The position numbers were made by a program, and so were the translations under genes. A DNA stretch of 64,000 bases from Natrarchaeobaculum aegyptiacum (GTDB taxonomy: Archaea; Halobacteriota; Halobacteria; Halobacteriales; Natrialbaceae). Position 1 is the first letter of the stretch; each line of letters opens with the position of its first letter. The notes under the pieces are model-generated. The model was not told where the DNA came from, did no database searches, and was given only the letters and a program-made list of their open reading frames with translations. The DNA lies in NCBI RefSeq assembly GCF_002156705.1, contig NZ_CP019893.1:248001-312000 (forward strand), given 5' to 3'. Below, piece after piece: positions 1 through 64,000 of the stretch.

Positions 1-184
1 GCTGGCCCTCTGGGTGCTCGTCTCGACCCAGTTGCCGGTGATGGTCGCCCTGCTCGCCGGCTGGATGGTGCTGGGGTACGTCGTCTACCGCGCTCGAATC
101 TGGTGGTTCGAGCGCCAGGGCGTCGACATCAGATCGCGGATGACCGAACTCCACGAGAGTGAGAAAGCGCGGGCAGGCGACTGA
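1..184 (+). CDS. C-terminal end of a membrane transporter (5' truncated)
   Basis: Reading frame 2 is open from the window edge to TGA at 182-184 and gives about 60 residues. It holds a hydrophobic helix followed by a basic/aromatic turn (VVYRARIWWFERQG) and a short charged cytoplasmic tail. This resembles the last transmembrane segment and tail of APC-type amino-acid permeases, but too little is present for a firm family call. It ends 34 bp before the convergent uridine phosphorylase gene. Confidence 0.5.
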   Translation, partial: LALWVLVSTQLPVMVALLAGWMVLGYVVYRARIWWFERQGVDIRSRMTELHESEKARAGD

Positions 185-218
185 CTGGGCCGTCACCCCC
201 TCGTTCGTCGGGAACCAG

Positions 219-1040
219 TCACTCGAGGCCGAGGCCGGCGTGCCAGCGGTCGGCACCGGCCTCTCGCTTCACTTCGTCCATCTTCGCGAGCAGGTGCGTC
301 GCGAGCGTGGCCGTCTCTGCGGCCCGTGACTCACCCTCGGTGGCGAACTCACCGGTTTCACGGTTGGCGTAGACGGTACAGACCGCACCCGCGCGCAGGC
401 CGTAGACGTTCGCGAGCGTCAGGATCGCACTGGCTTCCATCTCCACGTTGGTTACGTTCGCCGCCTGTAACTCCTCGAGCAGTTGCGCCGAGCCTGCGGC
501 CTCGAAGCCCTCGAATCCGGGTCGGCCCTGTCCCGCGTAGAAGGAGTCGGTGCTCGCCGTGATGCCGGCGTGGTAGTCGTAGCCAAGACGTTCGGCAGCG
601 GCGACGAGCGCCGCGACGACCTCGTGGTCCGCGACTGCGGGGTAGTCCTCGCGGACGTACTCGTCACTGGTTCCCTCCTGTCGGACTCCGCCGGTCGTGA
701 TCACGAGGTCGCCGACCGCGACGTCCGCGCTGAGCGCCCCGCAGGAGCCAACCCGGAGAAAGGTGTCGACGCCGACGCGGGCCAGTTCCTCGACGGCGAT
801 GGCCGCCGACGGGCTGCCGATGCCAGTGGAGGTGACGGAGATGGGCGTCCCCTCGTAGCTCCCCGTCGCCGTCCGGTACTCTCGGTGACTGGCGACCACG
901 TCGTGATCGTCCCAGTGGGCGACGATCTTCTCGAGTCGTTCGGGATTACCCGGGAGAAGCACGGTGTCGGCGACGTCACCGGGGCCGACCTCGAGGTGGT
1001 ACTGTACGTCCGTGTTCGGGTCTTCGCTGTCGCGGGGCAT
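219..1040 (-). CDS. udp: Uridine phosphorylase (nucleoside phosphorylase family)
   Basis: The 273-aa protein is a full-length PNP/UDP-family phosphorylase that splits uridine (or a related nucleoside) with phosphate into base and ribose-1-phosphate. Visible motifs are the phosphate-binding LLPGNPER at residues 28-35, RVGSCGAL at 96-103, and the nucleoside-binding VEMEAS at about 199-204. The start is supported by a TATA-like box about 30 nt upstream (1069-1076), giving a leaderless or nearly leaderless mRNA. A cytidine deaminase and a phosphohexomutase-family gene nearby suggest pyrimidine nucleoside salvage. Base specificity (uridine or purine) cannot be settled by eye. Confidence 0.88.
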   Translation of the reverse strand: MPRDSEDPNTDVQYHLEVGPGDVADTVLLPGNPERLEKIVAHWDDHDVVASHREYRTATGSYEGTPISVTSTGIGSPSAAIAVEELARVGVDTFLRVGSCGALSADVAVGDLVITTGGVRQEGTSDEYVREDYPAVADHEVVAALVAAAERLGYDYHAGITASTDSFYAGQGRPGFEGFEAAGSAQLLEELQAANVTNVEMEASAILTLANVYGLRAGAVCTVYANRETGEFATEGESRAAETATLATHLLAKMDEVKREAGADRWHAGLGLE

Positions 1041-1065
1041 CGACTAGCGGCGATTCGTCGCGGCG

Positions 1066-1080
1066 GGGAATATAACTGCT
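1066..1080. promoter_or_regulatory. Shared TATA region for udp and the divergent DUF488 gene
   Basis: The AT core AATATAAC (1069-1076) lies in a GC-rich gap of only 60 bp between two divergent starts. It is about 30 nt from the udp ATG (1040, minus) and about 26-29 nt from the DUF488 ATG (1101, plus), the spacing expected for leaderless haloarchaeal transcripts in both directions. No second AT-rich box is present in the gap. Confidence 0.6.
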
Positions 1081-1100
1081 GGCGTACGTTGGGACACAGT

Positions 1101-1547
1101 ATGAGTACAGACGCAGGTCGGGGCCAGCTCGCCGACACCTACGTCGCGGCGCTCCAGCACGACCTGGTCGATCTCCCACCTGAGACGACGCTGGTCGGGG
1201 TCGTCCGGAGCCCGACGCCGTGGTTTCACGCGACCGTCGACGAGAATCTCCCGGCGCTGGGCCCACCCGCCAACCTGCTCGAGTCTACGAAGGCGGCTGA
1301 GGAGGACCTCAAGGTGCAGGGGCTCTGTGCGGAAGGTGCACACAATGCGGCGTGGGATCGGGTCGACTTCGGTGAGCGATATCGCGAGCACCTCGAGACG
1401 GACGAGGAGGCCCGGACAGCGCTCGAGTCGCTCGCGACCCGGCTCGAGTCCGGTGAATCGCTGGCACTCGTCTGTTTCGAGAATACGGAGACGAAACGCT
1501 GTCACCGGACGATCCTTCGAGAGCGACTCGAGCAGGAGCGAGCGTAA
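1101..1547 (+). CDS. DUF488 family protein
   Basis: The 148-aa protein has the DUF488 hallmark near its C terminus: a hydrophobic strand followed by Cys, then Cys-His-Arg (LVCFEN...RCHRTILRERL, residues about 127-143). DUF488 proteins are small, often redox-linked or nucleic-acid-associated proteins without an established enzymatic role. The start at 1101 was chosen because it lies 26-29 nt after a TATA-like box and because the long in-frame upstream extension runs antisense through udp. Confidence 0.75.
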   Translation: MSTDAGRGQLADTYVAALQHDLVDLPPETTLVGVVRSPTPWFHATVDENLPALGPPANLLESTKAAEEDLKVQGLCAEGAHNAAWDRVDFGERYREHLETDEEARTALESLATRLESGESLALVCFENTETKRCHRTILRERLEQERA

Positions 1548-1554
1548 GTCGTGC

Positions 1555-1797
1555 TCAACAGCCCTCGAGGGTGCTCGCCCACTCGTACTCGAGTGTCTCC
1601 TCACGGAGTGAAATCGAGTGCAGCGAGGCGTTGCAGTCGACGAGGCGCTCGTCGATTTCGACGACTTCCGCGAGCGACGCCGCCTCGAGTTCGATCGTGT
1701 AGTTCTCTGGCACCTCGAACCGGAGCAACGCGTACGAATCGACTGCGAGGTCCACGTCGGTCTCGAGGAGGGCCTCGTCATCGGTGTTCCGAACCAC
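1555..1797 (-). CDS. Small conserved-looking acidic protein, function unknown
   Basis: The 80-aa protein from GTG at 1797 is acidic and beta-rich with alternating hydrophobic residues (YALLRFEVPENYTIELEA, about 22-39) and has no recognised motif. The frame stays open upstream to the cytidine deaminase stop codon (1918-1920) without an ATG, and that stretch also reads as plausible protein (DAVVLAESSRADVSLV), so the true N terminus may lie further up on a rarer start codon. It follows cdd on the same strand and is probably co-transcribed. Its codon choice matches its neighbours. Confidence 0.5.
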   Translation of the reverse strand: MVRNTDDEALLETDVDLAVDSYALLRFEVPENYTIELEAASLAEVVEIDERLVDCNASLHSISLREETLEYEWASTLEGC

Positions 1798-1917
1798 GAG
1801 CGAGACGTCCGCTCTCGAGGACTCGGCCAGTACGACGGCATCGTGATGGTCGTCGGTCGATCCGATCCGTTTCGACAGCGACCGAGGGAAGTGGCGTGGT
1901 TTTCGATCCGACGCCTG

Positions 1918-2316
1918 CTACTCGAGCATCTCTTCGGTGATCGTATTCGGCAGTAACTCACCGAGCGTGTAGACGACCGGCGGTTCGTCGTCGCCGTCGT
2001 CGCAGATCACCTCGAGGCCGTCGGCACAGAACTCCGCGAGCGTCTGGCGGCACGACCCACAGGGGGTGAGGCCATCCCGGCGGTCGGAACTGACCGCGAT
2101 CCGGGCAAAGTCGCGGTGACCCATTTTGACCGCCTCGGCGATGGCCACCTCCTCGGCGTGGAGACTGTTGCTGTAGTTCGCGTTCTCGAGATTGCAGCCG
2201 ACGAAGACCTCGCCGTCGGCGGTCTCGAGGGCGGCACCGACGCGGTACTCGGAGTACGGAACGTGGGCGGCCGACTGGATCTCGCGGGCGGCCTCGAGCA
2301 GTTCCTGTCGGGACAT
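1918..2316 (-). CDS. cdd: Cytidine deaminase
   Basis: The 132-aa protein has the length of tetrameric cytidine deaminases, which convert cytidine to uridine. The catalytic region shows the proton-shuttling Glu in LHAEE (about residues 50-54) and the zinc-binding PCGSCRQ (about 83-89). The first zinc ligand is His where tetrameric family members usually have Cys. I chose ATG 2316 (MSRQELL), nine codons inside the longest frame, because family members begin just before this helix. The product, uridine, is the substrate of the phosphorylase encoded at 219-1040. The gene lies 70 bp after the mutase gene on the same strand. Confidence 0.9.
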   Translation of the reverse strand: MSRQELLEAAREIQSAAHVPYSEYRVGAALETADGEVFVGCNLENANYSNSLHAEEVAIAEAVKMGHRDFARIAVSSDRRDGLTPCGSCRQTLAEFCADGLEVICDDGDDEPPVVYTLGELLPNTITEEMLE

Positions 2317-2386
2317 GTCACGACGTTCTGCGGGCGCGCGCAAGAAGACACCGGCTACAGCGGATCGGCCATCGTCTCCGGCAGCC

Positions 2387-3757
2387 TCAGGACGACTCCG
2401 CCACCGCCGTCTCGATCACTGCGGTCGCATCGGCCACGAGGTCGTCGACGTCGTCGCTCTCGGCGTAGAGCCGGACGTACGGCTCGGTCCCGCTCGGCCT
2501 GACGAGAATCCACGAGGCGTCGGGGAACTCGAGTCGGACGCCGTAGTCGGTGTCGACGGTCGTATCGGGGAACGTCTCGGGCAGGGCCGTCTCGAGGGCG
2601 TCCATCGCAGGCACCTTCGCCTCGTCGGGGCAGTCGACGCTGACCTTCCGGTAAGGGCGTTCGGTGATCGGCTCCCGCAGGTCGTCGGTACTGCCAGCCT
2701 CCGCGACGAGGGCGGCGACCACGGCGGCGCTGACGACGCCGTCGATCCAGCCGCCGAAGGCGGGGTGGACGTGTTTCCAGGGTTCGGCGGCGAAGGCGAC
2801 CCGCGTATCCTCGTCACCGCGGGCGCGCTCTCTGGCGATGCCTTCGTGGAGCGCGCCGAGTCGGACTCGTTCGACCCGGCCGCCGACGTCGCGGACGCGA
2901 TCGTCGATCCGGGCGGAGGCGTTCGGCGTCGTGACCACGACGGGATCGTCGTCGCTCGAGTCGGCGTAGTGGGCCGCGACGGCCGCGAGGATCGTGTCCT
3001 CGTGGATCACGTCGCCGTCGGGGCCGCAGACGACGAGTCGGTCAGCGTCCCCGTCGTGGGCAAGCCCGAGGTCGAACGCGCCCGCGGCGAGGAACTCGCT
3101 GAAGTCGGTCAACGTCTCGGGCGTGGGCTTGCTCGGTCTCGCCGGGAAGTGACCGTCGACGGTGGCGTTCACGCCGACGACCTCGGCCCCCAGCCGGTCG
3201 AGTACCTGCGGCGTCGCGAGCGCGCCCACGCCGTTTCCACAGTCGACGGCGACGCGCTGGCTCTCGAGCAAGCTGTCTGGAGAGTCAGCCGCGCCGAACT
3301 GGTCGGCCACGAACGCGACGACGGCGTCACGGTACTGGCCGAGGACCTCGAGCCGGCCTGACTTGCCCCACCGGTCCCACGGCTCCGGGGATGCGGTGTC
3401 GACGTCGGCTTCGATCCGTCGCTCGGCGTCGCTATCGTACTCGACGCCGTCGACGAAGAGTTTGATTCCGTTGTCAGTCGGTGGGTTGTGACTCGCGGTG
3501 ATCATCACGCCCTGCCGGCCCTGCGAGGCGAACGCGAGCGCGGGCGTCGGTACCTGACCGAGGCGGTAGACGTCTGCGCCGGCGCTCTCGAGGCCGGCTT
3601 CCATGGCGGCGGCGAGTGCAGGGCCGGTCTCGCGGCCGTCTCGTCCGAGGACGAACGTTTCGCCGGGTCGGCCGGCGGCCTGTCCGACCGAGAGCGCGAG
3701 CGCTGGCGTGATCTCCTCGACCGGTCCCCGAACCCCCGCGGTCCCGAACAGCGTCAT
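2387..3757 (-). CDS. Phosphohexomutase family (phosphoglucosamine/phosphomannomutase-like), possible phosphopentomutase
   Basis: This 456-aa member of the alpha-D-phosphohexomutase superfamily carries the phosphoserine loop TASHNP (Ser about 89), the metal loop DGDADR (about 237-242) and the C-terminal phosphate-binding RPSGTEPYVRLY (about 418-429). All four family domains are present. The family includes GlmM, phosphomannomutase and, in archaea, enzymes acting as phosphopentomutases. The adjacent cdd and nearby udp make ribose-1-phosphate to ribose-5-phosphate conversion an attractive inference, but substrate specificity cannot be read from the motifs. A clear TATA box (3779-3788) lies about 26 nt before the ATG. 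Confidence 0.8.
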   Translation of the reverse strand: MTLFGTAGVRGPVEEITPALALSVGQAAGRPGETFVLGRDGRETGPALAAAMEAGLESAGADVYRLGQVPTPALAFASQGRQGVMITASHNPPTDNGIKLFVDGVEYDSDAERRIEADVDTASPEPWDRWGKSGRLEVLGQYRDAVVAFVADQFGAADSPDSLLESQRVAVDCGNGVGALATPQVLDRLGAEVVGVNATVDGHFPARPSKPTPETLTDFSEFLAAGAFDLGLAHDGDADRLVVCGPDGDVIHEDTILAAVAAHYADSSDDDPVVVTTPNASARIDDRVRDVGGRVERVRLGALHEGIARERARGDEDTRVAFAAEPWKHVHPAFGGWIDGVVSAAVVAALVAEAGSTDDLREPITERPYRKVSVDCPDEAKVPAMDALETALPETFPDTTVDTDYGVRLEFPDASWILVRPSGTEPYVRLYAESDDVDDLVADATAVIETAVAESS

Positions 3758-3777
3758 GGACGACCGTTGGGGAGCGA

Positions 3778-3789
3778 GTGTATAAAATG
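3778..3789 (-). promoter_or_regulatory. TATA box for the phosphohexomutase gene
   Basis: The minus strand reads ATTTTATACA (3779-3788), centred about 26 nt upstream of the ATG at 3757. This fits the haloarchaeal TATA spacing for a leaderless transcript that probably continues into cdd. Confidence 0.65.
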
Positions 3790-3870
3790 TCGTTACTGTC
3801 CGTCGGTGACGAGGGCACTGTTCTCGTCGATCCTCGTCGATGGGCGGCGAGAAAACGGTAGGCGACGGAC

Positions 3871-4503
3871 CTACTCGGGCAGTTCGTCGATCAGGACGAC
3901 CGCCTCGCCGTCGATCACCATCACGTCGTCGGACTCGTTGTAGATCGTCGTCTCGAGCCGGTACTGGTCGTTGCCAAGCGATTCGACGATTTCGACGCGG
4001 GCGGAAACCCGGTCGCCGATTCCGACGGGACCGTTGAACTGGAGGTCCTGAGAGAGATAGACCGTCAGGCCGGGAAGTCTCGCGAGCGCGGCACTGATTA
4101 GCCCGGAGACGAGGGTTCCGTGGACGATTCGCTCACCGAAACGGGTGTCGGCGGCGAAGGCCTCGTCCAGATGGAGGCGGTTCGTATCGCCGCTGACCGC
4201 GGCGAACGCGCGGACGTCGTCCTCGCTGATCGTCTTCTCGAAGGTGACGACGTCGCCGACGCTGAGGTCGTCACGATCGTCGACGGAACGTTCGAACGCC
4301 CAGTCCAGATCGGAGTATTCGACGGAAGGGATCGATGCGGGGACCGTGTCGCCGTTCGACTCGTGATCGAAAGCGAGTGGAAACATCGTCGAGACGGCCG
4401 CCCGGTTCGCGGCGGTCGCACTCTGGATGACACTCTGGGTCATCGCCGACCACGCACTCGTCATGGCGGCGAGATTTTCCGTCCCAGTGTTCTTGTATAC
4501 CAT
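3871..4503 (-). CDS. phaJ: MaoC family (R)-specific enoyl-CoA hydratase, PhaJ-like
   Basis: The hot-dog-fold hydratase converts trans-enoyl-CoA into (R)-3-hydroxyacyl-CoA, a monomer for PHA synthesis. The hydratase motif has catalytic Asp (about 106) and His (about 111) in SGDTNRLHLDEAF, followed by RIVHG (125-129). The hydratase domain occupies about residues 75-205. The first 70 residues are an extension with Met/Ala/Ser-rich helical sequence, which recalls phasin-like surface helices and is unusual for a minimal PhaJ. ATG 4464 (residue 14) is an alternative start. The gene diverges from phaR, 526 bp away, which strongly supports a PHA role. Confidence 0.8.
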   Translation of the reverse strand: MVYKNTGTENLAAMTSAWSAMTQSVIQSATAANRAAVSTMFPLAFDHESNGDTVPASIPSVEYSDLDWAFERSVDDRDDLSVGDVVTFEKTISEDDVRAFAAVSGDTNRLHLDEAFAADTRFGERIVHGTLVSGLISAALARLPGLTVYLSQDLQFNGPVGIGDRVSARVEIVESLGNDQYRLETTIYNESDDVMVIDGEAVVLIDELPE

Positions 4504-4961
4504 CTTGGACGAGATATGGCCGGAACAGTTATCACTCCTTTGGCTCGCCTAACACAGTGTTACTCCGGTTGGGGCTGCCTAATCGAACATATCAAACCTC
4601 TATTAGCTCCGGGCGAGGTATCAGTGACTGGTTACCGTCCTGTGGCGCCCCGTATCCGTTCTCCCCAGTGCGCGCTGGGTCATTCACGTGTGAAACGTCG
4701 GTAGACGACGTGGAATCGATCGACGGGATTTTTACTCCCGTGAGTGGCCACTGCTCCCGTACTGGAAACCGGCGACCGCTGGCGTCTCCGTCGTGGACCG
4801 TTCGCGAGATACCGAAGACCCGTCTCGCTCACCGGTATCCCTCGGCCCACGAGTTGCCCGTCAGTCGTTCGTCGACTGGATTCAGCGAGCCACCAGTCGA
4901 CCGTCACCCGAATCAGCGTATCGGCCAACCCAGCCACTGAGAACCACTGAATGTCTGTTTA
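4504..4961. other. Intergenic region between phaJ-like gene and phaR
   Basis: This stretch has weaker codon structure than its surroundings and no convincing gene. It should hold the phaJ promoter. A near-repeat GCCTAACAC / GCCTAATCG occurs at about 4549 and 4574. The ATACCAT at 4497-4503, at the first ATG of phaJ, is the reverse complement of the ATGGTAT repeat found before phaR. Confidence 0.4.
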
Positions 4962-5006
4962 ACCATTAGATGGTATGAAATGGTATCTAGTGGTAAAGCT
5001 TAAGTC
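4962..5006 (+). promoter_or_regulatory. phaR promoter with phased TGGTA repeats (candidate operator)
   Basis: TGGTA occurs at 4971, 4981 and 4991, exactly 10 bp apart, so the copies face the same side of the helix. An inverted half (CCAT at 4963-4966 against ATGG at 4970-4973) sits at the upstream end. The third copy runs into the AT-rich box AAAGCTTAAG (4995-5004), about 30 nt before the phaR ATG at 5030. A repressor bound here would cover the TATA box. PhaR, encoded immediately downstream, is an AbrB-type regulator, so autoregulation is the simplest inference. Confidence 0.6.
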
Positions 5007-5029
5007 GATCGGCGGCCTCTCCCCTGTTG

Positions 5030-5347
5030 ATGACGAACGATTCCGACCAGTCGCACTGGTTCCCGCCTGCGGCGTTCACCGAACAGTTGCAGGAAGCGGG
5101 CGAACAGGTCGCTGAATCCCAGCAGGCGATGTGGCAGCAGCTGATGCAAGCCGGGAGCCCGACGTCGCTCGAGGACCTCTCGTCGTACCCGATGAGCATG
5201 GGGACGGCGACGTTCAAGGCCCGCGTCCAGAGCGGCGGTCGGATCAGCATCCCCGAACCCGAACGGGACGCGCTCGATATCGAGGAGGGCGACATCGTCC
5301 AGACGATCGTCGTCCCCGTCAAGCGCTCCCGGGAGGACGACGAGTAG
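5030..5347 (+). CDS. phaR: PhaR-type AbrB/SpoVT domain regulator of PHA genes
   Basis: The 105-aa protein has a helical Gln/Glu-rich N-terminal part (residues 10-45) and a C-terminal AbrB-like swapped-hairpin DNA-binding domain (about 61-97) with the typical pattern SGGRISIPEPERDALDIEEG. In haloarchaea the AbrB-type PhaR is encoded beside phasin and links granule status to transcription. The start is ATG 5030. An in-frame TTG one codon earlier is less likely, given the TATA-like box about 30 nt before the ATG. phaP follows after 45 bp. Phased repeats before the gene suggest autoregulation. Confidence 0.82.
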   Translation: MTNDSDQSHWFPPAAFTEQLQEAGEQVAESQQAMWQQLMQAGSPTSLEDLSSYPMSMGTATFKARVQSGGRISIPEPERDALDIEEGDIVQTIVVPVKRSREDDE

Positions 5348-5392
5348 CCGTCGATCACCACTCAGAGACAACACCTAACTGACGATCCAATC

Positions 5393-5875
5393 ATGGCCCA
5401 GAACGCACTTACCGCCGTCTTCGACGCCCAGCGCACCGCTATCGAACAGTCCCAGAACGCAACCCACGACGTCCTCGAGGCCCAGGCGACCTCGATCGGC
5501 GCTTTCGCGGCCGCCGTCGAGACCTCGAACTCGCTCGTGCGGTCGAACGCAGACCTGACCAAGGGGTCGTTCCACGCGACCGTCGACGCCCTCGAGTCCT
5601 CGATGCCCGAGGACGCAGCCGACTTCACCGAACTGCGCGAGTTCGTCGACGAGAGCGTCGACTCCGCCACCGACGCCCAGACCCAGTCACTCGAGGCCTG
5701 GGCCGACGCCCTCGGGGAGTCAGAAGCAGCCTACGACGAGTTCGTCGAGAGCTACGCCGAGGTCGTCGACACCTCCTTCGACGCCTTCCTCGAAGCTCAC
5801 GAGCAGGTCGAAGCCAACGTGACGGCGATGGCGGACGACGTCGAGTCGGCCGCCGCCGAAATCGACGTCTCGTAA
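5393..5875 (+). CDS. phaP: Phasin PhaP (PHA granule-associated protein)
   Basis: The 160-aa protein is almost wholly alpha-helical, rich in Ala, Glu, Asp and Ser, lacks Cys, and shows heptad-like spacing of Phe/Leu/Val, as expected of phasins that coat PHA granules. There is no signal peptide or membrane segment. The call rests mainly on position (between the AbrB regulator and phaE) together with length and composition, because phasins diverge rapidly. A six-T tract lies 22-27 bp after its stop, before phaE. Confidence 0.78.
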   Translation: MAQNALTAVFDAQRTAIEQSQNATHDVLEAQATSIGAFAAAVETSNSLVRSNADLTKGSFHATVDALESSMPEDAADFTELREFVDESVDSATDAQTQSLEAWADALGESEAAYDEFVESYAEVVDTSFDAFLEAHEQVEANVTAMADDVESAAAEIDVS

Positions 5876-5892
5876 CCGCTGCGAACGAAGTT

Positions 5893-5905
5893 CAGCTTTT
5901 TTACC
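5893..5905 (+). promoter_or_regulatory. T-rich box between phaP and phaE (internal promoter or terminator)
   Basis: A six-T run (5897-5902) within CTTTTTTACC lies about 31 nt before the phaE ATG. In haloarchaea T tracts can act as terminators, and T/A-rich boxes at this distance can act as TATA elements. Position favours an internal promoter for phaE-phaC, but both readings remain open. Confidence 0.35.
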
Positions 5906-5930
5906 ACCAGGCGTCGATGAGAGCCACATC

Positions 5931-6494
5931 ATGACAGACTCACGACAACCCCCGAACCAGCAGTGGAACGCGATGACCGAACAGTGGAACGAGCAATTTC
6001 TCGAGGCGCTCGAGGCGAACGTCGAGGCGCAGGCCCAGTTCGTCGAGCAGTGGTCCGAGACCGTCGGCGACGTCACCGAAGACCAGGAGGTCGCAGACGG
6101 CGTCGAAGGCTACGCGCGGGCCTACCAGACGTGGATGGACGCCTCCGAACAGATGGCCACGCGGGTCACCGACGCGATCGAAGGCGAGGACGTCGACCCC
6201 GAGGAGTTTCGGGACATCTGGCTCAACACGGCCAACGAGGCGTTCAAGGACGTCATGTCGACGACTGCCTTCGCCCAGATGACTGGCGAGACCGTCGGTG
6301 ACGTCCTCGAGCGCCAGCAGGAAGCCGAGGAAGCTTCCCAGGAGACGCTGCGGACGCTCGGGTTCGCGACCGAGGAGGACGTCCTCGAGGTCGGCGACCG
6401 ATTAGTGGAACTCGAGCGCCGGCAACACGCCGTCGAGCAGAAACTCGACCGGATCCTCGAACACCTGGACGAAGATTCGGATTCGGAGCAATGA
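5931..6494 (+). CDS. phaE: PHA synthase subunit PhaE (class III-type, archaeal)
   Basis: The 187-aa protein is helical, with Gln/Glu/Trp-rich repeats at the N terminus ([15 protein letters not shown]) and a C-terminal coiled coil (about 140-178, with [23 protein letters not shown]-like heptads). PhaE has no catalytic residues. It forms an active complex with PhaC on the granule surface. Archaeal PhaE is much shorter than bacterial PhaE, and this size fits the haloarchaeal form. Its stop overlaps the phaC start in an ATGA (6491-6494), so the two are translationally coupled. Confidence 0.88.
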
Positions 6495-7885
6495 GAAACC
6501 CTTACGCAACCGCACTGGAGATCCAGCGGACGGCCTGGGAGAACGCCGCCGGCCTCGCGGGGAAAGCCGAGGTGGCCCCGGAGCGGACGGAGACGATCAA
6601 CAACGTCGAGGTCGGTCAGACTCCCAGCGACGTCGTCTACGAGGAGAACAAACTCCAACTTCTCCACTACGAGGCCCAGACCGACGAGCAACACGACGTT
6701 CCAATCCTGATCGTCTACGCACTCATCAACAAGCCCTACATCCTCGACCTCCAGCCGGACCGCTCGGTCGTCCGGACGCTGCTCGAGGCCGGTTTCGACG
6801 TCTACCTGATCGACTGGGGCGAGCCCTCGAAACTGGATCGGTCACTCTCGCTCGCCGACTACGTGAACCGCTACGTCGACAACTGCGTCGACGTCGTTCG
6901 CGACCGGTCGGATCAGGACGCCATCAACGTGCTCGGCTACTGTATGGGCGGGACGATGACCGCGATGTACACGGCGCTGTTCCCCGAGAAGGTTCGCAAC
7001 CTCGGCCTGATGGCCGCAGGTCTCTGCTTTGCGGGCGAGGGCGGCGTCCTCGAGCTGTGGGGTGGCGAGGACTACTACGATCCGGAGGCGGTCACCGACG
7101 CCTACGACAACGTTCCGGCGGAGTTTCTGGACGTCGGGTTCGCGCTCATGGACCCCGTGGCAAACAACGTCTCGAAGTACGCTCGTCTCTACGACAACGT
7201 CGAAGACGAGGACTTCGTCGAGAACTTCGCCCGGATGGAACGCTGGCTCTCGGAGGGAATCGACGTCGCAGGCGTCGCCTACGAGGAGTTCATCCGCGAC
7301 ATCTATCAGGAGAACAAGCTCTACCGGAACGAACTCCACCTCGACGGTGAGCACGTCGACCTCGAACGGATCGACGTCCCCGTTCTCCAGATCGTCGCCG
7401 AGTACGACCACCTCATCCCGCCGGGTGCCTCGAAACCGTTCAACGAAGTCGTCGGGAGCGACGATACCGAGATCCTCGAGTTCCCGACCGGCCACATCGG
7501 GATGTCGGTCTCCTCGCGCAGCCACGCCGAACTCTGGCCGGAGGTCTGTGACTGGTTCGAGGCGCGGTCGAACGGTGAGGCCGATCCAGCACCGACGGCA
7601 ACTGACCGCAAAGACGAGGACGCCGCCCTCGCCGAGGACGTCGCCGACGACGAGACGGGGCCGACCGACGCCGACCAGCCGACCGTCGAGACCGACGGCT
7701 CCGCGGCGGATCTGACCAGCCTGACCGGCATCGGTCGGACCTACGCGGCCGACCTACACGCCGCCGGAGTCGACTCGGTTGCGGAACTCGCGACCGCCGA
7801 CGCGGTCGAACTGGCCGACGAAACTGGCATCTCACCCAGCAGGGTCGAAGACTGGATCGAGCAGGCTCGAGACGAGTACCGGTGA
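6491..7885 (+). CDS. phaC: PHA synthase catalytic subunit PhaC with C-terminal helix-hairpin-helix domain
   Basis: PhaC polymerises (R)-3-hydroxyacyl-CoA into PHA. The alpha/beta-hydrolase core (about 60-355) has the lipase-like box GYCMGG with nucleophile Cys151, Asp306 in EYDHLIPP and His335 in TGHIGMS, completing the Cys-Asp-His triad. Beyond residue 355 a disordered acidic linker (about 360-405) leads to a helix-hairpin-helix module (about 408-464; [17 protein letters not shown], then [14 protein letters not shown]). Archaeal PhaC proteins are known to have longer C termini than bacterial ones. The HhH assignment here is my reading of the sequence. The gene is coupled to phaE by ATGA. Confidence 0.92.
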
Positions 7886-7998
7886 TCGCGGGGTGGATAG
7901 GCACACCGCATCGAGACCCTCGAGGGGGGTGGGGTCGACGCTCGTGGCCAGCCGACGATCGTCGATTTTGTCACACCCTCAAGTTCTGTGACTGACAC

Positions 7999-8010
7999 GT
8001 TATTATTTAC
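7999..8010 (+). promoter_or_regulatory. TATA box for phaB
   Basis: TTATTATTTA (8000-8009) lies about 32 nt upstream of ATG 8037 in an otherwise GC-rich gap, indicating that phaB has its own promoter. A Shine-Dalgarno-like GGAGGTG (8027-8033) precedes the ATG, although only a few nucleotides of leader would be transcribed. Confidence 0.6.
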
Positions 8011-8036
8011 TTGCGGTCGTGGAACGAGGAGGTGCT

Positions 8037-8780
8037 ATGTCCATGGACGGACGCACGTGCGTCATCACTGGCTCGGCACGGGGCATCGGTCGGGGAATCG
8101 CAGAATACCTCGGCGCAGAGGGCGCGAACGTCGTGGTCAACTACCGGTCGTCGGAAGGCGACGCCTACGACGCCGTCGAAACGATCGAGGCTGCCGGTGG
8201 CGAGGCGATCGCGGCACAGGCCGACGTCACCGACCGCGAGGGCGTCGAAGCGATGCGCGATCACTGTCACGAGACCTTCGGCCCGGCCGACGTACTCGTG
8301 AACAACGCTGGCATCACCGCTGACACCCAGTTCACCGAAATGACCCGCGAGGAGTGGGACCGCGTGATGGACGTCAACCTCGGCGGGACGTTCAACTGCA
8401 CGCAGGTCTTCTACGACGACATCTGGAACGCCGACGAGGGCCGGCTCATCAACATCTCGAGCGTCGTCGGCAAACAGGGTAACTTCGGCCAGGCAAACTA
8501 CGCGGCCGCCAAGAGCGGCATGTTCGGGTTCACACGGACGATCGCGCTCGAGCTGGCCCAGGGCGGCTCGACGGCCAACTGCGTCGCACCGGGCTTTACC
8601 CGGACCGACATGGTCGAGGCCGTCCCAGACAAGGTCCTCGATCGGATCGTCGCCGGCGTTCCGCTCGCCCGACTCGCCGAGGTCGAAGACATCGCGGCCG
8701 TGGTCCGCTTTCTCGCGAGTGAGGATTCCTCGTACGTTACGGGCGAGGTGATCGACGTCAACGGGGGGATGGACCTCTGA
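8037..8780 (+). CDS. phaB: Acetoacetyl-CoA reductase PhaB-like short-chain dehydrogenase
   Basis: The 247-aa classical SDR would reduce 3-ketoacyl-CoA to (R)-3-hydroxyacyl-CoA with NAD(P)H. The cofactor loop TGSARGIGRG is at residues 11-20, NNAG at 89-92, catalytic Ser141/142 in NISS, and Tyr155 and Lys159 in YAAAK. The C terminus ends SYVTGEVIDVNGGMDL as in FabG/PhaB proteins. I chose ATG 8037, preceded by GGAGGTG and a TATA box, over an in-frame GTG at 8019. The gene follows phaC by 151 bp. FabG-type fatty-acid reductases look alike, so the PHA role rests on context. Confidence 0.82.
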   Translation: MSMDGRTCVITGSARGIGRGIAEYLGAEGANVVVNYRSSEGDAYDAVETIEAAGGEAIAAQADVTDREGVEAMRDHCHETFGPADVLVNNAGITADTQFTEMTREEWDRVMDVNLGGTFNCTQVFYDDIWNADEGRLINISSVVGKQGNFGQANYAAAKSGMFGFTRTIALELAQGGSTANCVAPGFTRTDMVEAVPDKVLDRIVAGVPLARLAEVEDIAAVVRFLASEDSSYVTGEVIDVNGGMDL

Positions 8781-8814
8781 CCCCGCAACTGCGGTGATCG
8801 CTGTTTTCAGGCCA

Positions 8815-9228
8815 TCAGGAGACGATCGCGCGCCACCCGGGACGGTAACAGCCGACCAGTGCGAGCGGCACGAAGACGACGAGCAGCGGCAGGCCGTAGA
8901 TGATCAGGCTGAACGGGTCCGGCGGGGCGAGCACGTTCGCAGCGACCATCGCCGAGACGCCCCCGACCCCGAACGCACCGATCCACCGTTCGATCCTGCC
9001 AGCCGGCCCGACTCGAGCCGGGTACCGGATCCTGTAGAACGGATACACGGGGACGAGAGGCGGGAACACGAACGTTCCCAGGCCCCAGAGAATCCCGTTT
9101 CCGCCGCGGGCGTTCGCGTCCATCGCAATCGCGAGGCAGAGACAGAGGCCCGCGACGACAAACGAGGCGATGGTCACGAACGAAACGGCAACCAGTACCG
9201 ATTCGTGGGGGAGGGACTCGAGCGGCAT
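8815..9228 (-). CDS. Four-helix membrane protein, function unknown
   Basis: The 137-aa protein has about four hydrophobic segments (residues 10-35, 44-64, 82-100 and 107-128) joined by short basic loops (YRIRYPARVGPAGRIERW). No family motif is recognisable. A TATA-like box (CGTATTAG on the minus strand, about 9256-9263) lies about 30 nt before the ATG. It converges on phaB and is followed by no obvious partner. Confidence 0.6.
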   Translation of the reverse strand: MPLESLPHESVLVAVSFVTIASFVVAGLCLCLAIAMDANARGGNGILWGLGTFVFPPLVPVYPFYRIRYPARVGPAGRIERWIGAFGVGGVSAMVAANVLAPPDPFSLIIYGLPLLVVFVPLALVGCYRPGWRAIVS

Positions 9229-9324
9229 CGGCCGGATACAACGTACAGATTTCTAATACGTTTTTGGATCGCATTCTGCGGACTCCACTCGAGGCGTCCG
9301 TTCACGAGGTCGGCGGCTTCGTCG

Positions 9325-9825
9325 TTATCGAGTCCGTTTCTCCTTCTCGAGCACCCGCACGTTCTCGATGCGCGTTGCTGGATACTGTCCGTCCTCGTCC
9401 TTCTCGACGGCTTTGACCATGTCCCAGACGACGTTCAGGCCGGTGGTGACGCCCTCGAGCGCTTCCATCTCGCAGCCGGTCTTCCCGGTCGTCTCGACGG
9501 CCACCTCGAGGTCGATCCGGTCCTCGCGGAGGTCGAAGGCGGTGTCGACGTTCGTGATCGGGATCTGGTGACACATCGGGATCGTCTCCCAGGTGTGTTT
9601 GACCGCCTGAATCGCGCCGACCCGCGCCGTCGAGAGCACGTCGCCCTTGCCGACCTCGTCCGCGCGAATCGCCTCGATGGTCGAGGGCGCGAGGTGGATC
9701 TGGCCGGCGGCGACGGCCCGGCGCTCGCTGTCGGGTTTGTCGCCGACGTCGACCATCTGGACGTCTCCGTCGTCGGTGGTGTGGGTGAGATCGGTCGCGT
9801 CGTCCGCTCCAGACTGCTCAGTCAT
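9325..9825 (-). CDS. moaC: Cyclic pyranopterin monophosphate synthase MoaC
   Basis: The 166-aa enzyme completes the first step of molybdenum cofactor biosynthesis after MoaA. Signature motifs are MCHQIP (84-89), KTGCEMEAL (115-123, with catalytic Lys and conserved Glu/Cys) and DMVKAVEKD (135-143). The Asp/Thr-rich N-terminal extension of about 20 residues is typical halophilic decoration. The start overlaps the end of the upstream NAD(P)HX repair gene by 8 bp, so the two are probably one transcript. Confidence 0.93.
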   Translation of the reverse strand: MTEQSGADDATDLTHTTDDGDVQMVDVGDKPDSERRAVAAGQIHLAPSTIEAIRADEVGKGDVLSTARVGAIQAVKHTWETIPMCHQIPITNVDTAFDLREDRIDLEVAVETTGKTGCEMEALEGVTTGLNVVWDMVKAVEKDEDGQYPATRIENVRVLEKEKRTR

Positions 9826-11251
9826 TGCTCACCCCTCCGTCCCAGAGCACCCTGGGGATTTCGTCCGCGAGGTCAGACGCGAGGAGGCCGTGACCCTCCT
9901 CGGCTGCCAGTTGCTCGCCTGCGAGTCCGTTGACCTGGGCGGCCGCCGAGGCAGCCTCGAGCGGTGGTGCGTGCTCGAGCAGGGCCGCGACGATTCCTGC
10001 GAGAGTGTCGCCCGTCCCGCCGACTTTCATGCCGACGGTTCCAGAGCGGCTAACCCGTGTCCGCTCGCCGTCGGTAATCACGTCGTCTGCGCCTTTTGCG
10101 AGGACCACGTGTCCAAGGTCGGCCGCGAACGCCTCGATATCGTCGGCGACTGCACGGAGGTCGTCCGCGTCGGGTCCACCCATCCGCGCGAGTTCGCCCC
10201 GGTTCGGCGTACAGACCAGCGTCGCCTCGGTCTCGACCTCGGGGACCACCTGCAGGGCGTCCGCGTCGACGACCACGCGGCCGGAAAAGCCCTCGAGAAA
10301 CCGGCTCGCGGCCTCGAGGGTCTTCTCCTCGGTGCCGATCCCCGGGCCGAGCACGACGACGTTGTCGTAGGTCCGGGCAGTCTCGAGAAGGTCCTCGACC
10401 TGTTCGGGCTGGAGGTGTTCCCCGTCGAACGGCTGGACGATCAGGTCCTCGCTGTAGCCCTGAATCTCGCGGGCGACGACCTCGGGCGCGGCCACGAAGG
10501 AAAGTTCTGCCCCTGCCCGGAGCGCGGCCGCTGCGGCGAGCGCCGGCGCGCCCGTGTAGGGACCGCCGCCGATCACGTACGGTCGGCCCTCGCGTCCGGT
10601 CGGTCGCGCCAGGTCGACGTCTCCCGGCCCGACGAACCGCTCGGCCGCCGACGGAATGCCGATGTCGGCGACTGTCACGTCGGCCTCGAGGTCCTCGAGA
10701 CCGGGTTTCGCGTCGTGGAAGGTGACCACGTGATCGGCCTCGACGCCGTTGTCCGCGTGGTCACCGTCGTCTGCGTCGAACCCCGAGGGAACGTCTACGG
10801 CGACGACCGTCGCGTCGGCGGCGTTGATCGCACGAGCCGCGGTCGCGGCGGGTTCGCGCAGGTCGCCGCTGATCCCCGTCCCGAGCATCGCGTCGACGAC
10901 CACGTCGGCCTCGGGTAGCTCGAACCCCGCGGAGTCGGTCACCTCGCGGATATCGTAGTCGGCGGCCTCGAGTGCGTCCCAGTTCTCGCGGGCGATTTCG
11001 GTGCCGATGGTCTCGGCGCGGCCCAGCAGGAGCGTCGTCACGTGGTACTCGTCGAGAAATCGAGCCGTAACGAACGCGTCGCCGCCGTTGTTCCCGCGTC
11101 CGGCGACGATCACGACCCTCGAGCCGGGGTCGGCGACCTCGCGAACCGCCCGCGCGACGGCGTGTCCGCTCGACTCCATGAGTTGTTTTCGGGGGACGCC
11201 GAGTGCCGCCGCGTTGGCGTCGACGGCAGCCATCCGCCTGCCTGTGATCAT
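9818..11251 (-). CDS. nnr: Bifunctional NAD(P)HX epimerase / ADP-dependent NAD(P)HX dehydratase
   Basis: The 477-aa fusion repairs hydrated NAD(P)H. The N-terminal epimerase domain (about 1-210) shows GRGNNGGDAFVTAR, and the C-terminal dehydratase/kinase-like domain (about 220-477) shows AGAELSFVA and the catalytic GGTGDTLAGIVAALL. Length matches the bacterial and archaeal bifunctional Nnr proteins. I start it at ATG 11251 (MITGRRM), because the frame further upstream runs antisense through the next gene. MAAVD six codons later is an alternative start. moaC overlaps its 3' end by 8 bp. Confidence 0.92.
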   Translation of the reverse strand: MITGRRMAAVDANAAALGVPRKQLMESSGHAVARAVREVADPGSRVVIVAGRGNNGGDAFVTARFLDEYHVTTLLLGRAETIGTEIARENWDALEAADYDIREVTDSAGFELPEADVVVDAMLGTGISGDLREPAATAARAINAADATVVAVDVPSGFDADDGDHADNGVEADHVVTFHDAKPGLEDLEADVTVADIGIPSAAERFVGPGDVDLARPTGREGRPYVIGGGPYTGAPALAAAAALRAGAELSFVAAPEVVAREIQGYSEDLIVQPFDGEHLQPEQVEDLLETARTYDNVVVLGPGIGTEEKTLEAASRFLEGFSGRVVVDADALQVVPEVETEATLVCTPNRGELARMGGPDADDLRAVADDIEAFAADLGHVVLAKGADDVITDGERTRVSRSGTVGMKVGGTGDTLAGIVAALLEHAPPLEAASAAAQVNGLAGEQLAAEEGHGLLASDLADEIPRVLWDGGVSND

Positions 11252-11326
11252 GCCCCGTGTTTCGACCGGGCGGCCGTTGAAGATTGCGGACGACGGGTTC
11301 AATCCGCCTCGGCACCAAACTGGACC

Positions 11327-11824
11327 GTGAACGTCTTCTGGCTCGACGAGGACCCGGCACTCGCCGCGAATTATCACTGCGACCAGCACGTCAACAAACT
11401 GCTGCTCGAGGCCGCGCAGGTCCTCTGTACCGCCGCGCGGGAGAACGGGCTCGAGGCTGACTTTCTCTATCGGCCGACCCACGTCGATCACCCCGTCACG
11501 CGGTGGGCGACCGAGTCCCGGGCGAACTGGCTCCGCCTGCGCGAGCACGCAGCGGCGCTCAACGCCGAGTTCGTCGACCGGTACGAGAAGGACGAAGACC
11601 ACGCCTCGTGGCAGGTGATCGACCGAATCGACCCCGACGCGATCGACTTTCCCACCGACGAGCCGACGCCGCGCCCGCAGGCGATGCCCGAGAAGTACCG
11701 TGACCCAGCCGATCCCGTGGCCGCCTACCGCGCCTACTACGCCGGCGAGAAGGCAGAGATGGCTACCTGGCGCTACACCGACGAACCGCCGTGGCTCGCC
11801 GACTATCTGCAGGAACTCGAATGA
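11327..11824 (+). CDS. Uncharacterised protein resembling phage 'YHCDKHV' proteins
   Basis: The 165-aa protein from GTG 11327 begins NVFWLDEDPALAANYHCDQH, followed by a helix ending in AAQVLCTAA, then THVDHPVTRW with a later ESRANWLRL helix. This combination (an F-x-L-D-x-D-P start, His/Asp/His-rich helix, and a T-x-x-H-P-x-x-x-W motif) is characteristic of a family seen mainly in tailed-phage genomes, of unknown function as far as I know. The conserved His, Cys and Asp could bind metal. It diverges from the NAD(P)HX repair gene with 75 bp between, and its codon use matches the chromosome. Confidence 0.65.
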   Translation: MNVFWLDEDPALAANYHCDQHVNKLLLEAAQVLCTAARENGLEADFLYRPTHVDHPVTRWATESRANWLRLREHAAALNAEFVDRYEKDEDHASWQVIDRIDPDAIDFPTDEPTPRPQAMPEKYRDPADPVAAYRAYYAGEKAEMATWRYTDEPPWLADYLQELE

Positions 11825-11902
11825 CGGGGTTCGTGGCACGCCGGACGGTCGTCGACGGCATGATAACGCACTTACCGATCGCGGTTTCACTGTCCCCTAC
11901 CG

Positions 11903-12220
11903 ATGTTCCCGCTTGCCTCCACCGAATCGATCTTCGACGGCGACCTGACCGTCCTCACGCAGGCCTACCACGACGTCGTCATCTACGACGGACCTGATCC
12001 AGACGACGTCCTCTACGAGGGGCCCATCGTCGTCCACGCCAACGGCTGGATCGAACTCGAGGGGAATCGACTCCTCTCACCCAGCGCCATCCACCACATC
12101 GACGTCTTCGACGACGCGGAGCTGAGCGGCGACGGCACTCCCCCTCGAGGAGGTCGTAGAGACGACGATGGGTCGGACGATCCCGGCGGAAGCAGGACCA
12201 GCAAGTTCAGCCCTCGCTAG
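11903..12220 (+). CDS. Small hypothetical protein
   Basis: The 105-aa protein has a beta-rich N-terminal part (FDGDLTVLTQAYHDVVIYDG, ANGWIELEGNRLLSPSAI) that looks like a folded domain of about 70 residues, followed by a disordered Gly/Asp/Arg tail from about residue 78. A TATA-like ATAACGCACTTA lies at about 11861-11872. No family is recognised, and the low-complexity tail may be a divergent 3' end. Confidence 0.5.
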   Translation: MFPLASTESIFDGDLTVLTQAYHDVVIYDGPDPDDVLYEGPIVVHANGWIELEGNRLLSPSAIHHIDVFDDAELSGDGTPPRGGRRDDDGSDDPGGSRTSKFSPR

Positions 12221-12264
12221 TCGGTTCCCCACCGGAATAGTCGGAACTCGAGCCGCCTGCTCTC

Positions 12265-12540
12265 CTACCCGATCTCGAACCCGTCTTCGCCCTGTGGGTC
12301 CTCGAACTCGACTTCGACGTCGTCGACGTCTGCGGCCGGACTCCCCTCGTGACACCACTCGACCATCGACTCGACGGCGTCTTCGGGGCCCTCGAAGACC
12401 GCCTCGACGCGACCGTCCGCGAGGTTCTTCACCCAGCCGTCGACGCCCGCCTCTCGAGCCGTGTCGCGAGTCGTCGCGCGGTAGTAGACGCCCTGTACCT
12501 TCCCGGAGACGAAGACGTGTGCGCGGGTACGGTCTGCCAT
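12265..12540 (-). CDS. acyP: Acylphosphatase
   Basis: The 91-aa enzyme hydrolyses acyl phosphates. It has the family active-site loop GKVQGVYYRATTRDTA (about 12-27; catalytic Arg in YYRA) and the second signature GVDGWVKNLADGRVEAVFEG (about 31-50, catalytic Asn in VKNL). The start is ATG 12540 (MADRTRAHVFV). The long upstream extension in the same frame is non-coding in character. The length is standard for the family. Confidence 0.93.
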   Translation of the reverse strand: MADRTRAHVFVSGKVQGVYYRATTRDTAREAGVDGWVKNLADGRVEAVFEGPEDAVESMVEWCHEGSPAADVDDVEVEFEDPQGEDGFEIG

Positions 12541-12720
12541 ACGCGAGTGGTCAGTGTCGACCACCAAAAACCCCGTTCGTCTGACGTGTGTCTGTCGCTC
12601 GGCATACACTCGTCGTGCGAGAGTTACACACGCGACGTACCCCCCTCCCCCTTCCCTCGACCGTGCTACCGGCTCGAGAGACACTCGTCGCTCGAGACCT
12701 GCGGTGCAAGAAACGGCGGC

Positions 12721-13602
12721 TCACTCACCCGTTCGAAGATGATGGAAAAGGTACGTCTGGGCGTAGCCGGCGTACTCGCCCCCGAGTCGCTCGCGGATCG
12801 CGCGCGAGGTCTCGGCGTAGTTCCCCCGGTCGCAGTCGGGGTAGTACTCCTCGATCGCCGACCTGATCCAGGTATCGAGGGGAACGGCCTCGTCGAATCC
12901 CAGCGAGAACAGCAACACGCAGTCGGCGACCTTGTCGCCCACGCCGACGAACTGGGTGAGGTACTCCCGGGCCGCCTCGTACTCGAGGTCCCGGGCTTCA
13001 GCCGGGTGGGCTTCGCCGTCGGTGACCATCTCAGCTGTCCTGACGACGTAGGGTGCTCGATAGCCGAGTCCGAGGTCTCTGAGTTCCGCCTCGGTCGCCG
13101 CCGCGAGCTGGTCGGGAGTCGGGAAGGCGTAGTAGGTCTCCCCGTCGAACGCGACGGCGTCGCCGTACTCGCTGGCGAGCGTCGACACCATTCCGTGGAT
13201 TCGGCTGACGCGCATCTGTGCCGAGCAGATAAAGGAGATCAGGCAGCCGAACGGGTCGTCCTCGACCAGCCGCATCCCCTCGTGAGCTCCATAGCTCTCC
13301 CGGACCAGTGAGTCGTCGGGAGCAGCCGCTGCGATGGCCTCGAGGTCGTCGTCGAGGCGCAACAGCCGGCGGACCAGTGGAGCGGCATCTGTCGTCGATT
13401 CCCACTCGAGGAGGCCGTCGTGCTGACGCACCCGGACGACCTCGTCGTCGACGACCGTCGAGTACCACCCACCGGGAGCTGGTTCACCACCGTACATCGC
13501 GCCGTCGCTGCGTCGCCACAGGTACGTCTGGCCGCTCTCGAGGGTCCGGTAGAGGTCGAGGCCGCCAGAGAGATCCGCAATCGAGAGTGCGCCGGTCTCC
13601 AT
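12721..13602 (-). CDS. ogg: 8-oxoguanine DNA glycosylase / AP lyase (OGG1-like)
   Basis: The 293-aa HhH-GPD superfamily glycosylase excises 8-oxoguanine from DNA. It shows an N-terminal OGG domain (SGQTYLWRR, about 23-31), the helix DDPFGCLISFICSAQMRVSRI (about 115-135), and the HhH-GPD hairpin VGVGDKVADCVLLFSLG with catalytic Lys224 and Asp243 in VPLDTWI. The organisation is that of eukaryal OGG1 and its archaeal counterpart rather than the MutM type. A mutY and an MTH1-like NUDIX gene occur later in the window. Confidence 0.9.
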   Translation of the reverse strand: METGALSIADLSGGLDLYRTLESGQTYLWRRSDGAMYGGEPAPGGWYSTVVDDEVVRVRQHDGLLEWESTTDAAPLVRRLLRLDDDLEAIAAAAPDDSLVRESYGAHEGMRLVEDDPFGCLISFICSAQMRVSRIHGMVSTLASEYGDAVAFDGETYYAFPTPDQLAAATEAELRDLGLGYRAPYVVRTAEMVTDGEAHPAEARDLEYEAAREYLTQFVGVGDKVADCVLLFSLGFDEAVPLDTWIRSAIEEYYPDCDRGNYAETSRAIRERLGGEYAGYAQTYLFHHLRTGE

Positions 13603-13739
13603 TCGCTCGTGTCTTCGCCGGGGCGGGCTTTTGCCTTTCGAACGCGCGCCCGGGTCAGGAGGGGATCAGCGAGCGCCGATCACCACGTCACCCCCCGGGA
13701 CGGGGTTCACGGGAGGCCTCGGTGCGAATCAGGCGAACC

Positions 13740-13750
13740 TTGATACTGTA
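13740..13750 (+). promoter_or_regulatory. TATA-like box before the UPF0212 gene
   Basis: TTGATACTGTA (13739-13749) is centred about 26 nt before ATG 13770, consistent with a leaderless transcript. Confidence 0.4.
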
Positions 13751-13769
13751 GGCCGTCGAATGTTCACGT

Positions 13770-14261
13770 ATGAACTGCAGGGTTGTCGTCGAAGCAGCCG
13801 TGCCGGTGTTCGACGTTGAGACGGAAGACGAGGCGATCCGCATCGCCATCTCGAAGACCGGAGAGATGTTGAACCCTGACTTAAACTACGTCGAGATTAA
13901 CATGGGCAAGCGTACCTCTCCATCGGGAGAGGAACTTCCCCCCGCGTTCATCGCCGCCGACGAAGCGCTCGTCGCACTCGAACTCGAGATGACCGTGTTC
14001 AACGTCGAACGCGAGGAACACGCCTCCCGCATCGCTCGCAAGGAGATCGGCCAGCGACTCGAGAATATCCCGCTCGAGGTCAAACAGGTCGACGTCATCG
14101 AAGACGAGGACGACGAAGACGAGACAGCGACCGACGACACGGACGACGAAGACGAGGACCTCGAGTTCGACGATACGGAATCGGTTGACGACGTCGACGA
14201 CGAGGGTGGGAGTGACGACGACGAGGAGATTCTCCCCGAGTTCGAAGATCTGGTGGAGTAA
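13770..14261 (+). CDS. UPF0212 / DUF555 family protein
   Basis: The 163-aa protein begins MNCRVVVEAAVPVFDVETEDEAI and continues INMGKRTSPSGEELPPAFIAADEALVALELEM, a pattern recognised as the archaeal UPF0212 family, of unknown function. The conserved domain spans about residues 1-112. The remaining 50 residues are an almost pure Asp/Glu tail, likely a halophilic extension. It is monocistronic, with a hairpin-forming sequence (14293-14307) 32 bp after the stop. Confidence 0.82.
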   Translation: MNCRVVVEAAVPVFDVETEDEAIRIAISKTGEMLNPDLNYVEINMGKRTSPSGEELPPAFIAADEALVALELEMTVFNVEREEHASRIARKEIGQRLENIPLEVKQVDVIEDEDDEDETATDDTDDEDEDLEFDDTESVDDVDDEGGSDDDEEILPEFEDLVE

Positions 14262-14292
14262 TTACTCGGAACCGTAGCAGGAAAACGGTAAA

Positions 14293-14307
14293 GGTCCGTT
14301 TCGGACC
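14293..14307 (+). terminator. Perfect 6-bp hairpin after the UPF0212 gene
   Basis: GGTCCG (14293-14298) and CGGACC (14302-14307) form a perfect stem with a TTT loop, and AACGGT/ACCGTT flank it as an alternative outer pairing. It lies 32 bp after the gene stop. There is no T tract, so termination is only a possibility. Confidence 0.3.
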
Positions 14308-14439
14308 GTTCGGGTCGATTTAGCGCAATTCAGGCGTTTCGTCTGATCCCGGTAGCCAGCAGGAACTCGTGGTTTCACGGCCTGCAGACAGCCTCGCCAG
14401 TGGGTGGTTGTAGTACGTCCGGAGGATCCTGCGAGTCGT

Positions 14440-14682
14440 TCAGTCGGCAGTAGCGGCGACGGCTTCCTGCTCACCTTCGCGCATGTTCGCCGTGATGCCG
14501 CCAGCGAGTGCGAAAACAGCTGCTTTGTGATCAGTTTTCGATTTGTGGATCGATGTGGGTCGAATTCCGAGCGATTCGTACTCTTCGAGGTCGATCTGGC
14601 AGTTTTCCCACTCCGAACACTGGTTCGATACTTCGGCGAGAAGGCCGTGAAGGTGGATGAGCTCCTGCTTCTTCATAGGCAT
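14440..14682 (-). CDS. UPF0058 family protein
   Basis: The 80-aa protein (MPMKKQELIHLHGLLAEV) has the N-terminal signature of the archaeal UPF0058 family, whose function is unknown. Family members are short helical proteins with conserved His and Glu and often Cys. Cys22 and Cys28 are present here. Start choice: ATG 14682 lies about 27 nt after the TATA box at 14704-14714. ATG 14676 (MKKQ) is two codons in. Confidence 0.8.
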   Translation of the reverse strand: MPMKKQELIHLHGLLAEVSNQCSEWENCQIDLEEYESLGIRPTSIHKSKTDHKAAVFALAGGITANMREGEQEAVAATAD

Positions 14683-14703
14683 GCAGTTGTACCCACTGCA
14701 GGG

Positions 14704-14716
14704 TTATATTATTATC
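14704..14716 (-). promoter_or_regulatory. TATA box for the UPF0058 gene
   Basis: The minus strand reads GATAATAATATAACC over 14702-14716, a strongly AT-rich box centred about 27 nt upstream of ATG 14682 and standing out from the GC-rich background. Confidence 0.6.
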
Positions 14717-15119
14717 TTGAGTCTCGTTACCACACGACCTGCTTCTGACGGCCTGACAGTCCTGTTTTCGGGACGATCGAATTCGTACGATTATCGAGAT
14801 GTAACTGTTTACAGGCAGGCCATATCGACGGGTAGCAGGCCTGATACACCGTTCAAGCGGATGTCCAGGAGAGCACTAGACCGTGATTACATCCACCAAC
14901 GAACTGTTACAGGGATGTTACCGACGAATAGCCACTCGTTATCTGGCGCCGATTACGGCAACCGCGATCCAGAACCAGCCAGTTTGAAAAACGGTTCGAC
15001 AGGATGCCGGTTCCGGGTCGTGGCCGAGCCACTGGTGTGAACTCGGCACACTGTGGAAAATACGCTCGATCGACCACCGACGATCAACCCGCCACACTCG
15101 AGATCCGGTCGGACTCGAG
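14717..15119. other. Intergenic region without a convincing gene
   Basis: About 400 bp of relatively AT-rich sequence with no frame showing haloarchaeal codon bias. It contains two near-identical small palindromes, CTGTTTACAG (14805-14814) and CTGTTACAG (14904-14912), each preceded by AA, about 99 bp apart. Otherwise I see nothing in it. Confidence 0.4.
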
Positions 15120-15299
15120 TCAGCCGAGTTGTTTCAGCGTCTGGAGGTCGCGATCGGTCCGCATGAATTCGGCCGTCCGCCGACTCGCGTGACAGTTCGG
15201 ACAGTGGAACATCTCGGCCGAAGCCGGCAACTCGCCGGGAGAGGTCTGCCAGTTCTTCCCACATTCGGGACACAACAGTTGGACGGTCGTTTCATCCAT
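15120..15299 (-). CDS. Small zinc-ribbon protein
   Basis: The 59-aa protein has two CxxC knuckles, LCPECG (about 9-14) and HCPNCH (about 32-37), which would hold one zinc ion in a rubredoxin-like ribbon. A helical tail (FMRTDRDLQTLKQL) follows. No partner or DNA target is evident. The start ATG 15299 directly precedes the folded region. It lies downstream of rps8e on the same strand, separated by a hairpin-containing 265-bp gap. Confidence 0.72.
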   Translation of the reverse strand: MDETTVQLLCPECGKNWQTSPGELPASAEMFHCPNCHASRRTAEFMRTDRDLQTLKQLG

Positions 15300-15466
15300 G
15301 CTACTGACTTGCACGGGATAGGCCAAAAACGTTGCCTCGGAACTGTCCCGTGGTCGTCGCCGGCCGAACGGGATCGTACCACCATCTACCCGCGTCTCCG
15401 GGACCTGCCCGCTGGTCACCGACGTCGACGGACAGCAACCCGCATATTGCAACAACTGCAACGATT

Positions 15467-15519
15467 CACACACTGATCGCCGATTCGTCTGGCGATCAGG
15501 TGTGCACTGACGTGCAGTG
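15467..15519. other. Hairpin-forming region between rps8e and the zinc-ribbon gene
   Basis: CTGATCGCC (15473-15481) and GGCGATCAG (15491-15499) form a perfect 9-bp stem with a 9-nt loop, extended by CACA/TGTG after a single bulge. A second small inverted repeat, CACTG/CAGTG, follows at about 15505-15519. It lies about 45-100 nt past the rps8e stop, as a 3'-UTR or termination structure would. No T tract is present. Confidence 0.4.
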
Positions 15520-15564
15520 GCTACTATAGCTGTCGTTCGAGTGCAGGAGAACGATTCGATCAGT

Positions 15565-15936
15565 TCACTCGAGCGAGACGGCGTTGACCTGACCGGTCTG
15601 GCCGGGTCGGGAGGTGACGCGTGCGCGACCTTCGGAGGTCTCGATGATCGCGCCCTTGGTGATGATGTTTCGGCGGACGTAGTTGGGGTTGGCGTCGTTT
15701 TCGACGACGTTCTCGATCTCGGCGGAGACGGTCTCGTCGCCGGCGTTGATGCTTGCCACGTTCGTCGCGAGGGCACGGGTCTTCGTGTCGTTCCCGCGGA
15801 CGTCGACGGTCCGGAAGCGGGGCTCGCCGACTTCCGTCTCGGTCGGAAGTCGACCGAGTTCGTTCTTGCGTCGCTTTCGGACGTTCGTCAGTCGGCCGCC
15901 GGTACGCTTGCGCGTGGAGCGTCCCTGGTCTTGCAT
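15565..15936 (-). CDS. rps8e: 30S ribosomal protein S8e
   Basis: The 123-aa protein is the archaeal eS8 homologue of the small subunit. It shows the basic N terminus RSTRKRTGGRLTNVRKRRKNELGR (about 5-28, given here in part), the motif FRTVDVRGNDTKTRAL (about 41-56) and the C-terminal ITKGAIIETSEGRARVTSRPGQTGQVNAV region. Length is normal for archaea. It is isolated from the main ribosomal operon. Confidence 0.95.
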   Translation of the reverse strand: MQDQGRSTRKRTGGRLTNVRKRRKNELGRLPTETEVGEPRFRTVDVRGNDTKTRALATNVASINAGDETVSAEIENVVENDANPNYVRRNIITKGAIIETSEGRARVTSRPGQTGQVNAVSLE

Positions 15937-16010
15937 ACTCCCAGAACGGTCGGGCCAATACTTGAATGCACGCTTTCCGATCGCTCCTGTCGCAGGGCTG
16001 GCCCGTCCAC

Positions 16011-16340
16011 TCAGCGGTCGTCGCTCGAGGGCGTGTCACTGCTCGGGGCTCGCCCCAGCTCTTCGGCGACGGCTTCGACTTTCTCTCCACCGGTCGTCTC
16101 GCGTGCTCGCTTGTCGTCGATCTTCAACACGGTGCTGACGCGGTCGGCGTCGACGGCCTCGTGGGCGGCCTGGGCTGCGGCGAACAGTTCACCGATCTCT
16201 TCTGCCTCGATCACCGTTCCCATGGGATTCGTCTCGTACTCGACGTCGTATTCCTCGAGTGCGTCCACGGCCTTTGCGACCTCCCCGGCCATACTGTCCT
16301 CGATCACCGGGGCAACGCTCAGCAATGCGATTACCGACAT
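16011..16340 (-). CDS. MTH1187 family thiamine-binding protein (UPF0045)
   Basis: The 109-aa protein matches the MTH1187/YkoF-like family: MSVIALLSVAPV at the N terminus, AVDALEEYDVEYETNPMGTVIEA (about 26-48) and a long amphipathic helix. Family members are ferredoxin-fold proteins that bind thiamine or related ligands. The start is ATG 16340, and the 35-residue upstream extension of the frame is Arg/Pro-rich non-coding sequence. The last 20 residues are a disordered Ser/Asp tail. It lies 74 bp upstream of rps8e on the same strand. Confidence 0.8.
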   Translation of the reverse strand: MSVIALLSVAPVIEDSMAGEVAKAVDALEEYDVEYETNPMGTVIEAEEIGELFAAAQAAHEAVDADRVSTVLKIDDKRARETTGGEKVEAVAEELGRAPSSDTPSSDDR

Positions 16341-16511
16341 GGAGAACACTGAGACGGTCTCCTGTAAGTCACTTCTGGCGCGCCGGAGAACGAGCCTCGG
16401 GGACGCCACGATCGGAACAGCCGCTGGGAAACGACGCGGTCGCAAGGCCGGCCCTCGAGCGGTCGGTGGGGACGCGCGCTCGACGCGCCTCGAGAAGGAT
16501 ACCTGACCGCG

Positions 16512-16970
16512 TCAATTCGACCGATCGAGGTCCGCATCGGTGTCTCGACCGGCACCCGAATCTACGTCGGGTTGGCGCTCTGGCCCGCTTTCGCGGTCGT
16601 AGTCGGCCTCGAGATTCGCCTTCGTCACGCCGCGTCCACCCGGCTGTGCCGGTGGATAGATGATCACGTCGCCGTTCGCGTAGACGTAGACCTCGTGATC
16701 GAGGGCGGTGAACGCGACGTGTCCACCCGTTCGTGGGCTGCCGTCCGCTTTCGGGGCGAACAGCCGCTCGAGAGCGTCTGGGTCGACGCTGTCGTACAGC
16801 GAGAACTCGCCCTGAGAGACGTCCGTGTCCGCAATCGAGGCGAGCGCGTGCACGATGGTCGTCGTTATCGTCGCCGTCCCGTCCGGATCGTGACGGAAGA
16901 CGTAGCGGTCGTTAGCCTGGTCATACCGGGGACCGTTCGTGCCGTCCGTTGGTGACAAATCCGTTTGCAT
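16512..16970 (-). CDS. HalOD1 output domain protein
   Basis: The 152-aa protein carries a HalOD1 domain at about residues 35-108 with a first helix (TTTIVHALASIADTDV), LYDSVDPDALERLF, and a C-terminal sheet ending HVAFTALDHEVYVYANGDVIIYP. HalOD1 is a haloarchaeal output module often fused to, or encoded beside, signalling proteins; its output is uncharacterised. Here it stands alone with an acidic tail. A second, shorter HalOD1 protein lies beyond the ribosomal operon at 32848-33117. Confidence 0.8.
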   Translation of the reverse strand: MQTDLSPTDGTNGPRYDQANDRYVFRHDPDGTATITTTIVHALASIADTDVSQGEFSLYDSVDPDALERLFAPKADGSPRTGGHVAFTALDHEVYVYANGDVIIYPPAQPGGRGVTKANLEADYDRESGPERQPDVDSGAGRDTDADLDRSN

Positions 16971-17220
16971 TGGTGGCGATACGCTGGGCGTCTACCGTCC
17001 GTAACCCGCTTTCGTATAAAAGTGAATCGGACTGGTACGTGTTGACATCCCAGACTGTCGCTGCAGCACGTCGGTTTCCCAGACACCAGGAATGCGGCGA
17101 TAGAGGGTTCATTCGGCCGTTTCAGGACCCACCTACTCCAGTTTGGACGCTGGAGGTCCCCTGCATTCCAGAGCAACGAGGAATCTATCAGCTGACGACG
17201 ACGAAATTTCATGATCGTCC

Positions 17221-17415
17221 ATGATATACGTCCAATGCGGGACCATGCAACGAGTGAAACGGCGGATCGCGTGCCCGACGTGCGGTGACGACGTCACCAC
17301 ACCGGTCCCAGACGAGGACGTAGAACCGAAACCCAGACCCTACCGGGCTGCCTACGGCGAGTACACCACACTCGAGTGTTCGAACGACCACACCGTCTGG
17401 GTGTACTTCTGTTAG
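17221..17415 (+). CDS. Small CxxC zinc-finger protein
   Basis: The 64-aa protein has one clear knuckle (CPTCGDDVTTPV, about 18-29) and a later Cys-Ser-Asn-Asp-His (about 53-57) that could complete a zinc site, ending at a terminal Cys. ATG 17245 (MQRVKRR) is an alternative start that places the knuckle closer to the N terminus. Such small zinc-finger proteins are abundant in haloarchaea, and most lack a known role. Its 3' end is 135 bp from a tRNA-derived repeat. Confidence 0.6.
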   Translation: MIYVQCGTMQRVKRRIACPTCGDDVTTPVPDEDVEPKPRPYRAAYGEYTTLECSNDHTVWVYFC

Positions 17416-17548
17416 CCGGCTCCGGTCTTTTCGCCGTCGATCGACTCCCACAGATAGAACGAGAGCCAGACGGTACTCGTGCTGGTGACGGCCGAGGCGT
17501 TCGCTCTGGTATCTGTAACACTCTCCTGGACCCCGACTCCTCGAAAAA

Positions 17549-17674
17549 GCGCTGGCTGGGATTTGAACAACGCGAAGACGTTCCGGGTCACTCACTTCGC
17601 TCCCGGGCTGTGACTTCTCTCGTTCAAATCCAGATTCGATTTCTGTCGCTCACGGAGTCGTTCGCGACAGAAAT
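17549..17674. repeat. tRNA-Gly tail duplication with palindromic element
   Basis: A 20-bp copy of the tRNA-Gly 3' end (GCGCTGGCTGGGATTTGAAC) occurs at 17549-17568 and within the gene at 17675-17694, 126 bp apart. Between them lie an inverted T-arm-like GTTCAAATCCAG (17622-17633) and a perfect 11-bp inverted repeat, ATTTCTGTCGC (17639-17649) / GCGACAGAAAT (17664-17674), which abuts the tRNA end. The arrangement looks like a tRNA-tail-derived repeat unit or a small integration scar. No integrase is nearby. Confidence 0.6.
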
Positions 17675-17744
17675 GCGCTGGCTGGGATTTGAACCCAGGT
17701 TGTGACCATGGCAAGGTCACGTGATACCACTACACTACCAGCGC
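17674..17744 (-). tRNA. tRNA-Gly (anticodon GCC)
   Basis: The minus strand folds into a standard cloverleaf: acceptor GCGCTGG with CCAGCGC plus discriminator A, a D-arm, the anticodon stem TGACC/GGTCA around loop TTGCCAT (anticodon GCC), and a T-arm with GGTTCAAATCC. The 3' CCA is not encoded and there is no intron. A TATA box lies about 35 nt upstream (17775-17783). Confidence 0.95.
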
Positions 17745-17773
17745 CCTGCTGCACTTTACTCTACTCCGGGAGA

Positions 17774-17784
17774 GATGTATAAGG
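17774..17784 (-). promoter_or_regulatory. TATA box for tRNA-Gly
   Basis: The minus strand reads CTTATACAT (17775-17783), about 35 nt before the mature tRNA 5' end, leaving room for a short 5' leader removed by RNase P. Confidence 0.6.
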
Positions 17785-17960
17785 GTTGCGAATCGGAGGC
17801 GGTTCGCTACGTGCACCCACCCCAAAGCCAGCGCCGTCTCACGATTCTCGGCCGACACGTTCACCCCGAGAATTCACGTACCAGTTCTCGAGTGTGAGAG
17901 TGCGTCTCAATTGCACGAAAACGAGGGTGTGAGGGCGTCACAGCCGCAATCGATTCCGCT

Positions 17961-17974
17961 ATCCTTTTAAGACC
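17961..17974 (+). promoter_or_regulatory. Candidate promoter of the ribosomal protein operon
   Basis: CCTTTTAAGA (17963-17972) is the clearest TATA-like box in the 283-bp gap before the operon. It lies about 58 nt before ATG 18028, which would give a leader of some 30 nt. The rest of the gap shows no gene. Confidence 0.5.
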
Positions 17975-18027
17975 CTGTCGGCAACACATCGCTACAGTCT
18001 AGTGACGCGGCGCCGAAGCGTTACGGC

Positions 18028-18924
18028 ATGACCGTCAGCGTGCTCGTGCCGTCGTCGCTCACCCGGGAAGCCGAGGACAAACGCGAGGCAACTCGCAAAC
18101 TCGGATACGTCGCCCGCGCGGCGACGATCTTCCGGGCAGATCGCCTGATCGTCTTTCCCGACCGGGACGGCGAAACCGGGCGATTCGACGGCGGGTTCGT
18201 CGAAACCGTGTTGCGGTACGCCGCGACGCCCCCATACCTCCGCAACGAGGCGTGGGACAAGCGGGACGAACTGGAGTACGCGGGCATCCTGCCGCCGCTC
18301 CGCGCCACGTCACAGACCGGCTCCGAATCGGACGGTTCGGGGTCGACAAGACAAGGGATCGTGACCGAGGTCGGACCTGATCATCGCGTCCGGGTCAATT
18401 GCGGCTTGCAACACCCGATCTCCCTCAACGTGCCGCCAGAAATGGCGCTCGAGGAGGGAGAGCGCGTGACAGTCAGGATCTCTTCGCGACGACCGGTCCG
18501 GGCGAAACTCGTCGACGAGCCCCTCCCGGGGCTGTCGGTCGAGCGGACGGACCTCCAGGCAGCACTCGGCCGTGAGGACGCCGGCGTTCGAATCGCGTCG
18601 TCCCGATTCGGTGAGCAACTCACCGTCGGACGACTCGAGCCGCTGGCCGGACGCATCGAGCGAGACGGGATGACCGTCGCGTTCGGTTCGCCCGAGAGAG
18701 GACTGCCTGACATCCTCGGCATCGAGGCGTCGGCCATCGCGGCGTCGTCCAGCGGGGACGACGACGCAGACCCGTCGGCTCCCGGGGACGGAGTCGAACC
18801 CACAGCCGATCCGGCGACGGGGTTCGACCTCTGGCTGAACACGGTACCCGATCAGGGAAGCGAGGTCGTGCGAACGGAGGAGGCTCTGTTCGCCACCCTC
18901 GCGTCCCTCTCACTGAGAGCGTGA
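18028..18924 (+). CDS. Putative SPOUT RNA methyltransferase (DUF171/COG2106 family)
   Basis: The 298-aa protein has an N-terminal SPOUT Rossmann-like half (MTVSVLVPSSLTREAEDKREATRKLGYVARAATIFRADRLIVFPD-type start, given here in short: LGYVARAATIF), an inserted OB-like barrel (about 105-165, GIVTEVGPDHRVRVNCG), and a trefoil-knot C-terminal half. The family is predicted to methylate RNA and in haloarchaea commonly heads the ribosomal protein operon, as here with L3 only 4 bp downstream. A run of about 35 acidic and Pro/Ala residues near 245-275 is a lineage insertion. Confidence 0.78.
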   Translation: MTVSVLVPSSLTREAEDKREATRKLGYVARAATIFRADRLIVFPDRDGETGRFDGGFVETVLRYAATPPYLRNEAWDKRDELEYAGILPPLRATSQTGSESDGSGSTRQGIVTEVGPDHRVRVNCGLQHPISLNVPPEMALEEGERVTVRISSRRPVRAKLVDEPLPGLSVERTDLQAALGREDAGVRIASSRFGEQLTVGRLEPLAGRIERDGMTVAFGSPERGLPDILGIEASAIAASSSGDDDADPSAPGDGVEPTADPATGFDLWLNTVPDQGSEVVRTEEALFATLASLSLRA

Positions 18925-18928
18925 TAGA

Positions 18929-19951
18929 ATGCCACAGAAAAACGCACCACGCAAAGGCTCACTCGGGTTCGGCCCACGACAGCGTGCGACCAGCGAGGTC
19001 CCACGCTTCAACTCGTGGCCGGACGACGACGGACAGCCGACGCTACAGGGCTTCGCGGGCTACAAGGCCGGCATGACCCACGTCGTCATGGTCGACGATA
19101 CCGCAAACTCGCCGACCGAGGGGATGGAGACGACCGTCCCCGTGACGATCGTGGAGACGCCGCCGATGCGCGCGGTCGCCCTGCGAGCGTACGAAGAAAC
19201 GCCATACGGCATGACGCCGGTCACCGACGTCTGGACCGACGAGGTCGACGACGACCTCGAGCGCGTCCTCGACACCCCCGGTGATGACTACGACGCAGAC
19301 GCCGCCGCGGACGAACTCCGTGGCCACCTCGAAGAGGGTCGCGTCGACGACGTTCGTGCCATCACGCACACGGTTCCCGCCGAGGTTCCCTCGGTGCCGA
19401 AGAAGAAACCGGACGTGATGGAGACGCGCATCGGCGGTGGATCCGTCGAAGAGCGCGTCGACTACGGCCTCGAGCTGCTCGAAGCCGACGGTGGGGCCCA
19501 CGTCATGAACGACGTGTTCCGCGCCGGCGAGTACGTCGACGCAAGCGGCGTCACGAAAGGGAAAGGGACCCAGGGCCCCGTCAAGCGGTGGGGCGTCCAG
19601 AAGCGCAAGGGCAAACACGCCCGGCAGGGATGGCGCCGCCGCATCGGCAACCTCGGTCCCTGGAATCCGTCCCGCGTCCGGTCGACCGTGCCCCAGCAGG
19701 GTCAGACCGGCTATCACCAGCGGACGGAACTGAACAAGCGCCTCGTCGACATCGGCGACGGCGACGACGCGACGGTCGACGGCGGCTTCGTCAACTACGG
19801 CGAAGTCGACGGACCGCACGCGCTGATCAAGGGCTCGCTCCCCGGGCCGAACAAGCGCCTCGTGCGCTTCCGCCCGGCGATCCGACCCGGAGACCAGCCG
19901 CGCCTCGACCCCGAGGTCCGGTACGTCTCCACCGCATCCAACCAGGGCTAA
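18929..19951 (+). CDS. rpl3: 50S ribosomal protein L3
   Basis: The 340-aa uL3 of the large subunit binds near the peptidyl transferase centre. The N terminus (PRKGSLGFGPRQR, about 6-18) and the central GVTKGKGTQGPVKRWGVQKRKGKHARQGWRRRIGNLGPW segment (from about 208, partly quoted) are diagnostic of archaeal and eukaryal L3. It follows the methyltransferase by 4 bp and precedes L4 by 3 bp. Confidence 0.97.
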   Translation: MPQKNAPRKGSLGFGPRQRATSEVPRFNSWPDDDGQPTLQGFAGYKAGMTHVVMVDDTANSPTEGMETTVPVTIVETPPMRAVALRAYEETPYGMTPVTDVWTDEVDDDLERVLDTPGDDYDADAAADELRGHLEEGRVDDVRAITHTVPAEVPSVPKKKPDVMETRIGGGSVEERVDYGLELLEADGGAHVMNDVFRAGEYVDASGVTKGKGTQGPVKRWGVQKRKGKHARQGWRRRIGNLGPWNPSRVRSTVPQQGQTGYHQRTELNKRLVDIGDGDDATVDGGFVNYGEVDGPHALIKGSLPGPNKRLVRFRPAIRPGDQPRLDPEVRYVSTASNQG

Positions 19952-19954
19952 ACC

Positions 19955-20707
19955 ATGGAAGCAACAGTACGAGACCTGGACGGCGACGACGCGGGCACGG
20001 TCGAGCTCCCGTCGGTCTTCGAGACCGACTTCCGGCCCGACCTGATCGCCCGCGCCGTGCGCGTCGCCCAGGCCAACCGAAAACAGGACTACGGTGCCGA
20101 CGAGTTCGCCGGCATGCGAACGCCGGCCGAGTCGTTCGGTAGCGGCCGCGGGATGGCTCACGTCCCCCGACAGAACGGACGCGGTCGCCGCGTTCCCCAG
20201 ACGATCAAGGGACGCAAGGCCCACCCGCCGAAAGCCGAAAAGGACTGGTCGGAATCGATCAACACGAAAGAGAAGAAACTGGCCGTCCGCAGCGCCATCG
20301 CTGCGACGACCGACGCCGACCTCGTCGCCGATCGCGGCCACGAGTTCGACGAGGACACGGACGTCCCCGTCGTCGTCGACGACGAGTTCGAATCCCTCGA
20401 GAAGACGAAGGAGGTCGTCTCCTTCCTCGAGGCTGCCGGCCTCTACGCCGACATCGAACGCGCAGACGACGGTCGGAGCGTCCGATCGGGCCAGGGGAAA
20501 GCCCGTGGCCGGAAGTACAAGACGCCGACGTCGATCCTCTTCGTGACCTCGAGCGAGAGCGGGCCGTCCCGCGCGGCACGAAACCTCGCCGGCGCGGACG
20601 TCGTGACGGCCGCAGAAGTCAACGCAGAGGACCTCGCACCCGGTACGCAGCCGGGTCGACTGACCGTCTGGACCGAAAGCGCACTCGAGGAGGTGGCAGA
20701 CCGATGA
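19955..20707 (+). CDS. rpl4: 50S ribosomal protein L4 (L4e/uL4)
   Basis: The 250-aa archaeal-type uL4 has the conserved tunnel loop GRGMAHVPRQNGRGRRVPQ (about 66-84) and the C-terminal LNAEDLAPG-like segment (here VNAEDLAPGTQPGRL). Its last codons carry GGAGGTG for the next gene, and its stop overlaps the L23 start (ATGA, 20704-20707). Confidence 0.97.
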   Translation: MEATVRDLDGDDAGTVELPSVFETDFRPDLIARAVRVAQANRKQDYGADEFAGMRTPAESFGSGRGMAHVPRQNGRGRRVPQTIKGRKAHPPKAEKDWSESINTKEKKLAVRSAIAATTDADLVADRGHEFDEDTDVPVVVDDEFESLEKTKEVVSFLEAAGLYADIERADDGRSVRSGQGKARGRKYKTPTSILFVTSSESGPSRAARNLAGADVVTAAEVNAEDLAPGTQPGRLTVWTESALEEVADR

Positions 20708-20958
20708 GCGGAATCATCGAACACCCGCTGGTGACCGAGAAGGCGATGAACGACATGGACTTCGAGAACAAGCTCCAGTTCCTCGTCAACCCGGATGCCA
20801 CCAAACCGGAGATCGCCGAGGCAGTCGAGGAGCGCTTCGACGTTGGCGTCGACAACGTCAACACGCAACTGACAATGAAGGGCAAAAAGAAGGCGACCGT
20901 CAAGCTGTCCGAAGACGACGACGCCCAGGAAGTCGCCTCGCGAATCGGGGTGTTCTAG
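20704..20958 (+). CDS. rpl23: 50S ribosomal protein L23
   Basis: The 84-aa uL23 at the tunnel exit shows the start IIEHPLVTEKAMNDMD and the signature VDNVNTQLTMKGKKKATVKL (about 47-66). It is the docking site for SRP and SecY in all ribosomes. The gene abuts L2 directly (stop at 20958, ATG at 20959). Confidence 0.97.
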   Translation: MSGIIEHPLVTEKAMNDMDFENKLQFLVNPDATKPEIAEAVEERFDVGVDNVNTQLTMKGKKKATVKLSEDDDAQEVASRIGVF

Positions 20959-21681
20959 ATGGGACGACGCATTCTCGGACAGCGACGAGGGCGCGGCACA
21001 CCCACGTTCCGCGCACCATCGCACCGCTACAAGGCCACACTCGACCACAAGAAAGAAGGCGACGACGACGTCGTCCGTGGCGAGATCGTCGACATCGAAC
21101 ACGACCCCGCGCGATCGGCGCCGATCGCCGCCGTCGAGTTCGACGACGGCGAGCAGCGCCTCGTCCTCGCACCCGAGGGCGTGCGCGTGGGCGAAGAAAT
21201 TCAGGTCGGCGTCAGCGCCGAGATCAAGCCGGGCAACACGCTCCCGCTCGCGGAGATCCCGGAAGGGGTCCCGGTCTGTAACGTCGAGGCCAACCCGGGC
21301 GACGGCGGCAAGTTCGCCCGCGCCTCGGGCGTCAACGCGGACCTGATCACCCACGACCGCAACGCCGCGGTCGTCCAGCTGCCAAGCGGCGAGGTCAAGC
21401 GCCTCGATCCGCAGTGTCGCGCCACCATCGGCGTGGTCGCCGGTGGCGGCCGCACCGAGAAGCCGATCGTCAAGGCAGGGAACAAGTACCACAAGATGCG
21501 CGCCCGGGGCAGCAAGTGGCCCCGCGTCCGCGGTGTGGCGATGAACGCCGTCGACCACCCCTTCGGTGGCGGCGGTCGCCAGCACCCCGGCAAACCCAAG
21601 TCCGTCTCGCGGAACGCTCCGCCGGGACGGAAAGTGGGTGACATCTCCTCCCGACGAACCGGTCGAGGTGGAAACAAATGA
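20959..21681 (+). CDS. rpl2: 50S ribosomal protein L2
   Basis: The 240-aa uL2 starts [21 protein letters not shown] and has the C-terminal [24 protein letters not shown] region around the universally conserved HPFGGGG (about 196-202), required for peptidyl transfer. It encodes an RNA-like GAGGTGG at its 3' end before the overlapping S19 start (21678-21681, ATGA). Confidence 0.98.
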
Positions 21682-22103
21682 GTCAGGAGTACAGAACCGG
21701 CCGCGAGGGTGAGGAGTTCACCTACCGCGGCTACACGGTCGAGGAGCTGCAGGATATGGAGCTCGAGGAAGTCGCGGAACTGTTGCCCGCTCGCCAGCGG
21801 CGAACCATCGAACGCGGTCTCTCCGTCGAACATCAGAAGCTCCTCGAGAAGGCTCGAGACGCCGACGAAGAGCAGACGGCGAACTCGCCGATTCGAACGC
21901 ACCTGCGGGACATGCCCGTCCTGCCGGAGTTCGTCGGCATCACCTTCGCCGTCTACACCGGCCAGGAGTTCGGCCGCGTGAAAGTCGAACCGGAGATGAT
22001 CGGCCACTACCTCGGCGAGTTCCAGATGACTCGCTCGTCTGTGACGCACGGACAGGCAGGTATCGGTGCGACCCGATCGTCGAAGTTCGTGCCACTGAAG
22101 TGA
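21678..22103 (+). CDS. rps19: 30S ribosomal protein S19
   Basis: The 141-aa uS19 of the 30S head carries an archaeal N-terminal extension (about 1-60; [26 protein letters not shown]) before the conserved [27 protein letters not shown] core (from about 95) and the [24 protein letters not shown] end. It overlaps L2 by 4 bp and is followed by L22 after 7 bp. Confidence 0.97.
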
Positions 22104-22110
22104 TCAACGC

Positions 22111-22635
22111 ATGGGAATCAACTACTCAGTCGACGCGGACCCGGACACCACCGCCAAGGCGATGCTCCGGGAGCGTCCCATGAGCCACAAGCACAGCAAG
22201 GAGATCGCTCGCGAACTCCGCGGCCGAACCGTCGGCGACGCCCAGGAGTATCTCGAGGCCGTGCTGGCCGGCGAACGGTCCATTCCGTTCAAGTCCCACA
22301 ACACCGGTGCCGGGCACCGCTCGGACATCGACGGCTGGGACGCTGGCAAGTACCCCGAAAAGGCCTCCGAGGCGTTCCTCGACTTGCTCGAGAACGTCCA
22401 GTCCAACGCAGAGCACCAGGGCTTCGAGGGCGAGTCGATGGAGATCGTTCACCTCGCCGCCCACAAGGTCGGCGAGTCGGTCGGTCGCAAGCCCCGCGCG
22501 ATGGGGCGAGCGACGGCGTGGAACACGCCCGAAGTCGACGTCGAGATCGTCGTCGAGGACGTCGACGACACCTACGAGGAAGCGGCCGACGACGACGCGG
22601 ACCTCGACGACGAGGACGAGGAGGGTGACAACTGA
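22111..22635 (+). CDS. rpl22: 50S ribosomal protein L22
   Basis: The 174-aa uL22 has the archaeal start MGINYSVDADPDTTAKA, the helix SHKHSKEIARELRGRTVGDA (about 21-40) and the tunnel-lining hairpin GRKPRAMGRATAWNTPEVDVEIVVED (partly quoted). A short acidic tail ends DEEGDN, whose codons contain GAGGGTGA just before the S3 start. Stop and start overlap by one base at 22635. Confidence 0.97.
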   Translation: MGINYSVDADPDTTAKAMLRERPMSHKHSKEIARELRGRTVGDAQEYLEAVLAGERSIPFKSHNTGAGHRSDIDGWDAGKYPEKASEAFLDLLENVQSNAEHQGFEGESMEIVHLAAHKVGESVGRKPRAMGRATAWNTPEVDVEIVVEDVDDTYEEAADDDADLDDEDEEGDN

Positions 22636-23606
22636 TGGCTGACGAACACCAATTCATCGAGAACGGCCTGCAACGGTCCCAGATCGACGAGTTCTTCGAG
22701 GAAGAACTCGGCCGTGCAGGCTACGGTGGTATGGACGTCGCCAAGACGCCGATGGGAACCCAGATCGTCCTCAAGGCAGAGAAGCCGGGGATGGTCATCG
22801 GCAAAGGCGGCGAGAACATCCGGAAAGTGACGACCGCCCTCGAGGAGAAATTCGACCTCGAGGACCCACAGATCGACGTGCAGGAGGTCAACGAACCCGA
22901 CCTCAACGCACGCATCGTTGCGGATCGACTGGCCAACGCACTCGAGCGTGGCTGGTACTTCCGGAAGGCCGGACACACCACGATCGACCGGATCATGGAG
23001 TCAGGCGCGCTGGGTGCCGAGATCGTCCTCTCCGGGAAGGTCACGGGCGCCCGCTCGCGCGTAGAGAAGTTCAACCGCGGCTACATCAAGCACAACGGTG
23101 AGCCCGCCGAAGAGATCGTCGACGAGGGTCAGGGCGTCGCCGTCATGAAACTCGGCACGATCGGCGTGACGGTGAAGATCATCCCACCGAACGCCGAACT
23201 GCCAGACGACTTCCGCATCCACGACGACGCCGACCCAGAGGAACTCGTCCCCGACGCCGTCGAGGCCAACGAGGCCGAAGGCGTCGAAGAGTTGCTCGAG
23301 GGCGAGCCCGAAGAACCCGAGGCGGCTGCCGCCGCCGACGAGGGCGAAGCGGCCGCCGCCGAGGAGGCCGTCGAGACCGACGTCGACGAGGAAGTCGTCG
23401 AGGAGGTCATCGAAGAAGAGGTCGGGGACGACGAGGACGTCGAGACCCCCGACGAGTCGCCGATCGAAGAGGACCTCGACGAACTCGAGGAGGACGTCGA
23501 AGCGGAAGCCGAAGAACTCGTCGCTGAAATGGAAGCGGACGACGACGGGGACGAGGAGGCTGAAGCGGACGACGACGAATCCGAAGACGAGGAGGGTGAT
23601 GCCTGA
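22635..23606 (+). CDS. rps3: 30S ribosomal protein S3 with long acidic tail
   Basis: The uS3 core (about 1-205) includes the type II KH motif [14 protein letters not shown] (about 54-67) and the C-terminal [20 protein letters not shown]. The remaining 115 residues are a nearly continuous Glu/Asp/Ala tail ending DEEGDA, making the protein (323 aa) much longer than the roughly 230-aa archaeal norm. Long acidic S3 tails are a haloarchaeal trait. The tail's final codons carry GAGGGTGA ahead of L29, whose ATG overlaps the stop by one base. Confidence 0.97.
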
Positions 23607-23821
23607 TGGCGATCCTTCACGTCGAGGAGATCCGCGACATGACGCCCGCAGAGCGCGAGGAGGAACTCGAGGAACTCGAGACTGAGTTGCTGAACTCGCA
23701 GTCCGTCCTCGCAGCCGGTGGTGCCCCGGAGAATCCGGGTCGCATCGGCGAACTCGGTCGCACCATCGCTCGGATCAAGACGATCCAGCGAGAAGAGGGC
23801 GACTTCGAGGACGACGAATAA
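23606..23821 (+). CDS. rpl29: 50S ribosomal protein L29
   Basis: The 71-aa uL29 is a two-helix hairpin protein: [26 protein letters not shown] (helix 1, partly quoted) and [21 protein letters not shown] (helix 2). It sits next to L23 at the tunnel exit. No sui1/eIF1 gene lies between it and rnp1, and the gap is only 19 bp. Confidence 0.96.
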
Positions 23822-23840
23822 CGAACGATAGAACACGATA

Positions 23841-24296
23841 ATGCCGCTGACACCCGAAACACTCCCCCGTCACGAACTCATCGGACTTCCCGTCCGCGTC
23901 GTCGAGAGTGACGACGACGGTCGGGTCGGTCTCGAGGGTCGCGTCGTCCGCGAGACGGCAAAGACCCTCGACGTCGAGCTGTACGGGGAGTCCCGGGTCG
24001 TCACGGTTCCAAAATCGGGCACAGTATTCGAGTTCGCGATCACAGATGACGCCGCCGACTTCGAGAAGGAGTCGGGGACTGCGTTCAAACTGGCCGACAC
24101 TCAACCCGATTCGTCCAAATCGGACGAGTCGGACCGAGCCGGCGGCGACGCCGCCGGCTATCGTGGGGACGATTCCGATGGGGATCGTTGCCACGTCGCT
24201 GGCGAGAACGTAGCCTACGTTACGGTCGATGGATCACGACTGCTCTCACAACCTGCCCGACGAACCGAAACGTCAGGTGATTCACCATGGCAATAG
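23841..24296 (+). CDS. rnp1: Ribonuclease P protein component 1 (Rpp29/Pop4 homologue)
   Basis: The Sm-like barrel protein assists RNase P RNA in tRNA 5' processing. Core motifs are [16 protein letters not shown] (about 8-23), [17 protein letters not shown] (about 30-46) and [12 protein letters not shown] (about 56-67). An acidic Asp/Ser/Gly insertion of about 40 residues (about 75-120) interrupts the domain before a final strand ([19 protein letters not shown]), giving 151 aa where the family is usually nearer 100. The 3' end overlaps rps17 by 10 bp. Confidence 0.9.
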
Positions 24297-24721
24297 GACT
24301 AGACGTTGACACCCCTCCGGAACCAGAGAACCCGGAGGAATACGACTACGAGAAGTGTCCGTTCTACGGCGAGCTTCCCGTTCGAGGCCAGATCCTCGAG
24401 GGGACCGTCGTCTCGACGGACATGGACAAGACCGTGGTCGTCGAGCGAGAGTACGACGTTGCCGTACCGAAGTACGACCGGTACATGAAACGTCGCTCGC
24501 GCATTCCGGCACACGTGCCGGGCGTGCTCGAGCCGCTCTCGGTCGGTGACACGGTCAAGATCGCAGAGACCCGACCACTGTCGAAGACGAAATCGCACGT
24601 GGTCGTCGAAGTAACAGAAGAGGCAACGGCAGCCGACGTTGCGGAACTGACCGGCGATGCAGAGCCGGACCCGCAGCTGTCTGCCGAGGACCTTGCAGGC
24701 GAAGACGAGGGTGATCAGTGA
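24287..24721 (+). CDS. rps17: 30S ribosomal protein S17
   Basis: The 144-aa uS17 has an archaeal N-terminal extension and the OB-fold core [21 protein letters not shown] (about 38-58, partly quoted), with [25 protein letters not shown] (about 85-109). A 30-residue acidic tail ends DEGDQ, whose codons contain GGGTGATC preceding the L14 start. Stop and next ATG overlap by one base at 24721. Confidence 0.96.
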
Positions 24722-25119
24722 TGGAGGCGATGAAAGCCGACGTCACGCAGGGCCTGAAGAAGGGCTCGCTCGTCACGTGTGCCGACAACACCGGCGCACG
24801 CGAGTTGAAGATCATCAGCGTCTCGGGCTACCACGGCACCAAGAACCGCCAGCCGAAGGCGGGTCTCGGTGACAAGGTCACCGTCTCGGTGACGAAGGGT
24901 ACCCCCGAGATGCGCCGTCAGGTTCTCGAGGCCGTCGTCATCCGCCAGCGGAAATCGGTCCGCCGGCCCGATGGCACGCGCCTGAAGTTCGAGGACAATG
25001 CGGCCGTCATCATCGACGAGAACGAAGAGCCCCGCGGGACGGAAATCAAGGGCCCGATCGCGCGCGAAGTCGCCGAACGCTTCGGTGCGATCGCCTCGAC
25101 CGCGACGATGATCGTCTAG
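24721..25119 (+). CDS. rpl14: 50S ribosomal protein L14
   Basis: The 132-aa uL14 shows [20 protein letters not shown] (about 14-33) and the C-terminal [23 protein letters not shown] start at ATG 24721 rather than the in-frame GTG one codon earlier, because the TGATGG overlap with rps17 is typical of this operon and SD-like sequence is correctly spaced. Confidence 0.97.
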
Positions 25120-25123
25120 AATC

Positions 25124-25486
25124 ATGAGCAAGCAACCACGCAAACAGCGAACCCAGACGGAGCGCGCACCGCTGCACCAGCGCGGAACGCAGCTACACGC
25201 GACGCTGTCCGAAGAGCTCCGCGAGGAGTACGGCACCCGTCGTACTCGCGTCAACGCGGGCGACACCGTCGAGGTCCTTCGCGGTGACCACGCCGGACAG
25301 GACGGCGAGGTTCTCCGCGTCGACCTGCAAGACGGCGTGATCCACGTCGAAGACGTGACGGTCGAGACCGCAGACGGCGAAGAAGTGCCGCGACCGGTCG
25401 ACGCCTCGAACGTCCGTATCACGGATCTCGACCTCTCGGACGACCGTCGTGAGGCGCGCCTCGAGGAACGAGGTGACAACGAATGA
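25124..25486 (+). CDS. rpl24: 50S ribosomal protein L24
   Basis: The 120-aa archaeal uL24 has a basic N terminus ([18 protein letters not shown]), the hydrophobic [14 protein letters not shown] (about 26-39) and the KOW motif [25 protein letters not shown] (about 45-69, partly quoted). It ends ERGDNE, with GAGGTGAC within these codons 7 bp before the overlapping rps4e start (ATGA, 25483-25486). Confidence 0.96.
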
Positions 25487-26235
25487 CGAAACACCAGAAA
25501 CGACTGTCGGTACCGAAGTCCTGGCCGGTCGAACGGAAGACCGACGTCTTCACCGTCAAGGCCGGTGCCGGCCCGCACGGCGAAGACGGCGTACCACTGG
25601 TCGTCCTGCTTCGGGACGTCCTCGGCTACGTCGACTCGACCAAGGAAGCACGATACGCCCTGAGCGAGGACGCGATCCTCGTCAACGGCCAGCCGATCAA
25701 CGACGAGCGCCGACCGATCGGGATGTTCGACATCCTGGCGTTCCCCGGCCGCGAGGAGTACTACCGCGTCTTCCCCGACGAGGGTGGCCGCCTCTCGCTG
25801 ACCGAGATCGACGCCGACGCAGCCAGCAGCCGCCTCGGCAAGATCGAGGGCAAACAGCAGGTTCCCGGCGGCGACACGCAGCTGACTCTCCACGACGGCA
25901 CGAACGTCGTCATCGAAGATGGTTCGGAGTACAGCTCCAACGACTCGATCGTCGTCGACAACGACGACAAATCGATCGTCGCACACTTCCCCTACGAGGA
26001 AGGTGCACTCGTCACCGCCGTCCGTGGCAACCACGGCGGCAAGATCGGTGACCTCGAGCGCATCGACGTCACCCCGGGCAGCGGCCCGAACATCGTCGGT
26101 GTCTCCACCGAGGACGGAGACTTCGAGACGGTCGAAGACTACGTCGTCGTGATCGACGAGAACTTCACTGGCGAGGACTCCTCTTCGGAAGACACGAGCG
26201 GTGAACCCGCGAGCGACGGAGGTGACGACGAATGA
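25483..26235 (+). CDS. rps4e: 30S ribosomal protein S4e
   Basis: The 250-aa eS4 is specific to archaea and eukaryotes. It has the start [19 protein letters not shown], an S4-like RNA-binding segment ([18 protein letters not shown], about 68-85) and a KOW segment ([20 protein letters not shown], about 176-195). The acidic tail ends DGGDDE with GGAGGTGAC in its codons, before the overlapping L5 start (26232-26235). Confidence 0.96.
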
Positions 26236-26768
26236 GCGAGGCAGATACCGGCTTCCACGAGATGCGCGAACCGCGCGTCGAGAAGGTCGTCGTCCACATG
26301 GGCGTCGGTCAGGGTGGTCGTGAACTCGGTCACGCCGAGGACATCATCCAGGACGTCACCGGCCAGCAGAGCGTCCGAACCCTCGCAAAGCGGACCGAAC
26401 CGGACTTCGGCATCCGTCAGGGTGACCCGATCGGGACGAAGGTCACGCTCCGTGGCGACGACGCCTACGACTTCCTCGAGACGGCACTGCCGCTCGCGGA
26501 CATCTCGGCGAACCAGTTCGACGATACCGGGAACTTCAGCTTCGGTATCGAAGAGCACACCGAGTTCCCCAGCCAGGAGTACGACCCGACCGTCGGGATC
26601 TACGGGCTGGACGTCACCGTCAACCTGGTGCGTCCGGGCTACCGCGTCACCAAGCGAGACAAGGCGACGCGATCGATTCCGTCGAGACACCGACTGACCC
26701 CCGAGGACGCGATTCGCTTCCTCGAGGCGGCCTTCGACGTCACCGTGGAGGGCACGGACGATGAGTGA
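26232..26768 (+). CDS. rpl5: 50S ribosomal protein L5
   Basis: The 178-aa uL5 binds 5S rRNA at the central protuberance. Recognisable segments are [19 protein letters not shown] (about 8-26), [29 protein letters not shown] (about 49-77) and the C-terminal [26 protein letters not shown]. It overlaps the S14 gene by 8 bp. Confidence 0.97.
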
Positions 26769-26943
26769 GAGCGAAACTGAAACAGAACAGACGGGCGAGC
26801 ACGCCGCAAAGCGCACGGGCCAGATCGAGGCCTGCCAGCGCTGTGGCCGCAAGCAGGGGCTGGTCGGCAAGTACGACATCAACCTCTGTCGGCAGTGCTT
26901 CCGCGAGATCGCCCGCGACATGGGATTCAAGAAGTACCGATAA
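26761..26943 (+). CDS. rps14: 30S ribosomal protein S14 (zinc-binding)
   Basis: The 60-aa uS14 has two zinc knuckles, CQRCGR (about 24-29) and CRQCFRE (about 43-49), and ends DMGFKKYR as archaeal S14 proteins do. Its N terminus has a Glu/Thr-rich halophilic extension of about 15 residues. Confidence 0.97.
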
Positions 26944-26944
26944 C

Positions 26945-27337
26945 ATGACCGGAAACGATCCACTCAGCAACGCGCTCTCTGGTATCGACAACGCCGAGAG
27001 TGTCGGTAAACTGAGCCACGAGGTAACGCCCGCCTCGAACGAGATCGGCAGCGTACTCGAGGTCTTCTACGACCGCGGGTACATCGACGGCTTCGAGTTC
27101 GTCGACGACGGCAAAGCCGGTCGGTTCGAGGTCGAACTGAAAGGAGCGATCAACGAGTGTGGCCCCGTCAAGCCCCGCTACAGCGCCGGCGCCGACGACT
27201 TCGAGAAGTGGGAGAAGCGATTCCTCCCGGCTCGAGACTTCGGTGCCCTCGTCGTCACGACGAGCAGTGGCATCATGAGCCACTACGAAGCGCGCGAGCA
27301 GGGGATCGGTGGCCAGGTGATCGCGTACGTCTACTAA
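26945..27337 (+). CDS. rps8: 30S ribosomal protein S8
   Basis: The 130-aa uS8 has [14 protein letters not shown] near the start, [12 protein letters not shown] (about 41-52) and the C-terminal [29 protein letters not shown] (partly quoted) that contacts 16S rRNA. The start ATG 26945 follows the S14 stop by 1 bp. The longer reading that begins inside S14 is out of frame with it and not protein-like. Confidence 0.97.
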
Positions 27338-27339
27338 CC

Positions 27340-27873
27340 ATGCGAGTCGAACTGGACATCCCCGAAACCGTAGACGTCGAGACCGACCACCTCGACGTGA
27401 CCGTCGATGGACCGGAAGGCAGCGTCACCCGCCGTCTCTGGTACCCAGACGTGACCGTCGACGTCGAGGACGATCTCGTCGTCATCGAAAGTGAGAACGA
27501 GGACGCAAAGACGAACGCGACCGTCGGAACCTTCGAGAGCCACATCGAGAACGCCTTCCACGGCGTTACCGAGGGGTGGGAGTACAAGATGGAAGTCTTC
27601 TACTCGCACTTCCCGATGCAGGTTCGCGTCGAAGGCGACGACGTCGTGATCGAGAACTTCCTCGGTGAGAAGGCCCCGCGACGAACGACCGTCCACGGCG
27701 ACACCGACGTCTCCGTCGACGGCGAGGTCGTCGTGCTGTCGGGTCCGAACAAAGAAGACGTCGGCCAGACGGCCGCGGATATCGAGCAGCTGACCAAGGT
27801 CAGCGGCAAAGACACCCGCGTCTTCCAGGACGGCGTCTACATCACCGAGAAACCCGCAACCGGAGGTGCCTGA
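27340..27873 (+). CDS. rpl6: 50S ribosomal protein L6
   Basis: The 177-aa uL6 has two duplicated beta-alpha domains, VDVETDHLDVTVDGPEGSVTRRL (about 7-29) and the second repeat FLGEKAPRRTTVHGDTDVSVDGEVVVLSGPNKEDVGQTAADIEQ (partly quoted). The start is ATG 27340. It ends EKPATGGA, with GGAGGTG in the last codons before the eL32 start. Confidence 0.97.
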   Translation: MRVELDIPETVDVETDHLDVTVDGPEGSVTRRLWYPDVTVDVEDDLVVIESENEDAKTNATVGTFESHIENAFHGVTEGWEYKMEVFYSHFPMQVRVEGDDVVIENFLGEKAPRRTTVHGDTDVSVDGEVVVLSGPNKEDVGQTAADIEQLTKVSGKDTRVFQDGVYITEKPATGGA

Positions 27874-27876
27874 TAG

Positions 27877-28626
27877 ATGGCAGACGATTCAGAAGACGGC
27901 GAACCGGAAGTCGAAGCTGAAGACGAGCCAGCGGCCCTCGAGGACATCAGCGGTGTCGGCGAGAGCAAGGCCGAGGCGCTCCGTGAAGCGGGCTACGAGT
28001 CCGTAACGGACGTCAAAGAGGCCGACCAGGACGAACTGGCCGAGATCGAAGGCATCGGGAACGCACTCGCCGCACGTGTCAAAGCCGACGTCGGTGACCT
28101 CGAGGTCACCGAGGAAACCGAAGCCGAGATCGAAGACGAAGCCGCACCCGAGGAAGACGAACCCACAGAGCCGTCCGAGACGGAACTGCAGGCCCGCGGC
28201 CTGACCGAGAAGACGCCCGAGCTGTCCGACGAGGAAGAGCGACTCCTCGCCCGGCGCCGGACGATCGGCAAGCCGCAGTTCAACCGACAGGACTACCACA
28301 AGAAAAAGCGGACGCCGGAATCCTGGCGCCGACCCCGCGGTGGGCTCTCGAAGCAGCGCCGCGGCATCAAGGGCAAGGGTCCGAAGGTCCAGGCCGGCTA
28401 CCGCACGCCCGAGACCGTCCGGGGGAAACACCCCAGCGGTTTCGAGGAAGTGTACGTGGAGAACCCGGACGACCTCGAGGGTGTCGACGGCGATCGCGAA
28501 GCGGTTCGGATCGCCTCCTCGGTCGGTGCTCGCAAGCGCGAGCGCATCGAGGAACTCGCCGAGGCCGAGGAGATCCGCGTGCTGAACCCGACCTACGAGG
28601 AAGTCGAGGTGGAATCCGATGACTGA
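27877..28626 (+). CDS. rpl32e: 50S ribosomal protein L32e with N-terminal helix-hairpin-helix extension
   Basis: The C-terminal half (about 115-235) is the eL32 core: [58 protein letters not shown]. The N-terminal half adds an HhH module (about 18-65; [20 protein letters not shown], then [12 protein letters not shown]) and an acidic linker. The extension is known in haloarchaeal L32e and resembles the tail of PhaC in this window. It overlaps L19e by 8 bp. Confidence 0.96.
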
Positions 28627-29068
28627 TCTCTCCGCACAGAAGCGACTGGCTGCCGACGTCTTAGACGTCGGCGAGAATCGCATCTGGCTCGACCCCGACG
28701 CGCAGGCAGACATCGCCGAGGCGATTACGCGCGAAGAGATTCGCGACCTCGTCGACGAGGGCCTCATTCAGGCCGAAGTTGCCCGCGGCAACTCCCGCGG
28801 TCGCGCCCGCGAACGGAACGCCAAGCGTGCCTACGGTCACCAGAAGGGCCCGGGCAAGCGCAAAGGCAAGAAGGGTGCTCGCCAGAACCAGAAAGAAGAC
28901 TGGCAAAACAGGATTCGAGCGCAGCGCCGGAAACTACGCGAACTCCGCGACAAGGGTGAGATCACGCCCACGCAGTACCGCGAGCTCTACAAGAAGGCTG
29001 GCGGTGGGGAGTTCCGTAGCGTCCGGTACCTGCTGAACTACATCGACGACAACTACGGTGAGCAATAA
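28619..29068 (+). CDS. rpl19e: 50S ribosomal protein L19e
   Basis: The 149-aa eL19 has [23 protein letters not shown] (about 3-25, partly quoted), the basic globular [20 protein letters not shown] segment and the long C-terminal helix with [31 protein letters not shown]. Stop and L18 start overlap by one base (29068). Confidence 0.97.
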
Positions 29069-29616
29069 TGGCGACAGGACCACGATACAAGGTACCGATG
29101 CGGCGTCGCCGTGAGGTCCGAACGGACTACCACCAGAGGTTGCGCCTGCTGAAATCGGGCAAGCCCCGCCTCGTTGCTCGCAAGAGCAACAAGCACACTA
29201 CGGCGCAGCTGATCGTCCCTGGACCTCAGGGCGACGAGACGCTCGCGAGCGCACACTCGAGCGATCTCGAGGAGTACGGCTGGGACGCCCCCACGAGCAA
29301 CATCTCTGCGGCCTACCTGACCGGCCTGCTGGCCGGCCAGCGTGCCGTCGACGCTGGCGTCGAGGAAGCGGTCCTCGACATCGGCCTCAACACGGCAACC
29401 CCGGGCAGCAAGGTGTTCGCCGTCCAGGAGGGCGCGATCGATGCCGGCCTCGAGATCCCCCACAACGACAGCGTACTCGCAGACTGGTCGCGAACGCGCG
29501 GCGAGCACATCGCGGAGTACGCTGAACAGCTCGACGAGCCCCTGTACAGCGGCGAGTTCGACGCGACCGAACTCCCAGAACACTTCGACGAAGTACGAGA
29601 GGCGATTCTCGAATGA
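29068..29616 (+). CDS. rpl18: 50S ribosomal protein L18
   Basis: The 182-aa archaeal uL18 begins [21 protein letters not shown] and continues [20 protein letters not shown], the 5S rRNA-binding region. Length is normal for archaea, which have a C-terminal extension not found in bacteria. It overlaps S5 by 4 bp. Confidence 0.97.
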
Positions 29617-30266
29617 GTAACTACAACGACGATGGATGGGAACCGGTCACCCGTCTCGGCCGGAAGGTCCAGGAGGGCGAGATCGACTCGATGGACGTTG
29701 CCCTCAACTCGGGGCTCCCGCTTAAGGAACCCGAGATCGTCGACCAGCTCCTCCCCGGACTGGACGACGAGGTGCTGGACATCAACATGGTCCAGCGCAT
29801 GACCGACTCCGGACGCCGTGTGAAGTTCCGCTGCGTCGTCGTCGTGGGCAACCGCGACGGCTACGTCGGCTACGCGGAAGGCCGAGACGACCAGGTCGGC
29901 TCCGCCATCCAGAAGGCAATCGGCATCGCGAAGCTGAACATGATTCAGGTTCCCCGCGGCTCCGGATCGTGGGAGGACCGCTCGGACCGACCGCACTCGC
30001 TGACCCGACGCACGACCGGCAAGGCCGGCTCCGTCGAGGTCGAGGTCATCCCCGCCCCGGAGGGCCTGGGGCTGGCTGCAAGTGACACCGTCCGCGCCGT
30101 CCTCGAGCTCGCAGGCATCGAGAACGCCTGGACCAAGAGCCACGGCAACACGCGTACGACGGTGAACCTCGCGAAGGCGACGTTCAACGCACTCGAGAAC
30201 GCCTCCCAGTCGCGGATTCCTGCCTCGCAGGCAGGCGACCGCGAGGAAGCCGAGGTGAGTGAGTGA
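29613..30266 (+). CDS. rps5: 30S ribosomal protein S5
   Basis: The 217-aa uS5 has the N-terminal archaeal segment [16 protein letters not shown], the double-stranded RNA-binding motif [22 protein letters not shown] (about 69-90, partly quoted) and the C-terminal domain [17 protein letters not shown] through [23 protein letters not shown]. It ends VSE with GAGGTGAG before the overlapping L30 ATG (30266). Confidence 0.97.
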
Positions 30267-30733
30267 TGAAGGCAGTCGTCCAGGTTCGCGGTGAAGTGAA
30301 CCGCCAGCAGGACGTCCAGGACACTCTGGAGATGCTGAACATTCACAACGTGAACCACTGTGCGCTCGTCCCCGAGACCGACACCTACGTCGGGATGGTC
30401 AACAAGGTCAACGACTACGTTGCCCACGGCGAACCAGACGCCGAGGTGCTCGAGACGCTGCTCGAAAAGCGAGCCGAGCCGCTCGAGGGACGCCAGGCAG
30501 ACGTCGACGAGGAGTGGCTCGCCGAGAACACCGACTACGACGACTTCGGTGCGCTCGCCGAGGCGCTGCTCGCAGAGGAGACGACCCTCCGCGATCAGGG
30601 CATCTCGCCGACGCTCCGCCTGCACCCGCCACGTGGCGGCCACAAGGGCATCAAGAAGCCGACGGCGGAAGGCGGCCAACTCGGAAAGCATACAACAGAC
30701 GAGATTAACGACCTGCTAGAATCGATGCGATAA
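30266..30733 (+). CDS. rpl30: 50S ribosomal protein L30
   Basis: The 155-aa archaeal and eukaryal-type uL30 begins [20 protein letters not shown] and has LHPPRGGHKGIKKPTAEGGQLG near the C terminus (partly quoted). It is about 2.5 times the bacterial length, as in other archaea. ATG 30266 overlaps the S5 stop by one base and is preferred to the GTG one codon earlier. Confidence 0.96.
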   Translation: MKAVVQVRGEVNRQQDVQDTLEMLNIHNVNHCALVPETDTYVGMVNKVNDYVAHGEPDAEVLETLLEKRAEPLEGRQADVDEEWLAENTDYDDFGALAEALLAEETTLRDQGISPTLRLHPPRGGHKGIKKPTAEGGQLGKHTTDEINDLLESMR

Positions 30734-30735
30734 CC

Positions 30736-31236
30736 ATGACGAGCAAGAAACGGCGTCAGCGCGGCTCGCGGACCCACAGTGGTGGCACCCACAAGAATCG
30801 ACGAGGTGCGGGCCACCGTGGCGGTCGCGGTCGTGCCGGACGCAGCAAACACGAGTTCCACAACTACGAACCGAAGCAGAAACACGGCTTCAAGCGCCCA
30901 CAGGGCGCCCAGCCCACCGTCGAAGAGGTCGACGTCAGGGAGCTCGACGAAGACGCGATCCTCTACGCCGCCGAAGGGCTGGCCGAAGAGACCAGCGACG
31001 GCTACGCGATCGACGCTCGCGACGTCGTCGAGGACGGCCACGAGGCCGACGTCGTCAAGGTCCTCGGCTCCGGACAGGTCCGCAACGCTCTCGAGGTGAC
31101 CGCAGACGCGTTCTCCGACACTGCCGAGGAGAAGCTCGAAGCCGCGGGTGGCAAAGCGGTCCTCTCTGAGCGTGCCGAGGCCGACGCGGAAGCCGAGGAA
31201 GACGCAGACGCCGAACAGGAACAGGCTGAGGACTAA
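30736..31236 (+). CDS. rpl15: 50S ribosomal protein L15
   Basis: The 166-aa uL15 begins TSKKRRQRGSRTHSGGTHKN and has the glycine/arginine-rich GAGHRGGRGRAGRSKHE (about 25-41) typical of archaeal L15. The last 30 residues are an Ala/Glu/Asp tail. It is followed by secY after 2 bp. Confidence 0.96.
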   Translation: MTSKKRRQRGSRTHSGGTHKNRRGAGHRGGRGRAGRSKHEFHNYEPKQKHGFKRPQGAQPTVEEVDVRELDEDAILYAAEGLAEETSDGYAIDARDVVEDGHEADVVKVLGSGQVRNALEVTADAFSDTAEEKLEAAGGKAVLSERAEADAEAEEDADAEQEQAED

Positions 31237-31238
31237 CC

Positions 31239-32708
31239 ATGGGATGGAAGGAAGCCGCCGAACCGGTCCTGACGCGGATGCCCGCAGTGCAGCGTCCACA
31301 GAAGCACGTCCCGTTCAAGCGTAAGCTCGCCTGGACGGCCGGCATCCTCGTGTTGTACTTCTTCCTGACGAACATCGCGCTGTTCGGGCTCGACGCCCAG
31401 CACGCCGAGGACATGTTCGGGCAGTTCCGTGCGGTCCTCGCTGGCGAGCACGGCTCGCTGTTGCAGGTCGGTATCGGACCGATCGTCACGGGCAGCATCG
31501 TGATGCAGTTGCTTGGCGGGGCAAACCTGCTTGGACTCGACACGAACGACCCTCGAGATCAGGTGCTCTACCAGGGGCTGCAGAAACTGCTCGTCATCGT
31601 GATGACGGCGCTCACCGCGCTCCCGATGGTGTTCGCAGGCGGCTTCCTGCCGCCCGAATCGATGCTGACGCTCGGCGGGTTCACCTTCGACCAGACGCAG
31701 GTCCAGATGCTGATGTTCCTCCAGATCTTCATCGGCGGCGTCCTCATCCTCTACATGGACGAGGTCGTCAGTAAGTGGGGCATCGGGAGCGGGATCGGTC
31801 TGTTCATCATCGCCGGTGTCAGTGAGATGCTCGTCCGCGGGTTCTTCGCACCCTCTCCGGACGGGGTCTTCTACGACTGGTACCTGCTGGTCACCCAGCA
31901 GGTCGACATCGGGTTCTACACGGTGTTGTTACAGCAGGGTCACGTCATCCCGCTGTTGACGACCATGCTGATCTTCGCGATCGTCGTCTACGCGGAGTCC
32001 GTCCGTGTCGAGATCCCACTCAGTCACTCCCGGGTGAAGGGTGCTCGCGGTCGCTTCCCCGTGAAGCTCATCTACGCGAGCGTCCTGCCGGTCATCCTCG
32101 TCCGTGCGCTGCAGGCGAACATCCAGTTCATGGGACAGATCCTGCACACGGTCGGAGACGATACGACCGCAGCGATCACGCTGTTCGGTCGTGAACTCCC
32201 GTGGCTCGGCGTCTACGATCAGGGCCAGCCCGTCGCCGGGTTCTTCTACTACTTCGCCCCGATCTACTCGCCGAACGACTGGATGTGGTGGACCGGTGCG
32301 GTCACCCAGGAAGCGTGGCAGGTGATGATCCGTGTCTCCGTCGACCTGACGTTCATGGTCGTCGGTGGGGCCATCTTCGCCATCTTCTGGGTCGAGACCA
32401 CCAACATGGGGCCTGACGCGACGGCCCGGCAGATCCAGAACTCCGGGATGCAGATCCCCGGTTTCCGACAGAACGTCGGCGTCGTCGAAAAGGTCATGCA
32501 GCGGTACATCCCGCAGGTGACCGTCATCGGCGGTGCCCTCGTCGGCCTGCTGGCCGTCTGGGCGAACATGCTCGGCACGGTCGGCGGCGTCGAGGGGACC
32601 GGTCTGCTGCTCGCCGTCTCCATCACGTACAAGCTGTACGAGGAGATCGCCGAGGAACAGATGATGGAGATGCACCCGATGATGCGCCAGATGTTCGGCA
32701 AAGAATAG
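31239..32708 (+). CDS. secY: Preprotein translocase subunit SecY
   Basis: The 489-aa channel protein of the Sec translocon has ten predicted membrane helices. It begins with the SecY start region (PVLTRMPAVQRPQKHVPFKRK), followed by a plug region (GANLLGLDTNDPRDQVLYQG) and the cytoplasmic loop VRVEIPLSHSRVKGARGRFPVKLIYASVLPVI (partly quoted). It closes the S10-spc operon, 2 bp after L15. No adk or cmk follows; a converging HalOD1 gene lies downstream instead. Confidence 0.97.
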   Translation: MGWKEAAEPVLTRMPAVQRPQKHVPFKRKLAWTAGILVLYFFLTNIALFGLDAQHAEDMFGQFRAVLAGEHGSLLQVGIGPIVTGSIVMQLLGGANLLGLDTNDPRDQVLYQGLQKLLVIVMTALTALPMVFAGGFLPPESMLTLGGFTFDQTQVQMLMFLQIFIGGVLILYMDEVVSKWGIGSGIGLFIIAGVSEMLVRGFFAPSPDGVFYDWYLLVTQQVDIGFYTVLLQQGHVIPLLTTMLIFAIVVYAESVRVEIPLSHSRVKGARGRFPVKLIYASVLPVILVRALQANIQFMGQILHTVGDDTTAAITLFGRELPWLGVYDQGQPVAGFFYYFAPIYSPNDWMWWTGAVTQEAWQVMIRVSVDLTFMVVGGAIFAIFWVETTNMGPDATARQIQNSGMQIPGFRQNVGVVEKVMQRYIPQVTVIGGALVGLLAVWANMLGTVGGVEGTGLLLAVSITYKLYEEIAEEQMMEMHPMMRQMFGKE

Positions 32709-32847
32709 CCACCTGGCGTCGTCGCACTCGATTTTTCTTTCGCGACTCGCGTATCCGTCACCGGTCCGGATCCAAACTGATCTTACACCCTCGAGCGGCG
32801 GCGCTCGAGGATCGAGGCCGATCGTGAGGTCAACGCTTGGAACAGTA

Positions 32848-33117
32848 CTAGACAGATTCGATACGGATCTCGCCGTCGGACGAAATCGTCACGAGGCAAG
32901 AGTCGTACTCGAACCGAACGACTCCGGTCGTGGCCGTCTCGGCGGGCACGTGGGCAAAGAGCCGGTCCAGTGCGCCGGTATCGATCGCCCCGTGGAGCGG
33001 CTCGAGGTCGGTGACGTCGGTCTCACGGTACGTCGCGATCGCGTCGGCGAGCGTGATACTCAGTGGCACGCCGTCACCTGGGTCGTACCGGGCAATGTGC
33101 GGTCGTGGGTCTTCCAT
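32848..33117 (-). CDS. Small HalOD1 output domain protein
   Basis: The 89-aa protein is a bare HalOD1 domain: a first helix (SITLADAIATYRETDVTDL), LHGAIDTGALDRLFAHV, and a terminal sheet VVRFEYDSCLVTISSDGEIRI. It converges on secY with 139 bp between them. It is a paralogue of the protein at 16512-16970 but lacks the long N- and C-terminal additions. Confidence 0.75.
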   Translation of the reverse strand: MEDPRPHIARYDPGDGVPLSITLADAIATYRETDVTDLEPLHGAIDTGALDRLFAHVPAETATTGVVRFEYDSCLVTISSDGEIRIESV

Positions 33118-33305
33118 TGGATTCTGTGGATCGGTGGTGGGTCAGTTATCAGTCCATCCCCGGTCTCTGAGCGCCGCGCTACGTACGACGGTGGACGAAC
33201 AGTGCGCGTGTATTACGCCTGTTGTGCAATTATCCAGCCCGGTATACTATCGTAACGGCTGATTCAGTCGGATTGAACAGTGTTCGGTAGAGAAGATATC
33301 CGCGG

Positions 33306-34397
33306 TCACTCCGCTGAGTCGATCGTGAGCGGTTCGTGGGTGAGTCGGTAGCCGGCACCGTCTTCGAGGTCGGCGACGCCCGTCACTTCCCTGAACCGAA
33401 TGTCACGTTCCATCTTCGTGACGACGCTGGTGTCGTAGTGGGTGGCGTCGTACTGTGGTGGCTTGCCAGCGGCGCGGCGATCCGCGACGAACGTCTGGTG
33501 TCTGTCGAGTCGTGCGCGTCCGATCGACCGCGAGAGGGCGGGAACGCCGTCGACGCGGTCGTCGAACACTTCGAGGAACGTCTCCTCGAGTTCGACGCCG
33601 ATCGAGTCGCGGCCGGCACACATCGCGGCGAGCGTCGTCGTGCCGGTGCCCCAGAACGGATCGAGGACCGTGTCCCCGTAGGCCGAGTACATGCTGATCA
33701 GCCGGTAGGGAATCTCGAGGGGGTAGGCTGCGGATCGGTCCCGGAGGTCCGCCGCGCGGTCGCTCTCGGCGTCTGCACCGTCGAACTCGAGTGCCTGCAG
33801 TTCCCCGCGAACGTCCGTCCAGACGTCCGTAAACCAGCGGTTTCGCTCCTCCCAGAAGAACGCGGCCTCGTAGCGTCGATCGGCACCGGGTTCGAAGCTG
33901 CGGCGATCGCCGCCCTTGCGAAAGAGCAAGACGTACTCGTGCTCCAGGGTGACGTAGGCGTTCGGGGGCAACGTGCCGCTGCCCATGAACTTGGCTGTGC
34001 TGTTGGTAGGCTTTCGCCAGAGGACGTCCGGAAGGGGGTCGAAGCCCCGTGCTTCGAAGGCCTCGAGGATTCGGGCGTGGTTGGGGTAGACGCGAAAACT
34101 GTCGTCGAGGGTGCGAGTCGCGTCGCCGACGTTGATACAGGCGATGCCGCCGTCGACGAGGACGCGCTCGAGTTCGTCCCACACCTGATCGAGCTGGGCG
34201 TGCATCGCCTCGAACGCCGCCCGGCCGTTCCCGGACTCGAGGGCGTCGCCGATCGACGGTTCGAGGTCGGTAAAGAGGTCGTCCCACATCTCGATCATCG
34301 GGTACGGTGGGGACGTGACGACGAGTTCGACCGACGCGTCGTCGACGCTCGACAGCTGCCGGGCGTCACCGACGACGACCCGGTGAATCGTCTCCAT
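33306..34397 (-). CDS. DNA methyltransferase (N4-cytosine/N6-adenine type), no restriction partner
   Basis: The protein of about 363 aa is an amino-methyltransferase of the beta-type order: the catalytic motif TSPPYPM (about 30-36) is N-terminal, and the SAM-binding FWGTGTTTLAAMCAGRDSIGVELEE (about 250-274, partly quoted) is C-terminal. SPPY suits N4-cytosine methylation. The gene has no restriction endonuclease neighbour. Haloarchaea commonly carry one solitary CTAG-directed methylase, and this could be it, but the target cannot be read from sequence. I start at METIHRVVVGDA (34397), three codons inside the longest frame. Confidence 0.85.
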   Translation of the reverse strand: METIHRVVVGDARQLSSVDDASVELVVTSPPYPMIEMWDDLFTDLEPSIGDALESGNGRAAFEAMHAQLDQVWDELERVLVDGGIACINVGDATRTLDDSFRVYPNHARILEAFEARGFDPLPDVLWRKPTNSTAKFMGSGTLPPNAYVTLEHEYVLLFRKGGDRRSFEPGADRRYEAAFFWEERNRWFTDVWTDVRGELQALEFDGADAESDRAADLRDRSAAYPLEIPYRLISMYSAYGDTVLDPFWGTGTTTLAAMCAGRDSIGVELEETFLEVFDDRVDGVPALSRSIGRARLDRHQTFVADRRAAGKPPQYDATHYDTSVVTKMERDIRFREVTGVADLEDGAGYRLTHEPLTIDSAE

Positions 34398-34482
34398 TCG
34401 ATTCACAGTGGCCGCGTCGGTCCCTTAGCTCCTGCGATGCCCGGTGACCGTCACCAGCACCGAGAGAGTGGGTCGGTGACGA

Positions 34483-35121
34483 TTAGCCGTCGTCGGATTC
34501 GTCTCCCGCCTCGACGGCCGACCCTGCCTCGTCTCCAGTTTCGACGTCAGTATCCGCGTCGTCACCGACGTCCGTGTCACTGTCGATGGTCTCTGCACCC
34601 GTCGTGTCCTCGTCCAGTTCGGTCGCCGGTTCGAACTCCTCGATCGGTTCCCACTCTTCTTCCTCGCTGCTCTTGAGTCGCCGGCGAACGAGCACTGCTC
34701 CAGCGACCAGTCCGGCGAGCAAGAGCAGCCTGGGCAACCGGCTTCCCGACCCAGTCTCGTCGTCGGCCGGTGTCTCCCCGGTCGTCTCCCCGACCTCCTC
34801 GAGTGGTTCCGTCTCCGCTATTTGGCCGGCGGTCTCGCTCAGTTCGTCGACCTGCTCGCCCATCCCTCCGGGGAGATCCGTTTCACCGAGGTCCTCGAGC
34901 GTCGGCGTCTCCATCCCCTTCCCGGCGAGAAAGCCAAGGGTCGTCCCGGCTCCGAACGCACCGAGCAGCGAGAGGTTCCCCCGACCCCGCGTCCCTTCGG
35001 CCTCGTCGACTGCCTCGAGGATCGGTTCCCGCAGCGGCGTCTCGAGCCCCAGTTCGACTGCTTCCTTGGCGACGACTTCGGCGAGTGATCTGTCCTGACC
35101 GTCCGCTTCCGTTGTGGGCAT
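34483..35121 (-). CDS. Acidic single-pass membrane protein, function unknown
   Basis: The 212-aa protein has an N-terminal amphipathic region, a Gly-rich hydrophobic patch (LSLLGAFGAGTTLGFLAGKG, about 50-69), one clear membrane helix (LPRLLLLAGLVAGAVLVRRRL, from about 128) with basic cytoplasmic flank, and long Asp/Glu/Thr-rich disordered stretches on both sides. A TATA box (35143-35151) sits about 26 nt before the ATG. No family recognised. Confidence 0.6.
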   Translation of the reverse strand: MPTTEADGQDRSLAEVVAKEAVELGLETPLREPILEAVDEAEGTRGRGNLSLLGAFGAGTTLGFLAGKGMETPTLEDLGETDLPGGMGEQVDELSETAGQIAETEPLEEVGETTGETPADDETGSGSRLPRLLLLAGLVAGAVLVRRRLKSSEEEEWEPIEEFEPATELDEDTTGAETIDSDTDVGDDADTDVETGDEAGSAVEAGDESDDG

Positions 35122-35142
35122 GGTCCGGGCCGATGACAGCGC

Positions 35143-35152
35143 TGTATTTAGT
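35143..35152 (-). promoter_or_regulatory. TATA box for the acidic membrane protein gene
   Basis: The minus strand reads CTAAATACA (35143-35151), centred about 26 nt upstream of ATG 35121. Confidence 0.5.
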
Positions 35153-35514
35153 TCTGTCCTCCGTTTCGTTCGCGCGCCCGGGGAACGCGACGGGTACGCA
35201 CCACGTACCGCAGCCGCGAGTCACGGTAACCGGCCCCTTCCGGCAGGCGATCGTCGTCGCGCTCTCGTGACAGCCGGTCCCGGGGACCCGGCCACACCCG
35301 ACGATTCGCTGCTACCGCAGGACCCAGACGGTCACTCGAGCGTCCGACAGCGAGCCCAGTTCACACGCCGCGGTCGGTTCCCCCCAAAATTCGCGCGTCG
35401 GCCCGGCACCGTTCCGTTTACTGATGGATTTATCGCGTATAAAGTCAGGATCGGCGTGCGTTCCGCTCGAGTAAGGAATCACATAACGAAACCCGGTCCC
35501 GACTCGTCACAACC
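35153..35514. other. Divergent intergenic region
   Basis: About 360 bp between divergent membrane-protein genes. I see no gene in it. AT-rich boxes at 35436-35444 (GCGTATAAAG) and about 35481-35488 (ACATAACG) could serve the plus-strand gene at 35515; the second has the better spacing. Confidence 0.35.
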
Positions 35515-36165
35515 ATGAGCGTGATCCGCCAGCCCGGCGTGCTCGGACGGACGACTCGTCGCCGGGTCGTCGGGGTGACCGGAGCTCTCGCGACGGCGAC
35601 CATCGAGACGGTTGCCGTGGGCCTCTGGTTTCTCCTCGTCGTCGAAAGTCGGTCTACGACTACCGCTCTCGCCGGCTTGACGATTCTCTTTCTCGGATCG
35701 ACGCTGCGGACTGGCCTCTTCTTCGTGCTGGTCGACGACCTGGTGGACCTGTTGCAGCCGCGGCGCATCGGTGCCGCGCTCGCACTCACCGCCGGCTGGC
35801 TCGGCTGGCTCTTCGTCGCCGAGTCGATCGGCGGCACGGTCGGAATCGTCGTCGCGACAGTCGTCCTCGCTCCCGCACTCGTCGTGCAACTGTTCGCGGA
35901 GCGGCGTGCCTGTCGCGTGGGCTGTCGACCGGCGTCGAACTCGGTGCTCCCACTGGTCCTGCCAGCCCTACTGCTCGCTGTCGGCGCCTCGAGCCTGCTC
36001 GCGTCGGCCTGGCTCACCGACTGGTCGATCGTCACGCCACCGCTGGGACTCGAGGGAACCGCGATCGCACTCCGAATCGAGGCGATACAGGTGGGCCTGC
36101 TCGTCTTCGGGCTATTTGCCTTCCTGGCCCACCAGCGACGGTTTCAGCGAGTCATCGACCCCTGA
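35515..36165 (+). CDS. Multi-pass membrane protein, function unknown
   Basis: The 216-aa protein has about six hydrophobic helices (around residues 20-42, 45-70, 78-95, 99-122, 137-158 and 182-204) with few polar residues in the membrane and basic ends. No signature motif is recognisable. It converges on the FMN reductase gene with 6 bp between the stop codons. Confidence 0.6.
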   Translation: MSVIRQPGVLGRTTRRRVVGVTGALATATIETVAVGLWFLLVVESRSTTTALAGLTILFLGSTLRTGLFFVLVDDLVDLLQPRRIGAALALTAGWLGWLFVAESIGGTVGIVVATVVLAPALVVQLFAERRACRVGCRPASNSVLPLVLPALLLAVGASSLLASAWLTDWSIVTPPLGLEGTAIALRIEAIQVGLLVFGLFAFLAHQRRFQRVIDP

Positions 36166-36171
36166 CCGCTG

Positions 36172-36759
36172 TTACTTTCCCTCCGCACCGACGTTCTGAT
36201 CGCTCTCGAACGACGCCGGATCCGGCTCGATCGTGGCATACTGGACCGCTCGGCGACCCAGCGTGGCGACCCGTTCCTCGAGTGAGCGGTCGACGAATTC
36301 CCCGTCCTCGAACGCCGCGTGTGCGTTCGGAATCGCCGCCTGATGGGGGATCACCCACGCGTTGAGCGATCGACAGACCGATCGCAGGTGCTCGAGGGTC
36401 GTGACCGGAAACGCGCCACCGGCGACCGCGAGCAGGCCAACGGTCGTGTCCTCGAACTCTTCGAACCCGCAGTAATCGAGGGCGGTTTTCAGCGGCGAGG
36501 CGTACGATCCGTGGTACATCGGTGATCCAAGGAGGATCGCGTCCGCGCGTCGAAGGCGCTCGGCGAGTTGCGCTGCGTCCCCGGCGTCCTCGCGTTCGCG
36601 GTCGGGATCGAACGTCGGTAGCTCGTACTCGCGGAGGTCGAGTAACGCCGTAGTCGCACCGAGTTCGGCGGCGGCCTCGAGTGCGCGCTCGAGCGCCGTG
36701 CGGGTGGTGCTGTCATCACGGAGGCTTCCACAGAGAGCGACGACGGTGGGAGCAGTCAT
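36172..36759 (-). CDS. NADPH-dependent FMN reductase family protein
   Basis: The 195-aa flavodoxin-fold protein shows the FMN phosphate loop VVALCGSLRDDSTTRTAL (about 6-23), the motif LLGSPMYHGSYASPLKTALDYCG (about 76-98, partly quoted) and GLLAVAGGAFPVTTLEHLRSV (about 108-128). The family reduces FMN, quinones, chromate or azo dyes with NAD(P)H. The substrate cannot be inferred. It is probably monocistronic. Confidence 0.83.
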   Translation of the reverse strand: MTAPTVVALCGSLRDDSTTRTALERALEAAAELGATTALLDLREYELPTFDPDREREDAGDAAQLAERLRRADAILLGSPMYHGSYASPLKTALDYCGFEEFEDTTVGLLAVAGGAFPVTTLEHLRSVCRSLNAWVIPHQAAIPNAHAAFEDGEFVDRSLEERVATLGRRAVQYATIEPDPASFESDQNVGAEGK

Positions 36760-36876
36760 GTCCCGGTCGACGGCTCGTCACGCCAAAGAACCCACTGCTC
36801 CGGCAGGTCGTGACTCGAGACGCTGTTCGCTCCGGATTCCGGAGGACCTTTCCTGAATCGGTCGAAACCGAAGGTC

Positions 36877-37842
36877 GTGGAGTCGATCGGTTCGATCCTG
36901 GCGTTCGAAGTGCTCCCGCGAGTCCTCACGATCACGGCCCTGATCGGGGTCGGCGTCGCGCTCGCGAACGTGGCCGTCGAGTACGGACTGGTCGAGATCG
37001 TCGCACGCGTCGGACGATACCTGACCGAGCCCGCAAATCTCCCCGACGAGGTCGGGACGGCCGTGCTGACGAACGCCGTGTCGGTCACCGCGGGGTACGG
37101 GATGCTCGCGGAGTTTCGCGAGTCCGGGCTGCTCGACGACCGGGCGACCCTGATCGCGGTGGTCCTCAACACCTTCTTCGGATTCGTCCAGCACATCTTC
37201 ACCTTCTACGGCCCCGTCGTGATCCCGATCCTCGGCCTGCACGCCGGCTTCCTGTACGTCGGCTCACGGGCCGGTATCTCGCTGGCCATCAGCGTCGTCG
37301 GCCTGCTCGCGGGGGCGCTCTTGCTCCGGGGCTACCGGTACGACAGCACGGCACTCGAGCCGGACGTGCCGGACGACGAAACCGAAGAGCGAACCGCACG
37401 CGACAAACTCGGCCGTGCGGGCCGAAAGACACTCACCCGACTTCGCTCGATCGTCCCGCGACTGGCAGCCGTCTACGCGGTCGTCATCGTCGGGCTCGAG
37501 TACCACGACCTCGAGGCGCTGACTGCGGGGGTCGAACCGATCGCGTCGATGCTCGGCCTGCCGGGGGCGGCAATCGGCGTGATCGTCGTCGCGACCGTCG
37601 ACCCGACCTCCGGCGTGATCCTCCTCGGGCCGCTGATCGGTGAGGAGTTTACGCCCACCGAGGCCGTCGTGACGCTGCTGCTCGGCAGCCTGTTCTCGCT
37701 GACGGTCACGGTCGCCAAGCGGTCGATTCCGTTCCAGTTCGGCATCTGGGGTGCCGAGTTCGGCGCGAAGGTCGTCGCGGTCAACACCGGGCTCCGCGCG
37801 CTGATGACGATCGCCGCGATCGCCGTCGTGCTCGCGCTCTAA
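36877..37842 (+). CDS. Nucleoside-recognition (Gate) domain membrane protein
   Basis: The 321-aa protein from GTG 36877 has eight or nine membrane helices in two similar halves, each with a Gly/Pro-rich motif (TNAVSVTAGYGMLAEF, about 69-84; TVDPTSGVILLGPLIGEEF, about 238-256), as in the nucleoside-recognition/SpmA-like family. Conserved polar residues inside the helices suggest transport of an unknown solute. The cytoplasmic linker at about 160-195 is highly charged. Its stop overlaps the convergent mutY stop by 4 bp. Confidence 0.65.
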   Translation: MESIGSILAFEVLPRVLTITALIGVGVALANVAVEYGLVEIVARVGRYLTEPANLPDEVGTAVLTNAVSVTAGYGMLAEFRESGLLDDRATLIAVVLNTFFGFVQHIFTFYGPVVIPILGLHAGFLYVGSRAGISLAISVVGLLAGALLLRGYRYDSTALEPDVPDDETEERTARDKLGRAGRKTLTRLRSIVPRLAAVYAVVIVGLEYHDLEALTAGVEPIASMLGLPGAAIGVIVVATVDPTSGVILLGPLIGEEFTPTEAVVTLLLGSLFSLTVTVAKRSIPFQFGIWGAEFGAKVVAVNTGLRALMTIAAIAVVLAL

Positions 37843-38765
37843 CGCTGCAATCGAGCCACCGTCCCGCCGTCGCGCTCCTCTACCGCGACCAGTCCGTCGT
37901 CTGCGAGGTCCGCGAGTAGCCCCGTGAGCCACTCACGTCCGTGCTGGCCCTCGGGCGTGTAATCGACGCGAATTCGGTGACCGAGCGTGTCGAGTTCGAG
38001 TTCGTCGTACTCCCGTAACGTCGCGATAACGCGCCCGCGGAACTGCCGGCGGCTCCCGTCGAAACTCGGCTGGGTTGGCACGTCGGGGGCGGTGAAATCA
38101 CCCGTCTCGTAGGCCGAACACCACGCTCGCCACGGACAGCGGGCCTCGTCACAGCGCGGGGTCTGCCCGCAGGCGATGCCGCCGAGTTCCATGATGGCGT
38201 TGTTCCAGACTCGAGAGCGCCCATCGGGCATGAGGTCGCTCGCCGCCTCCTCGAAGGCTCCGTCGTCGTCCGGGATATCGAACGCGCGGTAGCAGACCCG
38301 CTTGACGTTCGTATCGACGACCGCGTCACCCGCGTTGAACGCGAAACTCGCGACGGCGTTCGCGGTGTACGGACCGACGCCCATCAACTCCTGTAACTCG
38401 TCGGGCGTCTCGGGAAACGACCCGTCGTACTCGGTTTCGACCTGCTGGGCCGCCTCGTGGAGATATTTCGCGCGGTTGTTGTAGCCGAGGCTGTGGTCCG
38501 TCCAGAAGCCGACGACGTCCGCGCGGTCTGCATCTGCGAGGTCGGCCGTCGTCGGCCATCGCTCGAGAAAGTCCTCCCAGGCCGTGACGACGCGCTCGAG
38601 CTGGGTCTGCTGACTCATCACTTCGCTGACGAGGATCTCGTATGGGTCGTCGGTCCGACGCCAGGGGAACTCGCGGTGGTCGGCCTCGTACCACGCGATC
38701 AACGCCTCGCGGACGGCCGCGACGTCCTCGGGGAGGCCCCACTCCATCGCCTCCGTGTCGGTCAT
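37839..38765 (-). CDS. mutY: A/G-specific adenine DNA glycosylase MutY
   Basis: MutY removes adenine mispaired with 8-oxoguanine. The 308-aa protein has the catalytic Glu48 in SEVMSQQTQ (47-55), the HhH motif MGVGPYTANAVASFAF (about 128-143), catalytic Asp151 in AVVDTNVKRV, and an iron-sulphur cluster loop with Cys199, Cys205, Cys210 and Cys216. The Cys spacing (x5, x4, x5) differs from the E. coli x6-x2-x5 pattern. The C-terminal NUDIX-like domain of bacterial MutY is missing, replaced by about 75 residues that look like a winged helix. Confidence 0.92.
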   Translation of the reverse strand: MTDTEAMEWGLPEDVAAVREALIAWYEADHREFPWRRTDDPYEILVSEVMSQQTQLERVVTAWEDFLERWPTTADLADADRADVVGFWTDHSLGYNNRAKYLHEAAQQVETEYDGSFPETPDELQELMGVGPYTANAVASFAFNAGDAVVDTNVKRVCYRAFDIPDDDGAFEEAASDLMPDGRSRVWNNAIMELGGIACGQTPRCDEARCPWRAWCSAYETGDFTAPDVPTQPSFDGSRRQFRGRVIATLREYDELELDTLGHRIRVDYTPEGQHGREWLTGLLADLADDGLVAVEERDGGTVARLQR

Positions 38766-38866
38766 CGCCGGCAGTTAGGAGAGCGACGGTTTAGGGATGA
38801 TGGTCCGCCGATCGCCTGCCTCGAGACCAGAACACACTTATCTGGCGTCCAACAATTCGAGTCACG

Positions 38867-39145
38867 ATGGGAGAGACGTCACTCACCGCGTGGATCGTCG
38901 CCGTCGCGTTCGTCCTGTTGATCGTCGTCCCCGGTTCGATCGTCGTGCTCTCCCTCGGTCCGCTCTGGTGGCTCGTCGTCGGACTCGCGGTCGCCGCTGT
39001 CCTCGTGTACCGACACTCGAGACGTACCGATGACGGGAGCGCCGAGTCGACGGGACCGGCGCGGACGAACTGCGTCAACTGCGGTGCCAGAACGGACATC
39101 GATGCCGACGCGTGCTCGTACTGTGGTGACACCCTCGGTGAGTGA
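38867..39145 (+). CDS. Two-helix membrane protein with C-terminal zinc ribbon
   Basis: The 92-aa protein has two adjacent hydrophobic helices (about 8-28 and 30-48), a basic turn (YRHSRR), and a cytoplasmic double CxxC ribbon (CVNCG and CSYCGD, about 69-87). Such 'zinc-ribbon and membrane' microproteins are common in haloarchaea, and their role is unknown. It diverges from mutY with about 100 bp between. Confidence 0.7.
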   Translation: MGETSLTAWIVAVAFVLLIVVPGSIVVLSLGPLWWLVVGLAVAAVLVYRHSRRTDDGSAESTGPARTNCVNCGARTDIDADACSYCGDTLGE

Positions 39146-39243
39146 AAGAAGAATCGGTGCGACAGTTGGATTCCCGCCGCCACCGCTCGAGCACAGCGGG
39201 GCGAATACCACCGCTTAACTCACCGGCTGCCCTCGAGACGAAC

Positions 39244-40095
39244 ATGAAGACCCCTGCCCAGCACGCACAGCTGGCTCTCTTGCTCGAGGTGGCGGGGACG
39301 CCCAAACCGGGGAACGTCGACCGCCGGCGCGACCTCGAGGACCTCTGGTTCGAGCACTTCCTCGCGGGGGCCGTCGCAGCGATGGAGGGACTCGAGCTGG
39401 CCGAACGCGGCGCACCGATCGGAGACGCGTTCGAGCGCGCCGTCGAGGGGATGGCCGAACAGGGCGGCGGAAACACCCAGTTCGGGTCGCTGTTGCTGCT
39501 CGTCCCGCTGGTCAGTGCCGCGCGGCCGGATCTCACGCCGACCGCAGTCGAACGCGTCGTCACGGAGACGACGGTCGACGACGCAGCCGGTTTCTACCGG
39601 GCGTTCGACCACGTCGACGTCTTCGTCGACGATCCACCCGACGACATGGAAGCCCTCGACGTCCGCCGCGGGAGCGACGCCGTCCCCGACCTCGAGGAAC
39701 GAGGCCTGAGCCTGCTCGACGTCCTCGAGCGATCGGCTCCGGGCGACGACGTCGCCCGCGAGTGGACCACTGGCTTCGAGCGGTCGTTCACCGCGGCCGA
39801 CCGGCTCGCGGCTGCTTCCGGTCCGATCGTCGATCGGACGGCGGCGGTGTTTCTCTCGTTGCTCGCCGAGCGGCCCGACACGCTGGTCGCGAATCGACGC
39901 GGCGAGGACGTCGCCCGCGAGGTCACCGAGCGCGCCCGCGACCTGCACGCGCGCGAGGCGAACGAGACCGAGCCGGACGCCGTCGAGGCGTTCGCAGACG
40001 ACCTCGTCGCGCGCGGGATCAACCCGGGAACGACCGCAGATCTCGTTGCGGCCGGACTGTTCGTCGCCCTCGAGAGCGGAGGTATAGAGGTATGA
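39244..40095 (+). CDS. CitG-like triphosphoribosyl-dephospho-CoA synthase family protein
   Basis: The 283-aa all-helical protein has the CitG/MdcB family motifs: TPKPGNVDRRRDL (about 19-31) and EQGGGNTQFGSLLLLVPL (about 76-93). True CitG makes the citrate lyase prosthetic group precursor, but no citrate or malonate lyase gene is present here. Archaeal and methylotroph members are instead linked by context to methanopterin-type cofactor genes, so the reaction is probably related but different. The stop overlaps the DUF447 start (ATGA, 40092-40095). The start is ATG 39244. Confidence 0.8.
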   Translation: MKTPAQHAQLALLLEVAGTPKPGNVDRRRDLEDLWFEHFLAGAVAAMEGLELAERGAPIGDAFERAVEGMAEQGGGNTQFGSLLLLVPLVSAARPDLTPTAVERVVTETTVDDAAGFYRAFDHVDVFVDDPPDDMEALDVRRGSDAVPDLEERGLSLLDVLERSAPGDDVAREWTTGFERSFTAADRLAAASGPIVDRTAAVFLSLLAERPDTLVANRRGEDVAREVTERARDLHAREANETEPDAVEAFADDLVARGINPGTTADLVAAGLFVALESGGIEV

Positions 40096-40727
40096 CCGGC
40101 GAGTCAGACGACCGTGTCGACGACGCCGGGACGGAACTGCCGACCCACTCGGAACCCGAGGCCGGCGACGGCTGGCCGGTCACGCTGTCGGGCGTCACCG
40201 AGTCGCTCGTGACGACACGCGGGCCCAACGACCGATGGAACGTCGCCCCGCTCGGGCTGTTTTCGGGCGACCCCGTCACTGCACGAACGTGGGGGAACAC
40301 TCGCACGAAGCGGAACTTCCACCGGGAGGGCGGTGGCTACGTCCAGTTCGTCGACGACCCGGTCACCTTCGCCGACGCGGCCCTCTCGATCGTCGAACGC
40401 GACGACCCGGTCCTCGAGTCAGCCGCAGCGTGGGCCGAGGTGTCGGTCACCTCCCTCGAGGTGGGCGACGAGGACGGCACCGAGTGGGAACGGTGGGCGC
40501 TCGAGCCGGTCGACGCCGCCGTTCGACGAACGCGGGTGCCGACGATCGACCGTGGATTCGCCGCCGTGATCGAGGCGACCGTCGCCGCCTCGCGACTCGG
40601 CGTGGCCGGCTACGACGACTTCGAGCTTCGCCAGCGCCTCGAGTGGTGTGCTTCGGTCGTCGATCGGGCAGGCAGTGACCGGGAACGGGAGGCGCTCGAC
40701 CGACTGGGCGAGCACGTCGAGTGGTGA
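40092..40727 (+). CDS. DUF447 family protein (flavin-binding-like split barrel)
   Basis: The 211-aa protein has the DUF447 pattern: VTESLVTTRGPNDRWNVAPLGL (about 36-57, partly quoted), RTWGNTRTKRNF (about 65-76) and the C-terminal ECTVAASRLG-like stretch IEATVAASRLG followed by a long helix. The fold is related to FMN-binding split barrels. It is translationally coupled to the CitG-like gene, and the same pairing occurs in other archaea and in methylotrophs, suggesting joint action on a cofactor. The start is ATG 40092. Confidence 0.78.
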   Translation: MTGESDDRVDDAGTELPTHSEPEAGDGWPVTLSGVTESLVTTRGPNDRWNVAPLGLFSGDPVTARTWGNTRTKRNFHREGGGYVQFVDDPVTFADAALSIVERDDPVLESAAAWAEVSVTSLEVGDEDGTEWERWALEPVDAAVRRTRVPTIDRGFAAVIEATVAASRLGVAGYDDFELRQRLEWCASVVDRAGSDREREALDRLGEHVEW

Positions 40728-40749
40728 GAAGGCGGTTGCAGTTCTCAGA

Positions 40750-41760
40750 TTAGTCGTCGGCCGGGTCGCCACCGGTTTCCTGTGGCCGTTCGGAGCCGGC
40801 GTCCGATTCCGGTGGGTCTTCGGCGATCGGTTCGTCGTTTTCGGCCTTCTCCATCAGTTCCTCGAAGCGGTCGGAACGCTCTGCGACGCGGTTTACGGTC
40901 TCGCTGTCGGGCGTATGCTTTCGCTGTTCGATGAGGAACGTCGTGATGACGACGGTCTTCACCCACGGCTTGACGACGCCAGTGTGGACGACGGCGACGA
41001 ACCCCGCGACGAACAGCCACGAGAGGAGTTCGATCGACGTGGGCAGGAAATCGAGTGCGATGGCCAGCGGTGCCGCGAGCGTAAACAGGACGAACGACAG
41101 GACGTACATTCCAACGACGATCATGAGCGTCGAGCCGAGTACCATCTTCCACGTCTTCGCGTAGAGGACTACCCCGTCTCGAGCGGACGCCCAGCCGTTC
41201 CGGTCGACGAACATGTACGCGATGATCGCGTTGTCGAGGTACCGCACGGCGAGGGTGATCGACTTCTGCAGGATCGTGATGATCGTGCGCAGGTTCGCCG
41301 GGAGGCGAATGGGAATCATGTTCTGGACGCGTGCGACAGCCCTGTTGAACTGTTTGAGTACGGCGTCGATAACCGCGCTGACGACGAAGAAGGCCGACGC
41401 CTCCACGAACACTTCACCGACCTGTTTTATCCCGTAGGTGATCTGGTTGTCGGGAACCTCGTCTTCCTCGACGATATGAGCGATCACCGCGATGTGGCCC
41501 GCCTTCACCATGTAGAGTACGTATCTGTTGATGACGTACCAGATGAGTGCGAACGAGGCGAGACCGGCGACCATTACGAGGGCGACGATAACGAGGCTCA
41601 ATCCCCCGCCACCCCAGATGAAGCGGTAGGCGAGAAGCGCGATCAGCCCCAGGTACACCATCCCCAGAACCGCGAACAGGACCCCAATCCCGAATTGTAG
41701 CGCCACGAACGGGAGCGTCTTCGTGTACACACTGGTTGCTTTTCTGAAATGCAACACCAT
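40750..41760 (-). CDS. Polytopic membrane protein, function unknown
   Basis: The 336-aa protein has about six to seven hydrophobic helices (for example residues 18-45, 52-80, 118-135, 205-232 and 240-262) and a charged C-terminal tail of about 60 residues. An amphipathic stretch (RAVARVQNMIPIRLPANLRTIITILQKSITLAVRYL, partly quoted) lies between membrane segments. The EEDEVPDNQITYGIKQVGE segment is probably a conserved cytoplasmic loop. No function assigned. Confidence 0.6.
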   Translation of the reverse strand: MVLHFRKATSVYTKTLPFVALQFGIGVLFAVLGMVYLGLIALLAYRFIWGGGGLSLVIVALVMVAGLASFALIWYVINRYVLYMVKAGHIAVIAHIVEEDEVPDNQITYGIKQVGEVFVEASAFFVVSAVIDAVLKQFNRAVARVQNMIPIRLPANLRTIITILQKSITLAVRYLDNAIIAYMFVDRNGWASARDGVVLYAKTWKMVLGSTLMIVVGMYVLSFVLFTLAAPLAIALDFLPTSIELLSWLFVAGFVAVVHTGVVKPWVKTVVITTFLIEQRKHTPDSETVNRVAERSDRFEELMEKAENDEPIAEDPPESDAGSERPQETGGDPADD

Positions 41761-41922
41761 GTCGAAAATGTGATCACTGTTGATACATAAACTGTTGGGT
41801 TAGGGGCCACGATGGCTGGATTTATCCCAACTATAAATGAGTTTAATGCCGGCTCGAGCGGTGACGACCGGATGACGGACCACACCGCAGCCTCTTTGTC
41901 CACGCTCACGTGATTACCATCG

Positions 41923-42438
41923 ATGATCGAGGCGACGCTCTGTTTCCCGCTTCGTGACCTCGAGTCGGGCACCGAGGTCCTCCTCATCGAGAAGCGCCGC
42001 GGGCTCGGCGAGGGCTGGTACAACGGCCCCGGCGGCAAACTCGAGACTGGCGAGACGCCGCGGGAGTGTGCCGTCCGTGAGACCCGTGAGGAGGTCGGTC
42101 TCGAGGTCGATCCCCGTGATCTGGAGAAGGCGGCCGAACTGACCTTCCTGCTCGACGGCGCGATTCATACGTTCTGCCACGTCTACCGGACGACGCAATT
42201 CGCGGGCGAGCCACGTGAGAGTCCCGAGGCGCGCCCGGAGTGGGTCGACGTCGACGACGTCCCGTACGAGCAGATGTGGGAAGACGACCAGCTCTGGCTC
42301 CCGCACGTCCTCGCGGGTGAGACGGTGGCTGGCGAATTCCAGTTCGAGGGCGGAAAACCGCTGGACGAGGCCGCGTTCGTCGACCACGACATAGAGCGCG
42401 GCGTCTCGTTCGACGGGGCCGCTCGAGCGAACGAGTAG
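41923..42438 (+). CDS. NUDIX hydrolase, MTH1-like (8-oxo-dGTP pyrophosphatase candidate)
   Basis: The 171-aa protein has a full NUDIX box from Gly38 to Leu60 (GKLETGETPRECAVRETREE, then VGL) preceded by LLIEKRRGLGEGWYNGPGGK, the substrate-site pattern of MTH1/MutT-type enzymes (Lys, Gly-x-Gly-x-Trp-Asn). It probably hydrolyses oxidised nucleoside triphosphates. Trp/Asp pairs around 95-115 (EWVDVDDVPYEQMWEDDQLW) match MTH1. The 162-bp upstream gap has several AT-rich boxes. Confidence 0.85.
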   Translation: MIEATLCFPLRDLESGTEVLLIEKRRGLGEGWYNGPGGKLETGETPRECAVRETREEVGLEVDPRDLEKAAELTFLLDGAIHTFCHVYRTTQFAGEPRESPEARPEWVDVDDVPYEQMWEDDQLWLPHVLAGETVAGEFQFEGGKPLDEAAFVDHDIERGVSFDGAARANE

Positions 42439-42502
42439 TCGGGTGGGCGGAGACGCCCGGGCTTCGCACGTTTTAAGCCTGCGCTGCCTGCATGTCGTAT
42501 CA

Positions 42503-43984
42503 ATGAGTTCGGAGAGCCAGGAACTCGGGATCACCGAGTCGAAATCGCACAGACCCGGCGAGTGGTACGCCGAAGTCGTCCAGAAGGCGGGCCTCGCCGA
42601 CTACGCCCCGATGGGCGGCTTTATCGTCACCAAGCCGCGCGGATACGCCCTCTGGGAACGCCTTCAGGAGGCCCTCGACGGATGGTTCAAAGAGACCGGC
42701 GTCGACAACGTCTACTTCCCGATGTTCATCCCGGAGTCCTTCTTAGAGCGCGAGAAAGACATCGTCGAGGGGTTCGACCCCGAGGTCGCCTGGGTGACCC
42801 ACGGTGGCCACGACGAACTCGAGGAACGGCTCGCAGTGCGCCCGACCAGTGAGTCGATCATCGCGCCGTTCATGGCCGACTGGACGCGCAGTCACCGTGA
42901 CCTGCCGCTTCGGCTCAACCAGTGGTGTTCGGTCGTTCGCTGGGAGGCCACCGAGACGAAGCCGTTCTTCCGGACGAAGGAGTTCATGTGGCAGGAAGGC
43001 CACACCGCCCACGCGACCGACGAGGGGGCCTGGGAGGAGGTCTGGACACGGCTCTCCCAGTACGAACGCGTCTACGAGGAGGTGCTCGCGATCCCGGTCT
43101 TGCGCGGCAAAAAGCCCGAACACGACAAGTTCCCCGGTGCGGACACCACGACCACGGTGGAGGCGCTGATGCCAGACGGCAAGTCCGTTCAGGGCGGCAC
43201 CAGCCACCACCTCGGTCAGAGCTTCGCCGAGGCTTTCGACATCACGTTCGCCGACGAGGACGAGCAAGAGCGAACCGCCTACACCACCTCGTGGGGGCTC
43301 TCCTGGCGCGCGCTGGGAGCACTCATCATGACTCACTCCGACGACCAGGGGCTCGTGCTCCCGCCGACGATCGCCCCCACGCAGGTCGTCATCGTCCCCA
43401 TCTGGCAGGAAGACACCGTCGACGAGGTCCTCGAGTACTCCCAGACCATCGCAGACGAACTCGAGGAGGCTGGCTTCCGCGTGGAACTCGACGATCGCGA
43501 CGAGCGCAATCCCGGGTTCAAGTTCAACGAACACGAGTTGAACGGCGTCCCCCTGCGACTCGAGATCGGCCCGAACGAAGTCGAAGACGAGGAGGTCACG
43601 ATGGTCCACCGCCCGGACAACGAGAAGTCCTTCGAGGACCGCGACGGCCTCGTCGACACCGTCGACGAGCACCTCGAGACGATCTACGACAAACTCTACG
43701 AGACGGCCGCGGAGAATCTCGACGAGAACGTCCGTGAGGCCCACAGCCCCGAGGAGATCATGGGTACGATCGGCAAGCACGGCGGCTACGTGAAGACGCC
43801 GTGGTGCGGCGACGAAGCCTGTGAGGAGGCGATCAAAGAGAAGGTCCACGCCGAGATCGTGATGCAACCGCTCGAGGACGAGGGTGGCGAATCCGCGGGA
43901 TCGGTCGTGGAACCGGACCACGACGAGTGTGGCGTCTGTGGGGACCCGGCCGACGAGGTCGCGTACTTCGCGAAGAGCTACTGA
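42503..43984 (+). CDS. proS: Prolyl-tRNA synthetase (archaeal/eukaryal type)
   Basis: The 493-aa class II synthetase charges tRNA-Pro. Motif 2 (CSVVRWEATETKPFFRTKEFMWQEGHTAH, partly quoted, about 153-181), motif 3 (SWGLSWRALGALIMTHSDDQGLVLPPTIAP, about 274-303) and the anticodon domain are present. The C-terminal zinc-type domain with CGVCGD and the terminal Tyr (YFAKSY) is diagnostic of the archaeal/eukaryal form. The start is ATG 42503 (MSSESQELGITESK). Confidence 0.96.
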   Translation: MSSESQELGITESKSHRPGEWYAEVVQKAGLADYAPMGGFIVTKPRGYALWERLQEALDGWFKETGVDNVYFPMFIPESFLEREKDIVEGFDPEVAWVTHGGHDELEERLAVRPTSESIIAPFMADWTRSHRDLPLRLNQWCSVVRWEATETKPFFRTKEFMWQEGHTAHATDEGAWEEVWTRLSQYERVYEEVLAIPVLRGKKPEHDKFPGADTTTTVEALMPDGKSVQGGTSHHLGQSFAEAFDITFADEDEQERTAYTTSWGLSWRALGALIMTHSDDQGLVLPPTIAPTQVVIVPIWQEDTVDEVLEYSQTIADELEEAGFRVELDDRDERNPGFKFNEHELNGVPLRLEIGPNEVEDEEVTMVHRPDNEKSFEDRDGLVDTVDEHLETIYDKLYETAAENLDENVREAHSPEEIMGTIGKHGGYVKTPWCGDEACEEAIKEKVHAEIVMQPLEDEGGESAGSVVEPDHDECGVCGDPADEVAYFAKSY

Positions 43985-44074
43985 TTCGCCCGCCGGCGTC
44001 GCCGCATCCGACTTGCGAGATCAGACTCGATCGACGCGAGTTGTGTGAGTTGTGGCGCGAACGATGTGAGTGAC

Positions 44075-44112
44075 CGTCTCGTCTCTGTTCGAATCCATGC
44101 CACCAGCCCATT
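44075..44112. repeat. T-arm-like intergenic sequence after proS
   Basis: GTTCGAATCC (44087-44096) within GAGTGACCGTCTCGTCTCT-type context resembles the GTGACTTCTCTCGTTCAAATCC stretch beside tRNA-Gly (partly quoted). No cloverleaf can be built around it, so it is not a tRNA gene. It lies in the 202-bp gap between convergent proS and phnE, which holds no gene. Confidence 0.35.
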
Positions 44113-44186
44113 TTCCAGTATTCCCCCTCTCGAGCCTCGGGAGTGCTATCAATTTGGTCGTCACGTCCTGGCGAGAACTGTCGATC

Positions 44187-45104
44187 TTACTCTCGAGCGG
44201 CGCGTCGTTCTGCATCGAGTGCGTCACGCAGGAGCGTCGCGACTGCCTCGACGGCGACGACGAGGACCAGGATCACCAGGATTGCTGCCATCACGCGCGT
44301 GTAATTCCTCGCGTTGAACGCCATGATCAGCGGGTAGCCGATCCCACCAGCGCCGACGATTCCGAGCACCGAACTCTTCCGGGCGTTCAATTCGAGGTAA
44401 AACAACGTCCAGGCGACGTAGGCGGTCGTCACCTGCGGGAGTCGCGCCGCCCACGTCGTCTCGAGGAGGCCGGCTCCGGTCGACGTAACGGCTTCGACGG
44501 GACGGGGATCGATCTCCTCCATCTCGTCGGCGAACAGCCGCCCGAGGTCGCCGATCGTCCCCATAGCGATCGCGAGGACGCCGGCCACCGGTCCCAGCCC
44601 GGCGAGGATCACGAACAGCAGGGCGTAGACCATACTCGGGACCGCCCGGATAGCTCCCAGTAGCAGGCGAAGCGGCCCGTGAACCGGTCGCGGTGTCACG
44701 TTACCCGCGGCGAGGACGCCGAGGCAGAACGCCAGTGGCAATCCGATCGCCGTCCCGACAGTCGCGATGGCGAGCGTTTCGATCGCTGCCCAGCCGAGCG
44801 CCGGCCCGTCGGCCTGAAACTCCGCGAGCAGTTCCGACGGGACGAGCATCTCCTCGAGCAGGACGGACTGCAAGTTCCCGCGATGGTCCCAGAGGTATCC
44901 GAGGTCGAAGCCGAGCCAGCTGGCCGTGTAGACGACCGTTGCGACGATGCCGGCGCCGACGACGAACCGTCCGAACTGTCTGCGGCGCCACCGCTGCTGG
45001 ACGCGCTCGAGTTCGTACTCGACGTCGGGGTTGGTGACGTCGTCTGCGTCGGTTCGCTCGGGTGGACTGTCCGATCGGTCGGTCGCCTGCTCGGGATCAG
45101 CCAT
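44187..45104 (-). CDS. phnE: Phosphonate/phosphite-type ABC transporter permease PhnE
   Basis: The 305-aa integral membrane permease has about six helices (first near 43-62). It carries the EAA-like coupling loop around EAVTSTGAGLLETTWAARLPQV (about 208-229, partly quoted) and the C-terminal GIVGAGGIGYPLIMAFNARNY typical of PhnE. It would pass phosphonate, phosphite or phosphate across the membrane. The start is ATG 45104, overlapping the phnC stop by 8 bp. The much longer open frame upstream runs through phnC in another frame. Confidence 0.88.
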   Translation of the reverse strand: MADPEQATDRSDSPPERTDADDVTNPDVEYELERVQQRWRRRQFGRFVVGAGIVATVVYTASWLGFDLGYLWDHRGNLQSVLLEEMLVPSELLAEFQADGPALGWAAIETLAIATVGTAIGLPLAFCLGVLAAGNVTPRPVHGPLRLLLGAIRAVPSMVYALLFVILAGLGPVAGVLAIAMGTIGDLGRLFADEMEEIDPRPVEAVTSTGAGLLETTWAARLPQVTTAYVAWTLFYLELNARKSSVLGIVGAGGIGYPLIMAFNARNYTRVMAAILVILVLVVAVEAVATLLRDALDAERRAARE

Positions 45105-45801
45105 CGTCGTACACCTCGAGAATGCGGTCCTCGTCGACGTCGCCAGCCGGCGCGTCGAGGACGAGACGGCCGCGCTCGAGTCCGAGGTACCGATCGGCGA
45201 CGGGCCGGGCGAGCGTGGGCTGATGGAGACTGACGAGTCCGACCAGCGACTCCTCCCTGACGACCTCGGCGAGCAACTCGAGGACGGTGCGACCGGTCTC
45301 GGGGTCGAGCGAGGCGACGGGTTCGTCCGCCAGCAGGACCCGCGGTTCCTGCTGGAGGGCGCGGGCGATGCCCACGCGCTGCTTTTCGCCGCCGGAGAGG
45401 TCGCCAACCCGGCGGTCGGCGTAGCCACCGAGCCCGACCGCGTGGAAGCGTTCGATGGCCTGCCGTTTGGCGTCTGTCGCGTGCCACCCGAGCAGTTCAC
45501 GCCAGGCCGGCTCCCGGCCGAGCCCGCCGTCGAGGACGTTCTCGAGGGCTGACTTGCGCTCGAGGAGTGCACCCTCCTGGAAGACCAGCGCGACGTCGGT
45601 CGAGTCCAGTGGCCCATCGTCGAGGGTGATAGTCCCGCGGTCGGGTCCCTCGAGGCCGTCGAGACAGCGAAGCAGCGTGGTCTTGCCGGCGCCGGATCGG
45701 CCGACGAGCACCGTCAGTTCGCCGGCCTCGAGGGTCACGGAGAGGGAACTGACCGCCCGGGTGTCTCCGTAGCGTTTCTCGAGGTCGGTGACGGTGAGCA
45801 T
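45097..45801 (-). CDS. phnC: Phosphonate-type ABC transporter ATP-binding protein PhnC
   Basis: The 234-aa ATPase has Walker A GRSGAGKTT (34-42), the Q-loop region FQEGALLERKSALENV, the signature LSGGEKQRVGIARAL (about 134-148), Walker B VLLADEPVASLDP (about 155-167) and the switch His in SLHQP. It energises PhnE. Transcription order is phnD-phnC-phnE, with 81 bp between phnD and phnC. Confidence 0.92.
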   Translation of the reverse strand: MLTVTDLEKRYGDTRAVSSLSVTLEAGELTVLVGRSGAGKTTLLRCLDGLEGPDRGTITLDDGPLDSTDVALVFQEGALLERKSALENVLDGGLGREPAWRELLGWHATDAKRQAIERFHAVGLGGYADRRVGDLSGGEKQRVGIARALQQEPRVLLADEPVASLDPETGRTVLELLAEVVREESLVGLVSLHQPTLARPVADRYLGLERGRLVLDAPAGDVDEDRILEVYDDG

Positions 45802-45882
45802 CGTGTCGTGAGGAGTACGTAATCGGTCAGCGGTCAGGTCGCCCAGCCGCCCTGTCGAGTCGGACTCGAGGACAGGGGATGG

Positions 45883-46857
45883 TCAGTCCTCGGATTCGGC
45901 GTCGTCGAGCGTGTCGATATCGACGCCCATCTCGATCGCGATTTCGCGCGTCTGGTCGTAGAGGTCCGGGTCGAATTCCCCGTACTCGTCGACGCGGTGG
46001 TCCTCGAGGTTCTCCGCGGGCGTGTCCTGCAGTCGCTCGGCCAGCGCCTCACGGACGTCCTCGGGGGTGTCCGGGGTCGCGACGACGACGTCGAACGGGA
46101 TCGGGTCGCTTTCGGCGACGACCTCGAGGTCTGCGTCGGTCTCGTCGTCGTCCGGGTGCTGGAAGTCGCCGTAGGCGGCGGCCGCCACGTGCCCCTGTTC
46201 GACCGCAGTCAGGGCGTTTCCGTGGCCGCCGGCCCACTCGACGTCGACGTCTTCGGCGTCGCTTTCGACGTCCCCCGCATCGATTCCCGCCTCGCGAAGC
46301 GTGTACTGCGGGAAGATGCCCCCGCTGGCCGAGAGCGGGTCGACGAGTGCGATCGTCTCGCCCTCGAGGTCTGCGAGCGATTCGATGCCGGTCTCCGCGC
46401 GGGTCACGATGTAGGTCCGGTAGGAGTCGCTGCCGTGGGACCAGTTGACCGCGAGCGGGTGGACGCCGTCTTCCTGGGCGAGCGCGAAGATCATCGGCGA
46501 GAGATTCCCGAGTTCGCTGTGGCCCTGGACGACGCTCTCGACGGCCGCCGCGTAACTGGTCGTCTCCTGTCCTGTCACCTCGTCGACACCATCGAAGCCG
46601 TCCTCGAGCCACTCGAACGTGCCAGCGTACTGCGTCTGCAGTTCCTCGAGGTCCTGAAACGGCGGCAGCGCGAACTCGATCTCTCCGCCGGACCACGCAC
46701 CGACCGAATCGTCGGTGTCAGCGTCGGACTCCGCCCCTGCGTCGCCGCTGCCCTCGGTATTGCTTCCGTCTCCATCGTCGCCGTTGCCACCGAGACAGCC
46801 AGCCCCAGCCGCGAGCAGGGCACTTCCGGCACCACCGAGGTAGGTTCGTCTATCCAT
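45883..46857 (-). CDS. phnD: Phosphonate/phosphite-type substrate-binding lipoprotein PhnD
   Basis: The 324-aa lipoprotein has the N-terminal RRTYLGGAGSALLAAGAGC (3-21), a Tat-like twin Arg with lipobox Cys21, then a Gly/Asp/Ser-rich linker (about 22-53). The ligand-binding domain (about 54-310) has PhnD features: the segment ELGNLSPMIFALAQEDG and the STATE-like loop VDPLSASGGIFPQYTLREAG (partly quoted). The protein captures phosphonates, phosphite or related anions outside the cell. A TATA-like GTTATCTAC lies about 30 nt before ATG 46857. Confidence 0.88.
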   Translation of the reverse strand: MDRRTYLGGAGSALLAAGAGCLGGNGDDGDGSNTEGSGDAGAESDADTDDSVGAWSGGEIEFALPPFQDLEELQTQYAGTFEWLEDGFDGVDEVTGQETTSYAAAVESVVQGHSELGNLSPMIFALAQEDGVHPLAVNWSHGSDSYRTYIVTRAETGIESLADLEGETIALVDPLSASGGIFPQYTLREAGIDAGDVESDAEDVDVEWAGGHGNALTAVEQGHVAAAAYGDFQHPDDDETDADLEVVAESDPIPFDVVVATPDTPEDVREALAERLQDTPAENLEDHRVDEYGEFDPDLYDQTREIAIEMGVDIDTLDDAESED

Positions 46858-46973
46858 GCCCGCCTCTCTGAACCACCGGTAGATAACACTCACGAATATG
46901 GGGCGTGTAAACGCCGTGCAGTCCTCGATATCCATCATCTGGTAACTGTACGTCAGCCGCCGACAGCGACGGC

Positions 46974-47423
46974 TCACTCCGGCCGAAACGTGATCGTCGC
47001 AGTCCGATCGGCGACCGCCCGCGTCTCTTCGATCGACTCGAGTTCGCTGTCGACTTCCTCGGGCGTCCACTTCAGCAATTCCGCGGTCCGTTCGGCGCTC
47101 ATGTCGAACCAGCCGTACAGGACGAGGACGCGCATCTCGCGCTCGGTAAACAGCGTCTGCTCCCGGAGCACCTCGAGGAGGTCGCCGAGGTCGACCTCCT
47201 CGAACCCGTTGGCGAATCGACGGTAGAGTCGATCCTTGACCGCCGAGAGGTGAATCTTGCCTTCCTCTTCGTAGAGACCGACGTCGACGACCGTGATGAA
47301 CTCACTCGGGAACGTTCCGAACCGAGGTTCGGTCCCGGTGAGGTACCCGAACGTTCGAGCCGGTCGGTCGATCGGCGTCGCTGTCGCTCCGTACTGCAGC
47401 CACACCTCACCGGTTCCGCTCAC
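46974..47423 (-). CDS. Unidentified protein with possible C-terminal helix-turn-helix
   Basis: The 149-aa protein (from GTG 47423) has a beta-rich N-terminal half (GYLTGTEPRFGTFPSEFITVVDVGLYEEEG) and a helical C-terminal half (LREQTLFTEREMRVLVLYGWFDMSAERTAELLKWTPEEVDSEL, partly quoted) whose spacing recalls sigma region 4/LuxR-type helix-turn-helix. GTG 47449 is an alternative start and the frame is open further up. A C7 run at about 47460-47466 lies next to the possible start. It precedes phnD by 116 bp on the same strand, so regulation of the transporter is possible but unproven. Confidence 0.5.
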   Translation of the reverse strand: MSGTGEVWLQYGATATPIDRPARTFGYLTGTEPRFGTFPSEFITVVDVGLYEEEGKIHLSAVKDRLYRRFANGFEEVDLGDLLEVLREQTLFTEREMRVLVLYGWFDMSAERTAELLKWTPEEVDSELESIEETRAVADRTATITFRPE

Positions 47424-47449
47424 CCACCACCACCGAGAGTTACGGTGCA

Positions 47450-47761
47450 CTCTCGCTCGTCCCCCCCAGGGACCCGGTGACCGACCATGTGAAGTGAAGC
47501 CATGACACCCTGAATTGGAACAACCGCGACATAAATCTGGCTGTGAAATACTCACCGTTGATACCGAACGCCGGTCGTCGGCACGTACGAGCGGCAGCTG
47601 AATGGGGAGTGGGGTATCGATCACGACTCGAGGAGCCGACGAAACGCCGCGTACGAATCCGACGGAATGGACCCACGAACCACCAGCCAGAATCGCTCCG
47701 GTAACACACGGGTGGAACGTTCACGGAAGGTATTTCATGGTCGCCGGTCGGACTCCTGTGT
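47450..47761. other. Divergent intergenic region before the thiolase operon
   Basis: About 310 bp with no convincing gene. GTATTTCAT (47730-47738) is about 28 nt before the thiolase ATG and is the likely TATA box. CATAAATC (47529-47536; GATTTATG on the minus strand) could serve the gene at 46974-47423. Confidence 0.4.
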
Positions 47762-48991
47762 ATGAGAGACGCATACCTCGTCGGTGCGGGACAGTCGGCC
47801 TACGGGGCCTTTCCAGAGGAGAGCTACCGGTCGCTGTTCCAGACCGCGTTCGAAGAAGCGACCGAGAGCGTTCCGAACGGTCTCGAGGCGAGCGAGATCG
47901 ACGAGGCCGTCATCGGAACCCTCGGCGTCGGTGGCCGACAACTCGGCCTGTCCGGCCCGGCTGTAACCGAATACGTCGGTCTCGACGGCGTTCCCTGCAC
48001 CCGGGTCGAGAACGCCTGTGCGGCGAGTGGATTCGCGGTCAGACAGGCGGTCCAGGCCGTCAAGTCCGGGATGGCTGACGTCGTCCTCGCTGGCGGCTTC
48101 GAGATCATGACCGACATGAGCTCCGACGCCACGAAGTACTGGCTCGGCGTCTCCGGGGAGACCGAGTGGGAGCGCCTCTCGGGCACCACGTTCTCCGGCG
48201 TCTACGCCCAGATGGCCTCCGTCCACATGGAGAAGTACGGCACCACGCGCGAACAGCTCTCACGCGTCGCCGTGAAGAACCACGCCAACGGCGCGAAGAA
48301 CCCCCACGCCCAGCTCGGGTTCGAGTGCTCGCTCGAGGACGCCCAGTCCGCACCGGTCGTCGCAGATCCGCTCAACCTCTATCACTGCTGTCCGACCTCC
48401 GACGGCGCGGCGTGTGCCCTGATCGTCAGCGAGGACGTCGTCGACGAGTACACCGACGACCCGATTCGCGTCGCCGGCGTCGGTGCCGGTAGCGACACCG
48501 TCGGGCTCTTCGAGCGCGATTCCTACACGGGCGTGCCGGCGAGCCAGCGTGCCGGCGAGACGGCCTACGAGATGGCCGACCTCGAGCCCGGAGACCTCGA
48601 CTTCGCGGAGGTTCACGACTGTTTCGCCATCGCCGAACTGCTGGCGTACGAGGACCTCGGCTTCTGTGAGGAGGGCGAGGCCGGGCCGTTCATCGAGTCC
48701 GGGGCGACCGAACTCGGCGGCGAGTTGCCGGTCAACACCTCTGGTGGCCTCAAATCGAAGGGGCACCCAATCGGCGCGACCGGTGCCGGGCAGGTCGTCG
48801 AGGCGTACAAGCAGCTCTCCGGGAAGGCCGGCGACCGACAGGTCGACGACCCCGTCCGGGGGCTCACCCACAACGTCGGCGGGAGTGGTGGTGCTGCCGT
48901 CGTGCACATCTTCGAGCGCGAGGAGCACAGCTCCTCGAAATCCTCGAGCGCACGTGGTGCGCGAGAGCGCGAATCGGAGGTGAGCGCCTGA
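47762..48991 (+). CDS. Thiolase family protein (acetoacetyl-CoA/beta-ketothiolase, SCP-x type)
   Basis: The 409-aa thiolase has the nucleophilic Cys86 in ENACAASG (84-91), His in VHDCFAIAE, and the C-terminal GLKSKGHPIGATGAGQ. The archaeal SCP-x-like form lacks the third catalytic Cys of bacterial thiolases. The last 20 residues are a disordered Ser/Arg/Glu tail. It is coupled to the next gene (TGATGG, one-base overlap at 48991). Such thiolases work with a DUF35 protein: in haloarchaea, two-subunit ketothiolases supply PHA synthesis and related ones serve mevalonate synthesis. Which applies here is open. Confidence 0.85.
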   Translation: MRDAYLVGAGQSAYGAFPEESYRSLFQTAFEEATESVPNGLEASEIDEAVIGTLGVGGRQLGLSGPAVTEYVGLDGVPCTRVENACAASGFAVRQAVQAVKSGMADVVLAGGFEIMTDMSSDATKYWLGVSGETEWERLSGTTFSGVYAQMASVHMEKYGTTREQLSRVAVKNHANGAKNPHAQLGFECSLEDAQSAPVVADPLNLYHCCPTSDGAACALIVSEDVVDEYTDDPIRVAGVGAGSDTVGLFERDSYTGVPASQRAGETAYEMADLEPGDLDFAEVHDCFAIAELLAYEDLGFCEEGEAGPFIESGATELGGELPVNTSGGLKSKGHPIGATGAGQVVEAYKQLSGKAGDRQVDDPVRGLTHNVGGSGGAAVVHIFEREEHSSSKSSSARGARERESEVSA

Positions 48992-50415
48992 TGGTCGCGA
49001 TCACCGCCGCGGGCGCGTACGCTCCCCGATTCCGGATCACCGCGGAAGCGTTCACCGAAGCATGGGGCCAGTTCCAGGCCGCCGGCGTCTCCGAGAAGGC
49101 CGTCCCAGCTGCCGACGAGGATACCCTGACGATGGCCGCCGAGGCCGCCGCCCGCACGCTCGAGGCCGCCGACTGTAACCCCGCAGACGTCGACTGGCTC
49201 GGCATTGCCTCGACGCGACTGCCCGACGCCGAGACGGACCCGACAGTGCGCCTCGGTGCAATGGTCGGCCTCGCCGACGACGCCAGCCGACAGACGTTCA
49301 CCGGAAGCACTCGCGCCGGCACGCGCGCCCTCTGGGCAGGTGCCGACGCCGTCGACGCCGGCTCGCAGCTTGCCCTCGTTGTCGCGACCGACGCACCGAA
49401 AGGCGACCCGGACGATGCCATCGACCACGCCGCCGGCGCCGGTGCAGCGGCGTTCCTGCTCGAGGCCGACGGCCCAGCGTCGCTCGTCGACCGCGCCGAA
49501 TACGCCGCGCCGTATCCCGGAACCCGCTTCCGGACCACTGGTGAGGAGGCAACGCAGGGACTCGGCGTCACCCAGTACGACCGTCAGGCGTTCACCGAGA
49601 CGATCGGCGGTGCCGTCTCCGGCCTCGAGGTCGACCCGGACCCCGAAGCGGCGGCGATCCAGGCCCCGGATGGCAAACTCCCCTACCGTGCAGCGGGTGC
49701 GGCTGGCGTCGACACCGGCGCTATCCAGGCTGTGGCGACGGTCCACGACCTCGGCGACCTCGGGGCGGCGAGCGTCCCGGTCTCGCTCGTGACCGCACTC
49801 GCCGACGGCTACGAATCGATCCTCGCGGTCTCCCACGGGAGCGGGGCCGGTGCGGACGCCCTCGTCGTTTCCGGCGACGGCGACGTGCCCGTCGAGAGCG
49901 ACCTCGAGGGCGGCGACACGCTCAGCTACGCCGAGTACCTGCGCCAGCGCGGCGTCGTCACCACCGGCCCGCCCTCGGGAGGCGGCGCGTACGTCAGCGT
50001 CCCCTCGTGGCGACGGTCGATCCCCCAGCGCTACCGCCTCGAGGCGGGTCGCTGCCCCGAGTGTGGCTCGCTCGCGTTCCCGCCGGAGGGCGCCTGCGGC
50101 GACTGTACCGCACTCGTCGAGTACGAACCGGTCGAACTCGCCGGCGAGGGGACTATCGAGGCCGTCACCACCATCTCCCAGGGCGGTGCGCCACCGGAGT
50201 TCGCCGAGCAGCAAGGCCAGTCCGGCGACTACGCGGCCGTCGTGGTCGCACTCGAGACGGAGGACGGCACTGAGACGGTGAGCATCCCCGCGATGGGCAC
50301 CGACGCCGATCCCTCGGCCTTCACCGTCGGCGACCGGATCGAGACGACGATCCGCCGGATCTACACCCAGGAGGGCGTCACGCGCTACGGGTTCAAGGTC
50401 AGACCCGCCGAGTGA
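48991..50415 (+). CDS. HMG-CoA synthase-like domain fused to DUF35 zinc-ribbon/OB domain
   Basis: The 474-aa fusion has a thiolase-fold HMG-CoA synthase-like part (about 1-335) and a DUF35 part: rubredoxin-like knuckles CPECG (355-359) and CGDC (369-372), then an OB fold (about 378-470). In HMG-CoA synthases the nucleophile lies in a Cys-x-Ala-Gly-Thr motif. Here the aligned segment is GSTRAGTRAL (105-114), with Thr107 in the Cys position. The His of the H-x-P motif appears replaced by Gln224 (QAPDGK). Catalysis is therefore unlikely, and a scaffold or acyl-channelling partner for the coupled thiolase is the better reading. Confidence 0.8.
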   Translation: MVAITAAGAYAPRFRITAEAFTEAWGQFQAAGVSEKAVPAADEDTLTMAAEAAARTLEAADCNPADVDWLGIASTRLPDAETDPTVRLGAMVGLADDASRQTFTGSTRAGTRALWAGADAVDAGSQLALVVATDAPKGDPDDAIDHAAGAGAAAFLLEADGPASLVDRAEYAAPYPGTRFRTTGEEATQGLGVTQYDRQAFTETIGGAVSGLEVDPDPEAAAIQAPDGKLPYRAAGAAGVDTGAIQAVATVHDLGDLGAASVPVSLVTALADGYESILAVSHGSGAGADALVVSGDGDVPVESDLEGGDTLSYAEYLRQRGVVTTGPPSGGGAYVSVPSWRRSIPQRYRLEAGRCPECGSLAFPPEGACGDCTALVEYEPVELAGEGTIEAVTTISQGGAPPEFAEQQGQSGDYAAVVVALETEDGTETVSIPAMGTDADPSAFTVGDRIETTIRRIYTQEGVTRYGFKVRPAE

Positions 50416-50520
50416 GGTTTCAGAGTCAAATTCGTTCGTTTTGCCGCGCTATCGACGTCGCGTTCACCGGTTGCCTCCGAAACGCGAACGTCGTTATCGC
50501 AGCACTCATTGTCGGGAGTA

Positions 50521-50574
50521 TGACCTTCTACGACCGGGCCGACGAACTCGAGTCAGTCGAGACGATGAACTGAT
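50521..50574 (+). CDS. Possible 17-aa microprotein or gene remnant
   Basis: A 17-codon frame (MTFYDRADELESVETMN) has strongly haloarchaeal codon choice and a TATA-like CGTTATCGC about 27 nt before its ATG, the leaderless spacing. It stands alone in the 222-bp gap between the HMGCS-like gene and the convergent ornithine cyclodeaminase gene. It could be a microprotein or the surviving N terminus of a deleted gene. Confidence 0.25.
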
Positions 50575-50637
50575 CCGAAGTCTGGGCCTTGATCCGGCGA
50601 AGACGCCGCGTGGGGTGGCGTGGCCGGAAGAACATCA

Positions 50638-51633
50638 ATCACCCGTCAGCGCCTCGCTCGCTGGCGAGAACTCGAGGGGGGTCCCACGTCCCTCCTCCGT
50701 GGCCCGTTCGTAGAGCATGTACGCGGCAGCGACTGTCTCGATCCCAGTGCCCCCGCTGTCGAAGACGGTGATCTCGTCGTCGCGCGTGCGACCGGGCACG
50801 TCGCCCACGACGATTTCGCCGAGTTCGGCGTGGACGTCGTCTTCGGTGACGACGCCGGCCTCGAGCGCCCCGAGGAACTCCCCCGAGTCGAACGTCGCGC
50901 GCTCGCGGAGGTCCGGGACGTAGGTGCCGCGTTCGATGGTTCGCGCGTCGAGTTCACGGGCGTCAGTCGAGTACTGGCCCATCGCCGTCACGTGCGTTCC
51001 CGGCTCGAGGTCGTCGCCGTCGAACACCGGCTCGCTGGCGCGCGTGGCCGTGATCACGACGTCTGCTCCCGTTATGGCGGCCACACTGGAGCCGACCGCC
51101 TCGACGTCGGCCGCGAGCGCGTCCTCGAAGTCGGCCGCAAATTCCTCGCGATTCTCCGGTGTCGGTGAGTAGACGCGGACGGACTCGAGGTCCCGGACGG
51201 TGGCCGTCGCCCGGAGTTGACCGCGGGCCTGGGCGCCGCTGCCGATCACCGCGACGGTGTCGGCGTCCGCGCGTGCGAGTTCGTCGACGGCGACAGCGCC
51301 GGCAGCGCCGGTCTTGTGGGGGTTCATGCTCGCGCCGTCGAGGATGGCGAGCAGTCGACCGCTCTCGGCGTCGAACAGCGGCGTCACGAACCAGGCGTCG
51401 CTGTCCCCGAATCCGGCGGCGTACATGTACCCACCCATCGCACCGGTGTCGGGGAGGATTGCCGCGTAGCTCGTGAGCATTCCCGGCGGCTCCTCGCGGA
51501 AGAATTTCGACCGCGGCTGGGCAGGGGCACCCGAACCCCGCTGGCGATACCCGTCGCGGACGGCGTCGACGTAGTCGACAGGCGTTGCGAGGTCGGCGAC
51601 GTCGGCGCTCGAGAGTGACAGGACGTCGGTCAT
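50638..51633 (-). CDS. Ornithine cyclodeaminase / mu-crystallin family protein
   Basis: The protein of about 331 aa (stop complement at the 3' end near 50635) is a Rossmann-fold NAD(P)-dependent enzyme: GRLLAILDGASMNPHKTGAAGAVA (about 88-111, partly quoted) with the conserved substrate-binding Lys, dinucleotide loop VIGSGAQARGQL (about 129-140) and the ITGADVVITATRASEPVF segment. Family members include ornithine cyclodeaminase, alanine dehydrogenase (archaeal type) and ketimine reductases. Neighbours do not fix the substrate. Confidence 0.85.
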
Positions 51634-51738
51634 ACGTGATGCTAGCCCACCACGCAGGTAAAACGCCCGCTGGCAGCAATCGGGGCGGCGAAAACCGTCG
51701 AACGAAACGAAAACCGCAGAACGGGTGAGTGACTGGAG

Positions 51739-51954
51739 TTAGTCCGCGTTCATCGGTGGTCGAGCCGACTGGGTGTCGTCGCCGACCTCGGCCGGCGCGT
51801 TGACGAACATCGCGTGGCCGATGATCGCCATCGCGACGAGCGCACCGATGGGTACCGCTGCGGTCAACGAGATGCCGACCAGCGCGAGGGCAGCGGTTAC
51901 TCCCAGCAATGCGACGGGAATGAGGCCAAGAACGATGTCGTAGTACCCAGTCAT
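51739..51954 (-). CDS. Small two-helix membrane protein
   Basis: The 71-aa protein has two hydrophobic helices (about 7-28 and 32-51) and a hydrophilic tail containing PAEVGDDTQSARPPMNAD. A TATA-like CTTTTAAGTG on the minus strand (51981-51990) lies about 32 nt before the ATG. No function is recognised. Confidence 0.6.
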   Translation of the reverse strand: MTGYYDIVLGLIPVALLGVTAALALVGISLTAAVPIGALVAMAIIGHAMFVNAPAEVGDDTQSARPPMNAD

Positions 51955-51977
51955 AGTCAGTTTCTAGTACGTTTTTT

Positions 51978-51990
51978 GTCCACTTAAAAG
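51978..51990 (-). promoter_or_regulatory. TATA box for the small membrane protein gene
   Basis: The minus strand reads ACTTTTAAG around 51981-51990, about 32 nt before ATG 51954; a T6 run (51972-51977 on the plus strand) adjoins it. Confidence 0.45.
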
Positions 51991-51999
51991 TTTCCCCAT

Positions 52000-52289
52000 A
52001 ATTGGTCCATACTGAATCTCTCTGAGACACGTATTTGCCCTCGTGGCTTCACACAGGTTACCCATAAGTTATGAGAATTATACCGAATCTCGAGACGGTC
52101 AAACCCGGGCGCAGGGAGTCTCGGGCATTGATCTGTGACCGGTCGACAAATTCGTGATACTGATCCCGGATTTATATGCTGGTGGACGTGTGTTGGGTAT
52201 TAGCACGGTTGCTCGAGAGCGAGGGCAAGCCTGCGCTGGCGCTGGTACGCGCTCGAAATTCCTATCACCCCTCGGGGCAAGGGCAGCGT
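52000..52289. other. Upstream region of ilvD with long in-frame leader
   Basis: GATTTATATG (52168-52177) is the strongest TATA-like box, about 115 nt before the assigned ilvD ATG. A weaker AAATTCCTAT (52257-52266) sits at leaderless distance. The frame of ilvD is open back to an ATG at 52176, and this stretch would encode an unusually Leu/Val-rich 38-residue leader ([18 protein letters not shown] and on). Confidence 0.4.
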
Positions 52290-54014
52290 ATGAGCAGCGA
52301 CGAGCCGTTCGATTACGGCAAAGACGAGAGCCTCCAGAGCCACGAGGTGACACAGGGCGCAGAGAAAGCTCCTCACCGGGCGATGTTCCGGGCGATGGGT
52401 TTCGACGACGACGATCTTTCCTCGCCGATGATCGGGGTCGCGAACCCGGCCGCAGATATCACGCCGTGTAACGTCCATCTGGACGAGGTCGCCGAATCGG
52501 CACTCGAGGGCGTCGACGAAGCAGGCGGGATGCCGATCGAGTTCGGGACGATCACGATCTCCGACGCGATTTCGATGGGGACCGAGGGGATGAAAGCGTC
52601 GCTCATCTCTCGTGAAGTGATCGCAGACTCCGTCGAACTCGTCGCCTTCGGCGAGCGGATGGACGGCCTCGTCACGATCGGCGGCTGTGACAAGAACATG
52701 CCCGGGATGATGATGGCCGCTATTCGGACGGACCTCCCCTCTGTGTTTCTCTACGGCGGCTCGATCATGCCTGGCGAGCACGACGGTCGCGAGGTCACCA
52801 TCCAGAACGTCTTCGAGGGCGTCGGCGCCGTCGCCGACGGCGAGATGGCCCCCGAGGAACTCGACGAGATGGAGCGCCACGCCTGTCCGGGCGCGGGCTC
52901 CTGTGGCGGTATGTTCACCGCCAACACGATGTCTTCCATTTCGGAGGCACTCGGCTTCGCCCCGCTCGGCTCGGCCTCTCCACCCGCCGAAGCCGACGAC
53001 CGTTACGAGATCGCCCGCGAGAGTGGCGAACTCGCCGTCGATGCCGTCGAGCGCGGTTTCCGTCCCTCTGACTTTCTCTCTCGAGAATCCTTCGAAAACG
53101 CCATCGCGCTCCAGGTCGCCGTCGGCGGTTCGACCAACGCCGTGCTCCACCTGCTGGCGATGGCCGCCGAGGCCGGCGTCGACCTCGAGATCGAGGAGTT
53201 CAACGATATCAGCGCGCGCACGCCCAAGATCGCCGACCTCCAGCCCGGCGGCGAGAAGGTGATGAACGACCTCCACGAGATCGGCGGCGTCCCGGTCGTC
53301 CTCCGTGAACTGCTCGAGGCCGACCTCCTCCACGGCGACGCACTCACCGTCACTGGCGAGACGATGGCCGAGGCCATCGAGCGGGTCGACCCGCCACGCG
53401 TCTCGGATATCGATGCCGAGTTCCTGCACAGCGTCGACGAGCCGATCCACGAGCGCGGTGCTATCCGCATCCTGACCGGCAACCTTGCCCCCGAGGGTGC
53501 GGTGATCAAGATCACCGGCGACGACCACCTCCGTCACGAGGGCCCGGTCCGTATCTTCGAGGACGAAGAGAGCGCGATGGCCTACGTTCAGGATGGAAAC
53601 GTCGAGACGGGCGACGTCATCGGCATCCGCAACGAGGGTCCACGTGGAGGCCCCGGAATGCGCGAGATGCTCGGGGTCACCTCCGCAGTCGCCGGCCAGG
53701 GCCACGCCGAAGACGTCGCGCTCTTTACCGACGGCCGATTCTCCGGGGCAACCCGGGGATTCTCGATCGGCCACGTCGCCCCCGAGGCCTACGTCGGCGG
53801 CCCGATCGCCGCCCTCGAGGACGGCGACACCGTGACGATCGACATCGACGAACTCGAACTCTCGGTCGACCTCACCGACGACGAGATCGAAGAACGGCTC
53901 GCCGATCACGATCCCGAACCCACCTACGACGCCGGCGTCCTGGCGAAGTACGGACAGGCGTTCGACTCGGCGTCCAACGGCGCGGTGACGAACCCGGCGG
54001 CCAAGCAGGACTAG
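52290..54014 (+). CDS. ilvD: Dihydroxy-acid dehydratase
   Basis: The 574-aa iron-sulphur dehydratase makes 2-ketoisovalerate and 3-methyl-2-oxopentanoate in valine/isoleucine synthesis. Cluster cysteines lie in [11 protein letters not shown] (about 131-141) and [18 protein letters not shown] (about 200-217), and the C terminus has [20 protein letters not shown] start at ATG 52290 ([20 protein letters not shown]), which matches the family N terminus. An in-frame ATG 38 codons upstream would add a non-conserved leader. Confidence 0.95.
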
Positions 54015-54083
54015 CAGCTGCACCAGATCCCTTACGATTTCCTGCATCGGCTTTTCTACTGGCTCCCACCGAGTACCGTCAGG

Positions 54084-54245
54084 ATGCATCGATACTGTCT
54101 CGAGTGTGAGTGGGAGCTTTCGACTGCCGACGGGTACTCGGAACGAGAGGTCTCAGAGCGGGCGATCGAGCACTTCGTGGAAACCGGTCACGACGTCGAT
54201 ACGCTTCGCCCGCCGCCACCTCTCGGCATCCGACTGGAGAACTGA
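54084..54245 (+). CDS. 53-aa zinc-finger microprotein
   Basis: The short frame from ATG 54084 encodes CLEC at residues 5-8 and His residues in ERAIEHFVETGHDV (about 26-39), a Cys2-His2-like arrangement that could hold zinc. Codon use is strongly haloarchaeal, and a Pro-rich tail follows (RPPPPLGIRLEN). Similar small zinc-finger proteins are frequent in haloarchaea. It lies 69 bp after ilvD and could share its transcript. Confidence 0.6.
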   Translation: MHRYCLECEWELSTADGYSEREVSERAIEHFVETGHDVDTLRPPPPLGIRLEN

Positions 54246-54309
54246 CGGCTAGCCGCGATCCGTCGATACCGTCACAGAACGAAAGTCAACCGCAGACTCG
54301 AGTCAGTCG

Positions 54310-55674
54310 TTAGAACGGCGGCGAGTTGGGAATCTCGCTGTCGAAGTCGCCTCTGGGGACGACACCGATACCGTGGAAGTCGGGAATGTGCGTGTCTTCG
54401 TCGTCGATGTCCGCCTCGGAGTAGTCGTCGATCGGATCCGGTTCGACGACGTCGACGATTTCGCGGTCCTCGACGGAGAGGACGGAGAAGCCGGGCGTGA
54501 CGCCAGTCGCAGCGTGTGGGTCGCCAGACTGCGGGTCGGGACCACGCAGCGTGACGAACATGTACTCGCCGTCCGGCGAGGTCCACATGATGTCGGGAGC
54601 GTCTCGCTCGTCTGGGTCGTCACTCTGGTCTGGGCCGTAGGCGTCGATCTCTGCGACGACCTCGTCAGTCTCGGGATCGACGATGACGCCGTCGTTGGTC
54701 TCACGGTTGAGTACCCACAGTTCCTCGCCATCGGGAGTGAACCAGAAGCCGTGGGCGTCGATGCCCTCGGTGCTCTCGCCGTCGACGAGTACCTCGTCTG
54801 CGGCAGTGTCGTAGACGTAGTAGTCGCCGACGCCCTCTTCGCCCTCGTCGGGGTCGGACGGGAGCCCGGCCGTGAGGTAGAACTTGTCCTCGGTCGGGTG
54901 AGGCATCGTGCCACAGTTGGTCGGGAGTTCGTCGCCGGAGTACGCACGGTCGACGGTGAACTCGTCGTGGTCGACGATCACGAGCGCGCCGTCGTGGTAG
55001 CTCGGACCGAGCGTGTGCAGCGAACGGCCCTGTGAGTCGTACTGGTGGCAGATCGGTGACCCGGACTCGATACCTGCCTCGACGACGGTCTCGTCTGCGA
55101 GCACCTCGATGTAGTCGACCTCCTCGAACTCCTCGTTCTCGAGGTCGGCGTCGAGTCGGACGATCTTCCCGTCGCCGATGACGTCGACGTGGATGTACTC
55201 GTCGTCGGGAGAGAACGCGGCCATGTGCGAGCCGGGGCCGGTCTCGATGTTGCCGACGAGTTCGTAGTCTTCGGTCCGGAAGACGAGCGTACGTGCACCG
55301 CCCGTGCAGGCGATGGCGGCGTACTCGTAGTCCGAACTGTAATCGATCATGTGTGGGGTGACGCCCTCGTCCGGAACGCCGTCGAGTTCGTTCACGTCGA
55401 TCTCTGCGAGGTGCTCGAACTCGTCGTCACCCTCACCGGGCTCGTAGATGTGAACGTTGTCTCGACCCTGATCGAGCGCCCAGATCTCGTACTGGGACGG
55501 CTCGGGTTCGGTCTCGTCGGGGTCGTCGTCGACGTCGTCTGTGCCGTCGTCCTGATCGTCCGTTCCCGGATCGGGATCTGGATCTTCCTCACCACCAGCA
55601 CAGCCGGCGATCGCGATGGCCCCAGCTGTTACACCTCCCGCAAGGAACGTCCGTCGGGTTGGATCCGTCTGCAT
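54310..55674 (-). CDS. Tat-exported beta-propeller lipoprotein (YVTN/WD40-like)
   Basis: The 454-aa protein starts MQTDPTRRTFLAGG with a twin-arginine signal and lipobox AIAGC (Cys about 25), followed by a 45-residue Asp/Glu/Gly linker. The rest forms seven-bladed-propeller-like repeats with GSHMAAFSPDDEYIHVDVIGDG (about 150-171, partly quoted) and PDGEELWVLNRETNDGVIVDPETDEVVAEI. It is therefore an extracellular surface protein, perhaps binding a partner or cofactor. No catalytic motif is visible. The start MQTDP (55674) suits the signal peptide and the TATA box at 55700-55710. Confidence 0.78.
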   Translation of the reverse strand: MQTDPTRRTFLAGGVTAGAIAIAGCAGGEEDPDPDPGTDDQDDGTDDVDDDPDETEPEPSQYEIWALDQGRDNVHIYEPGEGDDEFEHLAEIDVNELDGVPDEGVTPHMIDYSSDYEYAAIACTGGARTLVFRTEDYELVGNIETGPGSHMAAFSPDDEYIHVDVIGDGKIVRLDADLENEEFEEVDYIEVLADETVVEAGIESGSPICHQYDSQGRSLHTLGPSYHDGALVIVDHDEFTVDRAYSGDELPTNCGTMPHPTEDKFYLTAGLPSDPDEGEEGVGDYYVYDTAADEVLVDGESTEGIDAHGFWFTPDGEELWVLNRETNDGVIVDPETDEVVAEIDAYGPDQSDDPDERDAPDIMWTSPDGEYMFVTLRGPDPQSGDPHAATGVTPGFSVLSVEDREIVDVVEPDPIDDYSEADIDDEDTHIPDFHGIGVVPRGDFDSEIPNSPPF

Positions 55675-55698
55675 ACCGAATGGGTCCGTACTACGCAC

Positions 55699-55711
55699 TC
55701 AAAAGTTTGCG
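55699..55711 (-). promoter_or_regulatory. TATA-like box for the lipoprotein gene
   Basis: The minus strand reads CAAACTTTTGAG (55698-55709), about 30 nt before ATG 55674. Confidence 0.45.
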
Positions 55712-56053
55712 GGTTTCAGGCCGTCTCGCTGGCAAATTTCGGGTTTTAGGGTAGTTAGGGGCAAGCGTTGCCAGTGGTTTTCGAGAATCGAACCAGCTAT
55801 CGGTGATGTGACCGTTCTGCTCCCATCACGACCCCATCACCATCACAGATAGGTGCAATATTCTCCGATTTCTACGTCCCAATCTGCGCCACCTATCATA
55901 ATAACTACCTTTGGTGGGCGAAACCGGCCCGAGTCCGCGTCTCCCAGACGGTACTGTTCGGTTCGATGGCTGGAGGCCGGATCGGCTTCTGGGTGGCAGT
56001 GCGCCCCTGAAAACGACATCGAATCCCGTCGTCCGTACCGTCGGGAAGCTGAC
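55712..56053. other. Intergenic region with long-range inverted repeat
   Basis: No gene is visible in this gap of about 340 bp. GATAGGTG (55848-55855) and CACCTATC (55890-55897) form a perfect 8-bp inverted repeat 34 bp apart, preceded by three CATCAC copies (55825-55846) and followed by AT-rich sequence. Confidence 0.4.
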
Positions 56054-56494
56054 TCACCCGCGCCGCTCGAGGATGCGATCGACGATGTGTCTGGTCGAGA
56101 GCAACTCGTCCGTTGCGGCGGGTTCGCGGCCGCTCGCGCGTCTGACTTCGCAGTCGATTCCGCGGGCCTCGAGTTCGGCCGCGATGGCCTCGTCGTCGTG
56201 GTGCTGGTCGTGGCCGAGCGCGATAACGTCCGGATCGATCTCCTCGATCGGCGCGAAGATGTCGGTCTCGTGGCCGACGACCGCCTCGTCGACGGCCTCG
56301 AGTGCGGCGACGACGTCCCGGCGCTGGGTCGCCGGACAGATCGGTTTCTCCTTGTGGTCGACGTTCGATCGGCGCGCGACGATCACGACCAGTTCGTCGC
56401 CCATCGCGGCTGCCTCCTCGAGGTAGTGGACGTGGCCCGGGTGGAGGATGTCGAAGGTTCCCTGTGCGATGACCGTCCGCGTCACGGCGACCAC
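56054..56494 (-). CDS. ribL: FAD synthase RibL (archaeal adenylyltransferase)
   Basis: The protein of about 146 aa transfers AMP to FMN to make FAD. It has the nucleotidyltransferase motif [18 protein letters not shown] (about 12-29) and the later segment [21 protein letters not shown] (about 92-112, partly quoted). Length fits archaeal RibL rather than the larger bacterial RibF. It starts at GTG 56494 or, more likely, at GTG 56485 ([11 protein letters not shown]), which overlaps the stop of the 38-aa frame upstream as GTGA. Confidence 0.88.
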
Positions 56495-56598
56495 CTCGCC
56501 AGTTCCGGCGTAGCGTCGAACGTGGGTCGATGCTCGAGCTGGTTGTCGGCGTCGGTTCCGTCCGGTCGTCGCCTGCGCTGGGTCACTCCTTTCGTCAT
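56482..56598 (-). CDS. 38-aa microprotein between JAMM protease and ribL
   Basis: A 38-codon frame ([20 protein letters not shown] then [18 protein letters not shown]) begins with an ATG overlapping the JAMM-gene stop (ATGA, 56595-56598) and ends with TGA overlapping a GTG start of ribL (56482-56485). The double coupling and lack of slack argue for a translated gene. The Arg4 patch and acidic middle suggest a flexible protein. No homologue is recognised. Confidence 0.5.
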
Positions 56599-57092
56599 CT
56601 GCCTAACTCCTCGTCGATGTCCTCCTGGGTGAAATCGAAGAACTCCTCGGTATCCGGAAGCTCGACGTCGAGGACGTTCAGGTTCGTCGGTTTACCTTCC
56701 GAATCGAACGCTCGCCAGTCGCGTCGACGGTAGGGCGCCCCGATGATGATGTGGACGCTGCCCCTGCCGAACGTGCCGAGGTCCGCGCTGCTTGGCTCGA
56801 TCACGCCGTTCGGATGGGAGTGAACGCTGCCGAGGGCGTTGACGTCGTTCGGAATCTGGCTCGTCCGCACGGTCGCGCTGACGCTGTTGACCTCCGTTCC
56901 GGGGACGACGAGCACGTCCGTGATGACGAGGCCGTCTTGCTCGAGCCCCAGTCGGCTCGCCTCGGTGCCCCGGAGAAATCCCATGTACTCGTTCGGGTGG
57001 GTCGCCTCCGAGGACTCCAGTGCGAACTCGAGGGTCTCCTCGGCGATGCCGAGGATCTCGTTCGAGCGAAACAGCGCGTCGAGCAGCCCCAT
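56595..57092 (-). CDS. JAMM/MPN+ metalloprotease (Mov34/PAD-1 family)
   Basis: The 165-aa protein has the full zinc-protease signature: Glu35 in PNEYMGFL, His91 and His93 in HSHP, and Asp104 after SS ([18 protein letters not shown]). Haloarchaeal JAMM proteins remove SAMP (ubiquitin-like) modifiers; a JAMM homologue next to ribL is a known haloarchaeal arrangement. The C-terminal tail is acidic. The start is ATG 57092 ([10 protein letters not shown]). Confidence 0.82.
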
Positions 57093-57300
57093 ACCACCTC
57101 GTCGGGGCTTGCGGTTGCTAAACGTTCCGATCAGGTCCAGCCATGGGCGTGGTTGGTCGACTCGGTCATCCTGCCCGAGACAGGGCTGGAGCGGTGCAGT
57201 TCGGCATCTGGGCGCGCTCGAGTCGTGTGGGGGCACGACGTGTGAGCGCGCGAACGCCTTGACAAGGGTTATACGCGGGGATCACCAAGCGGAAAGCAAG

Positions 57301-59217
57301 ATGACAGCTGAGTCTGCCGGAGATACCGGCACCGACGACGGGGATTCCGTCGTCTACGATCTCGACCCCGACTGCACCACAGACGATCTCGAGCGAGGAC
57401 AACCGTACCTCGCGGAGATCAACGGCATCGTCGACTACGGCGTCTTCGTCGACCTCTCGGATGACGTCTCCGGACTCGTCCACGAGTCCGTCCTCGAGGG
57501 CACCTTCCGGGTCGGCGACGAACTCGTCGTCGAACTCGAGGCGGTCCGTGATAACGGCGACCTCGCGTTCGAACCCGCCGAAATCGACGTCGACGACGAG
57601 TACGACGTCGAATCGATCTCTCACGAGTACTCTCTGACCGGGACCAACCGACTGAAGTCCAACGTCGGCGACCAGATCCACCTCGAAGGCGAGGTCGTTC
57701 AGGTCAAACAGACCGCCGGCCCGACCATCTTCCACATCGCGGACGAACACGGCGTCGTCCCGTGTGCTGCCTTCGAGGAAGCCGGCGTTCGCGCGTACCC
57801 CGGAACCGACGTCGGCGACGTCGTCCGCGTCACCGGGACGCCCGAACACCGGGAGGAGACCCTCCAGATCGAGGTCGACGGGCTCTCGACGCTCGAAGGC
57901 GAGACCGCCGAGGAGGCGCGGGAACGTATCCAGCAGGCGATCGACGAGCGCGCCGAACCACACGACGTCGAGCCGCTGATCGACTGGCCCGCATTCGAGA
58001 AGCTCCGACCCAGCCTGCGCGAGGTCGCCAAACTGCTCCGTCGGACCGTCCTCGAGGGCCGCCCCATCCGGGTGCGCCACCACGCCGACGGCGACGGCAT
58101 GTGCGCCGCCGTTCCGGTCCAGATCGCCCTCGAGCGCTTCATCGAGGAGGTCCACGAGGACGACCACGCGCCCCGCCACCTCGTCCGTCGGCTCCCCGCG
58201 AAGGCACCGTTCTACGAGATGGAAGACGCCACCCGCGACCTCAACTTCGCACTCGAGGACCGGGAGAAACACGGCCAGCAGCTTCCCCTCCTGCTCATGC
58301 TCGACAACGGGTCGACCGAGGAGGACGTCCCTGCCTACGAGACGCTGGCCCACTACGACATCCCAATCGCGGTCGTCGACCACCACCACCCCGACCCCGA
58401 CGCCGTCGAGGACCTCCTCGACGCCCACGTCAACCCGTACCTCCACGACGAGGACTACCGCATCACGACGGGAATGCTCTGTGTCGAACTCGCGCGGATG
58501 ATCTACCCCGACCTCACCGACGAACTTCGGCACGTCCCCGCCGTCGCCGGCCTTTCGGACCGCTCGAAAGCCGACGCGATGGACGACTACCTCGAACTCG
58601 CCGCCGAGGAAGGGTTCGACGAGGAACGCCTGCAGGACGTCAGCGAGGCGCTCGACTACGCCGCCTTCTGGCTGCGCTACAACTCCGGCGACCAGCTAAT
58701 TCAGGAACTGCTCCGGATCGACGCCGATGACGACGAGCGCCACGAAGAACTCGTTGCTTTCCTCGCCGAGCGATCCCGTGAGGAAGTCGACGACCAGCTC
58801 GAGGCCGCGATGGCTCACCTGGAGCACGAGGACCTGGACAACGGCGCACACCTCTATCGGATCGACGTCGAGAACTACGCCCACCGATTCACCTACCCTG
58901 CACCGGGCAAAACGACCGGCGAGATCCACGACCGCAAGATCGAGGACACGGGCGACCCGGTCATCACGGTCGGCTACGGCCCCGACTTCGCCGTCCTCCG
59001 CAGTGACGGCGTCCGGCTGGACATCCCACGGATGGTCTCCGAACTCGAAGAAGAGATCCCCGGTGGCGGCGTCTCCGGCGGCGGTCACCTCGTCGTCGGC
59101 TCGATCAAGTTCGTCAAAGGAAAGCGCGAGGAGGTCATCGACGCCCTCGTCGAGAAGATGGCCGACGCCGAGATCGACGAGGCGCTCTCGAGTGCCGCGC
59201 CGATCGACGACGACTGA
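57301..59217 (+). CDS. DHH family phosphoesterase with N-terminal S1 and OB domains (RecJ-like)
   Basis: The 638-aa protein has an S1-like RNA/DNA-binding domain (about 34-90; LAEINGIVDYGVFVDLSDDVSGLVHESVL, partly quoted), a second OB fold (about 115-195), then DHH phosphoesterase motifs: DGDGMCAA (about 263-270), LLMLDNGS, VVDHHHPD (about 358-365) and the C-terminal DHHA1-like GGGVSGGGHLVVGSIKF (about 594-610). This is the archaeal RecJ/GAN-related architecture, implying a manganese-dependent exonuclease or oligonucleotidase. The start ATG 57301 follows AT-poor sequence; the frame further upstream overlaps the JAMM gene. Confidence 0.88.
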   Translation: MTAESAGDTGTDDGDSVVYDLDPDCTTDDLERGQPYLAEINGIVDYGVFVDLSDDVSGLVHESVLEGTFRVGDELVVELEAVRDNGDLAFEPAEIDVDDEYDVESISHEYSLTGTNRLKSNVGDQIHLEGEVVQVKQTAGPTIFHIADEHGVVPCAAFEEAGVRAYPGTDVGDVVRVTGTPEHREETLQIEVDGLSTLEGETAEEARERIQQAIDERAEPHDVEPLIDWPAFEKLRPSLREVAKLLRRTVLEGRPIRVRHHADGDGMCAAVPVQIALERFIEEVHEDDHAPRHLVRRLPAKAPFYEMEDATRDLNFALEDREKHGQQLPLLLMLDNGSTEEDVPAYETLAHYDIPIAVVDHHHPDPDAVEDLLDAHVNPYLHDEDYRITTGMLCVELARMIYPDLTDELRHVPAVAGLSDRSKADAMDDYLELAAEEGFDEERLQDVSEALDYAAFWLRYNSGDQLIQELLRIDADDDERHEELVAFLAERSREEVDDQLEAAMAHLEHEDLDNGAHLYRIDVENYAHRFTYPAPGKTTGEIHDRKIEDTGDPVITVGYGPDFAVLRSDGVRLDIPRMVSELEEEIPGGGVSGGGHLVVGSIKFVKGKREEVIDALVEKMADAEIDEALSSAAPIDDD

Positions 59218-59261
59218 TCGCCGACGGTCGTTCCGTCGAAAAATTGTTTTCTGTTGACTGC

Positions 59262-59390
59262 TCAGTCGGCACCGTGACGCGGCGTATGGCCACAGCCCGG
59301 ACACTCGAGTGAGCCGTGGCGGACGGTCAGCGTCTGTTCGCAGGCTGGACAGCGGTACTGAAGGTCGGTCGAAGACTGACTGATTGCCAT
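59262..59390 (-). CDS. 42-aa zinc-ribbon microprotein
   Basis: The short frame from ATG 59390 encodes two knuckles, CPAC (14-17) and CPGC (30-33), and a His pair near the end (CGHTPRHGAD), a complete rubredoxin-type zinc ribbon in 42 residues. A TATA-like CTTATTG on the minus strand lies about 30 nt before the ATG. Codon use is haloarchaeal. Its function is unknown. Confidence 0.65.
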   Translation of the reverse strand: MAISQSSTDLQYRCPACEQTLTVRHGSLECPGCGHTPRHGAD

Positions 59391-59495
59391 ATCGAGACGA
59401 ATCCGCTCGAGTGCAATAAGCGGCCCTATAATATAGACTCGATTATATATGTGCGCTAGAATCCCTATTAATTCGGACGGGCGCTGGCCGACCAG

Positions 59496-59819
59496 TCAGA
59501 ACTGGTACCGGCGTTCGTCGTCCATCGACGGGTACTGGTTCGCGCCCGTCATCTCGTCGTAGGTCATCCCCGACAGGTACTCGTCGTAGGTGACGTCGAA
59601 GCCCGACCGCAGGTGGAAATCGAGCGTTCCCGTCTCGACGTTCGCCTGGAAGAGCGTGTGGACCGCGCGCCTGACGAGTTCGTCGGTCGACTCCGGCTCG
59701 AGTGCGCTCTCGAGCAACGCGAGTTCGTTCCTGGTCTGTCTGTCGAGCGAGACGGCGAGTTCGTCGTCGAACGCCCTGTAGGCGGTTTCGATCTCGTCGG
59801 TCAACTCCTCGAGGCTCAT
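59496..59819 (-). CDS. Small helical protein, function unknown
   Basis: The 107-aa protein (MSLEELTDEIETAYRAFDDE onward) is helical in its first 70 residues (DRQTRNELALLESALEPES, DELVRRAVHTLFQ) and ends with YDEYLSGMTYDEMTG and a charged tail. No motif or family is recognised. It starts at ATG 59819 or four codons upstream. AT-rich sequence (59430-59460) lies just downstream. Confidence 0.55.
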   Translation of the reverse strand: MSLEELTDEIETAYRAFDDELAVSLDRQTRNELALLESALEPESTDELVRRAVHTLFQANVETGTLDFHLRSGFDVTYDEYLSGMTYDEMTGANQYPSMDDERRYQF

Positions 59820-59888
59820 GGCTTCCAGCAAGGGGGCCGACCGGTTAGGCCTTTCGCGGTGAGTCCGTCGCCGTGGTCCGGTTCGAGC

Positions 59889-60653
59889 CTATCGTGGGTC
59901 GGCGCGCTCCGGTTCGAGGTGGCCGTCGACGGCCCGTCGCACGCGCTCGAGGACGGCGAGATTGTCGCTTGGCCGACCGACACTGACCGCGTCGGCGCCG
60001 TACTCGACGTACTCGCGGACGGTGTCGTCGTCACGGACGCCGTTGTTGGCGATCACGAACAGGTCACAGGCTGCCGTGACCTCGGCGATCACCGACTCCG
60101 AGTCCATCGCGTCGACGTGGACGAAGGATGCACCGGCGGTCTCGAGTCCGCGCACGGTCGTCGCGAGGTCGACTCCGGGAACCTCCGCTCGAACCTTGAC
60201 ACCGACGAGGCAACCGGTCTGGGCGGCAGCGTCGACGAAGCGCTCGAGGCGGTCGGTGTCGGCCAGCAGCGTCTCTCCACAGCCGACCGCACAGAGTTCC
60301 TCCTGGCGGCAGTGGGCGTTGAGCTCGAGCAGCGCGCCCCGGTCGCGACAGACGCGTGCGGCCTCGACGATCGGCTCCGGCGTCGTCGACCGGACGTTGA
60401 CTGCGGGCTGAATGGGCACGTCAGCGAGGGCAGCCAGCTGATCGTCGACGAACGCGATCGGGTCCGGTGGCAGAAACTCCGAGCGGTCCCGCGCAACCAG
60501 TTCGCGAGCGGCTGCTCTCGAGTCGTCGTCCAGTGCGATGCCGCCGAGGAAGGCCGCACCGGCGTACTCTGCGCCCGTTCGGGCCCAGTCGGCGTCGGCC
60601 TCGCCGCTGAGACTGGCGAGAGCGAGCCGCGGTGCGAACGGGAGTGAAGGCAT
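59889..60653 (-). CDS. MJ0144-like dihydrouridine/dihydroorotate dehydrogenase-type TIM barrel
   Basis: The 254-aa TIM-barrel protein resembles the archaeal MJ0144 group of dihydrouridine synthase-like proteins: FLGGIALDDDSR (about 35-46), VNVRSTTPEPIVEAARVC (about 86-103), ELNAHCRQEELCAVGCGETLL (about 109-129, partly quoted), and the FMN phosphate site NNGVRDDDTVREYVEYGADAVSVGR (about 197-221). Whether it modifies tRNA or another substrate is not known. It follows cofD by 22 bp on the same strand, so they probably share a transcript. Confidence 0.75.
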   Translation of the reverse strand: MPSLPFAPRLALASLSGEADADWARTGAEYAGAAFLGGIALDDDSRAAARELVARDRSEFLPPDPIAFVDDQLAALADVPIQPAVNVRSTTPEPIVEAARVCRDRGALLELNAHCRQEELCAVGCGETLLADTDRLERFVDAAAQTGCLVGVKVRAEVPGVDLATTVRGLETAGASFVHVDAMDSESVIAEVTAACDLFVIANNGVRDDDTVREYVEYGADAVSVGRPSDNLAVLERVRRAVDGHLEPERADPR

Positions 60654-60675
60654 CGGCAGCTTCGAAGGTCGCCGG

Positions 60676-61668
60676 TCAGTTCACCGTTTCGATCGCGTCT
60701 TCGACCGCCTCGACGACACGCCGTGCGTCCTCGGGCGAGTCGATCCGGATGTCCGTGTGGACCGTCGGACGGTCGAACTCGGTGTCGTCGCCGTCGTCGA
60801 TGACGAACGCGTCGGCGAAGGGATAGGCAGTCGTCAGTCCTGCCGTACTGGGATCGGCGTCCACTGCCTCCATCAGGTCGCCGGCCGGCCCGGAGAACGC
60901 CTCGTCGCCGAGGAACGGCGAGACGGCGACGACGGTCGTCTCCATCAGCGCCTGCGCGACGCCCGGCAGTGACAGCATGGGGCCGATACTCGTCACCGGG
61001 TTCGAGGGGCCGATGACGACGGTATCCGACAGGGCCTCGAGCACGCCGGGAGCAGGTTCGGCGCTCGAGGACCCCCTGAACTCGACGGTCTCGACGGCGG
61101 GGTCGCCGCCGCGGCCGACCCAGTACTCCTGGAAGTGCATCATCCCCTCGTCCGTGTGGACGAGGCTGGCGACGGGGTCGTCGCTCATCGGCAGGAGGTC
61201 GACCTCGAGGCCGAAGGCGGTCGCGAGCCGTTCGGTCGTCTCGCTCAGCGTGTGGCCCTGATCGAGGAGGCTCGTCCTGGTGATGTGGACCGCCCGGTCG
61301 CGGTCGCCGATGGTCATGAACTCGGCGACGCCCGAGAACCGCCGCCAGTTCGCGAGTTCTCGCCCGCCCGTCTGCCGGTCGTCCGGGAGGTACTGCGGTC
61401 CGTCGGGGAGATCAGCCGCCGACGCGAGATCCATCAGCGCCGCGTTCGTGCGATGGGTGTCGCCGTCGATGCCCCACCAGGTCTCACGGTCGAGCACGCC
61501 TCCGCCCTGAAAGAGTAACGTGTCGACGTCCGGGGAGACGAACAGCCCACCGAGTTCGATGTCGTCACCCGTGTTCGCCACGATCGTGGTCTCCTCCGGC
61601 GAGAACGCCGTGCCAGCACCGTCCAGCAGTTTCGGAGTCCCGGTCCCACCCGAGAGGAAGGTTACCAT
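60676..61668 (-). CDS. cofD: 2-phospho-L-lactate transferase CofD
   Basis: The 330-aa enzyme joins a lactyl-phosphate moiety to the deazaflavin Fo to form F420-0. It begins [17 protein letters not shown] (nucleotide-binding Gly-rich loop), with [23 protein letters not shown] (about 28-50, partly quoted) and [16 protein letters not shown] (about 220-235). Length and motifs fit the archaeal family well. The LLM-class oxidoreductase upstream on the same strand may use the product. Confidence 0.93.
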
Positions 61669-61772
61669 ACGCTACTCTCTCGAGCCAAGGTACTTAATGA
61701 CTATCGGCTTCCTGTCGCAGCAAAGTCACGACGAGGGGATGCGTCCACGAGATCTGGACTCGAGCGCACGGA

Positions 61773-62795
61773 CTACTGCAAACCGACACCCCCGGCCAGA
61801 AGTTCGTGAGAACGCTGTGCAGTGTCGTGATCGGGCATCACGTGCTGGATCATCACCTCGCTGACGCCGACGCGGTCAGCAAGCTGCTCTATCAGGGAAG
61901 CGAGCGTCTCCGGACTACCGGAGATCGACCGCGGCCACTCGTCCTCTTCGAGCGGTTCGGGCGTCGGATCGGGGACGCCGCCGAGTTCGTCGATCGCCTC
62001 CGCGACGGTCGGCCTCGTACCGACGACGCCGCGTCGCATCCGTCTGTAGGTCGCCTCGGCCACAGCCCGGAGTCTCGCCGCGTCCTCGTCGGTCTCGGCA
62101 CACACCGCGTTCACGGCGACCATTCCACGTGGCTCGTCGACGCCCCCGGTCAGCGACGACGGCTCGAACTCCTCTCGATACACCTCGAACGAACGCGTTG
62201 CGAACTGTGGGCGGATGAACGCCGCGAAGCAGTACGGCAGTCCCAGTTCGGCGGCGACCGCCGCACTCGAGGGACTCGAGCCGAGCACCCACGGCTCGGC
62301 CGGTCGGCCGTCGGAGCGCGGGAGCTCGAGCTCGCTGTAGGGGTGACTGGGCGGGAACTCGTCGTAGAGGTGGGCGACGACGGCCTCGAGTTTTTCGGCG
62401 TGGTCTCCGTCGGGGTCTTCGACGTGCCGGTCGGTTCCGAGCGCACGGTCGGCGGCCGGTGAGCCGTTGGCCCGGCCGAGGCCGGCGTCGATCCGTCCGG
62501 GTGCGAGCGCGGACAGGACGGCGAACTCCTCTGCGACCTTGAACGGGCTGTAGTGGTTGACCAGTACGGCCCCCGACCCCAGCCGAATCGAGTTCGTCTC
62601 GGCGGCGAGATAGCCGAGCAATACCTCGGGCGTCGTGCCGGCGATGGAGTCGGCCATTCCGTGGTGTTCGGCCACCCAGAAGCGTTCGTAGCCGAGTTCC
62701 TCGGCCTGCCGGGCTGCCTCGAGCGTGTTCGCGTAGGCGTCGGTCGCGGTGCCGTCGTAGGGCACAGGAGAGAGGTCGACGACGGAGAGGTCCAT
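61773..62795 (-). CDS. LLM class oxidoreductase (F420- or FMN-dependent)
   Basis: The 340-aa luciferase-like monooxygenase/reductase has a TIM barrel with GYERFWVAEHHGMADSIAGTTPE (about 35-57, partly quoted), LGSGAVLVNHYSPFKVAEEFAVLSALAPGRID and the pattern GLGRANGSPAADRAL (about 105-119). LLM proteins use F420 or FMN. The adjacent cofD suggests F420, but the cofactor cannot be decided from motifs. The start is ATG 62795 (MDLSVVDLSPV), and the longer frame upstream crosses an unrelated region. Confidence 0.82.
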   Translation of the reverse strand: MDLSVVDLSPVPYDGTATDAYANTLEAARQAEELGYERFWVAEHHGMADSIAGTTPEVLLGYLAAETNSIRLGSGAVLVNHYSPFKVAEEFAVLSALAPGRIDAGLGRANGSPAADRALGTDRHVEDPDGDHAEKLEAVVAHLYDEFPPSHPYSELELPRSDGRPAEPWVLGSSPSSAAVAAELGLPYCFAAFIRPQFATRSFEVYREEFEPSSLTGGVDEPRGMVAVNAVCAETDEDAARLRAVAEATYRRMRRGVVGTRPTVAEAIDELGGVPDPTPEPLEEDEWPRSISGSPETLASLIEQLADRVGVSEVMIQHVMPDHDTAQRSHELLAGGVGLQ

Positions 62796-62975
62796 GACGG
62801 AAGACGACGACTGCGAGAGATAACGGTTTGGTAGCCGGGTGACGTTGCCCACCGTGGCTGCTCCGTCGTCTGTGGCCGACGGACTGTCGACCGCAAACGC
62901 GTCGAACCGTTCGGCTACGGGCCCATTTCCGACGATCCCGCCACGCTTTTTGTCCGACCGGTCGTATCCATCTCC

Positions 62976-63770
62976 ATGGACGGAACGCTCGACCACACGA
63001 TGATCCGCGTCGCAGACCTCGAGGAATCGCTCGACTGGTACGAGACCCACCTCGAGTACGAGGAGAAAGATCGCTTCGAGGGCGACGGCTTTACCATCGT
63101 CTACCTCGGGCCCGAAGACGTGCACGAGGAGGGGGCGATGCTCGAGCTCACCCACAACGAGGGCGAGACGCCGGAAGTGGGCGATGCGTGGGGACACATC
63201 GCCGTCCGCGTGCCCGAGGGCGAACTCGAGGATTATTATCAGCAATTGATGGATCAGGGCGTCGAGGACTACCGCGATCCCGAATCCTGTGGTGGACGCT
63301 ATGCGTTCGTCATAGATCCTGACGGTCACGAAATCGAGATCGTTCAGCGCGACCCCGAGGAGGGCGCGCTGTGGTCGATCGACCACACGATGATCCGTGT
63401 CGAAGACGCAGACGAAGCCCTCGGCTTCTGGACTCGCAAGTTCGAGTACGACGAGGTCGGCCGCTGGGAGGCAGACACGTTCGCGAACTACTTCGTCGAA
63501 CCTCGGGACGCCGCTCCGGAGGCGATGGCCGTCGAACTCACATACAACTACGACGGTCGCACCTACGAGCAGGGCGATGCCTGGGGGCACCTCTGCGTGC
63601 GCGTCGACGACCTCGAGACCGACTGGGAAACTCTCCTCGAGCGCGAGGCCGACGACTACCGTGACCCCGAGAGCAACGACAACATGTACGCGTTCACGAA
63701 GGACCCGGACGGACACGAGATCGAACTCATCGAACGCGACCTCGAGGCCGACTCGCTGTTCCCGTTCTGA
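62976..63770 (+). CDS. VOC family protein with two tandem glyoxalase-like domains
   Basis: The 264-aa protein holds two vicinal-oxygen-chelate domains of about 130 aa: DHTMIRVADLEESLDWYETHLEYE (about 6-29) and DHTMIRVEDADEALGFWTRKFEYDE (about 136-160). Each has metal-ligand candidates His in DHTMIRV and Glu in DGHEIEIVQRD and DGHEIELIERD. The tandem arrangement suggests a glyoxalase I-like enzyme with both active sites in one chain. The substrate is unproven. Confidence 0.8.
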   Translation: MDGTLDHTMIRVADLEESLDWYETHLEYEEKDRFEGDGFTIVYLGPEDVHEEGAMLELTHNEGETPEVGDAWGHIAVRVPEGELEDYYQQLMDQGVEDYRDPESCGGRYAFVIDPDGHEIEIVQRDPEEGALWSIDHTMIRVEDADEALGFWTRKFEYDEVGRWEADTFANYFVEPRDAAPEAMAVELTYNYDGRTYEQGDAWGHLCVRVDDLETDWETLLEREADDYRDPESNDNMYAFTKDPDGHEIELIERDLEADSLFPF

Positions 63771-63835
63771 GCCGCTCGCCACCGACTGCTGATGATTTAC
63801 GTTTCGAACGGACAGCCAGCTGGGAATTGACGGCA

Positions 63836-63846
63836 CGTTTATCGTC
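63836..63846 (+). promoter_or_regulatory. TATA-like box before cheR
   Basis: CGTTTATCGT (63836-63845) lies about 40 nt before GTG 63881, giving a short leader. Confidence 0.4.
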
Positions 63847-63880
63847 GTTGACCCGAGACCATTCTCACGAGTGATACCCC

Positions 63881-64000
63881 GTGGGGACTGAGACGTTTAC
63901 CGCCCTCCTCGAGTTCATGGAGCGGCGACTGAACTTCGCGACCAGCCACTACAACGAGAGCTACCTCGACCGTCGGATCACGGCCCGAATGCGCCGCACC
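63881..64000 (+). CDS. cheR: Chemotaxis protein methyltransferase CheR (5' part only)
   Basis: The 40 residues before the window edge ([20 protein letters not shown], then [16 protein letters not shown]) match the N-terminal helical domain of CheR, which methylates chemoreceptor glutamates. The start is GTG 63881; an upstream GTG at 63871 hits a stop after seven codons. ATG 63914 is a less likely internal alternative. The rest lies outside the window. Confidence 0.85.

Follow-up and report, generated by a model that had tools for sequence, protein, structure and literature searches.

A thiolase-coupled HMG-CoA-synthase-like/DUF35 fusion as a probable pseudoenzyme partner in haloarchaea

What can an HMG-CoA-synthase-like (HMGCS-like) protein that has lost the catalytic residues of its family contribute to the thiolase beside which it is encoded? 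The question is raised by two adjacent genes in a 64,000-nucleotide stretch of DNA (the window), which comprises bases 248001–312000 of a 3.93-Mb single-contig haloarchaeal genome. The first gene (47762..48991, + strand) encodes a thiolase of the archaeal/SCP2-like class (PRK06064). The second, directly downstream (48991..50415, +), encodes a protein of 474 amino acids in which profile and structure-sequence matches identify an HMGCS-like domain, a linker and a DUF35 domain (hereafter the fusion). The thiolase stop codon overlaps the fusion ATG in the sequence TGATG (48989–48993), and a Shine-Dalgarno-like motif, GGAGGTGA, can be read directly from the sequence ahead of the fusion start (48976..48983, +).

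The N-terminal part of the fusion is an HMGCS-like thiolase-fold domain (residues 1–322; 48991..49956, +), which matches chain I of the methanogen complex 6ESQ (6ESQ_I; phmmer E-value 5e-22). Archaeal HMGCS models align to residues 1–321 (PRK04262, 2.6e-39; TIGR00748, 6.7e-27), at scores under their equivalog cut-offs (135 bits vs 244 for PRK04262; 94.6 vs 353 for TIGR00748). According to the family alignment, a conserved linker follows (residues 323–345, GGGAxVSxPxW; 49957..50025, +), the GGG of which is invariant. The zinc ribbon (50026..50118, +) contains Cys355, Cys358, Cys369 and Cys372; the zf-ChsH2 model (PF12172, a Cys4 zinc ribbon) matches residues 343–372 above its cut-off (26.8 bits vs 23.2), and all four cysteines are kept in 70 of 71 haloarchaeal fusions. 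The C-terminal OB-fold domain of DUF35 (50131..50406, +) carries the invariant motifs GGAPPEF and QExVxRYGxK. Its match to OB_ChsH2_C (PF01796) is under the Pfam cut-off (20.8 bits vs 27.1), and residues 337–472 align to the solved DUF35 protein 6ESQ_E (E-value 5e-11). An AlphaFold2 model of the fusion, calculated from an alignment of 41 sequences, reached a pLDDT of 79.7 and a pTM of 0.85. In a Foldseek search with this model, the best PDB match was 6ESQ_I (E-value 5.5e-21; TM-score 0.77 by target length), and chains of PhlA and MucABC were also among the best matches, from which the HMGCS-type fold is predicted to be retained.

Alignment to 6ESQ_I confirmed that the nucleophilic cysteine (Cys114 of 6ESQ) is replaced by Thr107 (49309..49311, +) and the catalytic histidine (the His238 column of the HQP motif) by Gln224 (49660..49662, +). 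Both losses had been seen in a first-pass annotation of this DNA, which missed two further ones: the catalytic glutamate (Glu82) reads Thr75 (49213..49215, +), and Asn270 reads Asp256 (49756..49758, +), a residue that is aspartate in 71/71 haloarchaeal fusions and also in PhlA. A search of the fusion alignment for another Cys/Glu/His triad, which would have spoken against degeneracy, found none. Since the only cysteine outside the zinc site, Cys62, is not conserved, we conclude that no replacement triad exists. To judge from these residues, the HMGCS-like domain cannot run HMG-CoA-synthase chemistry.

The degenerate protein is not the local oddity that it was first taken for; it belongs to a family of which we collected 71 haloarchaeal fusions, 5 from other archaea of the same phylum and 80 from bacteria (Actinobacteria and Chloroflexi). 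A strong match to the fusion was present in 65 of 100 related genomes sampled. Cys and Glu are both gone from every fusion in the three sets (71/71, 5/5 and 80/80), and all three of Glu, Cys and His are present in 13/13 unfused archaeal HMGCS controls. Among the haloarchaeal fusions, the Cys column reads Thr (67/71) or Ala (4/71) and the Glu column Thr, Ser or Ala (71/71), a pattern that argues against chance loss. The His column is more variable (Gln in 56, His in 13, another residue in 2; thus 58/71 without His), and in the other archaeal and bacterial fusions the His is gone too. The residue at the Cys column differs by clade, being Thr or Ala in haloarchaea, Ala, Val, Gly or Pro in bacteria and Phe, Met or Ala in other archaea. 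Because the bacterial set was gathered with degenerate seeds, using search patterns from either end of the protein, away from the active site, an intact fusion may exist outside the sampled set.

In a phylogenetic tree, the haloarchaeal fusions form one clade (support 0.999), the bacterial fusions another (0.968) and four fusions from other archaea a third (1.0), and PhlA clusters with the active archaeal enzymes. The deep nodes are weak (support 0.42–0.87); a single origin of all fusions is therefore not supported, and one origin cannot be told from several. Three further observations concern the family. Some haloarchaeal HMGCS-like genes stand apart from DUF35 and thiolase (L073–L077 and L087); they too lack Cys, Glu and His, and form a second, unfused degenerate group. 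The HMGCS-like and DUF35 parts seem to be split over two frames in two genomes (L129 and L130), by gene fission or sequencing error. One haloarchaeal fusion clade (L056–L067) keeps the His; its genes lie near those for acyl-CoA dehydrogenase, aldehyde dehydrogenase and sometimes UbiD proteins, and a divergent PaaA/PaaC-like set is close by in several genomes.

Comparison of the HMGCS-like part with close orthologues gave NG86 dN values of 0.145–0.20 and dS values of 0.62–0.78. As dN is far below dS, the fusion is constrained and not decaying, and a decaying pseudogene is ruled out by a dN/dS of about 0.2 together with long intact frames in about 60 genomes. No PHROG match was found, and a phage origin was rejected.

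The neighbouring thiolase, by comparison, is intact. It scores 439 bits against NF004720 (cut-off 420), and its best match is the acetoacetyl-CoA thiolase of M. thermolithotrophicus (6ESQ_A, E-value 3.5e-85). The nucleophile Cys86 (codon 48017–48019), His285, His335 and Asn371 are invariant in 65/65 orthologues. A Ser/Arg-rich tail of the thiolase (about residues 389–409; 48926–48988, +) outruns the family models and is missing in many orthologues. Each of the 74 haloarchaeal fusion loci examined has the thiolase gene, and a thiolase lies at most 60 bp from 76 of the 80 bacterial fusions, usually downstream. The original description of a degenerate HMGCS-like part, fused to DUF35 and coupled to a thiolase, is thus borne out by the lost catalytic columns on one side and the invariant Cys86 on the other. 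Five more thiolases of the same class are encoded in the genome, each with a short separate neighbour only (four of these neighbours are DUF35-like, and one is an ORF of 119 aa without a recognised family) and no HMGCS-like domain, which marks this domain as an add-on special to the window pair.

On balance, we favour a reading in which the fusion, as a pseudoenzyme, makes up the structural half of a thiolase complex and the thiolase most likely cleaves 3-oxoacyl-CoA in beta-oxidation-type catabolism. A non-catalytic partner role for the HMGCS moiety, as first suggested, is the most likely one given the precedent of PhlA, and it is by analogy with PhlACB and the methanogen complex that we take the fusion to be a dead half-site and a bridge. 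The DUF35 part would hold the thiolase and the HMGCS-like fold together, as in those two assemblies. The vacated HMGCS-like pocket would line a shared acyl-CoA cavity as a dead second half-site, and the covalent chemistry would be left to the thiolase alone, via Cys86 with His285 and His335. The most likely reaction would be thiolytic cleavage of a 3-oxoacyl-CoA in a beta-oxidation-type pathway, and in many haloarchaea the substrates may be aromatic-derived acyl-CoAs, such as intermediates of the phenylacetate pathway. Complex formation, the shared cavity, the direction of the reaction and the substrate are all inferred, and the assignment of substrate and reaction holds least firmly for the copy in the window itself.

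Gene neighbourhoods in relatives point to catabolism. An acyl-CoA catabolic gene lies within 6 kb at 53 of 74 haloarchaeal loci, and 3-hydroxyacyl-CoA dehydrogenase and enoyl-CoA hydratase are both present at 35 of 74, both being counts without a background rate. Haloferax mediterranei, Hfx. alexandrinus and Haloarcula carry the pair among phenylacetate genes (PaaK and a thioesterase; PaaA–E in Haloarcula), with the genes for 3-hydroxyacyl-CoA dehydrogenase and enoyl-CoA hydratase coming after it. In Halostagnicola and Haladaptatus it occurs with acyl-CoA dehydrogenase and aldehyde dehydrogenase or with paa-like genes. Several paa clusters also carry a canonical thiolase, so the pair need not be the phenylacetate thiolase. 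The phenylacetyl-CoA epoxidase genes track the fusion across 81 genomes that are at least 90% complete: PaaA/PaaC was found in 51 of 57 genomes with the fusion vs 3 of 24 without (p = 3e-11, a value that ignores relatedness). Within genera of mixed state, a hand count gave five contrasts that agree (g1, g5, g8, g29 and g33), none that disagree and three ties.

Phenylacetate can be no more than a lead where the window's own copy is concerned, because this copy has a conserved non-catabolic neighbourhood and because five genomes among the closest relatives carry the fusion but no PaaA/PaaC. There is no catabolic neighbour at the locus. Downstream of the fusion lie an ornithine-cyclodeaminase-like gene (50635–51633, − strand) and a 71-aa ORF (51741–51956, −), whose synteny is shared by many of the closest relatives (14 and 17 loci, respectively). 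Elsewhere in the genome, a divergent PaaA/PaaC-like oxygenase (epoxidase) cluster is found with ligase-like and hydratase-like genes (G000:C1:1457000-1459500; L243); no gene within roughly 8 kb of this set at 1.457 Mb could be recognised as a thiolase.

An opposite direction of the reaction has to be weighed against these data. The pair could be a PhlACB-like, anabolic complex that makes C–C bonds, either by C-acyl transfer or by forming acetoacetyl-CoA for PHA or another product. The closest solved folds to that of the fusion include PhlA and MucABC subunits, PhlA has the same loss of Cys and Glu, a Gln at the His column and a Gly-Asp motif, and a PHA synthase gene, phaC, lies in the same window (6572–7567, +; TIGR01836, 409 bits). 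However, the neighbours of the pair in relatives are 3-hydroxyacyl-CoA dehydrogenase, enoyl-CoA hydratase, acyl-CoA dehydrogenase and paa genes, and no polyketide or PHA genes were seen beside the pair at the loci examined. The PhaA genes of H. mediterranei were not found at the start of pHME505. The nearest PHA gene in the window is the 41-kb distant phaC, and the presence of PhaC does not go along with that of the fusion, either inside the family of the window's genome (p = 0.68) or among genomes that have the close clade alone (p = 0.56), with p = 0.03 overall; like the PaaA/PaaC value, these p-values ignore relatedness. An anabolic role is therefore unlikely in our view. Its specific form in the first-pass annotation, a shunt of acetoacetyl-CoA to PhaB and PHA, is not supported, given the 41-kb distance and the lack of co-occurrence within the family, whereas the epoxidase genes do track the fusion.

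Another explanation holds that the HMGCS-like domain has kept or gained a different catalytic activity (acyl transfer, hydrolysis or decarboxylation) through Asp256, Thr107 or Arg181/Arg233. Indeed, Thr107 (94%), Asp256 (100%), Tyr232, Arg233, Arg181 and Arg198 are strongly conserved in the haloarchaeal fusions, beyond the strict need of a passive scaffold. Pocket shape or CoA contacts would explain this conservation equally well, though, and both the clade-dependent Cys column and the absence of a common Asp256 from the bacterial fusions speak against such a role, so that we regard this explanation as improbable. Still more doubtful is a role as an assembly or stability factor only, in which the fusion would serve folding of the thiolase and take no share in substrate binding. 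According to one proposal, PhlA and PhlB are required chiefly so that the complex folds properly (PMC6392133); against this, the five other thiolases of the class manage without an HMGCS-like domain, so that folding in this class does not generally call for the extra 320 residues. Finally, a genuine mevalonate-pathway HMG-CoA synthase, suggested by the fold and a weak similarity to HMGCS models, can be dismissed with near certainty: all three catalytic residues are gone, the scores are far below the equivalog cut-offs, and the separate intact gene that was to be looked for is present (G000:C1:3361661-3362989; full score, 895 bits to the haloarchaeal HMGCS model NF041302), so the mevalonate pathway does not need the fusion.

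With the pseudoenzyme reading preferred, a broader proposal can be put forward tentatively. HMGCS-like/DUF35 fusions might be a large, unrecognised class of pseudoenzymes that enable thiolases to handle bulky substrates of catabolism. Together with their thiolase, those of haloarchaea might make up a non-canonical thiolase for aromatic catabolism of the phenylacetate (hybrid) type and fill part of the reported pathway gaps. A 2026 survey found that haloarchaeal phenylacetate pathways look incomplete (PMC13186573), which a non-canonical thiolase could partly explain. In this respect the pair is a candidate, open to testing, for a thiolase of aromatic catabolism in haloarchaea. In archaea and bacteria alike, the family also shows a partner from a known channelling complex that has become catalytically dead, a natural series that is useful for asking what a pseudoenzyme gives a thiolase.

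Among known systems, the haloarchaeal alpha/beta ketothiolases are two-part enzymes of a thiolase and a DUF35-type partner. The DUF35 complexes BbsAB, ChsH2/Ltp2 and Shy/Sal likewise combine a catalytic thiolase-fold protein with a zinc-ribbon/OB partner, and BbsAB and the steroid aldolases have catabolic roles (PMC12329534, PMC10818641). None of these two-part enzymes has an HMGCS-like domain, whereas the window pair adds a fused one of 320 residues.

The thiolase/DUF35/HMGCS complex of M. thermolithotrophicus (6ESQ/6ET9) has the same three folds and adjacent genes, and both proteins of the window match it best in sequence and in fold. Its HMGCS is active (Cys114, Glu82) and apart from DUF35, whereas that of the window is dead and fused. 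This channelling complex has two active sites and one CoA site, with CoA sitting at the interface of all three proteins (PMC6392133); in the fusion, the second site lacks the catalytic residues.

A close parallel for the residue loss is PhlACB (PpATase/CsATase, a Friedel-Crafts acylase; PDB 5M3K, 5MG5 and 9SKH), which like the window pair combines a Cys/Glu-less HMGCS-like subunit, DUF35 and a catalytic thiolase-like subunit. PhlA lacks Cys and Glu and only PhlC residues act in catalysis, PhlB (DUF35) joins the parts, one cavity is lined by all three subunits, and activity needs co-expression of all three (PMC6392133). The window fusion has a Gly-Asp motif and a Gln in the His column, as does PhlA, and the window thiolase has the Cys and His of a PhlACB-type thiolase-like subunit (Cys86, His285 and His335). 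Yet PhlA, PhlB and PhlC are three separate proteins, whereas the HMGCS-like and DUF35 parts of the window form one ORF; and PhlACB, an (A2C2)2B4 complex with C-acyltransferase activity, serves antibiotic biosynthesis, whereas the neighbours of the fusion in relatives are beta-oxidation genes. MucABC (9VBO), related to PhlACB, is likened to the fusion by its fold match only.

The same order of fused domains, without Cys, Glu and His, occurs in actinobacterial HMGCS-like/DUF35 fusions beside a PRK06157 thiolase (for example, WP_005245652 of Rhodococcus opacus PD630). These fusions are only 24–31% identical, have the reverse gene order (fusion first) and fall into a separate clade of the tree. 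A literature search that covered few subscription journals brought up no description of a family of such fusions. A Cys/Glu-less HMGCS-like subunit with DUF35 and a thiolase is already known in the form of PhlA; what is new here is its fused, widespread and probably catabolic form.
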